Source: Methanococcus voltae PS
GTDB taxonomy: Archaea > AGJL01 > Methanococci > Methanococcales > Methanococcaceae
NCBI RefSeq assembly: GCF_024807035.1
Contig: NZ_JANUCQ010000001.1
Location: 309,990 to 373,989, forward strand
DNA length: 64,000 nucleotides
Direction of reading: 5' to 3'
The translations under genes were made by a program, and so were the position numbers. Below, in pieces: positions 1-64,000 of this stretch (positions are counted from its first letter, which is position 1; each line of letters starts with the position of its first letter). The notes under the pieces were generated by a model that was not told the DNA's origin, ran no database searches, and saw only the letters and a program-made list of their open reading frames with translations.

Positions 1-1
1 A

Positions 2-163
2 CCAATTGTTAACACCACAATGGTAGGAGCATTCGCAGGTTTAACAAATCAAGTTAGTCTTGAATCATTGAAAAAAGCTATTAAAGATACATTCCCTGGT
101 AAATTAGGCGAAAAGAACGCAGCAACTGCTGAAAAGGCATACAACAGTGTTCAAAATTTATAA
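2..163 (+). CDS. porC: Pyruvate:ferredoxin oxidoreductase gamma subunit, 3' end
   Basis: The window opens inside a gene; the last 53 codons are visible, reading PIVNTTMVGAFAGL and ending YNSVQNL. This matches the C-terminal part of the gamma subunit of archaeal pyruvate synthase, which with PorA, PorB and PorD makes pyruvate from acetyl-CoA and CO2 using reduced ferredoxin. The call rests mainly on its place directly before porD, porA and porB, the gene order known in methanococci. The start and promoter lie upstream of the window. Confidence 0.85.
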   Translation, partial: PIVNTTMVGAFAGLTNQVSLESLKKAIKDTFPGKLGEKNAATAEKAYNSVQNL

Positions 164-289
164 ATATCTATAATATGAAATTATTATATGAAATTATTTA
201 TAATGAAGAATTAAAATGACGATGACTAATAAGATAAATAAGTAAAATAATATAAATAAGGCAAATAATTTAAGAAAACAGGTGGACTT

Positions 290-550
290 ATGGTTAATAA
301 AGGTACTATTATTTATGAACCTGGAAACTCAATTAACAACAAAACCGGTAGTTGGAGAGTCTTTAAACCAATTTTAGACAATGATAAATGTATAAAATGT
401 GAAAATTGTTACATTTTCTGTCCTGAGGGATGTATTCAACCAGATGAAAACGGAGATTTCAAGATTGATTACGATTACTGTAAAGGTTGCTTAATTTGTG
501 AAGAAGAATGTCCTGTAAAGGCAATAACTGGAATAAGAGAAGAAAAATAA
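290..550 (+). CDS. porD: Pyruvate:ferredoxin oxidoreductase delta subunit (2x[4Fe-4S] ferredoxin)
   Basis: An 86-residue ferredoxin subunit that carries electrons between the TPP centre of PorB and external ferredoxin. Two classical cluster motifs are visible: Cys34, 37, 40, 44 and Cys64, 67, 70, 74, each ending in CP. The first 30 residues, before the first cluster, form the short N-terminal extension usual for PorD. An AGGTGG site lies just before the ATG. It sits 126 bases after porC and 98 before porA and is surely co-transcribed with them. Confidence 0.95.
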   Translation: MVNKGTIIYEPGNSINNKTGSWRVFKPILDNDKCIKCENCYIFCPEGCIQPDENGDFKIDYDYCKGCLICEEECPVKAITGIREEK

Positions 551-648
551 TTAAAAATTATAAACTAACATAAAAATAATTTGAATTTTAAAATAAAATT
601 ATCAAAAATATTGTACTAATTTCCAAAAAATACATTGGGAGGATAACC

Positions 649-1812
649 ATGCAAAATGTTAAAGTTATAACCGGCACCTCAGCAGCTGCGGAAGCTGCTA
701 AATTGGCAGACGTTGATGTTATAGCCGCTTATCCTATCACCCCTCAAACAACATCTGTTGAAAAGCTAGCGGAATTCGTAGCTAACGGGGAATTAAATGC
801 GGAATACATTAAAGTAGAAAGTGAGCACTCAGCAATAAGTGCATGTGTCGGTGCAAGTGCAACCGGTGCAAGAACATTCACTGCGACATCATCACAAGGT
901 TTGGCGTTAATGCACGAAATATTATTCGCTGCAGCAGGTATGAGAATGCCTATCGTAATGATGAACGCAAACAGGGCTTTATCAGCGCCTATTAATATTT
1001 GGAACGACCAACAAGACAGTATTTCACAAAGAGATACTGGATGGATTCAATTGTACGCTGAAAACAACCAAGAAACCTTAGATTTAATTATCCAGGCATT
1101 TAAAATCGCAGAAAATGAAAACGTTTTGTTACCTGTAATGGTAAACTTAGACGGTTTTATTTTAACACACACCGTGGAACCTGTCGAAATACCTGAAAAA
1201 GAAAAAGTTTTGAACTTTGTTGGTCAATATGAACCTAAACACGCATACTTAAGACCTGAAAAACCAATGACTCAAGGTGCATTAGGTGACCCTGAGTGGT
1301 ATATGGAAACAAGATATGATGTTCAAAAAGCTCAAGACGTTGCTTTAAATGTTATTAAAGACATTCATGATAAATTCGCTGAAAAATTCGGTAGAGCTTA
1401 CGGAAACGGATTAATAGAATCTTACAACATTGAAAATGCAGAAACAGTTTTAATAACAATGGGTTCATTGTGTGGAACTATTAAAGATGTAATCGATGAA
1501 TTAAAAGCAGAAGGTAAAGAATACGGTTTATTAAAAATCATCAGTTACAGACCTTTACCAACTGAAGAAATAAAAGAAGCTTTAAAAGGTGCTAAAAACG
1601 TAGCAATCTTGGATAAAGATATAAGCTTAGGTTTAGACAAAGGTGCTTTGTTTACCGATATTGCTCCCTTCTTAAAGGACAAAAAAACCGTTAATTACAT
1701 CGTAGGACTCGGTGGAAGAGATATAAGAAAAGCAAATATCAAAGAAATCATAGAACATACTGAAAATGAAGCAAAAGACACTGAAACAAAATGGATTGGC
1801 TTAAAAGAATAA
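649..1812 (+). CDS. porA: Pyruvate:ferredoxin oxidoreductase alpha subunit
   Basis: Alpha subunit, 387 residues, of cytoplasmic pyruvate synthase, which supplies pyruvate for autotrophic growth from acetyl-CoA. The N-terminal YPITP motif (residues 28-32), the ESEHSAISACVGASATGARTFTATS-type pyrimidine-binding fold and the C-terminal transketolase-like domain (TMGSLCGTIKDVIDEL) are in the expected order and the length is normal. GGGAGG lies 7 bases before the ATG. Third visible gene of the por operon. Confidence 0.96.
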   Translation: MQNVKVITGTSAAAEAAKLADVDVIAAYPITPQTTSVEKLAEFVANGELNAEYIKVESEHSAISACVGASATGARTFTATSSQGLALMHEILFAAAGMRMPIVMMNANRALSAPINIWNDQQDSISQRDTGWIQLYAENNQETLDLIIQAFKIAENENVLLPVMVNLDGFILTHTVEPVEIPEKEKVLNFVGQYEPKHAYLRPEKPMTQGALGDPEWYMETRYDVQKAQDVALNVIKDIHDKFAEKFGRAYGNGLIESYNIENAETVLITMGSLCGTIKDVIDELKAEGKEYGLLKIISYRPLPTEEIKEALKGAKNVAILDKDISLGLDKGALFTDIAPFLKDKKTVNYIVGLGGRDIRKANIKEIIEHTENEAKDTETKWIGLKE

Positions 1813-1850
1813 TTTAAGTTAAATAATTAAAAAATAACTAATTAAAAATA

Positions 1851-1890
1851 ATAATATCAAATAATATCAAATAATATCAAATAATATCAA
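1851..1890. repeat. Tandem 10-bp repeat between porA and porB
   Basis: Four exact head-to-tail copies of ATAATATCAA fill the porA-porB gap, about 55 bases before the porB start codon. The unit holds no Shine-Dalgarno site. It looks like slippage in AT-rich spacer DNA. Similar short AT repeats occur elsewhere in the window (4035-4080, 30491-30532, 35867-35905). Confidence 0.9.
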
Positions 1891-1945
1891 ATAAAATTTA
1901 AAAATAATTAAACCTTAAAATTTCAATAATTTTATCGGTGGTAAG

Positions 1946-2839
1946 ATGGCAAGACAATTCCCAAGAGAAGAATTATTTGCTCCCGGACACAGAGGTTGTG
2001 CTGGCTGTGGGGCAGCAATTGTTGCAAGATTGACTTTAAAAGCAGCAGGTAAAAACACCATCGTAGCAAACGCTACCGGATGTCTCGAAGTTATGACAAC
2101 TCCATACCCAGAAACAGCTTGGAGAGTGCCTTGGATGCACGTTGCATTCGAAAACGCAGCAGCAGTTGCAAGTGGTATCGAAGCAGCAGTTAAATCCTTG
2201 AAAAGAAAAAGAGGACTTTACGAAGGCGAAAAAGTAAACGTAATCGCTTTTGGTGGTGACGGTGGTACCGCAGATATCGGATTCCAGGCATTAAGTGGTG
2301 CAATGGAAAGAGGTCACGACATGGTTTACATCATGTACGATAACGAGGCATACATGAACACGGGTGTTCAAAGAAGTGGTTCAACGCCTTACATGGCTTC
2401 AACAACAACTTCACCTGCAGGTAGTGTAATTAGGGGAGAAAACAGACCTAAGAAAAACATGCCAATGATTATGGCAGCTCACGGCATCCCTTACGTAGCT
2501 ACTGCTTCAATCAGCTACCCAGAAGACTTTATGAATAAAGTTAAAAAAGCATGTGAAATTGATGGACCCGCATTTATTCAAATTTTACAACCTTGTACAA
2601 CAGGTTGGGGATACCCAGCAGCTAAAACAGTTGAATTGGGTAGATTGGCAGTTAAAGCAGGAATTTGGCCACTCTACGAAATTGAAAACGGCGAGTACAG
2701 AGTAACATACAAACCTTCAAAAAGAATTTCAATTGAAGAATACTTAAAAACTCAAAAAAGATACAGGCATTTAACCGAAGAAGACATTGAAGAAATGCAA
2801 AACTTAATCAACCACAAATGTCAAGAAATGGGAATTTAA
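1946..2839 (+). CDS. porB: Pyruvate:ferredoxin oxidoreductase beta subunit (TPP-binding)
   Basis: Beta subunit, 297 residues, which binds thiamine pyrophosphate and the catalytic-site [4Fe-4S] cluster. The TPP/Mg motif is visible as GDGG (104-107) with the downstream Asn133, and the likely cluster ligands are Cys18, Cys21, Cys46 and Cys217. The length is normal. A GGTGG site precedes the ATG. It follows porA after 133 bases of repeat-bearing spacer and precedes the accessory ferredoxin genes porE and porF. Confidence 0.96.
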
Positions 2840-2979
2840 ATTATTTAAATTATTTAAATTAAATGAATAATACTCAATAACTATTCTATAATATTTTAGT
2901 TATTGGTAATTATTGGTAATTTAAATTTTTAATCCTATTCGTACTATTAATTAAATTTTTATTCAAAGGTGTATTTATT

Positions 2980-3501
2980 ATGAAAAAAATTGTCATGTTA
3001 GATAGTAAATCTTGTGATAATTGTGGAGATTGCATGAAAGCATGTTCAGAGGTTCATGGGATTAGTAGGATAAGTATACTTGATTATCAAGGCGAATACT
3101 TCCCTGTGGTATGTCAACATTGTGCTTCAGCTCCTTGTGGTGAAATATGTCCTGTCAATGCAATAGACGTTAACAATGGCACAGTTCACTTAAATGAGGA
3201 TTTATGTATCGGTTGCGGATTATGCGCGTTAGCTTGTCCATTTGGTGCAATTTTCATAAACGAAAAAACCGCCCACAAATGTGATTTATGTATCGAGGAA
3301 AATGATGAGTGTGCTTGTATAAAAGCATGTTCTAAAAGATGCTTAGAAGTAATAGACGTTGAAGATATCGTATTATCTAAAAAACTCAAGAATTTGCCAA
3401 ATTTAGCAAGTGTTACAAAACCTGGCTCAAAAGCAAATAAAAATAAAAGTAAAGATTTATTATCCTTGGTAACTTCTTCTTCAAGAGTAAACAACCCATA
3501 G
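2980..3501 (+). CDS. porE: Por-associated polyferredoxin PorE
   Basis: A 173-residue HycB-type iron-sulfur protein with about four [4Fe-4S] motifs: Cys12/15/18/22, Cys45/48/53/57, Cys76/79/82/86, and a looser set at Cys101/104/111-121. The C-terminal 45 residues are Lys/Ser-rich without cysteine. In methanococci PorE and PorF are accessory electron-transfer proteins co-transcribed with porCDAB and needed for efficient pyruvate synthesis. The protein family fits directly; the role comes from gene context. Confidence 0.9.
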   Translation: MKKIVMLDSKSCDNCGDCMKACSEVHGISRISILDYQGEYFPVVCQHCASAPCGEICPVNAIDVNNGTVHLNEDLCIGCGLCALACPFGAIFINEKTAHKCDLCIEENDECACIKACSKRCLEVIDVEDIVLSKKLKNLPNLASVTKPGSKANKNKSKDLLSLVTSSSRVNNP

Positions 3502-3541
3502 GTATTAAATTATTATATTTATATCATAACGTGGTGATATT

Positions 3542-3961
3542 ATGAAAATAATGCCCAACATTGAGTTATGTGTGGATTGTGGGAAATGTGAACGTTCCTG
3601 CCCCCATAACGCAATATTTATCGTTGAAGGCATTCCAATAAGGTGTATGCACTGTGAAAGTGCCCCTTGTGTTCAAGTATGTCCAGAAGACGCACTTAAA
3701 AAAGTAGGGGATAGGATAATCCTCGACAATGATAAATGTATTGGCTGTTCTTTATGTACTGAGGTATGCCCTATTGGAGCTATAAGGATAGACACCTCCA
3801 GTGGAATTGCTACAAAATGTAATGATTGTATGGAATTTGATTCTGAAATCTGTGTAGATGTATGTCCAACAGGTGCTTTATCGTCATATACAAAGATAGT
3901 GGAAGACAAAAGAGAAGATATGTTAGTTAAATTAAAAAAATTGACTAGTTTAAATAAATAA
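3542..3961 (+). CDS. porF: Por-associated polyferredoxin PorF
   Basis: A 139-residue paralogue of PorE with four cysteine sets: 10/13/16/20, 35/38/43/47, 66/69/72/76 and 93/96/104/108, so probably four [4Fe-4S] clusters. GTGGTGATATT gives a strong ribosome-binding site before the ATG. It ends the por operon, 40 bases after porE, and probably works with it in passing electrons from a low-potential donor to pyruvate synthase. Confidence 0.9.
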
Positions 3962-4034
3962 TTAATCTAATTAAAATAATTCAAATAATTAATAATTTAA
4001 AGAATAGTTCAATAAATTATTCTTAATTTAGATT

Positions 4035-4080
4035 ATTTAAGTTATTTAAGTTATTTAAGTTATTTACGTTATTTAGATTA
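4035..4080. repeat. Tandem 9-bp repeat after porF
   Basis: About five imperfect copies of TTATTTAAG fill the gap between the convergent porF and phosphoesterase genes. The T-rich units may help end transcription from either side, but no stable stem is visible. Confidence 0.75.
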
Positions 4081-4081
4081 T

Positions 4082-4678
4082 TTACATTACTTCTTTTAAT
4101 TCTATTTTATTTAGCTCGTTATTTTTAAAATCTAGTATCATAAACGTTTTTAAAGGTATCCTCGGACATGTGAAACTACCTGGATTTAATAGCATTATGG
4201 TTTTATTAAGACCTTCTACGCTTTCAATCATCGGTATATGCGTATGTCCAGAGATTAACACATCTAAATCTTTTTCAAGAGCCATATATTTCATTTTTAA
4301 CTTGTCACCGCGAGGCTCTATCATATCACCGTGAATTACCCCTATTTTAAGACCATTTACAACAAATATGTATTCTTTAGGTAAATTAACCTTTGACAAT
4401 AAAATATCGTGCCTATCCATATTACCTTTTACGATTATAAGCTTGTATTTCGGTTTTTTTATATCATTCAATGTTTTAATTATCTCTGGAGTGGTTAAAT
4501 CGCCACAATGAATTATCAAGTCCACTTTTTTAAGTTCATTTATAACATATTCTGGAATATTTTCATTGTTGCACCTATGTGGAACATGAGTATCTGATAT
4601 AATACCAATTCTTATGTTAGAGTCGTTTATTTCAATCGGTTTGTGATAAAAGCTTTCTCCAATCGCCTTGTAATTCAT
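4082..4678 (-). CDS. YfcE/MJ0936-type metallophosphoesterase
   Basis: Calcineurin-like phosphoesterase of 198 residues. All metal-ligand motifs are present: SDTHVPH (Asp29, His31), CGDL (Asp60), GNMD (85-88), IHGD (His116) and GHTH (144-147). The family hydrolyses phosphodiester or phosphoanhydride bonds with Mn or Ni; the natural substrate is unknown. About 20 extra residues precede the core. GGGTGA lies just before the ATG. It runs towards porF and lies downstream of tfs on the same strand. Confidence 0.9.
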   Translation of the reverse strand: MNYKAIGESFYHKPIEINDSNIRIGIISDTHVPHRCNNENIPEYVINELKKVDLIIHCGDLTTPEIIKTLNDIKKPKYKLIIVKGNMDRHDILLSKVNLPKEYIFVVNGLKIGVIHGDMIEPRGDKLKMKYMALEKDLDVLISGHTHIPMIESVEGLNKTIMLLNPGSFTCPRIPLKTFMILDFKNNELNKIELKEVM

Positions 4679-4977
4679 TTTTTCACCCCGCTAGTTTTGC
4701 AAGTAGTCGTCCGTATGGGTTGGTATGTAATAGGTAATACAAATAAGAAAGAATTCAATATATATTTGCATATATGGTGCGAAATGTACATACATTTTAT
4801 TCTAAAATTATTACTAATTATATTATTTTTAAAAAAGATTATTATGGCATACGAAAATATAAAAAATTAAGATTAAGATTAACATATGGCTTAAAATTAA
4901 AATATACAAATAAAATTTAAAACATTAATTTATATTATTAAAAATATTAAATTAAGATTATATAAAAATATAGTTAA

Positions 4978-5295
4978 TTAGTCGTATTCTCTCCAAGTAT
5001 GTGAGCATTTTTTACACTTGTAAAATCTTGTCTCAGGCTCATCTGCACATCTTGTTTGCTGTAACCACCAGTAAGCTTCCATATTTCCACAGCTCGGGCA
5101 TTCAATTCTAATTGATGGTAATGTATTTACATTTTCAATCACTGTAACATCTTGTGATTTGCTTTCTATTTTTTCAGATAACTCGTATTTATCTTGGGTA
5201 TTTTCTAAACTAGTTTCAAATCCGCATACTACGCATTTTAAGCTACCTTCTTTAGGTAACATTATATTATTACACTTTGGGCAAAATTTAACCAT
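4978..5295 (-). CDS. tfs: Transcript cleavage factor TFS (TFIIS/RPB9-like)
   Basis: A 105-residue protein with two zinc ribbons: Cys5/8/21/24 and Cys66/69/94/97. The C-terminal ribbon carries the QQTRCADEPETRFYKC sequence in which Asp85-Glu86 enters the RNA polymerase channel and stimulates cleavage of backtracked RNA. Length and spacing are those of archaeal TFS. A GGGAG site lies before the ATG. The next gene on the strand is the phosphoesterase, 300 bases on, so the two may be separately transcribed. Confidence 0.95.
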   Translation of the reverse strand: MVKFCPKCNNIMLPKEGSLKCVVCGFETSLENTQDKYELSEKIESKSQDVTVIENVNTLPSIRIECPSCGNMEAYWWLQQTRCADEPETRFYKCKKCSHTWREYD

Positions 5296-5920
5296 AATCT
5301 CCCTCTATATTTTATATATACTCGCAATCTAAAATCAAAACGAATTACGAGTTTGACTTAAATAATTTAAATCATAAATTTTTAAAATATACCTTATTTT
5401 AATTTATTTAACATAAATAATAGTCGATAATTTTTGTATAGACTTTAGTATTTTAGTTTACAATTTATTTTTGATATTATTAGTTTATATGCTTTTTTAT
5501 TGATTTTAAATAAAACTATAATTTGGACTACTATATAATAATTCAACTAATGATAGTTTAATTACTATATATATTTTTTGATATTTTCAAACTTTCATTT
5601 TTTAATCATCTGTCGCTTAATTTTAGAATAAAATAGAAAATAATGAGATATTGAATGCAATTCAAATGTAATAATAAATTGTTAATACGGAAATAAAGAT
5701 ATAAGAATATTAGATAGATAATATTTAAATAATATATTTACATTAACTTTTAATCTAGTTAAAAAAAATATATAATATATTAATAAATGTATATTTATGA
5801 TTTTTTATGATTTTGTTTATTTAACTGTTTATTTACTGTTTAATTAATTATTTATTTAATTATTTAATTATTTAATTATTTATTCACTGAAATATTTTTA
5901 GTTTTTAGAATGGTGAGATA
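5296..5920. other. AT-rich intergenic region between tfs and the ABC permease
   Basis: A 625-base divergent spacer that must hold the promoters of tfs (leftward) and the ABC permease operon (rightward). It has several TATA-like runs (around 5715-5775) and a stretch of TTATTTAAT repeats near 5835-5880. I see no ORF with a ribosome-binding site and no GC-richer RNA-like segment. Confidence 0.6.
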
Positions 5921-6586
5921 ATGGCAGGTTTTGATGTTGATTTATTTATTGCAATAGTACCTCGATTAATTGACGGCTCATTAATGACCCTTAAAATAAC
6001 GGTATTATCCATTATATTGGGTATAATATTGGGGGTATTTGTAGGGGTTGGTAGAATATCTTCAAATTTTTTATATCGTGGCTTTTCAGCTATCTATGTA
6101 GAATTAATAAGGGGTACCCCGATGTTAGTTCAAATTATGATAATATACTTTGGTCTTCCAGATTTGGGTATTAATCTTGACGCTTTTGTAGCCGGTGTTT
6201 TAGCATTGGGTTTAAATAGTGGCGCCTACATAGCAGAAATTATAAAAGCAGGTATTTTATCTGTTCACCATGGTCAAATGGAAGCCGCAAGAAGTTTGGG
6301 AATGAATTATTTCCAATCTATGAGATATATTATATTACCTCAAGCTTTTAGGAACGTTTTACCGGCTTTGGGTAACGAATTTATCATCTTGTTGAAAGAC
6401 TCCTCATTATTGTCCGTAATTGCAATTGTGGAGCTTTTAAGGGTTGGTGACCAGGTTAGGGGTGCAACCTATAACGCTTGGACACCATTGTTAGGTGTAG
6501 CTTTATTCTATTTATTAATGACAATACCATTAAGCAGAATTGTACTATTTATTGAGAAAAGGTGGAAAATTGATAGAAATGGATAA
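5921..6586 (+). CDS. Polar amino-acid ABC transporter permease (HisM/GlnP family)
   Basis: A 221-residue inner-membrane permease with about five hydrophobic segments. The EAA loop that docks the ATPase is visible as [20 protein letters not shown] followed by [15 protein letters not shown]. The N-terminal half ([22 protein letters not shown]) is typical of the His/Glu/Gln uptake family. Its last codons overlap the ATPase gene, so the two are translationally coupled. The binding protein is probably the minus-strand gene at 8658-9443. The exact amino acid carried cannot be told from the sequence. Confidence 0.93.
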
Positions 6587-7301
6587 TATTCATAAAAAAT
6601 TCGGTGAAAACCACGTATTGAAGGGTGTAAATTTAAAGGTCAAAAAAGGAGAAGTTGTGGTTATATTGGGACCAAGTGGTAGTGGTAAATCCACATTATT
6701 AAGGTGCATAAATGGTCTCGAAGTAATAACTGATGGAAAAGTAATATTCGAAGACCAAGATATTTGTGATAAAAAAGCCAATATCAACAAAATCCGCCAA
6801 AAAATAGGTATGGTATTCCAACAGTTTAATTTATTCCCTCATCTTACAGTATTGGATAATATTACATTTGCACCAATAAAAGTTTTAAAAAAATCAAAAT
6901 CCGAAGCTAAAGCACAAGCAAGGGAATTGCTAAAAAAAGTAGGGTTGGAAGATAAAGAAAATGCTTACCCCATACAACTTTCAGGTGGTCAACAACAAAG
7001 GGTGGCAATTGCAAGAGCTTTAGCGATGAAACCTGATGCAATGTTGTTTGACGAACCTACCTCTGCATTAGACCCGGAATTGGTTAATGAAGTTTTAGAC
7101 GTGATGAAACAACTAGCATATGAAGGTATGACAATGGTTGTAGTAACTCACGAAATGGGTTTTGCAAAAGAAGTGGGTGATAGAATTGTATTCATGGATG
7201 AAGGTGTCATCGTGGAAGAAGGAGCGCCATCCGAGATATTTACAAATCCTAAACATGACAGAACTAAAAACTTCTTTGGAAAAATTTTATCCCATAATTA
7301 A
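6570..7301 (+). CDS. Polar amino-acid ABC transporter ATP-binding protein
   Basis: A 243-residue ATPase of the GlnQ/HisP family. Walker A is GPSGSGKST (34-42), the signature is LSGGQQQR and Walker B is [12 protein letters not shown], followed by the switch histidine in VTHEMGFA. I start it at the TTG of 6570, four bases after GGTGG, giving [11 protein letters not shown] as in relatives; the ATG at 6579 is the alternative. The start lies inside the permease gene, a 17-base overlap that indicates coupled translation. Confidence 0.94.
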
Positions 7302-7448
7302 AAATAAAATATAATAAAAATATAATAAATAGATAATAAATACTCTTTTAATTTTTTAACTAAATCAAATAAAAATATAATAAAAAAATATAATACGCGT
7401 AAAAATAAAAATAAAAAATAATTAAAATATATCGAATTAATTAAATTA

Positions 7449-7613
7449 TTAAATTAAAAATCCGTAGTTTAACAAAGCTTCTGCAACAATTATTGCAAAG
7501 GTTATACCAAGCACTTTTTCAGGTTCTATTTTAAATTTGGATATGTCCGTATCCATATACCTAACTAAACCAGCACTTGTGCTCAATCCTTCATCGTTGT
7601 TTTTTCCAGCCAA
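7449..7613 (-). CDS. secG: Preprotein translocase Sec61-beta subunit (SecG)
   Basis: A very short gene, 54 residues from a TTG start, or 59 from the ATG at 7628. I translated the minus strand directly: the protein reads AGKNNDEGLSTSAGLVRYMD and continues into one hydrophobic helix (VLGITFAIIVAEALLNYG). The TSAGLVRYMD motif before a single C-terminal membrane helix is the hallmark of archaeal Sec61-beta, partner of SecY and SecE. AGGTGG lies four bases before the TTG, which is why I prefer it to the ATG. It sits alone between transporter and lipoprotein genes. Confidence 0.9.
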   Translation of the reverse strand: MAGKNNDEGLSTSAGLVRYMDTDISKFKIEPEKVLGITFAIIVAEALLNYGFLI

Positions 7614-7697
7614 AATTCCACCTATCATTATAAATTCATTTTTAGAATTTTTAGTTAATCATATTTATCTGTTCATATTATTTATATGTATCAGATA

Positions 7698-8225
7698 TTA
7701 AATTGAAGTAACCATCGATTGGTATATTTCCTGGTCTCTTTCATATTTTCCAGAACGCATAACTAATGTTATTTTTGAAGGTAAAACCATTGAAAGCATG
7801 CTAGCCACTTCATCGTAAGCTTCTTTATCTTCTTCAGTTAATTGTGAGCCTTTACCAAACACTGAATAATAATTTACAATATATCGAGAACCCATTTTAT
7901 TAACGTATATCATATAATTGTGTGTAGATTCTTTATCCATAAAATCCGCTATTATTTTAATATTGTTAGTTTCAATACTGCTCATATAATAAATAGTTCC
8001 CCTAGCCCCTTGCATTTTTTTATTGCCGAATGAACTTTTTGAAGCGTCTTTTTCAATCTGTGCCTCTGCAATTTCAGGGATTAATACGCCAACTTTTTCA
8101 TGAGGTATTTGATTTTTAAAGTCATTAAATGACTTGATTCCATCTATATTTTCATTATCTTCTTCAAAGCAACCTGACATGGAAACAGAAGTTACGAGAA
8201 GTAACGAACTAAATATTACAACCAA
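7698..8225 (-). CDS. Predicted lipoprotein of unknown function
   Basis: A 175-residue protein with a signal-like hydrophobic stretch (VVIFSSLLLVTSVSM) and a lipobox-like SGC (Cys19), then an acidic linker and a soluble alpha/beta-like domain. I do not recognise the family. The start is a puzzle: there is no ATG or GTG at the N-terminus, and the only in-frame candidate is a TTG (8225) without a clear Shine-Dalgarno site. The open frame continues upstream for about 35 codons, through KNLKNT, which would give the positive n-region a signal peptide needs. No start codon is visible there either. Confidence 0.65.
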   Translation of the reverse strand: MVVIFSSLLLVTSVSMSGCFEEDNENIDGIKSFNDFKNQIPHEKVGVLIPEIAEAQIEKDASKSSFGNKKMQGARGTIYYMSSIETNNIKIIADFMDKESTHNYMIYVNKMGSRYIVNYYSVFGKGSQLTEEDKEAYDEVASMLSMVLPSKITLVMRSGKYERDQEIYQSMVTSI

Positions 8226-8657
8226 TGTATTTTTTAAATTTTTATTGTAAATGTTTAGTTTATCGTTATTATTGCCTTTAATTCTATTATTTTTGTTATT
8301 TTTAATAGTATCACATCTATTATATTTTAATTAACTTTTATGACGTTATTTAGCAATTATGGATTTATTAATATGGATTTATTAGTCTTAACAATATTAT
8401 GCAGTATACTAATAACTAAACACTTCTTTGAATAAAAAATTATCCTTATGTAATAGACTAAATAATTATTTAGATTGCGATAATATTTTTAAAATTCAAT
8501 AGTTTCTAGTATTCGACTTTACAAATAACTCTAAAATAACTCTAAAATAATATAATATTATGAATTAATACGGAATAATAGGTAAAAAATAAGAAATAAT
8601 AAATAAGAAATAAGATATAAATTACTTTAAATCCTATATTATATGATTTTAGACTAG
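8226..8657. other. Spacer between two minus-strand lipoprotein genes
   Basis: 432 bases between the end of the binding-protein gene and the unknown lipoprotein. The right part holds the direct repeat AATAACTCTAA (around 8524-8550). The part next to 8226 is an open reading frame in phase with the lipoprotein but without a start codon. No RNA gene or further ORF is seen. Confidence 0.5.
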
Positions 8658-9443
8658 TTATTCATCACCAAACCATTTTGCATGGATTTTATCGTAGGTA
8701 CCGTCTGCTTTCATATCGTCTAATGCTTTATCGATTTTTTCTGATAATTCTGTATCATCCAATCTTGTAGCAATACCATATGATTCAGAAGTCATTAATT
8801 CACCGGTTAATTTGTATAAACCAGGATTTTCTTTTAAATATTCCATAGCAACTGCATTATCCACAACAATAGCATTGAGTTTGCCATTTTTCATATCCAT
8901 GTAAGCGTCGCCGATTTTATTGTATTGTTTAACTTCGTAGTTGTATTCTCCAGCACTCGCTGATGCAATGATGTCACCAGTAGTACCTAATTTTACACCT
9001 ACTTTTTTACCATTCAAGTCTTTTAATGAATTTATTTCGTTATTTTCATCCATAACACATAATATTTGACCTGCTTCAAAGTAAGGTTTTGAAAATTTAA
9101 CTTCTTTAGACCTGTTTTCTGTAATTGTCATAGCTGAGATAACACAATCATATTTTTTGGCGTTTAATGCAGGTATAAGACCATCAAATTGTGAGTCGAT
9201 AATTTCAACGTCCTTACCCATTCTTTTTCCAACTTCTTTGATAATATCTATATCAAATCCTATTGGTACGCCATTTTCATCCATATATTCAAAAGGTCTA
9301 AATTCAACACAGCAACCAACTGTTAACACTTTTGAATCATCTACTTTATCACTTGCACTGCCGTTATCGGTACATCCTGCGAATGAAACAACAAGGGCAA
9401 CTAAAGCAACTAAAAATAAAGCTTTAATTCCATTTTTAATCAT
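8658..9443 (-). CDS. Polar amino-acid ABC transporter substrate-binding lipoprotein
   Basis: A 261-residue periplasmic-binding-protein family 3 member. The N-terminus is a lipoprotein signal ending FAGC (Cys24), so the protein is anchored outside the membrane. The core shows VGCCVEFRPFEYMDENGVPIGFDIDI, then GLIPALNAKKYDCVISAMTIT and the closing domain KVGVKLGTTG. The C-terminus MKADGTYDKIHAKWFG is typical. It very probably feeds the permease and ATPase at 5921-7301, although it is 1.3 kb away and on the other strand. GGTGAAATT precedes the ATG. Confidence 0.93.
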   Translation of the reverse strand: MIKNGIKALFLVALVALVVSFAGCTDNGSASDKVDDSKVLTVGCCVEFRPFEYMDENGVPIGFDIDIIKEVGKRMGKDVEIIDSQFDGLIPALNAKKYDCVISAMTITENRSKEVKFSKPYFEAGQILCVMDENNEINSLKDLNGKKVGVKLGTTGDIIASASAGEYNYEVKQYNKIGDAYMDMKNGKLNAIVVDNAVAMEYLKENPGLYKLTGELMTSESYGIATRLDDTELSEKIDKALDDMKADGTYDKIHAKWFGDE

Positions 9444-9714
9444 AATTTCACCGAATTATATCTATTCTTATGTGCCTATAACTAATTTATTATTAGGAAT
9501 TAATAATATACTTTTAAATAATATATAATTGTTTTTATCTTAAAATATATGACAAAATGAAAAATAATAAGCAATAGTAGTAAACAATAGTAAAATAGTA
9601 ATAAACAGTACTAAATAATGAAATAATAAACTAATAAAATAAACTAATAAACTAATAAAAATGAAACAATATTAAATAATGAAGTAATAAATAAAGAGTA
9701 TTAAGGTTATTATT

Positions 9715-11085
9715 ATGCAAAATCTATCCAATAGTAAAAATTTAAAAAATTTATCCGATTCACCTAAGTTATTAAATTTATTGACAAAACAAAGTAAAGA
9801 GCAATACGAAAAAGACTTAGAAAATGAAACAATAAATATTGCTTCAAATTTAATTAGAATAAACTCTGTAAATCCTGGTTTTGGGGGAAAAGGGGAAGTT
9901 GAAGAAGCGCAATATATTATAAAAAAGATGAAAGAATACGCAAAAAAATATAATGCGGATTTAATAATAAAAGAATACAACACAACCGATGAAAATAACA
10001 TCGTAAGACCTAACGTAGTTGTAGATTTGGATTTGAACAAAGAAAACAGTCTAACAATAATTTCACATATGGATATCGTACCTGAGGGCGACATTTCATT
10101 ATGGGATACAAATCCGTACGAACCAGTCATAAAAAACGGTAAAATTTATGGTAGGGGTAGTGAAGACAACGGAAAAGGTATTGTATCATCTTTTTTAATC
10201 TTAAAAATGATATTAGATGAATTTAAGCAAAAATCCTTAAATCCAGAATCTGATTTAAAGTATAACTTAAGATTAATTTTCGTAGCAGACGAAGAAAATG
10301 GTAGTACTTATGGAATTAGACATCTTTTAAAGTATGAAGATGAGCTTTTCAAGAACGGAGATGTTATTATAGTCCCTGATTTTGGAGTAGGTCATGGAAA
10401 CTTCGTGGAAATTGCCGAAAAACAAATCATGTGGATTAAATTTACAATAAAAGGTTTCCAATGTCACGGTAGCACACCGCTCAAAGGAATTAATGCAGGT
10501 ACTATGGCATTTTTATTCGGCGATATGCTCCAAAAGACACTATATAAAAAATACGATACAAAAGACGAGATATTCACATTCCCATACTCAAGTTTTGAAC
10601 CAACAATCTTTAAAAATTCCGTAGAAAATGCAAATACAATTCCAGGAAATGTTGAAATGTATTTCGATTGTAGAGTTTTACCGAATTATGATGTGGATGA
10701 CGTTTTAAAAACAATTGATAACACCATATTAAAATTTAAGAGAGAATTACCTATAAATTTAATTTATTATAGTGAGAATTTGTTAAATAATATCGATGTA
10801 ACCTATAACGTTGAAAATCTAGAGAAATCCGGCAAATTGCCTGAAAATTCAAAATCAATAGCAGAAATAAATAATTCAATTGAAAAAATATTGGGTATTG
10901 AACCGAAATTATGTGGAATGGGGGGCGGTACTGTAGCGGCTCCTATACGAGTTAAAGGATATGAAGCTGTAGTTTGGGGAATGGGTAATGAAACAGCCCA
11001 TCAACCTAATGAAAATATCGATATTTCCGATTTACTAAATATGGCTAAAGTATATTTAGCAATGATTGTAAAAGAGGATAATTAA
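9715..11085 (+). CDS. M20-family metallopeptidase (ArgE/DapE/diaminoacyl peptidase type)
   Basis: A 456-residue zinc hydrolase. Visible motifs are SHMDIVPEGD (first metal ligand His and bridging Asp), GRGSEDNGKG, ADEENGS (catalytic Glu and metal Glu), VPDFG, and the C-terminal GNETAHQPNE with the last His ligand. A dimerisation domain lies between. The first 40 residues are a polar N-terminal extension. It resembles succinyl-diaminopimelate desuccinylase-type enzymes, but methanococci make lysine by another route, so the true substrate is open. Gene order with the next genes matches MJ0457-MJ0458-MJ0459 of M. jannaschii as I recall it. Confidence 0.87.
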   Translation: MQNLSNSKNLKNLSDSPKLLNLLTKQSKEQYEKDLENETINIASNLIRINSVNPGFGGKGEVEEAQYIIKKMKEYAKKYNADLIIKEYNTTDENNIVRPNVVVDLDLNKENSLTIISHMDIVPEGDISLWDTNPYEPVIKNGKIYGRGSEDNGKGIVSSFLILKMILDEFKQKSLNPESDLKYNLRLIFVADEENGSTYGIRHLLKYEDELFKNGDVIIVPDFGVGHGNFVEIAEKQIMWIKFTIKGFQCHGSTPLKGINAGTMAFLFGDMLQKTLYKKYDTKDEIFTFPYSSFEPTIFKNSVENANTIPGNVEMYFDCRVLPNYDVDDVLKTIDNTILKFKRELPINLIYYSENLLNNIDVTYNVENLEKSGKLPENSKSIAEINNSIEKILGIEPKLCGMGGGTVAAPIRVKGYEAVVWGMGNETAHQPNENIDISDLLNMAKVYLAMIVKEDN

Positions 11086-11173
11086 TAAAGATAATAAACA
11101 TAATAATCAATTTTTAAATTATTTTTATAGTAAATCATTTTTATTTTTTACAATTAATATTTTAGGGGATTTT

Positions 11174-11929
11174 ATGAATATCGATGAAAAAAATTTAAAC
11201 TATAATAAATCTAAAGAATTAAAAGAATTAAAAGAATTAAAAGAATTAAAAGAATTAAAAGAATATGAAATTGTTATTTTGAAAATTGGGGGAAGTTTAA
11301 CATTAAATTGTGAAAATCTTTTAAAAGAATTGAAAATACAAATTAAAGAATTAAACGATATTAATAATCTCATAAAAACAAAATTGCTCATAATTCCCGG
11401 TGGTGGAAACTTTGCAAACAATGTAAGGGATATTTATGAAAAAACAAACCTTTCTGATGACGGAGCTCATAAATTGGCTACATTATGCACGGATTTAACT
11501 GGACTATATATGAAAGATATTTCAAATGTAAAAACAGCCAATAATATTTACGATGTAAAAGATATGTTCCGATATGAGGATTTGTTAATTTTTTTACCTT
11601 CTAATCTAATATTATCTACGGATAAGTTACCTCGTTCTTGGGATGTGACTTCGGATAGTTTTGCGGGCTACATTGCAGATTTAATCGATTGTAAAAAATT
11701 AATAATTGCAACAGATGTTGATGGAATATATAATAAATACCCTGAAGGAAAACTATTAAATACCATAAATGCCAAATCGATTAAAGGTTTTACCTCGATT
11801 GATAAATATTTACCAGAATTCATATGTTCTAACAATATTGAATGCTATGTGGTAAATGGTAATTTTCCAAAACGGATAATTAGTATTTTGGAAAATAAAA
11901 TCGATACATATACAAAAATATTGAAATAA
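11174..11929 (+). CDS. Amino-acid-kinase-fold kinase (COG2054); probable methanofuran biosynthesis kinase MfnE
   Basis: A 251-residue member of the aspartokinase/uridylate-kinase fold: VILKIGGSL, IPGGGNFANNVR, SWDVTSDSFAGYIADL and ATDVDGIYNKYPEG. This is the archaeal COG2054 pattern. In M. jannaschii the gene before aEF1-beta is a COG2054 kinase (MJ0458) reported as MfnE, which phosphorylates aminomethyl-furanmethanol phosphate in methanofuran synthesis; the same gene order here supports that role. The start region is odd: residues 14-30 are KEL repeats encoded by a 9-bp tandem repeat. Confidence 0.78.
   Translation: MNIDEKNLNYNKSKELKELKELKELKELKEYEIVILKIGGSLTLNCENLLKELKIQIKELNDINNLIKTKLLIIPGGGNFANNVRDIYEKTNLSDDGAHKLATLCTDLTGLYMKDISNVKTANNIYDVKDMFRYEDLLIFLPSNLILSTDKLPRSWDVTSDSFAGYIADLIDCKKLIIATDVDGIYNKYPEGKLLNTINAKSIKGFTSIDKYLPEFICSNNIECYVVNGNFPKRIISILENKIDTYTKILK
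11212..11263 (+). repeat. In-frame 9-bp tandem repeat encoding Lys-Glu-Leu
   Basis: Nearly six copies of AAAGAATTA give a (KEL)n helix at the N-terminus of the kinase, just before the YEIVILKIGG core strand. A 9-bp unit keeps frame when copies are gained or lost, so length can vary without killing the gene. Confidence 0.92.
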
Positions 11930-12238
11930 ATATTAAATAAATTTAATAAACTATTATGTATTTTCTGTTTTATCATATTTGATTTACATAGGTTTATATA
12001 ATAATTTATAGTAATCATATTTAGTTTATACTCAAAATTCTTTGTGGTATATAACTTTAAATACGATTAAACAATATGTTTAAATTTATATTACTCAATT
12101 TCATAAAAACTTTTATAAGGCTATATATTATATAGGATATGCACCTAGTAAACTAGGAAGCAATATGATGGTAATAATGTTAAATTACTTTTGTATTTAT
12201 CCATAATAATAGCTTAAATAAATAAAAGTGGTGAAACA
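11930..12238. promoter_or_regulatory. Promoter and leader of the zinc-ribbon/aEF1-beta genes
   Basis: A TATA-rich stretch at 12121-12135 is the best promoter candidate for the gene starting at 12239. A small hairpin lies in the leader: CCTAG (12144-12148), loop TAAA, CTAGG (12153-12157). GGTGA directly precedes the ATG. Nothing coding is seen in the gap. Confidence 0.5.
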
Positions 12239-12403
12239 ATGAAAGCTAAATGTACTACATGTAATGCAGAAATTGCACCAAGAGAAAACGCTACAAGATT
12301 TGTATGCCCTAACTGTGGTAAAACAGAGATTGTAAGATGCGAAAAATGTAGAAAATTAAGTAACGCATACAAATGTCCTGTATGTGGATACGAAGGACCA
12401 TAA
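12239..12403 (+). CDS. Small zinc-ribbon protein (54 aa)
   Basis: Short gene I translated directly; it begins [14 protein letters not shown] and ends CPVCGYEGP. Four CxxC pairs are present: Cys5/8, Cys23/26, Cys34/37 and Cys47/50, enough for two zinc ribbons. Small archaeal zinc-finger proteins of this pattern are commonly encoded next to aEF1-beta and their function is not established. GGTGAAACA precedes the ATG. It lies 168 bases upstream of the aEF1-beta gene, probably in one operon. Confidence 0.88.
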
Positions 12404-12571
12404 TCGAATTACATAATACAAGTAATAAGTAATATGGTTTAAACTACTTATCTAAATCTAATAAATTCACATTAAATCAATATATAGTTAATATAGTATA
12501 TTTTACATAGAATATATCATATATCTATATCATATCTATATCAGAATTAAAACGATTTAATCGGTGATATC

Positions 12572-12841
12572 ATGGCTGATGTAATTGCTAAAGTAAAGGT
12601 AATGCCTGTAAGCCCAGAAGTGGAAAAAGAAGCTTTAAAAGAGAAATTAACAAAAGTTGTTGGAGAAAATGATGCTAAATGTAGGGGTGTATCAGACGAA
12701 CCTTTGGCATTCGGATTGTACACAATTTACGTTATGGTTGAAATGGAAGAAAGAGAGGGTGGAATGGACCCTATCGAACAAGCAATGAATGATTTAGAAG
12801 ATGTAGAAAGTGCAGAAGTTGTAGAACTTTCATTAATTTAA
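12572..12841 (+). CDS. ef1b: Elongation factor 1-beta (aEF1B, GDP/GTP exchange factor)
   Basis: An 89-residue ferredoxin-fold nucleotide exchange factor that reloads EF1A with GTP. The sequence MADVIAKVKVMPVSPEVE, the PLAFGLYTIYVMVEMEE centre and the DLEDVESAEVVELSLI end are typical of archaeal aEF1-beta, and the length is normal. GGTGATATC precedes the ATG. It lies between the zinc-ribbon gene and the ribosomal cluster. Confidence 0.94.
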   Translation: MADVIAKVKVMPVSPEVEKEALKEKLTKVVGENDAKCRGVSDEPLAFGLYTIYVMVEMEEREGGMDPIEQAMNDLEDVESAEVVELSLI

Positions 12842-13278
12842 TTAATTTATTATATGGTAAATGATAATAATATGATTTAAATTAAAACTAATATTAATAA
12901 ATGGATTAAGTAAATTTAAATACATGCAATTAACGTTAATTATTCATTAAATACCGTTTAATTAATAGAATCATTGTATTGTACTTTTATTGTTATATCG
13001 AATTATTAATTAAGTTATGTTAATCAAATTAATCAAGCATTAATCAGAAATAAATTAATTAAACTAAGTTGCAGACTTGATAACTTACTATAAGAGTATA
13101 AATTTTGATTTGATAAGTTAAAATTGCTAAATACCCGTAGTTATGTAATTATTCATTACAGCGTAATATAATGTCGATTAACTAAATTTTAAAATACGAT
13201 ACATATGAGATATACATATAATAAATATGTTTAAAATATGTTTAATAGGTTTCAAAATTTAGAAGGGAGATGTTTAAT
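12842..13278. other. Intergenic region before the ribosomal protein cluster
   Basis: 437 AT-rich bases. An inverted repeat, TAACTTA (13081-13087) and TAAGTTA (13114-13120), lies in the middle. TATA-like runs near 13200-13235 could serve the cluster. No ORF with a ribosome-binding site is seen. Confidence 0.5.
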
Positions 13279-13500
13279 GTGGGCGGTATGAAAAACTATA
13301 TAAATCAGTATAAGCAATTAAAAACGGCTATAGAGTATATTTCCGAAAAGGGATATACGGTAAATATCAGGCAAAATGAAAAACCTATTATGGTAGTAGG
13401 CAAGCACGCAAAACCCAATTTTGTATTAAAAAGCACGGTTGGAAATGTGAAAGTCAACTGCATCAACACTGTTAAACTCATATACAATATGAAGCTTTAA
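13279..13500 (+). CDS. Small basic protein of unknown function upstream of rpl22
   Basis: An open frame of about 73 residues, reading GGMKNYINQYKQLKTAIEYI and ending VKLIYNMKL. I do not recognise the family. GGGAG lies upstream; the frame could start at ATG 13270 (too close to it), GTG 13279 (nine bases away, chosen here) or ATG 13288. It ends nine bases before the Shine-Dalgarno site of rpl22, so it would be the first gene of the ribosomal operon. The strongly basic composition would suit an RNA-associated protein, but that is only inference. Confidence 0.5.
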   Translation: MGGMKNYINQYKQLKTAIEYISEKGYTVNIRQNEKPIMVVGKHAKPNFVLKSTVGNVKVNCINTVKLIYNMKL

Positions 13501-13518
13501 CCTATTGAGGTGTATATG

Positions 13519-13980
13519 ATGGTTAAATTGAACTATAAAGTTAAAACTGACCCAAGCAAAACAGCAAGAGCTATGGGAAGAACTTTAAAAATTTCAAGAA
13601 AACACACAATTGAGATTTGTAGAGAAATAAACGGTATGAGATTAGACAAAGCAATGGCTTACTTAAACAGAGTTATTAAGTTAGAACAAGCTGTACCGTT
13701 CAAAAGACATGACAAAGATGTTCCTCACAGAAAAGGGGACTTAAAATGGCACGCTGGTAGATTCCCACAAAAAGCTGCGGGAGAAATCCTTCACGTTCTT
13801 GAGAATGCTAAGAAAAACGCAGAATACAAAGGCATGAACACAGAACAGTTGAGAATTAAACACATCTCATCAAACAAAGGATTCACAATCAAAAGATACA
13901 TGCCAAGAGCATTTGGTAGGGCTTCACCTAAATACCAAGAAACAGTACATGTACAAGTTATATTAGAAGAATTCTACTAA
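13519..13980 (+). CDS. rpl22: Ribosomal protein L22 (uL22)
   Basis: A 153-residue large-subunit protein lining the peptide exit tunnel. The N-terminal ARAMGRTLKISRKHTIEICREINGM and the loop HRKGDLKWHAGRFPQKAAGEIL are the archaeal L22 signatures. I start at the second ATG of a tandem pair (13516, 13519), six bases after GAGGTG; this gives MVKLNYKV, matching relatives. It opens the recognisable part of the cluster. Confidence 0.96.
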   Translation: MVKLNYKVKTDPSKTARAMGRTLKISRKHTIEICREINGMRLDKAMAYLNRVIKLEQAVPFKRHDKDVPHRKGDLKWHAGRFPQKAAGEILHVLENAKKNAEYKGMNTEQLRIKHISSNKGFTIKRYMPRAFGRASPKYQETVHVQVILEEFY

Positions 13981-14063
13981 TTGCGTATATAATAAAAAAT
14001 GATTACATTAGTTTAGTTTAAAAGATAAGAACTGATGGTAAATCGTTGAATATTGGTGAAACA

Positions 14064-14720
14064 ATGATTGAAAGAACATTTGTTACAAATAATGTTTCAG
14101 AAGCATTAATTAATGAATATTTTTGTAAAAAATTGGTAAAAGCTGGTTACAGCCACATTGATGTTAAAAAAACACCAATTGGTACAAGAATAACAGTATT
14201 TGCTGAAAAACCTGGATTTGTAATTGGTAGAAAAGGTAAAATGGTTAAAGAATTAACTGAAACCTTAAGAACAGTTTACAAAATCGAAAACCCACAAATC
14301 GAAGTTAAACAAATCGAAAACGCTGATTTAGACCCTGCAGTAGTAGGTCACAAAATTGCAGCTTCACTCGAAAAAGGTATGCACTTCAGAAAAACAGCAC
14401 ACTCAGCAATAAGAAGAGTTATGAATGCTGGTGCAAAAGGTGTATCTATTATCGTTTCCGGTAAATTATCCGGTGAAAGGTCAAGAACTGAAAAGTTCAT
14501 GGATGGATACATGAAACACTGTGGTGAACCATCAGAAGAATTGGTTATGAAATCACACCAACTTGCAAAATTAAAATTAGGTGTAGTTGGAGTTACTGTA
14601 AAAATCATGTTACCTGATGTATCATTACCTGACGAAATCATAATCACTTCCGGAGAAATCAAAGAAGTGTCAGAAGTAGCTGAAGTAGCTGAAGTTGTTG
14701 AAGCAACAGAAGAACAATAA
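14064..14720 (+). CDS. rps3: Ribosomal protein S3 (uS3)
   Basis: A 218-residue small-subunit protein at the mRNA entry channel. The KH domain shows [15 protein letters not shown] and the C-terminal domain [34 protein letters not shown]. The end is an acidic tail of valine/glutamate/alanine repeats, partly encoded by a GTAGCTGAA duplication. The ATG at 14064 follows GGTGAAACA; a TTG 18 bases upstream is in frame but has no ribosome-binding site. Confidence 0.96.
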
Positions 14721-14747
14721 ACACCAAATACATAAAAAGGTGGTAAG

Positions 14748-14957
14748 ATGGCAATCTTAAAAGCAAATGAAATCAGAGAATTGTCACTCGAAGAAATGCA
14801 AGAAAAAATTGTTGAAATGAAAAAAGAGTTAATGAAAGAAGGCGTTAATAAAGCAACAGGCGGTGCACCTTCAAATCCTGGTAAAATCCAAGCTCTTAAA
14901 AGAACAATTGCTAGAGTATTGACAATCATGAAAGAAAAAGAAGCACAAAATGCTTAA
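14748..14957 (+). CDS. rpl29: Ribosomal protein L29 (uL29)
   Basis: A 69-residue two-helix hairpin protein of the large subunit near the exit tunnel. [20 protein letters not shown] and the C-terminal [23 protein letters not shown] are typical. AGGTGG precedes the ATG and rps3 ends 27 bases upstream. Confidence 0.95.
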
Positions 14958-15174
14958 TTAAGTTTAATGGCGAATATTTGGAGTACATTCTATTAAATTA
15001 ATTTAAAAAAATGTATTTTTATAAAAAGTCGACATTAAGTTTAAATAATATAAATTAATAGCTATAAATATGGCATAATTGATATTACAATATGCAGATT
15101 ATTTATAATTATTATAAAATTGAATATAAAATACAAAAAATACAAAACGTTGTATCAAAACGAGAGGTGCATTA

Positions 15175-15483
15175 ATGCCGGAGATTTGTCCAATATGTGG
15201 TTTACCTAAAGATTTATGTGTTTGTGAGGAAATAGCTAAAGAAGAACAGAAAATAAAAGTTTATGTTACTAAACGTAGGTTTGGTAAATTGATGACTGTT
15301 GTTGAAGGCTTCGACGCAGACCTTATAGACGTTAAAGACCTTGCAAAGAAATTAAAAGATATCTGTGCTTGCGGTGGAACTGTTAAGAAAGATAGTATCG
15401 AATTGCAAGGAGATCACAGGAAAAAAGCTGAAGACATTCTCATAGGTATGGGCTTCTCAAAGAATATGATTGATGTAAGATAA
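15175..15483 (+). CDS. Translation initiation factor aIF1 (SUI1)
   Basis: A 102-residue SUI1-domain protein that monitors start-codon selection. A short N-terminal zinc-knuckle-like [13 protein letters not shown] is followed by the SUI1 fold ([37 protein letters not shown]). It lies between L29 and the RNase P protein, the order seen in M. jannaschii. GAGGTG precedes the ATG. A 217-base spacer separates it from L29. Confidence 0.95.
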
Positions 15484-15567
15484 TTAGTTGTAATTAAGTT
15501 TATATACTATATTACCATACTAACTTACTACATTAAATATTATTGAAAAGGTAGTGGATACGTAAGT

Positions 15568-15604
15568 ACACCCACAAGCCTTTATTTGGGTAGGGACACC
15601 CATG
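15568..15604 (+). promoter_or_regulatory. Candidate RNA switch over the Rpp29 start codon
   Basis: The leader holds two copies of ACACCCA (15568-15574 and 15596-15602) and one TGGGT (15587-15591) between them. TGGGT can pair with either copy: upstream pairing leaves the ATG free, downstream pairing takes in the first base of the ATG at 15602. Both are short stems of five base pairs, with 12- and 6-base loops. No normal GGTGA site precedes this start. Confidence 0.45.
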
Positions 15605-15964
15605 AAAATTTCGAAAGATATTCTCAGACATGAGTTAATAGGGTTAAGCGTTGAAGTAATTCAATGTAATAACAAGCAACTTATCGGTAAAAAGGGAGTA
15701 GTTGTTGACGAAACAAGAAATACGTTAACCGTTGAGTCTAAAGTGGTAAATTCTTCTGTTACTAACGAGCAAAAGAACGAATACTTAGACGATGACGTAC
15801 AATATTCTTACAATGAATTTCAAATTCCAAAAGATATTGCAGTATTTCAATTCGACGTAACTACTTCCGAGGGTCTTTTTAAAGTAAAAATCGATGGAAA
15901 TTTACTTGTAGGACGACCTGAAGATAGGTTGAAAAGAAAATTCAAAAAAATTTATCCTTATTAA
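15602..15964 (+). CDS. rnp1: Ribonuclease P protein component 1 (Rpp29/Pop4)
   Basis: A 120-residue Sm-like beta-barrel protein that binds the specificity domain of RNase P RNA in tRNA 5' maturation. ELIGLSVEVIQCNNKQLIGKKGVVVDETRNTLTVE and the C-terminal DGNLLVGRPEDRLKRKFKK fit the family. About 25 residues in the middle (VNSSVTNEQKNEYLDDDVQYSYNEFQ) are an acidic insertion not typical of shorter relatives. The start codon lies in a possible hairpin and lacks the usual Shine-Dalgarno site. Confidence 0.93.
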   Translation: MKISKDILRHELIGLSVEVIQCNNKQLIGKKGVVVDETRNTLTVESKVVNSSVTNEQKNEYLDDDVQYSYNEFQIPKDIAVFQFDVTTSEGLFKVKIDGNLLVGRPEDRLKRKFKKIYPY

Positions 15965-16453
15965 ATGTTAAGTAAATATAAAATTTGTATAATTTATATA
16001 TTTATATAATTTATATAAATCGATGTATTTGTTTGGCTTTTAAGGATAACCCTATTATAATCGTTAGAAATTATTTTAATGGTCCCAAGATGCATTTAAA
16101 CTTATATAAGTGTGTATATTAAAGTATTATGGGTTATACAAAACATAATCAAAATTTTATTTATTTGAATCATTTTATTAATTAAATACGATGATTAAAA
16201 TGAATATGTGGATTTTTTGATTATTGCGAAGTAATTTGCTAATTTTGTATGATTTATGAGTATTATTATAAATTTAACAGAAAAAAATATTTAATGATAT
16301 TTAAAATATGTTAATTATTTTTATAATTAAATTGTATTTTGATATCTGAAAAATGTTTATATACCTGTAACCCGTATTTACTCTGGGACTATACCAATTA
16401 ATAATTATATGTATCACATATACAAAATACACTCTATATCTGGAGGTATAATA
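15965..16453. promoter_or_regulatory. Long leader and internal promoter before rps17
   Basis: A 489-base gap inside the ribosomal cluster. TTTATATA at 16356-16363 is a good TATA box about 95 bases before the rps17 start. A second possible box is the 12-bp palindrome ACTTATATAAGT at 16100-16111. The S17-L14-L24-S4e genes may therefore have their own promoter. No RNA gene is evident. Confidence 0.5.
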
Positions 16454-16780
16454 ATGACAAACATAGGAATTGATGTAAAAACTCCTGAAAATGTTTGTGA
16501 TGACATAAACTGTCCTTTCCACGGGAAATTACCAGTTAGAGGTCAAACATTCGAAGGCGTAGTAACCTCAGATAAAGGACACAACACAGTTGTAATCGAA
16601 AGAGAAATTATAAGATACTTGTCAAAGTACGAAAGATACGAAAAAAGAACAGTTAGCATGATTGCACATAACTCACCATGTATCTCAGCGAAAGTTGGAG
16701 ATATCGTGAAAATTATGGAATGCAGACCAATCAGCAAAACGAAATCTTTTGTAGTAATCGAAAAGACAATACAAGAATAA
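16454..16780 (+). CDS. rps17: Ribosomal protein S17 (uS17)
   Basis: A 108-residue primary 16S rRNA binder of the small subunit. The OB-fold core runs from [26 protein letters not shown] to [23 protein letters not shown]. The ATG at 16454 follows TGGAGG by seven bases; an upstream in-frame ATG at 16409 has no ribosome-binding site and no homology. L14 follows after 22 bases. Confidence 0.95.
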
Positions 16781-16802
16781 TTCCTTTAAATGGGTGAATA
16801 TC

Positions 16803-17201
16803 ATGAAAGGAATCGGGTCAACCGTAGTAAGGTCATTACCAAACGGAGCAAGAATATTCTGTGCAGACAATACAGGAGCTAAAGAATTGGAAGTTATATC
16901 AGTTAAGAATTACTCTGGTGTAGTTAGAAGATTACCAGCTGCTGGTGTAGGTCAGATGGTTTTTGTTTCAGTTAAGAAAGGTACTCCTGAAATGAGAAAG
17001 CAAGTTTTACCTGCTATCATCATCAGGCAGAAGAAAGAATATAAAAGAGCAGACGGCTCAAGAGTTAAGTTTGAAGATAACGCAGCAGTTATTGTAACAC
17101 CAGAAGGAACACCAAAAGGTTCAGAAATCAAAGGTCCAGTTTCAAAAGAAGCTGCTGAAAGATGGCCTGGTGTTTCAAGATTGGCTAAAATTATTCACTA
17201 A
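16803..17201 (+). CDS. rpl14: Ribosomal protein L14 (uL14)
   Basis: A 132-residue large-subunit protein at the subunit interface. [20 protein letters not shown] and the [21 protein letters not shown] strand are diagnostic. The start is the ATG after GGTGA (16793-16797), not the overlapping GTG at 16794. The length is normal. Confidence 0.96.
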
Positions 17202-17231
17202 TCGAGTCACAAAAATAAGTAAGGTGGAATA

Positions 17232-17591
17232 ATGGTGTTGACTAGTTCAAAACAGCCAAGAAAGCAAAGAAAAGCACTCTACAACGCACCGTTACATTTA
17301 AGAAACAACTTAATGTCAGCGATGTTGTCAAAAGAGTTAAAAGAAAAATTAAATAAGAATTCAATACCTTTGAAGAAAGGAGACTTAGTAAAAGTTATGA
17401 GAGGAAACTTCAAAGGCGTTGAAGGAGAAGTTACCAACGTAAGTTACAGAAACTACAATGTAGTTGTAGCTGGCGTAGTTAACAAAAAACAAGATGGTAC
17501 AGAAAAATCATACCCTATACACCCATCAAATTTGATGATTGTAAAGTTGGATGATTCAGACGATAAGAGATTTAAAAACGCTAATAATTAA
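17232..17591 (+). CDS. rpl24: Ribosomal protein L24 (uL24)
   Basis: A 119-residue early-assembly large-subunit protein. The KOW motif is [21 protein letters not shown], after the archaeal N-terminus [25 protein letters not shown] precedes the ATG. It is tightly packed between L14 and S4e. Confidence 0.96.
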
Positions 17592-17602
17592 GAGGTGTGA
17601 GC

Positions 17603-18337
17603 ATGGCAGTTAAAGGACCTAAAAGACATCTAAAAAGATTAGCCGCTCCAGCAAACTGGCAAATCCCAAGAAAAGTCAGAACATTCACAGTAAGACCTGC
17701 ACCTGGTTCACACGCAATGGATAAATCATTACCATTGTTATTGATAATAAGAGATGTATTAAAATACGCTGACAATTCAAGAGAAGCTAAAAAGATTATC
17801 CAAACAGGAAAAATCTTAATCGACGGTAGAAAAAGAAAAGAATACAAACTTCCAGTAGGATTAATGGATTTAATTTCAGTTCCTTTAATGAACGAAAATT
17901 ACGTTGTATTATTTGACGAAGCCGGAAGATTGACTTTAAACAAAGTTGAAAATGCTGATGTAAAATTGTGTAAAATTGTAAACAAAACAGTTATTAAAGG
18001 TGGACACATCCAGTTAAACTTACACGATGGTAGAAACCAAATAGTAACCGTTGCTGACGCTTCAAAAGCAGAAGAAGACGTTTACAAAACAGGCGACAGT
18101 ATTTTATTATCAATACCTGAACAAAAAATTGCAGGACATGTTCAATTTGGAGAAAACAAATTAGCATACGTTACTGGCGGTAAACACGTTGGAGAATTCG
18201 CTAAAATCGTAGAAATTGAAGAAAGAAAATTATATGCAGATATAATTACACTTGAAACAAAAGACGGCGAACAATTTAAAACCGTTAAAGATTACGTATT
18301 TATCGTAGGCGACAATGAACCAGTAATCAATTTATAA
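17603..18337 (+). CDS. rps4e: Ribosomal protein S4e (eS4)
   Basis: A 244-residue small-subunit protein found only in archaea and eukaryotes. MAVKGPKRHLKRLAAPANWQ opens it, followed by an S4-type RNA-binding region and a C-terminal KOW-like domain (GGKHVGEFAKIVEIEERK). The ATG at 17603 follows GAGGTG by six bases. Confidence 0.96.
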   Translation: MAVKGPKRHLKRLAAPANWQIPRKVRTFTVRPAPGSHAMDKSLPLLLIIRDVLKYADNSREAKKIIQTGKILIDGRKRKEYKLPVGLMDLISVPLMNENYVVLFDEAGRLTLNKVENADVKLCKIVNKTVIKGGHIQLNLHDGRNQIVTVADASKAEEDVYKTGDSILLSIPEQKIAGHVQFGENKLAYVTGGKHVGEFAKIVEIEERKLYADIITLETKDGEQFKTVKDYVFIVGDNEPVINL

Positions 18338-18502
18338 TTATTGAGTTTATCAATTAATTAAAGATTGTTTATCTATTCCATTGTTATTTATTAATATATT
18401 ACTAATATTAGATATTTGGTATTAGATATTTGATATTGATAATTTGTTAATACTTATGGTAGATTAGCTAAATTTGAATTAATTTTGATTATTTTACAAT
18501 AA

Positions 18503-18522
18503 TTGAAATTGGTTAATTTCAA
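18503..18522 (+). promoter_or_regulatory. Perfect 8-bp hairpin in the rpl5 leader
   Basis: TTGAAATT, loop GGTT, AATTTCAA lies about 75 bases before rpl5. A second small stem, CCTAA (18571-18575) with TTAGG (18581-18585), covers the first bases of the AGGAGGG Shine-Dalgarno site. Together they suggest a structured leader in the 258-base gap after rps4e. Confidence 0.4.
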
Positions 18523-18595
18523 AGATTTCTAAATATTATTTCTAAAAGATATAACTTTAGAAACAAGAACCCTAAAAACATTAGGAGGGCAAAAT

Positions 18596-19141
18596 ATGTC
18601 ATTCCAAGAAATATGGGAAAAAGAACCGATGAAAAAACCAAGAATTCAAAAAGTTACAGTAAACTTTGGTGTTGGTGAAGCAGGCGATAGGTTAACCATT
18701 GGAGCTAAAGTTATTGAAGATATTACGGGACAATCACCTGTAAGAACTTTGGCAAAACAAACTAACCCTGCATTCGGAATCAGAAAAAAATTACCAATTG
18801 GATTGAAAGTTACCTTAAGAGGTACTAAAGCTGAAGAGTTTTTAAAGAACGCTTTCACTGCTTTCAAAGCATCTGGTAAAGTATTATACGACAGGTCATT
18901 TGATAAAGTAGGTAATTTTTCATTCGGTGTTCCAGAACACATTGACTTCCCAGGCCAAAAATACGACCCATCAGTTGGAATATACGGTATGGACGTATGT
19001 GTAACTTTTGAAAAGTCAGGATACAGAGTTAAATCAAGAAAGCTTAACAGAAACACAATTCCTGAAAAACACTTAGTTAAAAAAGTCGAAGCTATCGAAT
19101 TAGTTAAATCAACATTCGGTATGGAAGTACTTGAAGAATAA
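18596..19141 (+). CDS. rpl5: Ribosomal protein L5 (uL5)
   Basis: A 181-residue 5S rRNA-binding protein of the central protuberance. KPRIQKVTVNFGVGEAGDRL and the IDFPGQKYDPSVGIYGMDVCV loop are typical archaeal L5. AGGAGGG lies six bases before the ATG. S14 begins 11 bases after its stop codon. Confidence 0.96.
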   Translation: MSFQEIWEKEPMKKPRIQKVTVNFGVGEAGDRLTIGAKVIEDITGQSPVRTLAKQTNPAFGIRKKLPIGLKVTLRGTKAEEFLKNAFTAFKASGKVLYDRSFDKVGNFSFGVPEHIDFPGQKYDPSVGIYGMDVCVTFEKSGYRVKSRKLNRNTIPEKHLVKKVEAIELVKSTFGMEVLEE

Positions 19142-19152
19142 GGTGAGTATGT

Positions 19153-19314
19153 ATGACAAAAGCACCGTTCAAGAAAAAATTTGGACAAGGTTCCAAGGTT
19201 TGTAAAAGATGCGGAAGAAAAGGACCGGGAATTATTAGAAAATACGGCTTAAACTTATGTAGACAATGCTTTAGAGAAATGGCACAAAACTTAGGATTTA
19301 AAAAGTACGATTAA
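19153..19314 (+). CDS. rps14: Ribosomal protein S14 (uS14), zinc-binding form
   Basis: A 53-residue gene I translated directly: it opens [15 protein letters not shown] and ends NLGFKKYD. Four cysteines in [23 protein letters not shown] bind zinc, the C+ form usual in archaea. GGTGA lies six bases before the ATG at 19153 (another ATG at 19149 is out of frame). It fills the gap between L5 and S8, as in other archaea. Confidence 0.95.
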
Positions 19315-19351
19315 GTGATGAAAGGATTAGAAAGGACAAGGAGGTAACAGT

Positions 19352-19744
19352 ATGAGCTTAATGGACCCTCTTGCGAACGCATTGAACCATATATCCAACT
19401 GTGAAAACGTAGGTAAAAACACAGCTTACTTAAAACCTGCATCTAAATTAATTGGAAGAGTACTCAAAGTTATGCAAGACCAAGGATACATCGGAAACTT
19501 TGAATACATTGAAGATGGTAAAGCGGGAGTTTACAAAGTAACATTAATTGGTCAGATTAACAAATGTGGCGCTGTAAAACCAAGATTCGCAGTTAAAAAT
19601 CAAGAATTTGAAAAGTTTGAAAAGAGATACTTACCAGCAAAAGGTTTCGGTTTGTTAATTGTGAGCACCCCTAAAGGGTTAATGACTCACGATGAAGCAA
19701 AAGATTCTGGAATTGGTGGAAGGTTAATTTCATACATCTACTAA
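19352..19744 (+). CDS. rps8: Ribosomal protein S8 (uS8)
   Basis: A 130-residue small-subunit protein that binds the central domain of 16S rRNA. The N-terminal [19 protein letters not shown] and C-terminal [29 protein letters not shown] are diagnostic. AAGGAGG precedes the ATG. Confidence 0.96.
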
Positions 19745-19831
19745 TTGCGTTAAGCAAATTTATAAGCTAATATCCTAAGATATTATTCATTATTATTGTA
19801 TTTTCATACAATGAGACGAGGAGGTATAGTT

Positions 19832-20380
19832 ATGCCAGTTGCTGCACTCATTAGGGAAGAAGTTACTATCCCAGAAAATGTAAATGTTGAACTAAACGGC
19901 AACAACATTACTGTAAAATCCGGCGGTAAACAATTAGAAAAAACATTAAATTACAACGGAATCGAATTCTCAATAGAAGACGATGTCTTAGTTATCAAAT
20001 GTTCTTTCCCAAATAAAAAACAGACCGCTATGGTAGGTACATATAAAGCACACGCTCTTAACATGATAAAAGGAGTTACAGAAGGCTTTGAATACAAATT
20101 AGCAATTAAATACGCTCACTTTCCTATGAAAGTAAGTGTTAAAAGCGATGTTGTAGTTATTGACAATTTCTTAGGTGAAAAACACCCAAGAAATGCAAGA
20201 GTAATGCCTGGAGTTACTGTTAAAGTAAGCGGTGAACAAGTAGTAGTAAGTGGAACTAACAAAGAATTCGTTGGTCAAACTGCTGCAAACATTGAACAAG
20301 CCACTAAAGTAAGCGGAAGAGATACAAGAGTATTCCAAGACGGTATCTACATCGTTGAAAAAGCAGGTAAGGTATTATAG
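19832..20380 (+). CDS. rpl6: Ribosomal protein L6 (uL6)
   Basis: A 182-residue large-subunit protein with two related alpha/beta domains. [34 protein letters not shown] and the C-terminal [34 protein letters not shown] are clear. The ATG at 19832 follows GAGGAGG; an ATG 36 bases upstream is in frame but lacks a ribosome-binding site. L32e follows after 8 bases. Confidence 0.95.
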
Positions 20381-20388
20381 GTGGTTTC

Positions 20389-20793
20389 ATGAGTGATTTT
20401 AAAAGATTAATGAGATTAAAACTCAAAATGAAACAGAAAAGACCTGAATTCAAAAGACAAGATAGCCACAGAACTGCAAGAATCGGTACCAGCTGGAGAA
20501 GACCATTCGGTAAACACAGTGGTATGAGAATTGGATTGAAACACAGATGTGCTGTAGTTAAAATCGGATATAGATGCCCTGCATTAGTAAGAAATCTTCA
20601 TCCATCAGGTTTAGAAGACATTCTTGTTAACAACGTTAAAGAGATTTCAGCTTTAAACCCTGAAACTCAAGCAGCAAGAATTGCAGCAACAGTTGGTAAG
20701 AGAAAAAGAATTGAAATGATTAAAAAGGCTAATGAATTAAACATTAGAATTTTAAACATCTCAAAACAGAAACAAGAAGAATTATTACAATAA
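20389..20793 (+). CDS. rpl32e: Ribosomal protein L32e (eL32)
   Basis: A 134-residue archaeal/eukaryotic large-subunit protein. KRPEFKRQDSHRTARIGTSWRRPFGKHSGMRIGLKHR and VKIGYRCPALVRNLHPSG are signature sequences. GGTGG precedes the ATG. It is almost contiguous with L6; a 162-base spacer then leads to L19e. Confidence 0.95.
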   Translation: MSDFKRLMRLKLKMKQKRPEFKRQDSHRTARIGTSWRRPFGKHSGMRIGLKHRCAVVKIGYRCPALVRNLHPSGLEDILVNNVKEISALNPETQAARIAATVGKRKRIEMIKKANELNIRILNISKQKQEELLQ

Positions 20794-20955
20794 TTAAGTA
20801 AAAATTCAAATTATACTTACATTATAATATAATAATTCAATTCTAATATTCAATTATCAAATTCAGGCTAATTTAGAGTAATTCTCATGAATTAATGTTA
20901 TTGCAATTATAACAATCGAATCCATACGTCTGAAAATGTAAAGACAGGTGATATT

Positions 20956-21405
20956 ATGGATGTATCAACTCAAAGAAGAATTGCAGCTAACATACTCGAT
21001 TGCGGTATTGATAGAGTATGGGTTGACCCTGAAAACTTGGAAAAAGTTAAACTTGCAATTACCAAAGATGACATCAGAGCTTTAGTGAAAGATGGAATCA
21101 TTGTTAAGAAACAAGAAAAGGGTATCAGTAGCGCAAGAAAGAAAAAGATACAAGAGCAGAAAAGAAAAGGCAAAAGAAAAGGCCAAGGTTCTAGAAAAGG
21201 GGCTAAAGGTGCAAGAACTCCTAAAAAAGAAAAATGGATGAACACAATTAGACCTTTAAGAAGAATGCTAAAAGAAATGAGAGAAGACGAAAAAATCGAA
21301 AGAACACAGTACAGAAAATTGTACAGAATGGCTAAAGGTGGCGCTTTCAGAAGTAGAAACCACATGAAGCTTTACATGAAAGACCACGGTATCTTAAGCG
21401 AATAA
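20956..21405 (+). CDS. rpl19e: Ribosomal protein L19e (eL19)
   Basis: A 149-residue archaeal/eukaryotic large-subunit protein. STQRRIAANILDCGIDRVWVDPE, the basic KGKRKGQGSRKGAKGART stretch and the helical C-terminus ending YMKDHGILSE are as expected. AGGTGATATT precedes the ATG. Confidence 0.96.
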   Translation: MDVSTQRRIAANILDCGIDRVWVDPENLEKVKLAITKDDIRALVKDGIIVKKQEKGISSARKKKIQEQKRKGKRKGQGSRKGAKGARTPKKEKWMNTIRPLRRMLKEMREDEKIERTQYRKLYRMAKGGAFRSRNHMKLYMKDHGILSE

Positions 21406-21716
21406 TTTAAAAATTAATATTTAATTAAATTTTATTAATTTAATAATATTAATTAAAATTATCGTGATATTGGGTTTTTATGATTCAGTATTTTGATTTA
21501 ATAATCTTTTCATAAAATAATTATCCTTTATAATTACTAAAATTAATAATTACAATGTTTAATTGAATTTAATAGGTTTAATAGATTTATTTATTGAATT
21601 TGTTTATTAAATTTATTTTAGATTTATTCAATAGATTTAATAATTTTCTATTAACGATTAGTCAATATTCAGTAATTATTATCGATTTATAACTAAAGTT
21701 ATAAGGAGGAATGGTT
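21406..21716. other. AT-rich gap between rpl19e and rpl18
   Basis: 311 bases with many short T-runs and imperfect AATTTAATAGATTTA-like repeats (about 21555-21650). It may carry a terminator for the upstream genes and a promoter for L18-S5-L30-L15, but no clear box stands out. No ORF is seen. Confidence 0.4.
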
Positions 21717-22301
21717 ATGGCAACAAACGCCAAGTACAGAGTTCCTTTTAGAAGAAGAAGAGAAGGAAAAACAGATTTCAGACAAAGATTAGGATTATTA
21801 TTGTCTGGTAAGCCAAGATTAGTTGCGAGAAAATCCTTGAACAACATTGTAGCTCAAGTAGTAGCTTACGATGAGAAAGGAGATATCATATTAGCTTCAG
21901 CACATTCAAAAGAACTTGTTAAATTAGGATACAAAGGACACTGCGGTAACTTACCAACAGCGTACTTAACAGGTTTATTGATTGGTAAAAAAGCTGTGAA
22001 AGAAGGCATTGAAGAAGCAGTACTTGATAAAGGTTTACACAGAGCTACAAAAGGAGCTGCAATATTTGCAGTTTTAAAAGGTGCTCTTGATGCAGGCTTA
22101 GAAATTCCACACGGTGATGAAATCATCGGTAATGAGGAAAGACTAGCAGGTGCTCACATTGCTGAATACGCAAAAGTTTTAAAAGCTGAAGACGAAGACG
22201 CTTACAAGAAACAATTCTCAAAGTACTTAGAAAAAGGTTTAAACCCTGAAGATTTGCCAGCACACTTTGAAGAAATAAAAGAAAAAATCCTTAGCTTGTA
22301 A
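21717..22301 (+). CDS. rpl18: Ribosomal protein L18 (uL18)
   Basis: A 194-residue 5S rRNA-binding protein. [40 protein letters not shown] and the C-terminal archaeal extension are present. Two in-frame ATGs are 6 bases apart; the second lies at normal distance from AAGGAGG and gives the MATNAKY start usual in the family. S5 follows after 9 bases. Confidence 0.95.
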
Positions 22302-22310
22302 GGTGATAAA

Positions 22311-22976
22311 ATGGCTGAAAAAAGAAGATTTAACACCGATGCTTGGGAACCAAAAACTCAAGTTGGTAGGTTAGTAAAGGAAGGGCAAATTACCTCAATC
22401 GACGAAATCATCGATAAAGGTACTCCTATACTTGAACCAGAGATTGTTGACGCACTTTTACCTGAACTTGAAGAGCAAGTTTTGGACGTTAAATTAGTTC
22501 AAAGAATGCACAAATCAGGAAGAAGAGCAAGATACAGAGCTACAGCAGTAGTTGGAAATAAAAACGGCTACGTTGGAGTAGGCATGGGTAAAGCTAAAGA
22601 AGTTGGCCCAGCTATTAGAAAAGCTATCGCTCACGCAAAATTATCACTCATTAGAGTAAGAGTAGGTTGCGGTTCATGGGAATGCGGTTGCGGTGGACCA
22701 CACTCAATCCCATTCACAGCAGAAGGTAACTGCGGTAGTGTTAAAGTTCAAATCATACCAGCACCAAGAGGTGTAGGTTTAGTTGCAGGTAACGTTGCTA
22801 AAGCGGTTTTAGGACTCGCTGGTGTTAAAGATGTTTGGACAAAAACATTCGGAGACACAAGAACAACATACAACTTCGCATTAGCGGTATTTGATTCTTT
22901 AAACAACTTAAACTTTATAAAATGCTTACCTAACCAAAAGGCTAAATTAGGTCTTAAGGAAGGTAAAGTATTCTAA
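22311..22976 (+). CDS. rps5: Ribosomal protein S5 (uS5)
   Basis: A 221-residue small-subunit protein involved in decoding accuracy. The double-stranded RNA-binding core shows [36 protein letters not shown] and the cysteine-bearing [17 protein letters not shown] seen in archaea. The N- and C-terminal archaeal extensions are normal. AAGGTGATAAA precedes the ATG. Confidence 0.96.
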
Positions 22977-23134
22977 TTAGCTCGATAATCTAAAAACGAT
23001 TAATTATTAATTAATTGATTATACTTTTGTATAATTTTATTAATTTCTATTTATTATTAAATAAATTATGTGATATTCGGTTAAGTTTAACGGATAACTC
23101 ATATAATGCCTATAAAAAGGTCAATGGTGAAAAC

Positions 23135-23599
23135 ATGGCTTACGCAGTTATTAGAGTAAGAGGAAGTGTTGGCGTTAAAAAAGATATCGCTGATACCTTA
23201 AAAATGTTAAGACTCCACAAAGTAAACCACTGTGTAATTGTTCCAGAAAATGAACATTATGTTGGAATGGTTAAAAAAGTTAAGGATTTCGTAACCTACG
23301 GTGAAGTTGACAACGAAACCTTCGAAAAGTTAATCTTAAAAAGAGGAAGATTAGCAGGCAACAACAGAGTAAGCGAAGAAATTGTTAAAGAATCTACAGA
23401 TTTATCAGTTTCAGAATTAGCTGAAAAAGTTATGTCAGGCGAAATCAAGTTAAAAGATACAGAAGTAAAACCTGTATTCAGATTACACCCTCCAAGAAAA
23501 GGATACGACAAAGAAGGAATCAAAAGGCCTTTTTCAGTAGGTGGAGCCTTAGGTTACAGAGCTGGAAAAATAAACGATTTAATTATAAAGATGATGTAA
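23135..23599 (+). CDS. rpl30: Ribosomal protein L30 (uL30)
   Basis: A 154-residue large-subunit protein. [39 protein letters not shown] and the [28 protein letters not shown] end are diagnostic. The ATG at 23135 follows GGTGAAAAC; the open frame extends 40 codons upstream through hydrophobic, ribosome-binding-site-free sequence that is not part of the gene. Confidence 0.95.
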
Positions 23600-23651
23600 T
23601 TAACTTTTTTGTTAAGTTATATAGTTAGATTTGTAATTTAAGGTGGTCTTA

Positions 23652-24083
23652 ATGATTAGAAAAAGTAAAAAAATCACTAAATTAAGAGGCTCCAGAACCT
23701 GCGGTTATGGAGAAGCTAAAAAGCACAGAGGTGCAGGTCACAGAGGGGGTAGAGGTAACGCAGGTGTTCAGAAACATAAATGGTTAAGCATCTGTAAATT
23801 CAACCCTGACTACTTCGGAAGAAGTGGATTTGTAAGACACGCAAGCCTCATAAAAGACTTAAAAACAATTAACGTTGGAGAACTCCAAGAATATGTTTTA
23901 AGCAACATTGACGCATTTAAAAAAGACGGTGACAAAATCGTTGTAGATGCGGCAGCTTTAGGTATTGATAAAATACTCGGTAAAGGTAGAATATCATTAG
24001 CTATGGCAGTTTCAGCAACAGAGTTTTCAGAAAACGCAGTTGCAAAATTAGAAGCAGCAGGGGGAGAAGCTGTTGAATTATAA
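23652..24083 (+). CDS. rpl15: Ribosomal protein L15 (uL15)
   Basis: A 143-residue large-subunit protein. MIRKSKKITKLRGSRTCGYGEAKKHRGAGHRGGRGNAG is the archaeal L15 N-terminus. The start is the ATG seven bases after GGTGG, not the in-frame GTG inside that site. It is followed by a 547-base gap before secY, unlike the tight L15-secY junction of many genomes. Confidence 0.96.
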   Translation: MIRKSKKITKLRGSRTCGYGEAKKHRGAGHRGGRGNAGVQKHKWLSICKFNPDYFGRSGFVRHASLIKDLKTINVGELQEYVLSNIDAFKKDGDKIVVDAAALGIDKILGKGRISLAMAVSATEFSENAVAKLEAAGGEAVEL

Positions 24084-24630
24084 TTCTGAAAAACGTCTTA
24101 CCTTTAAAAATTTTAATGGTAATAACAATAAAATTAGAATTAGCATTCAAATAATTCTTCTTTTGGCTTTTATTTTTTATGATAGTGAATACTATACAAA
24201 AATCTATGAAAAAAAGCTTTTTTTTAAAAATATTGCTAAAAAAGTGTTTTATGGAATTTGTGTATATGAACCATTTAATTTAATAAAAAATAAATATATC
24301 AATGGTATTAAATTAGGTGTATACTCTTTTAGAATGGTTAAATCTAGTATTTTTGTTTATAATGTTTATAGTAATTAGGTTATCTAAATTAGGTGAAAAT
24401 TGTCAGATTTGACAGTCTATAATTTAATATTAACTTCGATTTAAATCGTTATATTAATATACTATGTAAATGTATGTTGATGTAATTAGGAGATTATACA
24501 ACTAAATCCATAGATTATAAACTATTAATCTATGAGTACATAATTTATTATTAAAATCGTAAATAAAACCTATATTGTAATATAATTTTTAATTAAATGG
24601 TTACAATATGCGTAATATTTGGGTGATATT
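24084..24630. promoter_or_regulatory. Leader region before secY with two inverted repeats
   Basis: A 547-base gap. TGTCA (24401-24405), loop GATT, TGACA (24410-24414) is one small stem. CATAGATTA (24509-24517) and TAATCTATG (24526-24534) form a perfect 9-bp stem with an 8-base loop about 100 bases before secY. The first 300 bases contain a weak open frame with lysine/asparagine-rich, membrane-like content that I do not accept as a gene. A promoter for secY probably lies here. Confidence 0.45.
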
Positions 24631-25959
24631 TTGGAAACATTTCTTCAAAAAATAAGACCCGTTTTAGAATATATACCGGAAGTTAAGAGACCTGACAGGG
24701 AAATATCATTTAAAGGTAAGCTCTATTGGACAGGAATTGTACTTCTATTATATTTCATATTGGGTACAATAGATGTTTATACTGGCGGTTCGGAAATTCC
24801 CGCGCTATTCGACTTTTGGCAAACTGTTACTGCATCAAAAATGGGTACTCTTATCACATTAGGTATTGGTCCTATCGTTACAGCAGGTATCATAATGCAG
24901 TTGTTAATTGGTTCTGAACTGGTCAAATTAGATATGTCAAAACCTGATAACAGGGCATTATTCCAAGGTCTCCAAAAAGCATTTGGTATATTCTTATGTT
25001 TCTTAGAAGCTGGAATGTTCGTATTAGCAGGAGCTTTTGGGGCACTTACGCCGATGATGTCATTAGCTCTAATATTGCAGTTAGCAATCGGTGCTATATT
25101 ACTTATTTACCTAGATGAAATTGTTTCAAGATATGGTATAGGTTCAGGTATCGGATTATTCATTGCAGCAGGGGTTTCCCAAACAATATTCGTGGGTGCT
25201 TTAGGTCCACAAGGTTATTTATGGAAATTCTTTAGTGCATTAGTTTCAGGAAGTATGGGTCCAGCTTTGGAGTACATATTGCCAATATTGGCTACAATAG
25301 CAGTATTCTTTGTTGTTGTATATGCTGAAAGTATTAGGGTTGAAATACCATTAGCTCATGGTAGGGTTAAAGGTGCAGTAGGTAAATACCCAATTAAGTT
25401 TATCTACGTTTCAAACTTGCCTGTTATCCTTGCAGCGGCTTTATTTGCAAACTTCCAACTCTGGGGTTTAGTACTCTATAAAATAGGATTCCCATTATTG
25501 GGTACTTATTCAAATGGTAGGGCAATAGATGGTATTGCATACTACTTCTCAACACCATATGGTTTATCCAGTGTAATATCTGACCCTATTCACGCAATAG
25601 TTTATACATTGTTCTTAATAGGATTTTGTGTATTGTTTGGTTTATTCTGGGTTGAAACTTCCGGACTCGATGCTAAATCAATGGCGCAGAGACTTGGCGG
25701 TTTAAATATGGCAATCAAAGGATTTAGGAAAAGTAACAAATCCATTGAAAACAGATTAAAAAGATACATCAAACCAATAACGGTTATGGGTTCAGCATTT
25801 GTAGGTCTCCTTGCGGCACTTGCAGACTTTACTGGTGCATTAGGTGGTGGTACTGGGGTATTACTTACAGTATCAATCGTTTACAGGTTCTATGAGCAAT
25901 TAGTTCAAGAACAACTATCGGATTTACACCCTATGTTATCTAAGATAGTTAAAAAGTAA
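24631..25959 (+). CDS. secY: Preprotein translocase subunit SecY
   Basis: A 442-residue channel protein of the Sec translocon with ten transmembrane helices. KWTG-like YWTGIVLLLYFILGTIDVYTGG, the ITLGIGPIVTAGIIMQLL plug region and the EIVSRYGIGSGIGLFIAAGVSQ segment match archaeal SecY. The cytosolic loop IRVEIPLAHGRVKGAVGKYPIKF is present. It starts at TTG 24631, four bases after GGTGA, giving METFLQKIRP; a TTG 12 bases earlier overlaps the ribosome-binding site. Its partner Sec61-beta is at 7449-7613. Confidence 0.96.
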   Translation: METFLQKIRPVLEYIPEVKRPDREISFKGKLYWTGIVLLLYFILGTIDVYTGGSEIPALFDFWQTVTASKMGTLITLGIGPIVTAGIIMQLLIGSELVKLDMSKPDNRALFQGLQKAFGIFLCFLEAGMFVLAGAFGALTPMMSLALILQLAIGAILLIYLDEIVSRYGIGSGIGLFIAAGVSQTIFVGALGPQGYLWKFFSALVSGSMGPALEYILPILATIAVFFVVVYAESIRVEIPLAHGRVKGAVGKYPIKFIYVSNLPVILAAALFANFQLWGLVLYKIGFPLLGTYSNGRAIDGIAYYFSTPYGLSSVISDPIHAIVYTLFLIGFCVLFGLFWVETSGLDAKSMAQRLGGLNMAIKGFRKSNKSIENRLKRYIKPITVMGSAFVGLLAALADFTGALGGGTGVLLTVSIVYRFYEQLVQEQLSDLHPMLSKIVKK

Positions 25960-26002
25960 ACTTAAATCCTAATATTTATATATCATAAAGGTAATAAATT
26001 AT

Positions 26003-26095
26003 TATCAAATAATAATTTGATACCCCTAATGTTCCCAATTTTAAATTTTTTTATTTTTTTCCAGGTTTTTTTTAAAAATAAGTTTTTTTAATCTA
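26003..26095 (+). terminator. Hairpin plus oligo-T terminator after secY
   Basis: A perfect 8-bp stem, TATCAAAT (26003-26010), loop AATA, ATTTGATA (26015-26022), is followed by several runs of six to eight T (26049-26095). It closes the long ribosomal protein/secY transcript. The rest of the gap to 26268 is simple (ATAATAAAATA) repeats. Confidence 0.7.
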
Positions 26096-26268
26096 TTATA
26101 TGCAATTTTAATCCTTTTAATGAATTTACGGGTTTTATATATTTATTTAATAAACGAATAAAATCAATCATACATAATAATATTTTAAAAATAATAATAA
26201 AATAATATAATAAAATAATATAATAAAATAAGATTACTAAAGTAATAAAATATGATTAATTTAGTTTT

Positions 26269-27201
26269 TTAAATTATTTTAACCGTCGAATTTACAAATA
26301 ACGCAGTAATTCCGCATAGAATTTCTAATGCCCAAATAACAAAGACTATATTATATTCCCGCATCGGTTTTTTCATAAGTATTAATCTAGGTAATGACAA
26401 GTAGCCTCCTGCCACATATAGTTTACCATCCTCGCCTAATTGTGTTGGTTTGTGTTCTTCTCTTTTTGTAACTCCTGCACTATAGTATTTTAAACCTGCA
26501 TCTATGATGTAAGGTATCATTATGATAATAAGTGGTAATACGGCACTTTTCCATACTGCTAAAGTTGCTAAAAACGCACCAATTGGTAATGTCCCAGTAT
26601 CCCCGGGAAATACTTTTGCAGGATATTTATTATATGTCAAAAAACCCAAGTATGTCACAAAAAATAGGATTAGACTATTGAACCCTATAATATCTCCATT
26701 TTGTAACATTATCAATGCTAAAAATAAAGATGCAAGTGTTCCAGTTCCTATTTCGAGACCGTTAAATCCTGCAAGCATATTTGTAAAATTAGAGCATATG
26801 GAAATCCCAAACATCAATAAAACAATATAAATCGGGCTAAATCCAAGTAACAATCCCGTAGGTATTGCAGAAAGTGCAAGAATTAAAAGCTTTTCTTTGG
26901 GTGATAATTTCGCAATATCATCTATAACGCCCAAAATACCTGCTATTAATACAGGCACTAGTAAATTAGCTTCTATAAATGGTAAAAAAATTGATAACGT
27001 TAACAATAATGCCAAACCACCCATTTCGGCAACTTTTAATTTTTCTTTTTTATGCAAATCATTTCCAAATTTACAATCTACCATTTTGTTAATCATAAAT
27101 TTAGTTAAAATAATACTCGTAAAAAAACCTAATATTATTATTAAACTATACCCCCTTGAGAAAACCGTGTTTATTCCTAAAATCATACTATTGTAAACCA
27201 T
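26269..27201 (-). CDS. aglH: UDP-GlcNAc:dolichyl-phosphate GlcNAc-1-phosphate transferase-like (AglH)
   Basis: A 310-residue membrane enzyme of the MraY/Alg7 (PNPT) family with about ten helices. The active-site motifs are GVIDDIAKL, the CSNFTNMLAGFNGLEIGTG loop, KVFPGDTGTL and the cytosolic EEHKPTQLGEDGKLY. It should start assembly of the lipid-linked glycan by moving a sugar-1-phosphate to dolichyl phosphate. In M. voltae the Alg7-like AglH does this for S-layer and flagellin glycans, and here it is divergent from aglB. The ATG at 27201 follows GGTGAATTT; an upstream in-frame start exists without one. Confidence 0.87.
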   Translation of the reverse strand: MVYNSMILGINTVFSRGYSLIIILGFFTSIILTKFMINKMVDCKFGNDLHKKEKLKVAEMGGLALLLTLSIFLPFIEANLLVPVLIAGILGVIDDIAKLSPKEKLLILALSAIPTGLLLGFSPIYIVLLMFGISICSNFTNMLAGFNGLEIGTGTLASLFLALIMLQNGDIIGFNSLILFFVTYLGFLTYNKYPAKVFPGDTGTLPIGAFLATLAVWKSAVLPLIIIMIPYIIDAGLKYYSAGVTKREEHKPTQLGEDGKLYVAGGYLSLPRLILMKKPMREYNIVFVIWALEILCGITALFVNSTVKII

Positions 27202-27708
27202 AAATTCACCGCTTTTAGCCATATTTTAATGTTATTCTATTATAATCCTTATTATATTGAGAAATATACTAACAATAGGAATTAATTCATAAATTATATA
27301 TAGATAGCTATTAAATGAATAGATATGTATATTTCAATAAATAAAATACTAATGACTTATTATCTTAATTAATCAAATCCAAAAAGTAAATACTAATTTA
27401 CAATTTGATATCTGCATATATATTAGTTTTATATTATTTCAATAAATTATATATTAAATGTAGATAAATATCTAAATAATAATTAAATTTATCTAACACA
27501 GTATATTTAATTATTAATTTAGATTGTTATATTTTATCTTCTTAATATGTAATATTAAAGAATTATTGATTTCATATTTGCAAAATTACAAAAAACTAAA
27601 AATTATAAGACTATAAAATTACAAAATATGCAATAAATTATTAGATTAAAATTATATACACTTATAGATATCAAAAATATTCCTAACTATCTTTACAGAG
27701 GGAATAAA
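27202..27708. promoter_or_regulatory. Divergent promoter region aglH/aglB
   Basis: A 507-base AT-rich spacer between two divergent glycosylation genes. TTATATA at 27652-27658 lies about 50 bases before the aglB start and suits its promoter. Several TATA-like runs near 27295-27330 could serve aglH. No strong palindrome or ORF is seen. Confidence 0.5.
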
Positions 27709-30462
27709 ATGACTGAAAACAACGAAAAAGTCAAAAATTCCGATTCTGCAAACAATCAAAGCTCTAAAAATTCGAAATTTAATTTTAATTTCGAAGATAA
27801 AAAAGTAAAATGTGCAAAAACAATATTAATTATTATATTTTTAGCATTTTTAAGCTTTCAAATGAGGGCACAAACTGCAGACATGGGTTTTACGACAAAC
27901 GAACAATATTTAGATGTTTTTTCAGACGATAACGGTAGAATGTATTTAACGGCATTGGACCCTTATTATTATTTAAGAATGTCTGAAAATTACCTCGAAA
28001 ATGGACATACGGGAGATACTTTAAAAAATATAGATGGGCAACAAGTCCCATGGGATTCCTATAAATATGGACCTACAGGTGCTAGGGCAACTTTTAACTT
28101 ACTATCTGTTGTAACAGTTTGGGTGTATCAAGTATGGCACGCTATGGATTCTACAGTTACTTTAATGAATGCAGCATTCTGGGTTCCTGCAATATTGAGC
28201 ATGTTCTTGATTACGCCTATCTTCTTCACTGTAAGAAGGATAACGTCAAGTGATATAGGGGGGGCTGTTGCAGCAATTCTAGCTTCGCTATCGCCTTCAA
28301 TATTTGTAAAAACAGTGGCAGGGTTTTCTGATACTCCAATATTGGAGATATTACCATTATTATTTATTGTATGGTTTATTATTGAAGCAATACATTATTC
28401 AAAAGAGAAAAACTATAAATCTTTAATATATGGTTTATTAGCTACATTGATGCTTGCTTTATATCCATTTATGTGGTCAGCTTGGTGGTATGGATACTAC
28501 ATTGTAATTGCATTCTTAGTAATATATGCAATTTATAAAGGAATTAGTTACAATAGTATTGCAAAATATACTAAATCTAAAAATAATAATCATAAAGATA
28601 AAATTGAATCTGAAAAATTAGAAATGTTAAATATTTTAAAAATTTCAGGTTTATTTATTATCGGTGGAGCAGTATTGATAACAGCTTTATATGGTGTAAG
28701 TACCACAATGAATGCTTTACAAGCTCCTTTGAATTACCTAGGGTTAGATGAAGTTTCTTCACAAACTGGTTGGCCTAACGTTTTGACCACAGTTTCTGAG
28801 TTAGATACTGCATCACTCGACGAAATAATAAGCTCATCATTGGGAAGTATACATTTATTTGCAATAGGTTTAATTGGTATTTTCTTATCCTTGTTTAGGA
28901 AAGTATTAACACCTGTAAAGCAAATTTCAAATGGATTAGCTGAAAAATTAGATATAAAATATGCTTTACTCCTTATAATATGGTTTGCCGTTACATTCTT
29001 GGCAGCATCAAAAGGTGTAAGGTTCGTAGCATTAATGGTGCCCCCATTATCAATTGGTGTGGGTATCTTTGTCGGATTTATTGAACAATTTATTAAAAAC
29101 AATCTCGATAAAAAATACGAATACGTTGCATACCCAACAATTGCTATAATTGTATTGTATGCGTTATTTACAATATATCGTGCAGATAGTGCGGATTTAG
29201 TTAGGATGTTACTCCCTTCAAATTACGTGCCTATCGCAGAAGGAATAATGCTCGCATCATTAGCAGTATTAATAATTTATAAGGTGGCAGAATTAATCGC
29301 AGAATCCAATAAAAAGTTAGTAATGAATAAAATATTCATGATATTATTAGCAATTGGATTGATTACACCTACAATAGCTACAATAGTTCCATTCTACAGT
29401 GTACCAACATATAATGATGGTTGGGGCGAAAGTTTAGAATGGATAAATACGCAAACACCAAATAACTCAGTTGTAACTTGTTGGTGGGACAATGGTCACA
29501 TCTACACATGGAAAACTGATAGAATGGTAACTTTCGATGGAAGTAGCCAAAACACTCCAAGAGCTTATTGGGTAGGTAGAGCATTTTCAACCTCCAACGA
29601 GAGCCTTGCAAATGGTATATTTAGAATGTTGGCTTCTTCTGGAGATAAAGCATATACTACAGATAGCGTATTAATTAAAAAGACAGGTTCTATTAAAAAT
29701 ACAGTAGATGTTTTAAATGAAATATTACCATTGACAAAATCAGATGCTCAAAAAGCTTTGAAAAATAGTTCCTATAAATTCACAGATACGGAAGTGTCTG
29801 AAATTTTGGATGCAACTCACCCAAAAGTTACAAATCCAGATTATTTAATTACATACAATAGAATGACCTCGATAGCTTCAGTATGGAGTTATTTTGGTAA
29901 TTGGGATTTCAATTTACCTGCAGGTACTTCAAGAAGTGAAAGAGAAGCAGGTTCTTTCCAAGGATTACAAACATATGCAACAAATATTAATGACACATTA
30001 ATTGTTAGGTCATTAATTCAGCAAACCGCTGAATACAACATATACACATTGATTGAAGTTAGAAATGAAACTTTAACCGGTGCTATGATGGCAGTAACCA
30101 ACGATGGACAAATGCAAACTCAACAATTAAATATGCACAAAGTTAAATTAATGGTTAATGAAAATGGCAAATCTAAAATGTACAATTCTTTAGCAGACCC
30201 TGATGGTCAACTAAGTCTATTGATAAAAGTTGATAAGAATTCAATAATTGGTACTGATGGTTCAAATAATCCAGTTTACTCATCAAGTTCTTGGATGGCT
30301 ACTGCAAACTTAGAAGATAGCGTATATTCAAAATTACACTTCTTCGATGGAGAAGGTTTAGACACCATAAAACTTGAAAAAGAGTCATTAGACCCAACTG
30401 CAAATGGTGTACAGCCTGGATTTAAAGTATTTAGCGTGGATTACGGTAATTACTCAAAATAA
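27709..30462 (+). CDS. aglB: Oligosaccharyltransferase AglB (STT3 family)
   Basis: A 917-residue membrane enzyme that transfers the glycan from dolichyl phosphate to Asn-X-Ser/Thr on exported proteins. A 35-residue polar N-terminus is followed by the first helix and the loop ALDPYYYLR with the metal-binding Asp84; about 12 further helices reach residue 560. The extracellular domain begins with the catalytic WWDNGH (592-597), which recognises the Ser/Thr of the sequon. A GAGGG site precedes the ATG. Best read as the M. voltae AglB for S-layer and archaellin glycosylation. Confidence 0.95.
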   Translation: MTENNEKVKNSDSANNQSSKNSKFNFNFEDKKVKCAKTILIIIFLAFLSFQMRAQTADMGFTTNEQYLDVFSDDNGRMYLTALDPYYYLRMSENYLENGHTGDTLKNIDGQQVPWDSYKYGPTGARATFNLLSVVTVWVYQVWHAMDSTVTLMNAAFWVPAILSMFLITPIFFTVRRITSSDIGGAVAAILASLSPSIFVKTVAGFSDTPILEILPLLFIVWFIIEAIHYSKEKNYKSLIYGLLATLMLALYPFMWSAWWYGYYIVIAFLVIYAIYKGISYNSIAKYTKSKNNNHKDKIESEKLEMLNILKISGLFIIGGAVLITALYGVSTTMNALQAPLNYLGLDEVSSQTGWPNVLTTVSELDTASLDEIISSSLGSIHLFAIGLIGIFLSLFRKVLTPVKQISNGLAEKLDIKYALLLIIWFAVTFLAASKGVRFVALMVPPLSIGVGIFVGFIEQFIKNNLDKKYEYVAYPTIAIIVLYALFTIYRADSADLVRMLLPSNYVPIAEGIMLASLAVLIIYKVAELIAESNKKLVMNKIFMILLAIGLITPTIATIVPFYSVPTYNDGWGESLEWINTQTPNNSVVTCWWDNGHIYTWKTDRMVTFDGSSQNTPRAYWVGRAFSTSNESLANGIFRMLASSGDKAYTTDSVLIKKTGSIKNTVDVLNEILPLTKSDAQKALKNSSYKFTDTEVSEILDATHPKVTNPDYLITYNRMTSIASVWSYFGNWDFNLPAGTSRSEREAGSFQGLQTYATNINDTLIVRSLIQQTAEYNIYTLIEVRNETLTGAMMAVTNDGQMQTQQLNMHKVKLMVNENGKSKMYNSLADPDGQLSLLIKVDKNSIIGTDGSNNPVYSSSSWMATANLEDSVYSKLHFFDGEGLDTIKLEKESLDPTANGVQPGFKVFSVDYGNYSK

Positions 30463-30490
30463 TAAATAGTAATAAAATATAATAAAATAT

Positions 30491-30532
30491 AATAAACTAT
30501 AATTAAAATACAATAAACTATAATTAAAATAC
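30491..30532. repeat. Two tandem 21-bp repeats after aglB
   Basis: Two exact copies of a 21-bp unit beginning AATAAACTATAATTAAAAT follow the aglB stop codon, within a longer AT-rich run of related sequence. Confidence 0.85.
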
Positions 30533-30560
30533 AATAAAATAAAAATTAATAAATAAATAA

Positions 30561-30586
30561 TTCTTTTTCTTTTTTTTAGTTTTTTT
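30561..30586 (+). terminator. Oligo-T terminator after aglB
   Basis: Three T-runs (five, eight and seven T) 100 bases after aglB, without a strong stem. Such U-rich tracts are the usual archaeal termination signal. Confidence 0.6.
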
Positions 30587-30741
30587 GAAGTTTATTTTTG
30601 ATTCTTAAAATTAATTTTATATATAATTCGTTATTTATATAAATTATAATGTTAAATTACATTAAGAGATTATTATATTTTTATTTTTATAAAATTTAAT
30701 CGAAAGGACGAAACACAAATATCGTATATGTTGGTGATTTT

Positions 30742-31368
30742 ATGATAGAAGTAATGAGATTAGGGCACAGGGGCGAACGAGATAAGAGGATTTCCACACA
30801 CGTGGCACTTACTTCAAGAGCGTTAGGTGCAAGTAATATAATATTTACAAGTGGCGATAAACACGTACATGGAAGCGTAGATAGGATAACAGAAAGCTGG
30901 GGCGGAGATTTTCAATTTAAAGTAGCTGATTCTTGGAAATCTTACGTAAAAGAATTTAAAAAAAATAATGGTGTTGTAGCACATTTGACTATGTACGGCG
31001 AAAATATCAACGAAATAATGCCTGAAATTATAGGAAGGGTTTATCCTACAGAAGGTACTGAATCAAATAAATGTGAAAATCAAAAAGAAGAACCTAAAAA
31101 TCTTTTGGTAATCATCGGTGCTGAAAAAGTACCTCGTGAAGCTTATGAATTAGCAGATTACAACGTTTCAGTAGGTAATCAGCCACATTCTGAAGTTGCA
31201 GCAATTGCCATATTTTTGGATAGGTTAACAATGGGTAAAAATTTGTATTCGGAATATGAAGATGCTACAATAAGAGTAATACCTTGTAAAAATGGTAAAA
31301 ATGTTATCATGAGTGATTTAGAGGGGGAATGTGACGATTTTGATAAAGAATGCAGTGAAGATAATTAA
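30742..31368 (+). CDS. tRNA (cytidine-56-2'-O)-methyltransferase aTrm56
   Basis: A 208-residue SPOUT-class enzyme that methylates the ribose of C56 in the T-loop of tRNA. MRLGHRGERDKRISTHVALTSRALGA, the SGDKHVHGSVDRITE segment and the knotted cofactor site LLVIIGAEKVPREAYELADYNVSVGNQPHSEVAAIAIFLDRL are diagnostic. About 15 residues (VYPTEGTESNKCENQKEEPK) form a polar insertion before the knot. The C-terminal tail is acidic. GTTGGTGATTTT precedes the ATG. Confidence 0.93.
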   Translation: MIEVMRLGHRGERDKRISTHVALTSRALGASNIIFTSGDKHVHGSVDRITESWGGDFQFKVADSWKSYVKEFKKNNGVVAHLTMYGENINEIMPEIIGRVYPTEGTESNKCENQKEEPKNLLVIIGAEKVPREAYELADYNVSVGNQPHSEVAAIAIFLDRLTMGKNLYSEYEDATIRVIPCKNGKNVIMSDLEGECDDFDKECSEDN

Positions 31369-31545
31369 TTTTATTATCTGATTTATTATTCAATTTTATT
31401 CTTTATCGATACAATGATATAGTTGACTAACTTATATTACGTAAATAGTATTTTAGAAATTTTGATAATATGTAATTATACAACCAATTTAAAATAATAC
31501 TTATTTTATCTCTTTTTTTGAAATTCGAGTGAATTTGGTGAAATT

Positions 31546-32151
31546 ATGATGTTAAGTGATACTGATATATTAAATGAACTAAATGCGGGAAATTTGGAAA
31601 TAACTCCATTCAATGAAAAATGCGTGGGTCCATGCTCTTATGACGTTACACTGGGAAGTGAATTTATAAGGTATTCAAGCCCTGTTTATGATATTAAGGA
31701 AGAATTAAAACCTATAAAGTTTAGTATCGACGATTCAATAATGATATGTCCTTTAAATTATCATCTTGATGAACCTACAATTGAGTATCTTAAAGAAAAA
31801 TACAATATCGATAAAATCGTTAGTGGTGGTCTTTTAGGTACTACAAATGAATACATAAAGCTCCCAAACGACATATGTGCACAATATCAAGGTAGAAGTA
31901 GTTTTGGAAGAGTGTTTTTACAATCCCACCAAACCGCAGGTTGGATTGATACAGGTTTCCATGGTAAAATAACTTTGGAAATCGTAGCTTATGATAAACC
32001 AGTAATCTTGTACAAAAATCAAAGAATTGGGCAGTTAATATTTAGCAAAACTTTAACTCCTTCAAAAGTTGGTTATTCAGAAAGAGAATGTTCAAAATAT
32101 GCAGGACAAAATTCAGTGATGCACTCATTAATTAAAAAAGACTTCGAATAA
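31546..32151 (+). CDS. dcd: Bifunctional dCTP deaminase/dUTP diphosphatase
   Basis: A 201-residue trimeric nucleotide hydrolase that turns dCTP directly to dUMP, the substrate of thymidylate synthesis, and protects DNA from uracil. GPCSYDVTLGSEF, the QGRSSFGRVFLQSHQTAGWIDTGFHGKITLEI active-site strand and KNQRIGQLIF match the M. jannaschii bifunctional enzyme closely. Tandem ATGs (31546, 31549) follow GGTGAAATT. The pathway links to thymidylate kinase at 58748-59386. Confidence 0.93.
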   Translation: MMLSDTDILNELNAGNLEITPFNEKCVGPCSYDVTLGSEFIRYSSPVYDIKEELKPIKFSIDDSIMICPLNYHLDEPTIEYLKEKYNIDKIVSGGLLGTTNEYIKLPNDICAQYQGRSSFGRVFLQSHQTAGWIDTGFHGKITLEIVAYDKPVILYKNQRIGQLIFSKTLTPSKVGYSERECSKYAGQNSVMHSLIKKDFE

Positions 32152-32472
32152 TATTTAATATTATTATATTTTATTTTATTTTTATTTTATTATATTTTTA
32201 TTATATTTTTATAAATTCTTTATTCTTTAATTTATTAGGTTCCTAATCTAGATTTTAGGGATTAATCGATAGGTTAAATTGTTTTAATATTACCCATAAA
32301 ATTATATACAAATTATTTCTAAAAAACATTAACTTTAAATTTAAAACACACATATGTATGAAATATCATTTTCAAACTAGATTATTTTATGATGTAAATA
32401 AAACAAGTTTAAAAAAAGTTTAAAAAATAGAAAGATAACTAAAAATAAAAATAAAAAGCTAAAGGTGTTTAT
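32152..32472. other. AT-rich gap between dcd and the UPF0210 gene
   Basis: 321 bases. The first 70 are T-rich runs of TTTATTTTATTATATTT type that could end dcd transcription. The rest probably holds the promoter of the UPF0210 gene. No ORF or palindrome of note. Confidence 0.45.
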
Positions 32473-33849
32473 ATGTATATTGCCGATGAGATTATAGAAA
32501 CCGTAAAAATGATTGAATATGAAAATTTGGACATAAGAACAACCACCTTGGGAGTTAACTTAAAGGACTGTGTAGATAAAGATTTGGACCTCTTGAAGGA
32601 TAACATTTACCAAAAAGTGACTGGATTGGGTGGAAATCTCGTAGAAACAGCAGACGCTGTAGCTAATAAATACGGAATTCCAATCGTAAACAAAAGGATA
32701 TCCGTAACCCCTATTGGTTTAATAATGGGACCAACCTTAAAAGGATTAAACAAAGAAGAAGCTATTGACGCATGTGTAGAAGTAGGTGTTACACTCGATA
32801 AAATCGCAAAGGACGTAGGTGTAGATTTTATTGGTGGTTACTCAGCATTAGTTCAAAAGAAAGCAACTCCTGAAGAAAAACGATTAATTCAATCAATACC
32901 TAAATTGATGACAAAAACAGATAGAGTATGTTCATCAGTAAACGTTGCTACCACAAAAGCTGGTATAAACATGTACGCAGTTAAAAAAATGGGGGAAATC
33001 ATAAAAGAAACCTCATTAATAACAAAAGACGCAATTGGTTGTGCTAAAATCGTTGTATTTTGTAATGCACCAGAAGATAACCCGTTCATGGCAGGGGCTT
33101 TCCACGGTGTTGGAGAAGGAGACTCAGTTATAAACGTGGGAGTTTCAGGTCCAGGTGTAGTTAGAGCAGTACTCGAAAAATTACCTGGGGAAAAAATAGA
33201 CGTTGTAAGTGACCAAATCAAAAAGACCGCATTTAAAATCACAAGAATGGGTGAGTTAATTGGTGGAGAAGTTGCTAAAAACTTAGATGTTGAATTTGGT
33301 ATCGTTGATTTATCATTAGCTCCAACACCAGCAATAGGAGATAGTATCGCGAATATCTTGGAAGCTATGGGTTTAGAAAGGTGCGGTACACACGGTACAA
33401 CAGCAGCACTCGCTTTATTAAACGACGCTGTTAAGAAAGGTGGAGCTATGGCATCAAGAAACGTGGGTGGTTTAAGTGGTGCATTCATCCCAGTAAGTGA
33501 AGATGCAGGTATGATTGAAGCAGCAGAGGTTGGGGCTCTTAAAATTGAAAAATTAGAAGCTATGACTTGTGTATGTTCAGTAGGTTTAGATATGATTGCA
33601 GTACCTGGTAAAACACCCGCTTCCACAATTTCAGGAATCATTGCAGATGAAATGGCAATTGGTATGGTTAACAAAAAGACAACCGCGGTTAGATTAATAC
33701 CAGTTCCAAATAAAGATGTTGGAGACCACGTAGAATATGGGGGATTGTTAGGTACAGCTCCAATTATGCCAGTAAGTGAATTTTCCTCAGAAGAATTCAT
33801 CGAAAGAGGCGGTAGAATACCAGCACCTATCCAATCAATGACAAATTAA
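32473..33849 (+). CDS. UPF0210/DUF711 family protein
   Basis: A 458-residue protein of the PFL-like DUF711 family, conserved in methanogens and many anaerobic bacteria with no settled function. Family sequences include [61 protein letters not shown] and [12 protein letters not shown]. The glycine-rich fold suggests a nucleotide- or metabolite-binding enzyme; I would not go further. AAGGTG precedes the ATG. Confidence 0.9.
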
Positions 33850-33937
33850 TTACTAAATTAAATATATCTTTTTTACTTTTTTAAAATAACATAATAAATC
33901 AATAATAAAATAAAAATAAAAATAAAAAATAGTTTAT

Positions 33938-34894
33938 TTAAAATTTAGAATTTTCTTCCAAACCTAAATCTTTTAAAAAGCTACATACTTTACAAATTTT
34001 TAAAGCAGATGGCTCACCACATTTTTCGCATATACTAACGGATTCTGGAACTTCTAAATACTCTAAAAGCCTTTCATAACCGGCTACTATAGAGTACATT
34101 GCTCCTGCGTGTTTTTCCTCTAATGTATCTATGATATCGGAAACTTCCGAACGATACGATAAGCACGAATAAGGGCAAGGTTCCTTATGGTAATCCATTT
34201 CAAGAATATCTGCAAATAATTTAACTTCTTCCTCGGGAATCTTTGAAAGTGGCTTTATTCTTTTAACAAACTTATCGCTTTGGGATGATTTACCCAATAT
34301 TGCAAGTTTTTTAATATCTCCTTCGATGTAATTCATCATCACCGCTTGGGAAATATCATCTAAATTATGTCCTATAGCTAAATAATCGCAACCTTTTTCA
34401 ATTGCAACCCTATTCAAGATTTTACGTCTAATCACACCGCAAAAAGAACACGGATTCATAGTCATATTTTTTTCTTTCGCAATAGCTACAATACTATCAA
34501 GGTCTGAATCAATATACTCCGAAAAAGTGACGATATGATATTCAATACCATATTCTTCACAAAATTTTATTCCTTTTTCAATTCCATCATTTCTAAATCC
34601 TTCGATACCTTCATTAACCATGATGCCAACGATTTTTGAGTTAGGGATTTGATTAAAGAATTCATTTAGTATATGTGCCATAACTAAACTATCTTTACCA
34701 CCGCTAATACCTACACCAATGGTTATATGGTTTTTAAGAATATTTTTACCAAGATTTTTTCTTACTTTTCTTTTTGTGTCTTTTATAAAACATTCTTTAC
34801 AAAATTTAGTACCAGAATGCTTTTGAAAGTATAATTCATCATCATTAAATGCGTTTCCACATTTTCCACATTTGGATTTGGAAATTGCAGTCAT
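33938..34894 (-). CDS. tRNA 2-thiolation enzyme, NcsA/TtuA (Ncs6/Ctu1) family
   Basis: A 318-residue PP-loop ATPase that adenylates a tRNA uridine and replaces its oxygen with sulfur. The N-terminal zinc ribbon is Cys9/12 and Cys32/35; the PP-loop is SGGKDS (64-69). Catalytic or iron-sulfur cysteines lie in NPCSFCG (149, 152) and EPCPYSC, and a C-terminal zinc ribbon is CEKCGEPSALKICKVC. The next gene upstream encodes a ubiquitin-like sulfur carrier, the expected partner. GGTGAAATT precedes the ATG. Confidence 0.92.
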   Translation of the reverse strand: MTAISKSKCGKCGNAFNDDELYFQKHSGTKFCKECFIKDTKRKVRKNLGKNILKNHITIGVGISGGKDSLVMAHILNEFFNQIPNSKIVGIMVNEGIEGFRNDGIEKGIKFCEEYGIEYHIVTFSEYIDSDLDSIVAIAKEKNMTMNPCSFCGVIRRKILNRVAIEKGCDYLAIGHNLDDISQAVMMNYIEGDIKKLAILGKSSQSDKFVKRIKPLSKIPEEEVKLFADILEMDYHKEPCPYSCLSYRSEVSDIIDTLEEKHAGAMYSIVAGYERLLEYLEVPESVSICEKCGEPSALKICKVCSFLKDLGLEENSKF

Positions 34895-34921
34895 AATTTC
34901 ACCGTATTTATTTTAACTAAT

Positions 34922-35179
34922 TTAACCGCCAGATACTGGCGGGTATATGCCTAATTCTCCATCTTTTTCAATAATATCTTCATTACTCATTATTTCAAAG
35001 TCATAGGAGATAATAATGTTTCCATTTTCAAAATCATTTTTAATATCGATTTTATTTTCTTCTAATTCAGATATTAATTCTTCAACTGTTAATTTGGATT
35101 TTTCAATTTTTAAATCTACTTCATTACCAAATTTTTCCTTACAACTTGCAAAAAATTTTACTTTTAAATTTAGTACCAT
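34922..35179 (-). CDS. Ubiquitin-like sulfur carrier (MoaD/ThiS/SAMP family)
   Basis: An 85-residue beta-grasp protein ending YPPVSGG. The C-terminal Gly-Gly is the site of adenylation and thiocarboxylation in this family. It starts MVLNLKVKFFASCKEKFGNE as in MoaD-type proteins. It lies 27 bases upstream of the thiolase gene on the same strand, so its likely role is sulfur delivery for tRNA thiolation; a role in molybdopterin synthesis or as a protein modifier is also possible. GGTGATATT precedes the ATG. Confidence 0.9.
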   Translation of the reverse strand: MVLNLKVKFFASCKEKFGNEVDLKIEKSKLTVEELISELEENKIDIKNDFENGNIIISYDFEIMSNEDIIEKDGELGIYPPVSGG

Positions 35180-35341
35180 AATATCACCAAAATAATGACT
35201 TAATACTTAAGTTATCATAATTAAGATTTACAATTAATATATTAAAAAATAGAAATGTATGTAATTAAATTTAAAGATTTTGGTAGTATAAAATATTATA
35301 TTGCATAATACTTCATAATACTTCATGTATGTTATTCTTAA

Positions 35342-35740
35342 TTACAAGTCGTAGACGATGATTGCCTTGGTAGGGCATATTTTAGCGCATGTTTTACAGC
35401 CAATACACTCGTCAATGTCGAATGTAACTGAAAAGTCTTCTTCAAACTTGATAGCTCCAACTGGGCAATGTACAATACAAGCGCCACAATCGATACATTT
35501 TTCTTCCTTTTTTTGAATAGGTTGAGAAATATCTTCTACTTCCCCGTATTCTTTTAAGTATTCCACTGAATTTACTAAACTATCTTCATTTCCATTTAAT
35601 TCTAAAGTCAAAAAACCTTCACTTGGTTCCATTTTAGCCTTTAATATGGTAACGTCCACATCATAAGTTTTTATTATATCTGAAACTACAGGTTTTTTTA
35701 CATTTCTTCCAGATATCCAATAAAATATTCTTTTTTTCAA
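35342..35740 (-). CDS. NIL-domain ferredoxin associated with homocysteine synthesis
   Basis: A 132-residue protein with an N-terminal NIL domain (KKRIFYWISGRNVKKPVVSDIIKTYDVDVTILKAKM) and two C-terminal [4Fe-4S] motifs, CIDCGACIVHCP and CIGCKTCAKICP. In methanogens the partner of HcyBio is a protein of this build (MA1822 type), needed for homocysteine formation from aspartate semialdehyde and sulfide. It follows the HcyBio gene on the same strand. Start at TTG, five bases after GGTGA; a GTG nine bases earlier overlaps that site. Confidence 0.92.
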   Translation of the reverse strand: MKKRIFYWISGRNVKKPVVSDIIKTYDVDVTILKAKMEPSEGFLTLELNGNEDSLVNSVEYLKEYGEVEDISQPIQKKEEKCIDCGACIVHCPVGAIKFEEDFSVTFDIDECIGCKTCAKICPTKAIIVYDL

Positions 35741-35866
35741 ATTAGTCACCTATAAACCTTTCGATGATTTAATTCACATTATTGATACAATATATTTTAA
35801 TTTAATCATTAGTAATTTAATTAATTTTGAATCAATTCTTCAATTTATCATATGGATAATTATATA

Positions 35867-35905
35867 ATATTTGATAATATCGTATAATATCATATAATAT
35901 CATAT
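35867..35905. repeat. Short TATAATATCA tandem repeats
   Basis: Three to four copies of an 11-bp TATAATATCAT-like unit lie in the gap between the HcyBio gene and the NIL ferredoxin gene. Confidence 0.75.
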
Positions 35906-35919
35906 AATATAATCTAATT

Positions 35920-37449
35920 TTAGATATAATGGCCAATTAACTTTGAAATATCCTCTGCTGATATAACGCCAAGTACTTTTTTGTTGTTATCTACAATAGG
36001 TAATCCTGAAATGTTATTTGCACTCATTTTCTTAGCAACCATCTCTATAGGTTCATCAGGTGAAGCCCATACTACATATTTGGTCATAATATCTGAAATT
36101 GTAGTTTTACTTTGAGCCATAGCTTTTGCAATATCCCACGATGTTATAATTCCCATTATACAATTATTTTCATCAACTATTGGTAAATGATTTATGTTTT
36201 TCTCAATTAATATTTTTGAAGCTTCAGGAACTGAAATAGTAGCTTTTGCAACTATTGGCGGTCTTTTTATTATATCCCTAACTAGTTTTGCATCTGCTTT
36301 CATAGATTTTGGAGCGCAGGTGTTAAGCTCTGCAACTCTTTCAGTTAAGAAGAATTCCTTATTAACAATCCAATCTTTTAATTCGCCTGCAATCTCACGG
36401 GATGTCTTATAACTTGAAACTGATGTAGTTCTAATACATTTGTCTACTTTTTCACCGTTTATATCTAATTCCATAGATAATTTACCAGTTCTTAAATCTT
36501 TGTAGTTTGTAACGCCCAATGTTGGCTTATCTCTTCTTTGTATACCATAGTCAAGAATAGGCACTTTAATATCTTCGTCTCTTATTGCACACGTTTGAGC
36601 AATCTCTGAATTTAACACTGGGATAGGTATACCAATACCCATAAACAAAGTTGAACCGTATTTAGGTATCGTAGCTCCTCTAATAAATTTAGTATCCATT
36701 TCTTTTAAGTTACCTTGAATAGCTAATGTACCAAAGCCACTTGCTGGACTGTGTTGAGTACCTTCTCCTGCAATGTATCCTTGTGCACCACCTGCAAAGA
36801 TTTTAGTACCTACTCCAAAAGTGTTGTACGTTTTTGTTGTAGTATTGAAATCATTTTGCATAGGGTTAAGTTGTCCGGCACCCGAATAATTTAAGTTTCC
36901 AAATTCTGGCAATAATTTACCCATGTAAGTGTATAATTTTTCATCTCTACTATTTGTAGCAGAGTTGTATGATTGATAACAGTTTCTAGGGTTAAATAAC
37001 ATTGCTTGGTTTAAATCATCAATTGTTATAATTGTGGAGACTCTTTTTCTCGGGTAACAATCCGTTGTATATCCTTCAGCTTCCAATTCTATTTCTTTAC
37101 CTGCTACAAGGTCTTCTATAACGTGAGCTCCCCCGTAATCGATGCTAATATCATCATCTGAATTAGCTTGTGTAGCGCCCAAGTAAGCGTCAACAGCAGC
37201 GACACCGGAATATGCTTCTACACCGTTCAAATAAGTCTTCATCATTTTAATTGGAGGGTCGGAATGTCCAAAGTTTAAAAATACTCCGCTAGAACACATT
37301 GCTCCAAAAGTACCTGTAGTTACTACATCTACTATTTCAGATGCTTTTTCTGCACCTTCTTCTTCCACAATGGATATCATTTCTTCCGCAGTTACGATTA
37401 CTGCGTCACCATTTTTGATTTTTTCGTTTATCTGTTTTATTGTTTTCAT
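35920..37449 (-). CDS. Homocysteine biosynthesis protein HcyBio (DUF39) with two CBS domains
   Basis: A 509-residue protein: HcyBio domain (about 1-375) and a C-terminal CBS pair (about 385-509, with LPIVDENNCIMGIITSWDIAKAM and ISGLPIVDNNKKVLGVISAEDISKLI). Enzymes of this family (MA1821; MJ0100) make homocysteine by inserting sulfur into aspartate semialdehyde, a step before methionine. Candidate catalytic cysteines are Cys52 (GAMCSSG) and Cys131 (TDCYPRK). The CBS pair probably senses an adenosyl ligand. GAGGG precedes the ATG. Confidence 0.93.
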   Translation of the reverse strand: MKTIKQINEKIKNGDAVIVTAEEMISIVEEEGAEKASEIVDVVTTGTFGAMCSSGVFLNFGHSDPPIKMMKTYLNGVEAYSGVAAVDAYLGATQANSDDDISIDYGGAHVIEDLVAGKEIELEAEGYTTDCYPRKRVSTIITIDDLNQAMLFNPRNCYQSYNSATNSRDEKLYTYMGKLLPEFGNLNYSGAGQLNPMQNDFNTTTKTYNTFGVGTKIFAGGAQGYIAGEGTQHSPASGFGTLAIQGNLKEMDTKFIRGATIPKYGSTLFMGIGIPIPVLNSEIAQTCAIRDEDIKVPILDYGIQRRDKPTLGVTNYKDLRTGKLSMELDINGEKVDKCIRTTSVSSYKTSREIAGELKDWIVNKEFFLTERVAELNTCAPKSMKADAKLVRDIIKRPPIVAKATISVPEASKILIEKNINHLPIVDENNCIMGIITSWDIAKAMAQSKTTISDIMTKYVVWASPDEPIEMVAKKMSANNISGLPIVDNNKKVLGVISAEDISKLIGHYI

Positions 37450-37969
37450 ACGAACCCTCTCGAAGTTCTATCGTATTACAAATTATTAAGTTAATCGTAG
37501 TTTTTATTGTTTTTTAAAGTTTTGTAATCGTAAATAAGTTTAATCTTGTAATATATCTAGTCCATATTTATATTATTTTTGTTATGATTTTCATATACTT
37601 TAATATATATTCTCAGAATATAGTTTTAATGTATTTTAATGTATTTTAAATACTTTAATTATGTATTTTCAAAATGATAGAAAGTAATATATACTAGATA
37701 TCCCTACTTTTTATGATACTATTATTTCACGATAAATTTGTATAATAATTTGTATAATCTATAAAAAATTTTATTATTTAGCAGATTCATTGAATAAAAT
37801 TACTTCAATAAATTGAATACTGGCTGTAAAATTTACTAATCAAACGTGTTAATAATTATTATGTAAAATATAACATGGTATTGTACAAATAAAATTAAGC
37901 AATTAATCGTAATTACATTAACTTCTGATTGTTATTTTATATTTATTTTAAACTAAAGGAGGCCAAATT
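37450..37969. promoter_or_regulatory. Divergent promoter region between HcyBio and rpoH
   Basis: 520 AT-rich bases that must hold the promoter of the large RNA polymerase operon (rightward) and that of the sulfur genes (leftward). TATA-like sequences are at about 37685-37695 and 37550-37560. No strong palindrome or ORF is seen. Confidence 0.45.
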
Positions 37970-38206
37970 GTGAAGCTATTGTCTCATAACATGGTTCCAA
38001 AGCATGAACTTATCGAAAAAGAAGAGATACCACTTTTACTTAAGCAGTATAATATAAAAATTCAACAATTGCCTAAGTTGCTCGATATTGACCCTGTAGT
38101 CATTGAAATAGGTGCAAAAGAAGGTGACGTGGTTAAAATTACTCGTCCAAGTGAAACTGCTGGCGAAACTGTATACTTTAGATTAGTAGTACCTACAAAT
38201 ATCTAA
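37970..38206 (+). CDS. rpoH: DNA-directed RNA polymerase subunit H (Rpo5)
   Basis: A 78-residue subunit equal to the C-terminal domain of eukaryotic RPB5; it sits near the downstream DNA of the polymerase. [14 protein letters not shown] and [35 protein letters not shown] are diagnostic. The start is GTG, preceded by GGAGG. It opens the RNA polymerase operon, 453 bases before rpoB''. Confidence 0.96.
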
Positions 38207-38659
38207 TTTATGATAAAATTGATGATAATTTAAAATTACGTAATTAAATTTTAAGTAATTTATAATACATTATAATTTACAGCTTACTAAGTAACCGATA
38301 GGTCACTACGATAAGTAAAAATTTTTTAGCACAAGTCAATCATTATATATATTGCAAATCTGCAAACTTTATGTTACGCTTTAAACGTTCTCGTAGCGAT
38401 AATTACGAATTTAAAATTTAATATATGCGAAATAAAAATACTAAAAATACTAAAAGTATTAAGAATAATAATAAAAAATAAAATATTAGGTTAATTTGCT
38501 ATATTATTGAATTTTAGCTACCCATTATCTATTTAATTTTTATTTAGGTATATTGACATATTAAATTTATGCCATTCATTAAAGATAAATTACAGATAAA
38601 TAGCATATTAAATCTTAGCCATTATTAATTGTTATATTAAACAAAAATGAGGGAGATAT
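38207..38659. other. Leader region between rpoH and rpoB''
   Basis: 453 AT-rich bases. A slightly GC-richer patch (38281-38405) includes CTACGA (near 38307) and TCGTAG (near 38392) as possible long-range pairs, plus a TATATATATT at 38345-38354 that could be an internal promoter. No ORF with a ribosome-binding site. Confidence 0.4.
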
Positions 38660-40429
38660 ATGAAGTCCCGAGTTATCGTTGATGCATTTTTTGAAGAAAA
38701 TAATTTAGTTAAACACCACATCGACTCATTTAACAGCTTTGTCGAAAACAAAGTTCAAAAGATTATTTCCGAAGTTGGTGGAGTAACTACTGAAATTAAA
38801 TCCGGATATAGGGTTGAGTTTGGACAAGTTACTGTATCTAAACCAGTTAATAAAGAAGCTGACGGTTCAGTAAAGCCAATAACCCCTATGGAAGCTAGAA
38901 TTAGAAATTTAGCATATTCTGCACCAATGTATTTGGAAATTGTACCATATGTTGGAGAAGGCGAAGAAGAGAAAAAATTATCTCCTTTAAGCGTTTATAT
39001 GGGCGAATTACCTGTTATTTTGGGTTCCGATATATGCCACTTAAAAGGAAAATCGCCAGAAGAATTAATTGAGTTTGGTGAAGACCCTGAAGACCCATTG
39101 GGATATTTTATTGTTAACGGCTCTGAAAAAGCGGTAGTAGCTCAAGAAGATTTAATCCCTAATAGGATTTTATGTGAAAAAGTAGAGAAAAACAATAAAA
39201 TGGTCGATGTAGCAAAAGTATTTTCTACAAGACACGGATTTAGGGCATTATGTGCAGTAGAAAGAAACCCAGATGGTTTATTAAATGTTTCTTTCCCAGG
39301 TATGCCAAGTAACATTCCATTAGTTATATTAATGAGAGCTTTAGGTGCTCAATCCGATAGAGATATCATAGAATTAATTTCTGACGAGCCATCCGTAATT
39401 ATGCAATTAGTTGCAAACTTACAAGAAGTAAGGGAAGAGCACAGCATAAATACAAGAGAAGATGCACTTGAACACATCGGAAAAAGAGTTGCACCAGGTC
39501 AACCAAGAGAATACAAGTTAAAAAGAGCTGAAACAATCTTATGCAGTTACTTATTACCTCACTTAGGTGTAGAACCTGCAGATATGAGAACAAAAGCTAA
39601 ATACTTGGGTAGAATGGCTAAAAACTCAATCGAGTTATACTTGGGTTTAAGGGTTGAAGATGATAAGGACCACTATTCCAACAAAAGATTAAAATTAGCT
39701 GGAGATTTGATGGAAGATTTATTCAGAAATTCATTCAACCAGTTAGTTAAAGATATTAAATACCAACTCGAAAGACAGTCAATAAGGAACAAAGAACCTT
39801 CAATTCAAGCAGCAGTAAGAAGTGACGTTTTAACTGAAAGAATGAGACACGCAATGGCTACAGGAAACTGGGTCGGTGGAAGAACTGGTGTAAGCCAACT
39901 TTTAGATAGAACTAGTTATTTAGCTACAACATCTCAATTAAGAAGAGTTGTGTCACCATTATCCCGTTCACAACCTCACTTCGAGGCAAGGGACTTGCAC
40001 GCTACGCAATGGGGTAAAATTTGCCCTTCAGAAACACCGGAAGGTCCTAACTGTGGTTTGGTTAAAAACTTAGCGGTAATGTGTAAAGTTACAACAGACG
40101 AAACTGACGACTCTATAATTGATTTATTAAGTAGTATGGGTATTTCTAGAGAGATAATTCCTATTGCTGAGGAAGTTGAACTTATTGATTCACTCGATTC
40201 TGAAATTGAAAATGAATTAAGAGTAGAATTGGCGGAAGTATCTGAAACACAGGAAACTGAAGAAATTAAAGAAATCGAAGAATCAGACGTAGAAGAAAAT
40301 TCAGAAGTAGATGTAACATCTGAAGAAATTGTTGAAACTGAAAAAGAAGTGGAATACGAAGAAAATTCAGAAGATACAACTACTGAAGAAAATTCAGAAG
40401 ATAAAGAAATTGAAAAAGAATTAGAGTAA
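38660..40429 (+). CDS. rpoB2: DNA-directed RNA polymerase subunit B'' with acidic C-terminal tail
   Basis: A 589-residue subunit forming the N-terminal half of the bacterial beta/RPB2 equivalent (protrusion, lobe, fork). SNKRLKLAGDLMEDLFRN, RTGVSQLLDRTSYLATTSQLRRV and HATQWGKICPSETPEGPNCGLVKNLA are conserved. The split point after LLSSMGI is the normal one for methanogens. What is unusual is residues from about 500 to 589: an almost unbroken Glu/Asp/Ser/Thr-rich tail. A GGGAG site precedes the ATG. Confidence 0.95.
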   Translation: MKSRVIVDAFFEENNLVKHHIDSFNSFVENKVQKIISEVGGVTTEIKSGYRVEFGQVTVSKPVNKEADGSVKPITPMEARIRNLAYSAPMYLEIVPYVGEGEEEKKLSPLSVYMGELPVILGSDICHLKGKSPEELIEFGEDPEDPLGYFIVNGSEKAVVAQEDLIPNRILCEKVEKNNKMVDVAKVFSTRHGFRALCAVERNPDGLLNVSFPGMPSNIPLVILMRALGAQSDRDIIELISDEPSVIMQLVANLQEVREEHSINTREDALEHIGKRVAPGQPREYKLKRAETILCSYLLPHLGVEPADMRTKAKYLGRMAKNSIELYLGLRVEDDKDHYSNKRLKLAGDLMEDLFRNSFNQLVKDIKYQLERQSIRNKEPSIQAAVRSDVLTERMRHAMATGNWVGGRTGVSQLLDRTSYLATTSQLRRVVSPLSRSQPHFEARDLHATQWGKICPSETPEGPNCGLVKNLAVMCKVTTDETDDSIIDLLSSMGISREIIPIAEEVELIDSLDSEIENELRVELAEVSETQETEEIKEIEESDVEENSEVDVTSEEIVETEKEVEYEENSEDTTTEENSEDKEIEKELE

Positions 40430-40646
40430 ATAATTTAATTGAGAATATGGTAAAATTTGATAAATATCTTGTAATTTGGTAGTAAATTTACTTTATTTAT
40501 TTTAACTACAATTTACAGTTTATATTTTACAAATTAAAATTACAAATTAAAATTATAAGCTCAATTAGTTATTAAAATGATTTAAATTTAATATAATGTA
40601 TTTAATGTATTATTAAAAGTTAATTTGAACTTTAAAGGTGAAAACC

Positions 40647-42482
40647 TTGGATAACAAAACGAATGTATATGTTAATGGAAAATTAATCGACACCGTCGAA
40701 AATCCAGAAGAACTCGTTAGAAATTTAAGGGAATCAAGACGAAATGCAAGAATTTCGCCGTATACATCCATTTCATTTAACGAAGAAAGCAACGACGTTC
40801 ATATTTCTACAGATGGTGGTAGAGCTGTTAGACCTTTGTTAGTAGTTGAAAACGGTGAGCTTAAAATTACTCAAGACCATTTAGAATTGTTAAAAGAAGG
40901 AGAACTTAAATTTAGCGATTTAGTTGAAAAAGGTTTAGCAGAATATTTGGATGCAGAAGAAGAAGAAAACGCATATATTGCAATATATGAAAAAGATATC
41001 AACGAAAACACGACACACATGGAAATCGATCCTATTTCAATTTTAGGTATCGGTGCAGGTGTGGCTCCATATCCTGAGCATAACTCAGCTCCAAGGATTA
41101 CAATGGCGGCAGCGATGAGTAAACAGTCATTAGGTATCCCAATGGCAAACATAAAATGGAGAATGGATACAAGAGGTCACTTGTTACATTACCCGCAAGT
41201 ACCTTTGGTAAGAACGAAACACCAGGAAATCTTAGGTTTTGATAAAAGACCTGCAGGACAAAACTTCGTTGTAGCAGTTATGAGTTATGAAGGTTACAAT
41301 ATGGAGGATGCGTTCATCATAAACAAAGCTTCCATCGATAGAGGTCTTGGTAGAAGTACATTCTTTAGAAGCTACGAAAGCTTTGAAAAGAGATACCCTG
41401 GAGGTCAATTAGACCGCTTTGAAGTGCCTGAAAAAGGTGTTAGGGGTTACAGGGCAGAAGGTGCTTACAGAAACTTGGGAGACGATGGTTTAATCGAATT
41501 AGAGTCTGAAGTATCATCTGGTGATGTTATTATTGGTAAAACCTCACCTCCAAGATTCTTAGAGGAAAACGAGATTTCATTACAACAAAAATCACAAAGA
41601 AGAGACACATCAGTAACTATCAGACACGGTGAAGAAGGTACTGTTGACTTAGTGATTTTAAGTGAAACAAAAGAAGGTAACCGTTTATCAAAAGTTAGAG
41701 TAAGAGATTCCAGAATTCCAGAATTAGGGGATAAATTTGCTTCTAGACACGGTCAGAAAGGGGTTATTGGTTTAGTTGTACCTCAAGAAGATTTACCATT
41801 TACTGAAGATGGAGTAATTCCTGATTTAATCATTAACCCGCACGCTGTTCCATCAAGGATGACTATTGGGCAGGTTTTAGAAATGATTGGTGGTAAAGTA
41901 GGTTCTTTAGATTGTAGAAGAATCGACGGTACTATCTTTAGTGGTGAAGGAGAATGGTCTTTAAGAGATGCTCTTGAAGCTCATGGATTCAAACACAACG
42001 GTAAAGAAACTGTTTACGAAGGTAAATCCGGTAAAAAACTTGAATGTGAAGTATTCGTCGGTGTTGCATACTACCAGAAATTACATCACTTGGTTGCAGG
42101 TAAAATCCACGCAAGAAGTAGAGGACCTATCCAAGTTCTTACAAGACAACCTACCGAAGGTAGGGCAAGAGAAGGTGGTCTTAGGTTCGGGGAAATGGAA
42201 AGAGATGTTTTGGTTGCACACGGTGCTGCTTTACTCTTAAAAGAAAGACTTTTGGACGAGTCTGACCCTCACGAAGATTATGTATGTGCAAAATGTGGAG
42301 AAATCGCTATTTACGACTTCAAAAGAGGAATTAAATTCTGCCCAATCTGTGGGGAAGTTGAAGACGTACAAGATAATAGGAAAATTCCATCAGTTAAAAT
42401 TGCATACGCTTTCAAATTATTGCTTGATGAGCTTAAAAGTATGGGTATAGACCCTAAACTAAGATTAAAGGATAGGGCATAA
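40647..42482 (+). CDS. rpoB1: DNA-directed RNA polymerase subunit B'
   Basis: A 611-residue subunit forming the C-terminal half of the beta/RPB2 equivalent. [17 protein letters not shown] picks up where B'' stops; [41 protein letters not shown] and the C-terminal zinc site [24 protein letters not shown] are present. I start it at TTG 40647, six bases after AAGGTG; a GTG at 40638 lies inside that site. Confidence 0.96.
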
Positions 42483-42715
42483 GTTAAAAGAAATAAAATG
42501 TAATTAATTTAATTATTTAATTATTTAATTATATTTTTTATTTATTTTATTTACCTATATTTAATTTACTAGTATTGTTATTGGAAAACACGTTATTTAA
42601 TTTAAATAGTCTAAAATAACTAAAATTTAAATTAAATCGTTGAAATTAATCAAGATAATCAAGATAACGAAATAAATTGAAATAACTAAAAAATTTACCT
42701 CATAGGTGAAAATTT

Positions 42716-45382
42716 ATGAATGGGTTCGACGTTCCAAAAGAAATTGGAAACATTACCTTTGGTTTATTGTCTCCTGAACAAACAAGGATAATGTCCGTAG
42801 CTAAAATAGTTACAGCAGACACATACGACGACGATGGTTACCCAATCGACGGTGGATTGATGGATACGAGATTAGGTGTCATTGACCCTGGTTTAGTGTG
42901 TAAAAGTTGCGGTGGTAGGGTAGGTACCTGTCCTGGTCACTTTGGTCACATTGAATTGTCAAAACCGGTTGTACACATCGGCTTTGCAAAAGATATCTAC
43001 AAAATCTTAAAAGCAACATGTCCACACTGTGGTAAGGTAACATTATCAGAGTCCAGAAAAGCAGAGTACATGGAAAAAATGGAAAGATTACTCGAAGAAG
43101 GGGGCGACATGTGGATATTATGTGATGAAATCTTAAAAGAAGCTGCAAAAGGTAGTATTTGTCCTGAATGTGGTGAAGTTAAGTACGATATTAAATATGA
43201 TAAACCTTCAACATACCACCAAATCGATGGTAAGACATCTAGGCAATTAACCTCTTCAGAAGTTAGGGAAATCTTGGAAAAAATCCCTGATAACGATTGT
43301 AAGCTTTTAGGTATCAACCACATAGTTGCAAGACCTGAATATATGATATTAACCGTTTTACCGGTTCCTCCTGTGACCGTTAGGCCTTCAATCACACTCG
43401 AAAGTGGGGAAAGAAGTGAAGACGACTTGACACACAAATTGGTTGATATTATCAGAATTAACCAAAGATTAGAGGAAAATATCAACGGTGGTGCTCCTAA
43501 CTTAATTATTGAAGATTTATGGGACTTATTACAGTACCACATAAACACGTACTTTGATAACGAAGCTCCAGGAATTCCTCCTGCAAGACACAGAAGCGGT
43601 AGACCTTTAAGAACACTCGCACAAAGGCTTAAAGGTAAGGAAGGTAGATTCAGACACAACTTAGCAGGTAAAAGGGTTAACTTCTCTGCAAGGACTGTTA
43701 TTTCACCAGACCCACGTTTAAGTATTAACGAAGTTGGTATTCCAGAGTTAATTGCAAAGGAATTAACCGTTCCTGAAAAAGTAACTGAGCACAATATCGA
43801 CCACATAAAAGAGTTACTTAAAAATGGTTCAGAAATACACCCTGGTGTAAATTACGTTATTAAAACCATTAAAAATAAAGAAGGAAAGCAGGAAAACTTT
43901 TCAATAAGAGTAAGCGATAAAAATAAAGAACATTGGGCTGAAAATATTGAAGAAGGAATGTCTGTTGAGAGACATTTAATGGATGGAGATGTTGTATTGT
44001 ACAACAGACAGCCTTCATTGCACAGAATGTCTATCATGGCACACAAAGTTAAAGTTTTACCTTACAGGACATTCAGACACAACTTGTGTGTTTGTCCACC
44101 TTACAACGCGGATTTCGATGGTGACGAGATGAACGTTCACGTTCCACAATCCGAGGAAGCAAGAGCAGAAGCTGAAACATTAATGTTAGTTGAAAAGCAC
44201 ATCGTTTCACCAAGATTCGGGGGTCCAATCATTGGAGCTATTCACGACTTTATTTCAGGTGCTTACGTTCTTACAAGTTCAAACTTTAATAAAGACCAAG
44301 CTTTATCGCTTTTGAGAAGTGCAGGTTTCAAATCTGAATTAGGAGAACCTGACGTACTTGAAAATGGTGAAGAATTGTACAGCGGTAGGAGTTTGTTTGG
44401 TACTGCATTACCTGAAGGTTTAAGCTTAGAATACAAGAGTAAAACCTGTAAAAAATGTGACGACTGTAAAAAGGAAAACTGTGAACACGAAGGTTACGTT
44501 TTAATTAAAAACGGTAAGCTTTTAAAAGGTGTAATCGATAAAAACGGTTTCGGTTCAGAGGCTGGTATCGTATTGAACACCATTGTTAAGGAATTCGGTT
44601 CAGAGGCTGCAAGAAAATTCTTAGATTCTGCAACAAGAATGTCTATCAAAGCAATGATGATAAAAGGTTTCACAACAGGTATTGATGATGAAGATATCCC
44701 TGTAGAAGCAATTGAAGAAATTCAAAACATATTAAACAATGCTGAAAATGCTGTTGACGCAGTTGTTGAAAAATACGAAAATGGTACTTTAGACCCATTA
44801 CCTGGTAGGGGTATCGAAGAATCAAGAGAAGCCTACATTATGCAAATATTGGGTAGAGCAAGGGACGATACTGGTGCTGTAGCTGAAAGATACTTAAGTA
44901 AAGATAACCACGCGGCTTTAATGGCAAGGACTGGTGCGAGAGGTTCATTATTGAACATTACAATGATGGCAGCGAGTGTTGGTCAGCAATCCGTTAGGGG
45001 TGGTAGAGTATTCAGAGGTTACAGAGATAGAACGTTACCACACTTCGGGAAAAAGAGTCTCGACGCAAAATCACACGGTTTCGTAAGAAGCTGTTATAAA
45101 AAAGGTTTATCACCTTCAGAATACTTCTTCCACGCTATGGGTGGTAGAGAAGGTTTAGTGGACCAGGCGGTAAGGACTGCACAATCTGGTTACATGCAAA
45201 GAAGACTTGTAAATGCTTTACAAGATATTAGAGCAGAATACGACGGAACAGTTAGAGATTCAAGAGGATTAGTTGTTCAATTTGAATATGGTGAGGATTT
45301 AGTAGACCCTGCTAAGGCAGACCACGGTAAGGGAGTAGATTTAGATAAAATATTCACCAAAGTTAAATCAAAATTTGATTAA
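42716..45382 (+). CDS. rpoA1: DNA-directed RNA polymerase subunit A'
   Basis: An 888-residue catalytic subunit. The N-terminal zinc site is CKSCGGRVGTCPGHFGHI; the active-site loop NADFDGDEMNVH carries the three Asp that bind magnesium, without the intein found there in some methanogens. A cysteine-rich segment, TCKKCDDCKKENCEHEG (about 576-592), is an additional possible metal site in the pore/funnel region. The bridge-helix sequence GARGSLLNITMMAASVGQQSVRG is present. GGTGAAAATTT precedes the ATG. Confidence 0.96.
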   Translation: MNGFDVPKEIGNITFGLLSPEQTRIMSVAKIVTADTYDDDGYPIDGGLMDTRLGVIDPGLVCKSCGGRVGTCPGHFGHIELSKPVVHIGFAKDIYKILKATCPHCGKVTLSESRKAEYMEKMERLLEEGGDMWILCDEILKEAAKGSICPECGEVKYDIKYDKPSTYHQIDGKTSRQLTSSEVREILEKIPDNDCKLLGINHIVARPEYMILTVLPVPPVTVRPSITLESGERSEDDLTHKLVDIIRINQRLEENINGGAPNLIIEDLWDLLQYHINTYFDNEAPGIPPARHRSGRPLRTLAQRLKGKEGRFRHNLAGKRVNFSARTVISPDPRLSINEVGIPELIAKELTVPEKVTEHNIDHIKELLKNGSEIHPGVNYVIKTIKNKEGKQENFSIRVSDKNKEHWAENIEEGMSVERHLMDGDVVLYNRQPSLHRMSIMAHKVKVLPYRTFRHNLCVCPPYNADFDGDEMNVHVPQSEEARAEAETLMLVEKHIVSPRFGGPIIGAIHDFISGAYVLTSSNFNKDQALSLLRSAGFKSELGEPDVLENGEELYSGRSLFGTALPEGLSLEYKSKTCKKCDDCKKENCEHEGYVLIKNGKLLKGVIDKNGFGSEAGIVLNTIVKEFGSEAARKFLDSATRMSIKAMMIKGFTTGIDDEDIPVEAIEEIQNILNNAENAVDAVVEKYENGTLDPLPGRGIEESREAYIMQILGRARDDTGAVAERYLSKDNHAALMARTGARGSLLNITMMAASVGQQSVRGGRVFRGYRDRTLPHFGKKSLDAKSHGFVRSCYKKGLSPSEYFFHAMGGREGLVDQAVRTAQSGYMQRRLVNALQDIRAEYDGTVRDSRGLVVQFEYGEDLVDPAKADHGKGVDLDKIFTKVKSKFD

Positions 45383-45476
45383 ATAATTGATTAAATAATC
45401 ATATAAATTTAATTAGATTTTTAAAATTATCATAATATACGTTATCACAATATACGTATTATAATTTAGATTATAA

Positions 45477-46667
<1,191 letters not shown>

Positions 46668-46999
46668 TTAAATAATTATATATTTTAAATAATTCTATAT
46701 TATTATTTATTATTTTTTTAATCCATTTTTAATATGTATTTCGTATGTTTTATTTATTTGTAATTTCACAGTTTGTTATTTTAAAAATTTTGAACTATGC
46801 AAAAGTATAAAAATAACGTATTACTATTAAATATTTCGTATTAGTCAAAACCGTACAAATATATTTTTGTACAACAAAATGATTAATCGATTAATAAATT
46901 AAAACTTTGTAATTTATTAATTGGAGGACTTTTTTTCTAAATTGCGAATAGCATCGGAAAGAAACACCCCTCTGGAGAAAACTGAGAAGGAGGTAAATT
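46668..46999. promoter_or_regulatory. Promoter and leader of the L30e-NusA genes, with palindrome over the TATA box
   Basis: A 332-base gap. GTACAAA (46853-46859) and TTTGTAC (46866-46872) flank TATATT, so a perfect 7-6-7 palindrome encloses a TATA-like box. The last 80 bases before rpl30e are purine-rich and GC-richer (46921-46999), with CUGGAGAAAACUGAG-type sequence that could form a kink-turn, the kind of motif L30e proteins bind. Confidence 0.45.
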
Positions 47000-47299
47000 A
47001 TGGATATCAACAGAGCAATCAGAGTAGCTGTAGATACTGGTAAGGTAGTATTAGGTACAAAACAAGCTGTTAAGAACGTAAAACACGGTGAAGGGCAATT
47101 ATTAATTGTTGCAGGTAATTGTGCGAAAGACGTTATGGCAGATTTAGAATATTATACTAAATTATCAGGCGTTAAATTATTCGTACACGATGCCACATCA
47201 CTTGAACTCGGAGCTATTTGTGGTAAACCATTCCCTGTATCCGCATTAGTGGTAATGGAACCTGGTAACTCATCTATTTTAAACTTAAACAAAGAATAA
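47000..47299 (+). CDS. rpl30e: Ribosomal protein L30e (eL30)
   Basis: A 99-residue L7Ae/L30e-family protein of the large subunit that binds kink-turn [44 protein letters not shown] and [17 protein letters not shown] are typical. GAAGGAGG precedes the ATG. The position between rpoA'' and nusA is the standard archaeal one. Confidence 0.95.
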
Positions 47300-47314
47300 T
47301 TCAGGTGATGTTTT

Positions 47315-47875
47315 ATGAGAATTAAACTTAATACAGAAGATATAATGAGAATCAGTTTATTTGAAAAAATGACTGGCGCAGATGTCATTGATTCAGTAGC
47401 TGATGAGGAAAAAATTACATTCGTTATCAAGGAAGGAGATATCGGTGCTGCTATTGGAAAAGGTGGAGAAAACGTAAGAAACGCAACCGAAAAATTTGGC
47501 AGAAAAATCGATTTAATTGAATATTCCGACGATGTAAAACAATTTATTAGAAACATATTCGCACCTGTGGAATTAGAAGATGTTTGGACTAAAAAATTCG
47601 GTGACGATTTAGTAGTATACTTAAGAATCCACCCTAAATTAAGAAGGGCTATTATCGGAGACAAAGGAAAGAAAATTGATTCCGCAGTTGACTTGGTTAG
47701 TAGACTTTCCGGTGTTAAAAACATCAAAGTTATCGCAGGATTGAGAAAAGACAATAAAAAGGTTGCTAAAAAAGAGGAAGCACCAGTAAAAGCTGAAGAG
47801 GTTAAACCTGAAGTTAAACCTGAAGCTGAAGCTGTAAAAGCTCCTGAAGCTACCGAAACACAAAATGCAGAATAA
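47315..47875 (+). CDS. nusA: NusA-like transcription factor (two KH domains)
   Basis: A 186-residue archaeal NusA homologue. The KH domains show GDIGAAIGKGGENVRNATEKFGRKIDLIEYS and IGDKGKKIDSAVDLVSRLSGVKNIKVI; the bacterial N-terminal and S1 domains are absent, as in all archaea. The last 40 residues are a Lys/Glu/Pro/Ala repeat tail (VKPEVKPEAEAVKAPEA). GGTGATGTTTT precedes the ATG, 15 bases after L30e. Confidence 0.94.
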   Translation: MRIKLNTEDIMRISLFEKMTGADVIDSVADEEKITFVIKEGDIGAAIGKGGENVRNATEKFGRKIDLIEYSDDVKQFIRNIFAPVELEDVWTKKFGDDLVVYLRIHPKLRRAIIGDKGKKIDSAVDLVSRLSGVKNIKVIAGLRKDNKKVAKKEEAPVKAEEVKPEVKPEAEAVKAPEATETQNAE

Positions 47876-48042
47876 TTTAAGAATTTAAAATCGATTGAAT
47901 TTATTTATTAAAATTTTTAGTTGTTATATAATTATACTATTAATAATTAATTTAATAATATAATAAATTATAATCTAATAAATTATAATGCAATAATATA
48001 ATCGATTGGAAAATTATGAATATGCTAGTCATAGGTGATTAA

Positions 48043-48486
48043 ATGGCAGGAAGTAAAGCTCCAAGAGGAGAATTTGCAGGTAGAAAATTATTCTTAAAAA
48101 GAAAAGAAAGCAAATGGCACCAGTACAAATTCGTTAACAGAGAATTAGGCTTAAAATTAAAAGCTGACCCATTAGAAGGTGCTCCAATGGGAAGAGGTAT
48201 TGTTGTTGAGAAAGTAGGTCTCGAAGCAAAACAACCTAACTCTGCTATCAGAAAATGTGTAAAAGTTCAATTAATTAAAAACGGAAAAGTTATTACCGCA
48301 TTTGCACCAGGTAACCACGCTATCAACTTCATCGACGAGCACGACGAAGTAGTTATCGAAGGAATCGGTGGTCCAACAGGTCAAGCTAAAGGGGATATTC
48401 CTGGAGTAAGATATAAAGTTGTAATGGTTGGTAAAAACTCAATCAGAGAATTAGTTAAAGGTAAACAAGAAAAAGTTAAAAGATAA
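48043..48486 (+). CDS. rps12: Ribosomal protein S12 (uS12)
   Basis: A 147-residue decoding-centre protein. [40 protein letters not shown] carries the PNSA loop linked to translational accuracy and streptomycin response. Archaeal N-terminal extension present. AGGTGATTAA precedes the ATG. A 167-base spacer separates it from nusA. Confidence 0.96.
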
Positions 48487-48666
48487 GTTCATTAAATAAG
48501 TTTTAATTTTATTTAACCTTATTTAATCTTAGTAATACTTTTAATTTTAAATTTCTTTAACTTAATACTTAATTTAAGATTAATAATTTATAATTATCAA
48601 TAAATTCGGAAAAACATTCGGAAAACAAAATCACAAATCACAAAAATAACAATGGACGGTGAAATT

Positions 48667-49233
48667 TTGGAAATTAAATTGTTCAATAAATGGGATTGTG
48701 AAGCTGTTACAGTTAAAGATCCAAGCTTAAGGTCATACATTAGCTTAGAACCTGTTTTAGTACCTCACACCGCAGGAAGATACTCAAAGAAAATGTTCGA
48801 TAAATCAAAAATGAACATTGTAGAAAGAGTTTTAAATAAATTAATGGCTGAACAAACAAATACTGGTAAAAAATACGAAGCTTTAGCAGTTATGGAAGAA
48901 GCCTTAGAAATCATCGCAAAAAGAACAAAGGAAAACCCTGTTCAAGTTTTAGTTGATGCTTTAGAAAACGCAGGACCTAGAGAAGAAACAACAAGAATTT
49001 CATACGGTGGTATCGCATTCTTACAATCAGTTGACGTTTCACCTGTAAGAAGATTAGACACTGCTATAAGAAACATCTCATTAGGTACCTTAAATTCAGC
49101 AAGAAAAAACAAAAAATCACTTGCAAACTGTTTAGCTGATGAAATAATCTCAGCTTCAAAAGCAGACATGCAAAAAAGCTTTGCTGTAAAGAAAAAAGAA
49201 GAAAAAGAAAGAGTTGCTCAATCAGCAAGATAA
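48667..49233 (+). CDS. rps7: Ribosomal protein S7 (uS7)
   Basis: A 188-residue protein that organises the 30S head and E site. [41 protein letters not shown] and the helical core [30 protein letters not shown] are typical. I start it at TTG 48667, four bases after GGTGA, giving [10 protein letters not shown] as in M. jannaschii; an ATG 15 bases upstream is in frame but has no ribosome-binding site. Confidence 0.95.
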
Positions 49234-49593
49234 TTGAGATATTGAGTTATATCCATTTCTTTATCTTTAGAATTTTGTAATTATGCAATAATTATATTAT
49301 AGTCGTATTAAATGATACATCATTTATGATTATAATAATTCTTTTCAATTTATTCGTAAATGTTGAAATTGTAATCTTAAATAATTTATCAATAATCTTA
49401 AAGTATGAATTATTTGTTAATTAACATTTAATTAATATATGATTAATAAAATTGATAAATAATTCTAAACTGGTTATATTAATAATTATTGTACTTAGAT
49501 TAACTAATGTATTATAAAATTAAATTTATAATAAAAGTATAATAAAATATAATTCTTCAAACTTCAAAATCAATTATTCGATTCGGTGAAATA
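49234..49593. promoter_or_regulatory. Gap between rps7 and the EF2 gene with an 18-bp palindrome
   Basis: 360 AT-rich bases. TAAATGAT (49309-49316) and ATCATTTA (49319-49326) are perfect inverted copies with two bases between them, a shape suited to a dimeric DNA-binding protein and too tight for an RNA hairpin. No clear TATA box adjacent, no ORF. Confidence 0.4.
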
Positions 49594-51777
49594 ATGGGAA
49601 GAAGAGCAAAAATGGTAGAAAAGGTTACCAGTTTAATGGAAACCCACGATAAAATCAGAAACATCGGTATCTGTGCACACATCGACCACGGTAAAACAAC
49701 ATTATCAGACAACCTCTTAGCAGGTGCTGGTATGATATCAAAAGAATTAGCAGGGGACCAACTTGCTTTAGACTTTGATGAAGAAGAAGCAGCAAGAGGT
49801 ATTACAATCTACGCTGCTAACGTGTCAATGGTTCACCAGTCAGAAACCGGAGAACACTTAATTAACTTAATCGACACACCAGGTCACGTTGACTTCGGTG
49901 GTGACGTTACAAGAGCAATGAGAGCTATCGATGGTGCTATCGTTGTATGCTGTGCAGTAGAAGGTGTAATGCCACAAACTGAAACAGTTTTAAGACAAGC
50001 TTTAAAAGAAAAAGTTAAACCTGTATTATTCATAAACAAAGTTGACAGATTAATCAACGAGTTAAAATTAACTCCTGAAGAATTACAAGGAAGGTTTATG
50101 AAAATCATCGCAGAAGTTAACGTTTTAATCGAAAAGATGGCTCCTGAAGAGTTCAAAAAAGAATGGTTATGCGACGTTATGGGTGGTAAAGTAGCATTTG
50201 GTTCAGCTTACAACAACTGGGCTATTTCAGTACCATACATGCAAAAATCAGGTATTTCATTCAAAGATATCATTGATTTCTGTAACGATGAAAGACAAAA
50301 AGAATTAGCTGACAAAGCACCTTTACACGAAGTATGTTTAGATATGGTTATCAAACACTTACCAAACCCAGTTGACGCTCAAAAGTACAGAATTCCAAAC
50401 ATTTGGAAAGGTGACATTGAGTCAGAAATTGGTAAATCAATGATGACCTGTGACCCTAACGGTCCTTTAGCAGGTGTTATCACAAAAATTATCGTTGATA
50501 AACACGCAGGAGCTATCTCAGCATGCAGATTGTTCTCAGGAAGAATGAAACAAGGTGACGAATTGTTTTTAGTTGGTGCAGAACAAAAAGCAAGAGCTCA
50601 ACAAGTTTCAGTTTTCATGGGTGCAGAAAGAGTTCAGGTACCAAGTATTTCAGCAGGTAACATCTGTGCTATTACAGGTTTAAAAGAAGCAACAGCAGGG
50701 GAAACTGTTTCAGCATTCTCAAACAAAATGGAACAAGCTTTCGAAGGTTTATCACACGTAAGTGAACCTGTTATTACAGTTGCTATCGAAGCTAAAAACA
50801 CAAAAGACTTGCCAAAATTAATCGAAGTATTAAGACAAATCGCAAGAGAAGATAACACAGTTAGAGTGGAAATCAACGAGGAAACCGGTGAACACTTAAT
50901 CAGCGGTATGGGTGAACTCCACATCGAAGTTATCACAAACACAAAAATCGGCAGAGATACAGGTATCGAAGTTGATGTTGGTGAACCAATCGTTGTTTAC
51001 AGAGAAACAATCAACGGTACAAGCCCTGAAATTGAAGGAAAATCACCAAACAAACACAACAAATTGTACTTCATCGTAGAACCTTTAGAAGACAGTGTAT
51101 ACCAAGCATATGTTAAAGGCGACTTAAAAGATGAAGACTTCAAGAGAAAAATCTCATCAGAAGCAGAAGGTAAGTTTGTAGAAGCTGGTTTACCAAAAGA
51201 CGAAGCTAAAAAAGTTATGTCAATCATGGGCGGTAACTTAATCACAAACTTAACTAGAGGTATCGTACAGTTAGACGAAGCTAGAGAGTTAATTATCGAA
51301 GGTTTCAAAGAAGCTGTAAGAAACGGTCCTTTAGCTGCTGAGAAAGTTCAAGGTGTAAAAGTTAAATTAATGGATGCAACTTTCCACGAAGATGCAATCC
51401 ACAGAGGTCCAGCACAAATTATTCCTGCGGTAAGATTCGGTGTTAGAGACGCTATTACACAAGCTAAACCAGTATTATTAGAACCTATGCAAAAAGTATA
51501 TATCAACACACCACAAGATTACATGGGTGATGGTATGAAAGAAATCAACAACAGAAGAGGCCAAATCGTTGATATGGAACAAGAAGGTGACATGTCAATT
51601 ATTAAAGGTAGCGTTCCTGTTGCTGAAATGTTCGGATTCGCTGGTGCAATCAGAGGGGCTACCCAAGGTAGATGTTTATGGTCCGTTGAATTCTCAGGAT
51701 TCGAAAAGGTACCTGCAGAAATACAACCTAAGATTGTTCAACAAATCAGGTCAAGAAAAGGTTTAAAAACAGAATAA
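49594..51777 (+). CDS. fusA: Elongation factor 2 (aEF2)
   Basis: A 727-residue translocation GTPase. G1 is [10 protein letters not shown]3 is DTPGH and G4 is NKVD; domains II-V follow in order and end [35 protein letters not shown]. The diphthamide loop [21 protein letters not shown] carries the His modified in archaea. Length equals that of other methanococci. GGTGAAATA precedes the ATG. Confidence 0.97.
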
Positions 51778-52142
51778 TTAAAATAATTAGAATAACCAGA
51801 ATAATTATAAAATAGGATAATTACATATGAATTAATATAGTGAACTTATAATTGATTATAATAATTTGCAATATAATTATTATGGATTTATAATATCAAT
51901 TAATTCATATGTACTTATTTAAAAATAGTGAAATTGAGTAAAATTATAATTAGGGTACAAAAATCTTACACGATTAATCATGATTAATTTTGAAAAATCC
52001 AAAAGATTTTAACAATATACCATAAAATATATATACTCATTTTTACTATCATATTACAAATTATACTTATTTAGAAATCTCTTGATAAGATAAATTATAC
52101 TTACAAAAATCAAATAAAACAAGAATAAATACAGGTGACAAT
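51778..52142. promoter_or_regulatory. Gap between EF2 and EF1A genes: inverted-repeat element and TATA box
   Basis: 365 bases. A 15-bp inverted repeat (51822-51836 with 51899-51913) bounds a 92-bp AT-rich segment that itself contains nested inverted repeats. TATATATAC at 52028-52036 is a good TATA box, giving EF1A its own promoter with a leader of roughly 80-90 bases. GGTGACAAT precedes the EF1A ATG. Confidence 0.55.
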
Positions 52143-53429
<1,287 letters not shown>

Positions 53430-53532
53430 TTAGATTAATTCTAATTATTTAATTTTTAATTTTTTAATTATAATTCTTATAATTATTATATTTATTATAC
53501 AATTCATTACATACCTTAAATGAGGCTAAATT

Positions 53533-53841
53533 ATGCAAAAAGCAAGAATAAAATTATCAAGTACAAAACATACAGAATTAGACGGTGTATGTGACCAAAT
53601 TAAAGCAATCGCTGAAAAAACAGGTGTTGATTTAGCAGGTCCAATTCCATTACCAACAAAAACATTAAAAGTTACAACAAGGAAGTCAACCGACGGTGAA
53701 GGTTCATCATCATTCGACAGATGGACAATGAAAATTCACAAAAGAGTTATCGACATCGAAGCTGACGAAAGAACCATGAAACACATCATGAAAGTAAGAA
53801 TTCCTGAAACCGTTCAAATTGAAATCGAATTAAGAAACTAA
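53533..53841 (+). CDS. rps10: Ribosomal protein S10 (uS10)
   Basis: A 102-residue 30S head protein. [43 protein letters not shown] and [34 protein letters not shown] are diagnostic. A weaker GAGG site precedes the ATG. It ends the operon; a T-run at 53888-53894 probably terminates it. Confidence 0.96.
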
Positions 53842-54119
53842 TTGAATAGTTAGTACTTAAAGATGTTTGATTCCAAGAATTGAAGGCTTTTTTTAAAAAT
53901 AATTAATATTTCATAAGCCATGAAAAATATTGTTTTCCCTTTATGGGATTTCAATAACCTTTTTCTTTTTAAATTATTTTAGTTTTTATTTTATTATCTT
54001 ATCATTACAGTATTTTTATTATTACCATTATTATTTTATTAGTATATTATTTCATAATTAATTTTATAACTCTCGTATATTCGAGTACCTTATTTAAATT
54101 TGATATGTTTTGATATTAA
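53842..54119. other. T-rich region after rps10
   Basis: The left part of the 509-base gap between the convergent rps10 and gltX genes. Seven T at 53888-53894 follow a short GGC and likely end the rps10 transcript. Further T-runs follow to about 53980. CTCG (54072-54075), six-base loop, CGAG (54082-54085) is a small stem just before the RNA gene described next. Confidence 0.5.
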
Positions 54120-54121
54120 TC

Positions 54122-54129
54122 TTTATATA
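54122..54129 (+). promoter_or_regulatory. TATA box of the tandem-hairpin RNA
   Basis: TTTATATA, a perfect match to the methanococcal box A. Archaeal transcription usually starts about 25 bases downstream, which here falls at 54148-54153, at the foot of the first hairpin. No reading frame follows. Confidence 0.6.
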
Positions 54130-54149
54130 CTATGAAATCAATGATTAAT

Positions 54150-54236
54150 TATACTGCAATTCACAGTAATTGCAGTGTATGTTGTGACCGTATTTCATAG
54201 TAAATACGGTGTATTATCTTTAAATGAGCTTTTTTA
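54150..54236 (+). ncRNA. Candidate small RNA with two tandem 9-6-9 hairpins
   Basis: Two perfect hairpins of equal build lie ten bases apart. The first has arms ACTGCAATT (54153-54161) and AATTGCAGT (54168-54176) round the loop CACAGT. The second has arms ACCGTATTT (54187-54195) and AAATACGGT (54202-54210) round the loop CATAGT. The arms differ in sequence but the loops differ in only one base, which suggests selection on structure and loop. A TATA box lies at the right distance upstream and six T (54231-54235 with the preceding T) follow. The predicted RNA is about 85 bases. I know no family with this pattern. Confidence 0.6.
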
Positions 54237-54274
54237 AAATAGTTTTGAACTTATTATGGAAATTTTATAAATTT

Positions 54275-54320
54275 TATAAAAATAGAATATAAAAAATAGA
54301 ATATAAAAAATAGAATAAAT
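54275..54320 (-). terminator. Repeated T-rich terminator of gltX
   Basis: On the minus strand, directly after gltX, about three copies of a 14-bp unit containing a run of six T (ATTCTATTTTTTAT type) form a repeated U-rich tract. This should end gltX transcription and separate it from the small RNA. Confidence 0.55.
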
Positions 54321-54350
54321 GATATTTTATTATGTATTTTTAATCAAGTA

Positions 54351-56063
54351 TTAGTTATGTGTTAAATAGCAGGTTACTTTATTAACATCTGAATCCAATT
54401 CGTTTTTATCAATTCTAACAAATCCGTATCTTTCAAATTGTACGCTTTCATCTTCTTTTACAACTGCAAAGTCTTTTTCTGCATAACCTTCTGTTTCAAT
54501 ACCATCGCCATCGATAACTGAAACCTTAACACTATCTTTAACAGGTACCCAATGAATAATGTTTGCCCTATTCTCTTTTGCAACCTTGTAATCTTCACTA
54601 TCAAAGTGCGCATAAACAACGTTTTCGCTTACTTCATCAATAACTATGTTAAACAATTCCATAAGCCTATACATTTTACCTACTTCAACATTATCGGTAC
54701 CAGATAGGTAGATTTCCCCGTCAAATGTTAACGTTCTCATACCCATATCTTTATCAGGATGCATCCTTAGCTCAACAGTTTTATTGTCCGCACCTGTAAC
54801 AATAACTTTTTTAGGATTAGCCACAAAGAAGAATCTTTTTGTAATTGCATCAATTAAATCTTTGTTAACTGCATAAAGGTTTTCCCATGCAAATCTAACA
54901 TCAGCTTGTTTAATTCCGATATCGACCATTGTTTTGTAAATTGCTTCTGGTTTTATACCTCTTTTTCTCATTGCTCGAAGGGTACCTAATCTTGGGTCAT
55001 CCCAGTCAGAGTATTCACCTTCTAAGATACCAGCGTGCATTTTAGAGGTACTTAAAACAGGACCTTCTATTTTTAAGATACCGTAGTGTAAGTACTCTGG
55101 AATCTCCCAGCCCATGTAATCAAATATGTATTTCTGTTTTTCAGTGTTCACAATGTGGTCTTTTCCTCTTAAAACGTGTGTAAGACCCATTAAATGGTCA
55201 TCAACGGTAACAGATAAGTTCATAAGTGGGTAAACAACATACTTTGTTCCATTTTTAGGGTGTGACGTGTGTTCAATCCTGAATATTGGGAAATCACGTA
55301 CTGAAGGGTTTTTATGTGCAATATCTGTTTTTAATCTAACTGCAACGTTATCTAATTCTCCAGAAAGCATTTTGTTCCATAGTTCAAGGTTCTTTTCCGA
55401 ACTATTGTCTCTACATTTACAAGCTACTCCTTCAGCTTTTAATTCTCTAAATTCTTCCGCTTCACAATCACAAACATAAGCGTGACCCATTTCAATTAAT
55501 TTAGTACCATACTTGTAGTATGTTTCAAGTCTTTGAGATTGAATAACAACTTCATCAACTTTAACACCTAACCATTTTAAATCTTCCTGTATCATTTCAT
55601 AAGCTTCAGGAAGGACTCTTTTAGCGTCGGTATCTTCTAATCTTAATATTAATTTTCCATCGTATTTTTTAGTAAAGAAATCATTCAAAACACTTGCACG
55701 AGCGTGACCCAAATGAAGAGGTCCTGACGGATTTGGTGCAAATCTCATTACAACGCCTTTTTTTGTATCCACGTTTTTAAGCTCAATTTCTTTCTTTTTT
55801 CTTTCTTTTTTCTCGCCCATCATTTCTGGAGCAATTTCTGAAAGTTTTTGTTTCTGAGCTTCTAAACCCATATCTTCAACTTCTTTTGCAATTGCACTAA
55901 TGTTTTGATTAATGTCCTTTGCAAGTTTTCTTAAATCTGGGTTTTCACCTAACATTTTACCCATTATTGATTTAGGATTAGGTTTTCCGTCGTATTTTAT
56001 AGCATTTTGAAGTAAATACTTTATAACTACGTTTTTCACATCTTCCGAAAGTGTACTGTTCAT
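54351..56063 (-). CDS. gltX: Glutamyl-tRNA synthetase
   Basis: A 570-residue class I synthetase of the archaeal GlxRS type. The HIGH motif is [11 protein letters not shown] and the KMSKS-like motif is LSTSKMHAG; the C-terminal half is the beta-barrel anticodon-binding domain of archaeal/eukaryotic type. In methanogens this enzyme charges both tRNA-Glu and tRNA-Gln, the latter then amidated by GatDE. The first 100 residues are a helical appended region. GTGGTGTAATA precedes the ATG. Confidence 0.95.
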
Positions 56064-56643
56064 TATTACACCACAATTTTAATTTTAATTTTAATTCTAA
56101 GTTTCTATTATTCAAATCTTAATAAGATTAAACAATTAATTTAAATTAAACTTATAAAGTTTATATCATCATACAATATTCTATATTCTCATTTATATGA
56201 TTTAGCAATTTATAATGCAATATGGTACTTTATGTTTGATATATTTATAAAATAATCTTTTTTAAGTACAATTACACTTTTCAATTACCTATATATATTT
56301 ATTATAACATACAGACAATGATAATATATTGTGGAATATATATCTGTGTGTACTAAATTGAAATAGTTAATTTAAATACTAATTTAAATACTAATTTAAA
56401 TTCTAATTTAATATTTAAATTAGAATCGTAGAAACTTTTATATAATTTGATGTATAATTATAAAAATCTGCACATAACCTTTTTAACCACTTATATATCT
56501 TTATTGTCGATAATATTGTAGATTTCAAGTGTTTTGCACAATATTAAAGTTGAGAATAGATTAAATCATGCCAAAATGAAGACTAGTAGCTTTGTTAGAG
56601 ATTTGTAGGTTATGAAATTTTTTAATAATTAATGGTGTAAGAA
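56064..56643. promoter_or_regulatory. Divergent promoter region before the Asn-rich protein
   Basis: 580 bases between gltX and the Asn-rich gene. Direct repeats of AATTTAAATACT run from about 56369 to 56398. ATTCTAATTTA (56400-56410) and TAAATTAGAAT (56416-56426) then form a perfect 11-bp inverted repeat ten bases upstream of a TATA box (TTTATATA, 56437-56444), the place expected for a regulator site. A second TATA-like run lies at 56490-56498. Confidence 0.5.
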
Positions 56644-58074
<1,431 letters not shown>

Positions 58075-58213
58075 ATATTATTTACTTTTTATTTTAATCT
58101 ATTTTAATCTATTTTTATTACAATTTTATTACAATTTTAGTGTTATTTTGCTAGTTTATTAATACTAGGAATGACATATTAGTATTATTAAAGAGATTTA
58201 AGAGAGGAATCTT

Positions 58214-58699
58214 ATGCAAAGCGATTTGGGTTATATTTTGATATTCATTGGTTTATTAATCATATTAATGGAGGCTTTTACGCCAGGATTATATTTCCCT
58301 GCAGCAGGAATTGCCTTAATTATATATGGGCTACTTTTAGCAGTCGCTCCAGCTTATGCTTTACCTTTAGCAGTCGTGGCAGGTTTATTGACCATATATA
58401 TAATGTACAGATTTGTTTATAAATCTGGAATGAATATAAAAATAGGTGCAGAACGTTTAATCGGGTTAGAAGGCGATTTGGTAGAAAATATTGAGGAAAA
58501 CAAGCCGGGTTATGTAATGGTAAATAATGAAAAATGGCAGGCAAAAACTCAGGATAGGTCAGAATTAAAAGCAGGAATCAAAGTAATTGTGACTAAAATA
58601 GAAGGTGTTTCTTTGATTGTGGAACCGTCTGCAAATCAAGAAGTTGAAAAAACTGAAAACATCGAAAAAATTGAAAAAAAAGACGAAGAAACTAATTAA
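58214..58699 (+). CDS. NfeD-like membrane protein
   Basis: A 161-residue protein with three hydrophobic segments in the first 75 residues (YILIFIGLLIILMEAFTPGLYFPAAGIALIIYGLL and so on), then an OB-fold-like NfeD C-terminal domain (GLEGDLVENIEENKPGYVMVNNEKWQAKTQ). The MEAFTPG helix break is a family mark. NfeD proteins usually pair with stomatin/SPFH proteins in membrane quality control; no such gene is in this window. The last 25 residues are a Lys/Glu/Ile repeat tail. AGAGAGG precedes the ATG. Confidence 0.88.
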   Translation: MQSDLGYILIFIGLLIILMEAFTPGLYFPAAGIALIIYGLLLAVAPAYALPLAVVAGLLTIYIMYRFVYKSGMNIKIGAERLIGLEGDLVENIEENKPGYVMVNNEKWQAKTQDRSELKAGIKVIVTKIEGVSLIVEPSANQEVEKTENIEKIEKKDEETN

Positions 58700-58747
58700 A
58701 TTAATTATTTTAACTATATTAATTATATCAATTAAAATAATTTTAAA

Positions 58748-59386
58748 TTAAATATGTTCTTTAATTAAATTAAATATTTCTTCATGTAGTTTTAAAATGC
58801 CTTTATTTGCATCTATCTTTATATAAATAGGTGGTCTAAACATATTTTCGAATTCTATTTTTTCAAATATCTCCAGATACTTTTCACGAATTATTTTTTG
58901 AAATTCTATTTTTTCAAATATCTCATTGTTTCCCGTTCTATCATTTACCCTTAGCATTGATAATTCAGGGTTTAAGTCTAACAATACTACGATATCAGGC
59001 ACTCTCGCATACTTATTAATATCGCATATGTATTTCATATCGATACCCTGTGTATTTTGATACACCATAGACGAATAAACATACCTATCGCATATAATGT
59101 GATTTTTTTCAAGTCTTTTTTCAAGTTCCTTGCAGTGTTCGACCCTATCACCTGCAAAGAGTAATGCAAGGGTTTCTTTTTCAAAACAACCTTCTGAAAG
59201 ACCTTTTCTTATTAATTTTCCAACTTCGGAGTTTGTGGGTTCATAATCTAATATCGCGTTTATTCGGTCTGCAAGCATTTTGGCTTGTGTGGATTTTCCA
59301 CTACCGTCAATACCTTCAAAAACGATGAATTTTTTTGATTTACCCTTTTTAATATCTTTAGCATTTTTAATATTTTTATTATCCAT
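58748..59386 (-). CDS. tmk: Thymidylate kinase
   Basis: A 212-residue P-loop kinase converting dTMP to dTDP. The P-loop is FEGIDGSGKSTQAK and the DR[YH] motif is ICDRYVYSSMVYQNTQG. A 15-residue Lys/Asn-rich N-terminal extension precedes the P-loop strand. It overlaps in pathway with dcd at 31546-32151. GGTG precedes the ATG; the gene is convergent with the NfeD-like gene. Confidence 0.94.
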   Translation of the reverse strand: MDNKNIKNAKDIKKGKSKKFIVFEGIDGSGKSTQAKMLADRINAILDYEPTNSEVGKLIRKGLSEGCFEKETLALLFAGDRVEHCKELEKRLEKNHIICDRYVYSSMVYQNTQGIDMKYICDINKYARVPDIVVLLDLNPELSMLRVNDRTGNNEIFEKIEFQKIIREKYLEIFEKIEFENMFRPPIYIKIDANKGILKLHEEIFNLIKEHI

Positions 59387-59519
59387 TTAAACACCAAAAT
59401 AACATAAATACTGTAATTTAATTATAAAGTTATAATAAATTTTAATAATAAATTTTAATAATAAATTTAAAAATAGATATGTGAAATAGATATATAAATA
59501 ATACGCAATTATTCAATAC

Positions 59520-62500
59520 CTAATTTCTTTTTAAATAGTTGTAATTCATTATTTTTAATTTGGTAATTTCTTCTTTGATACTCCAGGTCGAATATGATTC
59601 GATACCTTCTACACTGCTCATGATTTTAGGGAGTATTCTAGGCTCTTTATTTGCTAACTTTTTAAGAGTTATCAAAGTTTTTAACACAACAGTCTCACTT
59701 TGGTCATTCAACAAATTAATGATTTCTGGAAGTGCAATAACAACCAATTCGTAATCTAAGTCTGAAAGTATGCCCAAAGCAGTTGTTTTAACACGCCAGT
59801 GTGGGTCTTGTAGTCTACCAATTACGTCTTCAATATACGAATAATGACCTTCAGATATAAATTCTCGCAACGAATTAAGGGCTTCTACCCTAACGTTCCA
59901 GTCACTATCCATTAGGTAATATTCTAATCTTTTTATTCTTTCTTTAAACGAATCTTCTTCATCTTCTTGAGCGTAATATTCAAAATGGTCCACAATTCTC
60001 AAAATTGATTTACAAGTATTTGCAATCACTGGGACTGGGTCTTCCATATCTTCAGTACACCAAGAGATTATCTCGTAGTAGTATTCTTCAATTTTAGATT
60101 CTGATACGAGCTTTTCAATGATTTTATACGCGTATACTCTTTCATACCACTTAGTACTGTGCCTATATTTTGATAATATCATCAATATGTCTTCCATGTT
60201 TTTGACGGTGTCACATCTTAAGTATAGGGTATAAAGTCCTTCTACGGCTCTTATATTTTCAAATTTCAAACCGTTTATAATCATACTCGTAGATTTAAAT
60301 AAGTATGCTATTGCATATCTTTTATCAATTTTAGGACTTCCATGACCAGTTTTATTTAATAAATTGGATGCTTTACTTCTAAGTTCAACAATATCATCAA
60401 ATAATGCGATATTAACTAATTCATCGTTGAATAAATTTCCATAATCGTCATTTATTTTTAATAATTGAGATATGTAGAGTAAACCTTTTTTACGAGTAGT
60501 CCAATTTATATCATTCAATAATTTTTTAATAATTTTTGATTTAGTTTCTAAGAATTTATTTGAAGATAATTCAACCATATTTCTTGCATATTCTAAAGTT
60601 TTTTCGTCATCTAAATCCAATAAATCCAAAATATGGAATATATTTATTATTTCGAAACAATCTTTTTTATTTTTAAAGATTTCTTGTAAAAATTCGATAG
60701 TATAATTGTTTAATTCAATTTCTTCGCTGTTTTTACTTTCACTCGTACTACTATCATTTTTACCATCAGTTTCAGTTTCAGCTTCATTTTCAGCTTCATT
60801 TTCCTTATCCTGATGACTTACTTTATTTTTTAAGTAATATCTAACTAATGGGGTAGTAGAGTAAGGATACGTTTCCATACATTTTATAATATATTCAATA
60901 TCTATTCCTTCTTTATCTATTTCAATACCATATTCGTACTTTAAAATATATTCTGAAGTTTTAGAAACGATTGAAGCACCATCATTCAATGCTCTATCTA
61001 TTAATATAGCAGTAATAGCTTCTTTTCTATCCTCACAACCTTCATATTTCGAAAGTATTTCATTGAATTTTTTCAATAATAATATGAAATTTAATCTAAC
61101 TAATAAATTATTATCGTTAATCACTACTTCAGGTTGTATATATTCATTTACCTCTTCCAAAATATCAAATGGGTCTTCAAAACACTCTAACGCAACTCTA
61201 AGTACCCAAATAGCTTCTGTTCTAACAATACCAAAGCTATCATTTATACTATCCTTTAATAATTGTATGGATTCTTCGGAATATTGTTTGGGGTCGTTAT
61301 GTAACTTACAACCTAAATCAATCATTGTAATTACTTTTGAAACCCAATCTTCACTTTTCCAGGTGTTAAGGTTTTTATTAAGTGTTTTTTCTACGTCTTT
61401 TGGGTTCATATAACTATATTTTCTCTTAACGTTAATATAGCTCCAAGGGTCGTAAAGTTGATTTATATATTTTTTCTGTATTTCTTCAGGTACGTCCTTT
61501 TTAGTCAATCTATGCATTATTGACATACAGTTGATTATACTCGATTCGTCATATAAGTTTAATAAATTTAAGTTATTCACGGTAGATGTTTGAGCTGCAA
61601 TTGCTCTAACTAATTCATTTTGACTTTTAATATATTTTTCAGTCTCTATCTTTTCTCCAAGATATTTAAGACATGTGAGTGTTAAATAAGTGTATAAATC
61701 ATTAGGTTCTTCGACCAATGATCTCTTAAGTATATTTATTATTTTTTCGCGAACTGGATTACATTTATTTGCAATTACTGATAACGCCATAATTGCTTTA
61801 TATTTTAAAAATATTTCGCATCTATTATTTCTTGATAATTCCAGTAATTTATCAATTATCTCTGAATTGACCTTTTCAGGATTTGCATTTATTAGTGTAA
61901 GTCCTATTACAACATCTTTTGAGTCGTTACTATTTAATAAATAAATTACTTCGTTTCTGTTAAATTCCCTAATAAAGTTTTTGTATAAATTTATTATACC
62001 GATATAATCGGAAAATTGGTCGATAACTTCTTTATTTTGACTTTGCAATACTAGTAAAGATACTAAACCTTGCATAAATCTGTCATCCCTTGAGTATGAA
62101 ATGTTGTCATTAAACAGTGAGGGGATAAGTGTACATAATAAGTTAGGGTCCGTAGGGAATATTTTCCAAACTTTTGTAACTGCATTCATCCTAACTAATA
62201 CATCAGAGGAATACAATTCTTTCGATAATATTGTATTGTATCTATCTTTTGTATATCTCATACCAGGTTTTGTTAACATATCTCTTGCAATGTTTTTTGT
62301 AGCAACTACTTTACTATCTGCCATTTTTAAGATATATGGAAATGCTAAATACGATAGTTCAGGGTATTGTTTTAATATATTGTTAATGGCCCATAGGGCT
62401 CTTGTTTGAACAACAGCTTTTGAAGATGTTAATTCCATAATCAAGCTTAATAATGATATTTTAGCATCATAATGATTTTGGAAGATTAAGCCTCCAAGCG

Positions 62501-62576
62501 TGTTTATTGAGTTTAATTTAGAGTACCAACTATCTTTTTTTAAATTATTTAGCACTTTGGTTAAATTTTCATTCAT
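59520..62576 (-). CDS. Large HEAT-repeat protein
   Basis: A 1018-residue all-helical protein built of HEAT-like repeats from end to end, for example VRMNAVTKVWKIFPTDPNLL, SDWNVRVEALNSLREFISEG and PHWRVKTTALGILSDLDYELV. A low-complexity acidic linker, KENEAENEAETETDGKNDSSTSE, interrupts it near residue 595-620. No catalytic motif, signal or membrane segment is visible. HEAT scaffolds bind proteins or nucleic acids; the gene is divergent from a replication protein A gene, but a shared role is only a guess. GAGGGA precedes the ATG. Confidence 0.82.
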   Translation of the reverse strand: MNENLTKVLNNLKKDSWYSKLNSINTLGGLIFQNHYDAKISLLSLIMELTSSKAVVQTRALWAINNILKQYPELSYLAFPYILKMADSKVVATKNIARDMLTKPGMRYTKDRYNTILSKELYSSDVLVRMNAVTKVWKIFPTDPNLLCTLIPSLFNDNISYSRDDRFMQGLVSLLVLQSQNKEVIDQFSDYIGIINLYKNFIREFNRNEVIYLLNSNDSKDVVIGLTLINANPEKVNSEIIDKLLELSRNNRCEIFLKYKAIMALSVIANKCNPVREKIINILKRSLVEEPNDLYTYLTLTCLKYLGEKIETEKYIKSQNELVRAIAAQTSTVNNLNLLNLYDESSIINCMSIMHRLTKKDVPEEIQKKYINQLYDPWSYINVKRKYSYMNPKDVEKTLNKNLNTWKSEDWVSKVITMIDLGCKLHNDPKQYSEESIQLLKDSINDSFGIVRTEAIWVLRVALECFEDPFDILEEVNEYIQPEVVINDNNLLVRLNFILLLKKFNEILSKYEGCEDRKEAITAILIDRALNDGASIVSKTSEYILKYEYGIEIDKEGIDIEYIIKCMETYPYSTTPLVRYYLKNKVSHQDKENEAENEAETETDGKNDSSTSESKNSEEIELNNYTIEFLQEIFKNKKDCFEIINIFHILDLLDLDDEKTLEYARNMVELSSNKFLETKSKIIKKLLNDINWTTRKKGLLYISQLLKINDDYGNLFNDELVNIALFDDIVELRSKASNLLNKTGHGSPKIDKRYAIAYLFKSTSMIINGLKFENIRAVEGLYTLYLRCDTVKNMEDILMILSKYRHSTKWYERVYAYKIIEKLVSESKIEEYYYEIISWCTEDMEDPVPVIANTCKSILRIVDHFEYYAQEDEEDSFKERIKRLEYYLMDSDWNVRVEALNSLREFISEGHYSYIEDVIGRLQDPHWRVKTTALGILSDLDYELVVIALPEIINLLNDQSETVVLKTLITLKKLANKEPRILPKIMSSVEGIESYSTWSIKEEITKLKIMNYNYLKRN

Positions 62577-63282
62577 AAAATCCCTCAGTTACTCGTTGGT
62601 GAAATTTGAATCTCATAATCCTTTTAGTTGAGTGTTTATTATCCATTTTTGGGATATGTTCTATTTTTGTACACTCCTAAATAACCATGGGGTTAAGTAT
62701 TATTTGAGATAATAATTGAGATAATAAATATAGATAATAGATAGTTAAAATTCAAATTAATTTATATGACGAAAATAATTAGCACAATATTAATTATATT
62801 CTATATTGTGTTATATAATTCTATGTATTATGTTCGATAATGAACAGTATATTTAACAAAATAATATTTTGTAGAAGCATTCTAAATTCTTTAATAAATT
62901 AGGTATTACTTACAATTTTATCGTATATATAAGTTACATACTTAACTTGGGTGGCTACATATCTTAAGTTAATACCTTAAATTAAATACAAAAATACATA
63001 AACTTTAGATACATATTTCAAACACTATTAAAAATATTTAAAATTGAGAACTATATAATAAGTAATAAATATATTTAATAATTATAAATTTAACAAGTCT
63101 ACTAATTTGAGTACTGTATTATATTAAATTGTATTAGAGTATATTATAATTCAAAATTTTTAAATTAAAAAATTAGTAAAATAATAAAAGAATAAAAAAT
63201 AAAATCAGCAAATACATAGGCAATAGGAATAAGGCTAAATTTAACGATTAAAATTAGTAATTTAAAATAATTGGTGTAATTT
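62577..63282. promoter_or_regulatory. Divergent promoter region HEAT gene / rpa
   Basis: 706 AT-rich bases. TATATATAA at 62924-62932 is a TATA box on the plus strand; an inverted repeat, TTAACTT (62942-62948) and AAGTTAA (62966-62972), spans the transcription start it predicts (about 62952). The leader to rpa would then be about 330 bases. No accepted ORF in the gap. Confidence 0.45.
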
Positions 63283-64000
63283 ATGAATATCGACAAATTA
63301 AAAAATAATATTTTACAAAAAATGTCTCAAGAAGAAATGGATTCTAAAATATCTGAAAAAATAGATGAAGCTTCGGGTTTAATTGATGAAAAAGGAGCTT
63401 TAATGTTGGTTGCTCAAGAGCTAAATATTGAAATTCCTTACGAGGATGACGAAGATTTCGATTATACAATCTCTGATATTTTAGAAGGTCAAAGGGATGT
63501 AGAAGTTACCGGAAGAATAGTCGAAATTTCAAGTATCAAAGAATTTACTAAAAAAGACGGTTCAACCGGCAAATTAGCATCTTTAAGGATTGCTGATAAT
63601 TCAGGGGCTATAAGATTAACTTTGTGGAATGATAAAGCAGATTTAGTCGCAGATTTGAAAAAAGGAAATGTTATAAAAATTGAAAATGCCTTTGCAAGAA
63701 ATTGGAATAATAAAATGGAGTTAAACAGTGGTTCCGAATTATCCATTGAAAGATTGGAAGAATACGACGAATCAAAATATCCAAAAATAAAGGAAAATTA
63801 CAATATTTCAGAATTAGTGGAAAATTTACCTGCAAGCATTGAAGCAACAATTAAACTAGCATATCCATTAAAAGAATTTAACAAAAAAGACGGTTCAACT
63901 GGTTGTTTAAAATCTTTAATATTGGAAGACGAAACTGGGACAATAAGAGCTACATTATGGAACGAATTAGCAAAAATGGAAATTAACACTGCAGATAAAG
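63283..64000 (+). CDS. Replication protein A (single-stranded DNA-binding), 5' part
   Basis: The first 239 codons of a gene cut by the window edge. An N-terminal helical region is followed by an OB fold (DVEVTGRIVEISSIKEFTKKDGSTGKLASLRIADNSGAIRLTLWNDKADL) and the start of a second, with the same FxKKDGSTG loop (KEFNKKDGSTGCLKSLILEDETGTIRATLWNEL). Repeated OB folds of this type form the large RPA of methanogens (MJ1159 type), which coats single-stranded DNA in replication and repair. GGTGTAATTT precedes the ATG. Confidence 0.9.
   Translation, partial: MNIDKLKNNILQKMSQEEMDSKISEKIDEASGLIDEKGALMLVAQELNIEIPYEDDEDFDYTISDILEGQRDVEVTGRIVEISSIKEFTKKDGSTGKLASLRIADNSGAIRLTLWNDKADLVADLKKGNVIKIENAFARNWNNKMELNSGSELSIERLEEYDESKYPKIKENYNISELVENLPASIEATIKLAYPLKEFNKKDGSTGCLKSLILEDETGTIRATLWNELAKMEINTADK

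Follow-up and report, generated by a model that had tools for sequence, protein, structure and literature searches.

A predicted single-copy gene for a small twin-hairpin RNA throughout the Methanococcota

What occupies the gap between rpsJ (53533–53841, + strand) and gltX (54351–56063, − strand) in Methanococcus voltae? These two genes converge, as an earlier note on this DNA had observed, and that note read the pair of hairpins lying between them as an undescribed small RNA gene. The same inverted repeats could in principle belong to the end of the str operon, to a DNA site or to a short protein coding frame. Here the locus is described within the window (the whole 64-kb stretch of DNA under analysis) and compared across the Methanococcota, and a function is proposed for its predicted RNA.

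Layout of the locus

All features given below are on the + strand. Hairpin 1 (54153–54176) consists of a 9-bp stem (54153–54161/54168–54176) and the loop CACAGU (54162–54167), and hairpin 2 (54187–54210) of a 9-bp stem (54187–54195/54202–54210) and the loop CAUAGU (54196–54201). Both are perfect, and a linker of 10 nt (54177–54186) separates them; the geometry and the loops (CACAGT and CATAGT in the DNA) are as the earlier note gave them. If 54150–54152/54177–54179 are counted as well, hairpin 1 is 12 bp long. None of 200 first-order Markov simulations of the 64-kb window produced perfect twin hairpins of this 9/6 form, which are not due to chance, and the 71-nt core folds with a z-score of −5.06.

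The stems had been described as differing completely, which is wrong. The two hairpins, of 24 nt each, are identical at 17 of 24 positions and have a common stem arm, AC[T/C]G[C/T]A[A/T]TT, with three differences, each of which is compensated on the opposite arm. The hairpins are thus diverged copies of one unit. GTGTAT stands directly 3′ of both; the GUGUA-type tail of hairpin 2 is at 54211–54215 and its hairpin 1 counterpart at 54177–54181, a tail common to both hairpins in most members of the family.

A TATA box, TTTATATA, is present upstream at 54122–54129, as had been claimed, and is the promoter predicted from the sequence; the RNA would start at approximately 54150–54153. Downstream, the six Ts proposed as a terminator are present at 54230–54235 and are a possible 3′ end, but the run is not conserved, being found in genomes G000 and G002 and not in G006. 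The twin-hairpin element of G002 is identical to the window copy. In G006 the element differs little, while the surrounding gap sequence is scrambled and lacks the T-run.

The earlier note had also pointed out that ACTATGAAAT (54129–54138) is the reverse complement of part of hairpin 2. It is indeed the exact reverse complement of 54192–54201, but it lies outside the predicted RNA, upstream of the predicted start, where it overlaps the TATA box. Of 35 genomes only 3, all M. voltae-like, retain it, and it may be a chance match or else serve as a feedback or operator site. A long alternative fold that uses ACTATGAAAT has the best energy for 54122–54240; it was rejected, as it needs upstream sequence and is available to only those three genomes.

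Distribution in the Methanococcota

Twin hairpins were found at 19 of 19 Methanococcaceae loci examined, these being the regions downstream of rpsJ read in genera g1–g3. A covariance model (R1) was built from alignment A2, which comprises 17 of the rpsJ-downstream loci in these genera. The window copy, itself within the training set, matches R1 over a core at 54150–54216 (75.4 bits, E 3.7e-14). Across the phylum, R1 matched strongly and once in 35 of 36 genomes. Sixteen of these genomes were held out of training (14 Methanocaldococcaceae and 2 of genus g4) and matched at 57–73 bits; for these untrained genomes, Methanocaldococcus and the fourth genus of the family, E-values were 1e-12 to 4e-9. 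The sole genome without a match, G016, is an assembly of 80 contigs that is also without rpsJ.

Outside the Methanococcota, R1 found no relatives in three further archaeal phyla (23, 115 and 152 genomes), a search that had no positive control there. A covariance model of the single hairpin (R3), run on the genomes, gave no strong copies beyond the two twin hairpins per genome; the next-best sites, on inspection, are almost all within coding genes and chance-like. Comparison shows, throughout the Methanococcota, a single-copy gene predicted to encode a small structured RNA with a core of about 70 nt.

Covariation of the stems

The set used for covariation contains 35 sequences, 30 of them distinct. 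Its alignment was made by fitting to the model, which biases it toward the structure; a MAFFT alignment of the 17 training sequences agrees with it. Standard pairs fill 97.8 % of stem cells (98.5 % in hairpin 2), against 80.4 % in shuffles, and pairing falls below 50 % when the partner is slid by 1–3 columns. Double changes are seen at 15 of 18 pairs, 8 of 9 in hairpin 1 and 7 of 9 in hairpin 2, and the covariation score is 0.688 compared with 0.321 in shuffles. Energy minimization of the core gives the twin-hairpin fold for 32 of the 35 sequences.

Stem changes were also counted by parsimony on a protein tree from S10 and EF-1alpha, which is independent of the RNA. On it, 31 events are double and compensatory, 25 are single and pass through G-U, and 4 break a pair. 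Failure of the pairing arms to be kept among other methanococci had been named beforehand as a finding that would count against an RNA gene; the arms are kept in 35 genomes, and their extensive covariation strongly supports an undescribed small RNA gene whose structure is under selection.

Conserved positions and comparison with known RNA elements

Every loop (70/70) fits the consensus C-R-N-R-G-U, with C1, R2, R4, G5 and U6 invariant to that pattern. The second stem pair is C-G in 70/70, the closing pair is pyrimidine–purine in every copy and the stem is invariably 9 bp, while linker sequence is free. Loop and stem length are constant while the bases of the stem drift, a pattern that suggests recognition of the loop by a protein at a defined spacing from the foot of the stem. 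Likewise, the presence of two hairpin units suggests that the protein partner would be a dimer.

The nearest parallel is with ANTAR targets. The dual hairpins that are substrates of EutV, NasR and AmiR have hexanucleotide loops, with A at position 1 and G at position 4, and are bound by a dimeric protein (PMC3369931). The elements described here are alike in having tandem hairpins with hexanucleotide loops (70/70), fixed loop bases, stems that vary yet remain paired, and a short linker; the linker here is 9–16 nt long, and 20 of 35 are within the upper limit of the 5–12 nt ANTAR-target range. They differ in the identity of the fixed bases (C1, R2, R4, G5 and U6 in place of A1 and G4), in stems of exactly 9 bp and in forming a stand-alone, single-copy archaeal gene. 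Position 1 is C in 70/70 loops and position 4 is G in 3/70, so the ANTAR loop rule fails and the RNA is not classed as a member. The ANTAR domain (PF03861) was detected in 0 of 41 genomes, with control genomes equally silent. Membership of the ANTAR system was rejected on the loop rule, alongside this lack of a domain match for which the controls too were silent.

Iron-responsive elements have the loop CAGUGN plus a bulged C. The loops here are similar in that C1 and G5 of the six nucleotides could pair, which would reduce the loop to 3 nt and flip out the sixth base. The triloop bases are different and the stems are unbulged; CAGUGN occurs in 0 of 70 loops, all of which are CRNRGU, and the likeness is one of resemblance only. 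To our knowledge, the iron-responsive element has no archaeal counterpart.

Proposed function

The preferred reading, given a probability of roughly 0.55, is a single-copy small RNA that would titrate or scaffold a probably dimeric, loop-reading protein. In Methanococcus and Methanocaldococcus the RNA would have a promoter of its own; genus g2 (Methanothermococcus and relatives) may instead release it by cleavage at the 3′ end of the str transcript. The candidate protein would probably bind as a dimer with one subunit per hairpin, reading the loop, the closing pyrimidine–purine pair and the stem base at its fixed 9-bp distance, and would in turn be titrated or scaffolded by the RNA. Because the hairpin is absent at other genomic sites, a decoy would have no evident group of mRNA targets to compete with; the lack of further copies was counted both for protein recognition and against the decoy model. 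No partner protein was found: the ANTAR search was negative, with its controls silent, and Hfq is not universal. A more specific version, judged less likely than not, is that this is the RNA half of an undescribed, Methanococcota-specific ribonucleoprotein regulator, in which a CRNRGU dual hairpin captures a dimeric RNA-binding protein, as an archaeal counterpart, of independent origin, of the bacterial ANTAR and Csr-type RNA systems.

The main rival is a trans-acting antisense small RNA whose loops would be seeds for pairing with mRNA, possibly with an Sm/Hfq-type chaperone. A separate gene with its own predicted promoter in several clades would suit such an RNA, as would exposed, conserved loops. 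However, no more than 6 successive unpaired bases are conserved, the third of them being free, and the purine and fixed positions are the same in the two loops, which fits recognition of shape better than pairing. The distribution of the chaperone bears both ways. Hfq (PF17209) exceeds the cut-off in almost every member of the Methanocaldococcaceae and in one g4 genome, the other g4 genome being just below, whereas none exceeds it in genera g1–g3 (Methanococcus and nearby), which carry the RNA. Hfq as a general partner was rejected since it is not detected in half of the clade. Antisense action is considered unlikely. The Hfq distribution was recorded under genomes G000–G008, G010 and G013.

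Gene order and transcription

A second rival would place the hairpins in the str operon, to which rpsJ belongs, as a 3′-UTR, terminator or processing element, and not in an RNA gene. The location 3′ of rpsJ in genera g1–g3 is consistent with this, as is genus g2, in which no promoter motif is visible upstream and the hairpins of G015 and G018 begin only 25 nt past the rpsJ stop. In the Methanocaldococcaceae and genus g4, however, the element is elsewhere and not near rpsJ. Five loci, each in a different genome (L178, L179, L184, L186 and L192), have an upstream gene directed away from the RNA, so that its transcription would need a promoter within the gap. Moreover, rpsJ has its own separate hairpin and T-run in most genomes.

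Promoter-like motifs also move along with the RNA. In 7 of 7 Methanococcus genomes a box, TTTATATA or TTTATAAA (TTTATAWA), begins 28–31 nt 5′ of hairpin 1; genome by genome, shuffle values are 0.03–0.17, so the argument from the TATA box rests on the constant spacing. Ten of the 14 Methanocaldococcaceae loci have a BRE/TATA-like motif, CCAAAAATNTTAAATAA, 5′ of the RNA; it lies only on that side and only on the RNA strand, occurs once per ~8 kb, and is retained in L188 and L191 despite a different upstream gene. Given AT-rich DNA, these motifs are statistically weak. Gene arrangement and the travelling motif together support the prediction of independent transcription, in line with the independent RNA that had been proposed from the window, and leave the str operon reading distinctly improbable. 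In L183 (G022) the promoter-like motif is ~320 nt 5′ of the RNA, with ~250 nt extra relative to sister genomes, suggesting an insertion between the motif and the predicted RNA.

Several features of the neighbourhood were seen in passing. In the Methanocaldococcaceae and g4 the RNA gene is mostly convergent with a gene for a THUMP-SPOUT RNA methylase (L180–L183 and L185–L193, which are most Methanocaldococcus loci and L186); the family was confirmed by Pfam in L187 (PF14419 and PF02926) and assigned at the other loci by sequence similarity. In L178 the RNA gene adjoins a pelota/eRF1-like gene, and neighbours are frequently translation-related. A second hairpin lies immediately 3′ of rpsJ in most Methanococcales (~53903–53965 in the window; L043 and L059–L069). 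It has the form (C)GTTGCAATC-TGANNNGTGAG-GATTGCAAC(G) followed by a T-run. Genus g2 has a changed version and the M. voltae-like group a degenerate one; the hairpin may be the terminator of the str operon or an element of the 3′ UTR that binds protein.

Strand of the product

A third possibility is that the inverted repeats are hairpin-like only in appearance and form a single-copy DNA element, such as a dif-like recombination site or an operator. One copy per genome, mobile gene order and 9-6-9 palindromes with an asymmetric core would all be compatible with it. The mismatches in the stems speak against it: across 35 genomes there are 30 G.U cells and 0 A.C cells, a strand bias that is not expected of DNA sites, and therefore the element is read as an RNA product of this strand and not as a DNA palindrome. 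Arm sequences also differ between the two palindromes of one genome, and stems are G+C rich in hyperthermophiles (0.63 in Methanocaldococcaceae, with flanks at 0.19), as expected for an RNA that needs to stay folded when hot. The DNA palindrome was rejected on the wobble-pair bias and is regarded as very unlikely. Scarcely credible is a small protein gene of 22 codons (54132–54200, MKSMINYTAIHSNCSVCCDRIS), which is open in three M. voltae-like genomes and has a C-x-x-C-C motif but was rejected as its frame is not conserved: across the RNA, any given + frame is open in at most 14 of 35 genomes, the start would precede the predicted transcript start, and G006 has three amino-acid changes versus one silent.

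Novelty and implications

Rfam 15 gave no match on the RNA in the window or at 13 related loci with E-values up to 5–10, and none in the whole 64-kb window at gathering scores. The RNA is not described in the open papers searched. Early screens of M. jannaschii (Klein 2002; Schattner 2002, cited in PMC3432209) predicted small RNA candidates that are unverified. By the description given there they come from an AT-rich hyperthermophile and were found partly by G+C bias, which the G+C-rich locus here would suit. The RNA family is absent from Rfam and is a candidate new family, set beside the 2002 candidates by description only.

We know of few archaeal small RNAs that are conserved phylum-wide with clear structural covariation. 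The twin-hairpin RNA is near-universal in its phylum, single-copy and present in workable organisms, for example in M. maripaludis-like genomes. Should the loop prove to be a signal recognized by a protein, it would point to a novel RNA-binding regulator of methanogens, for which the RNA would be a ready bait.
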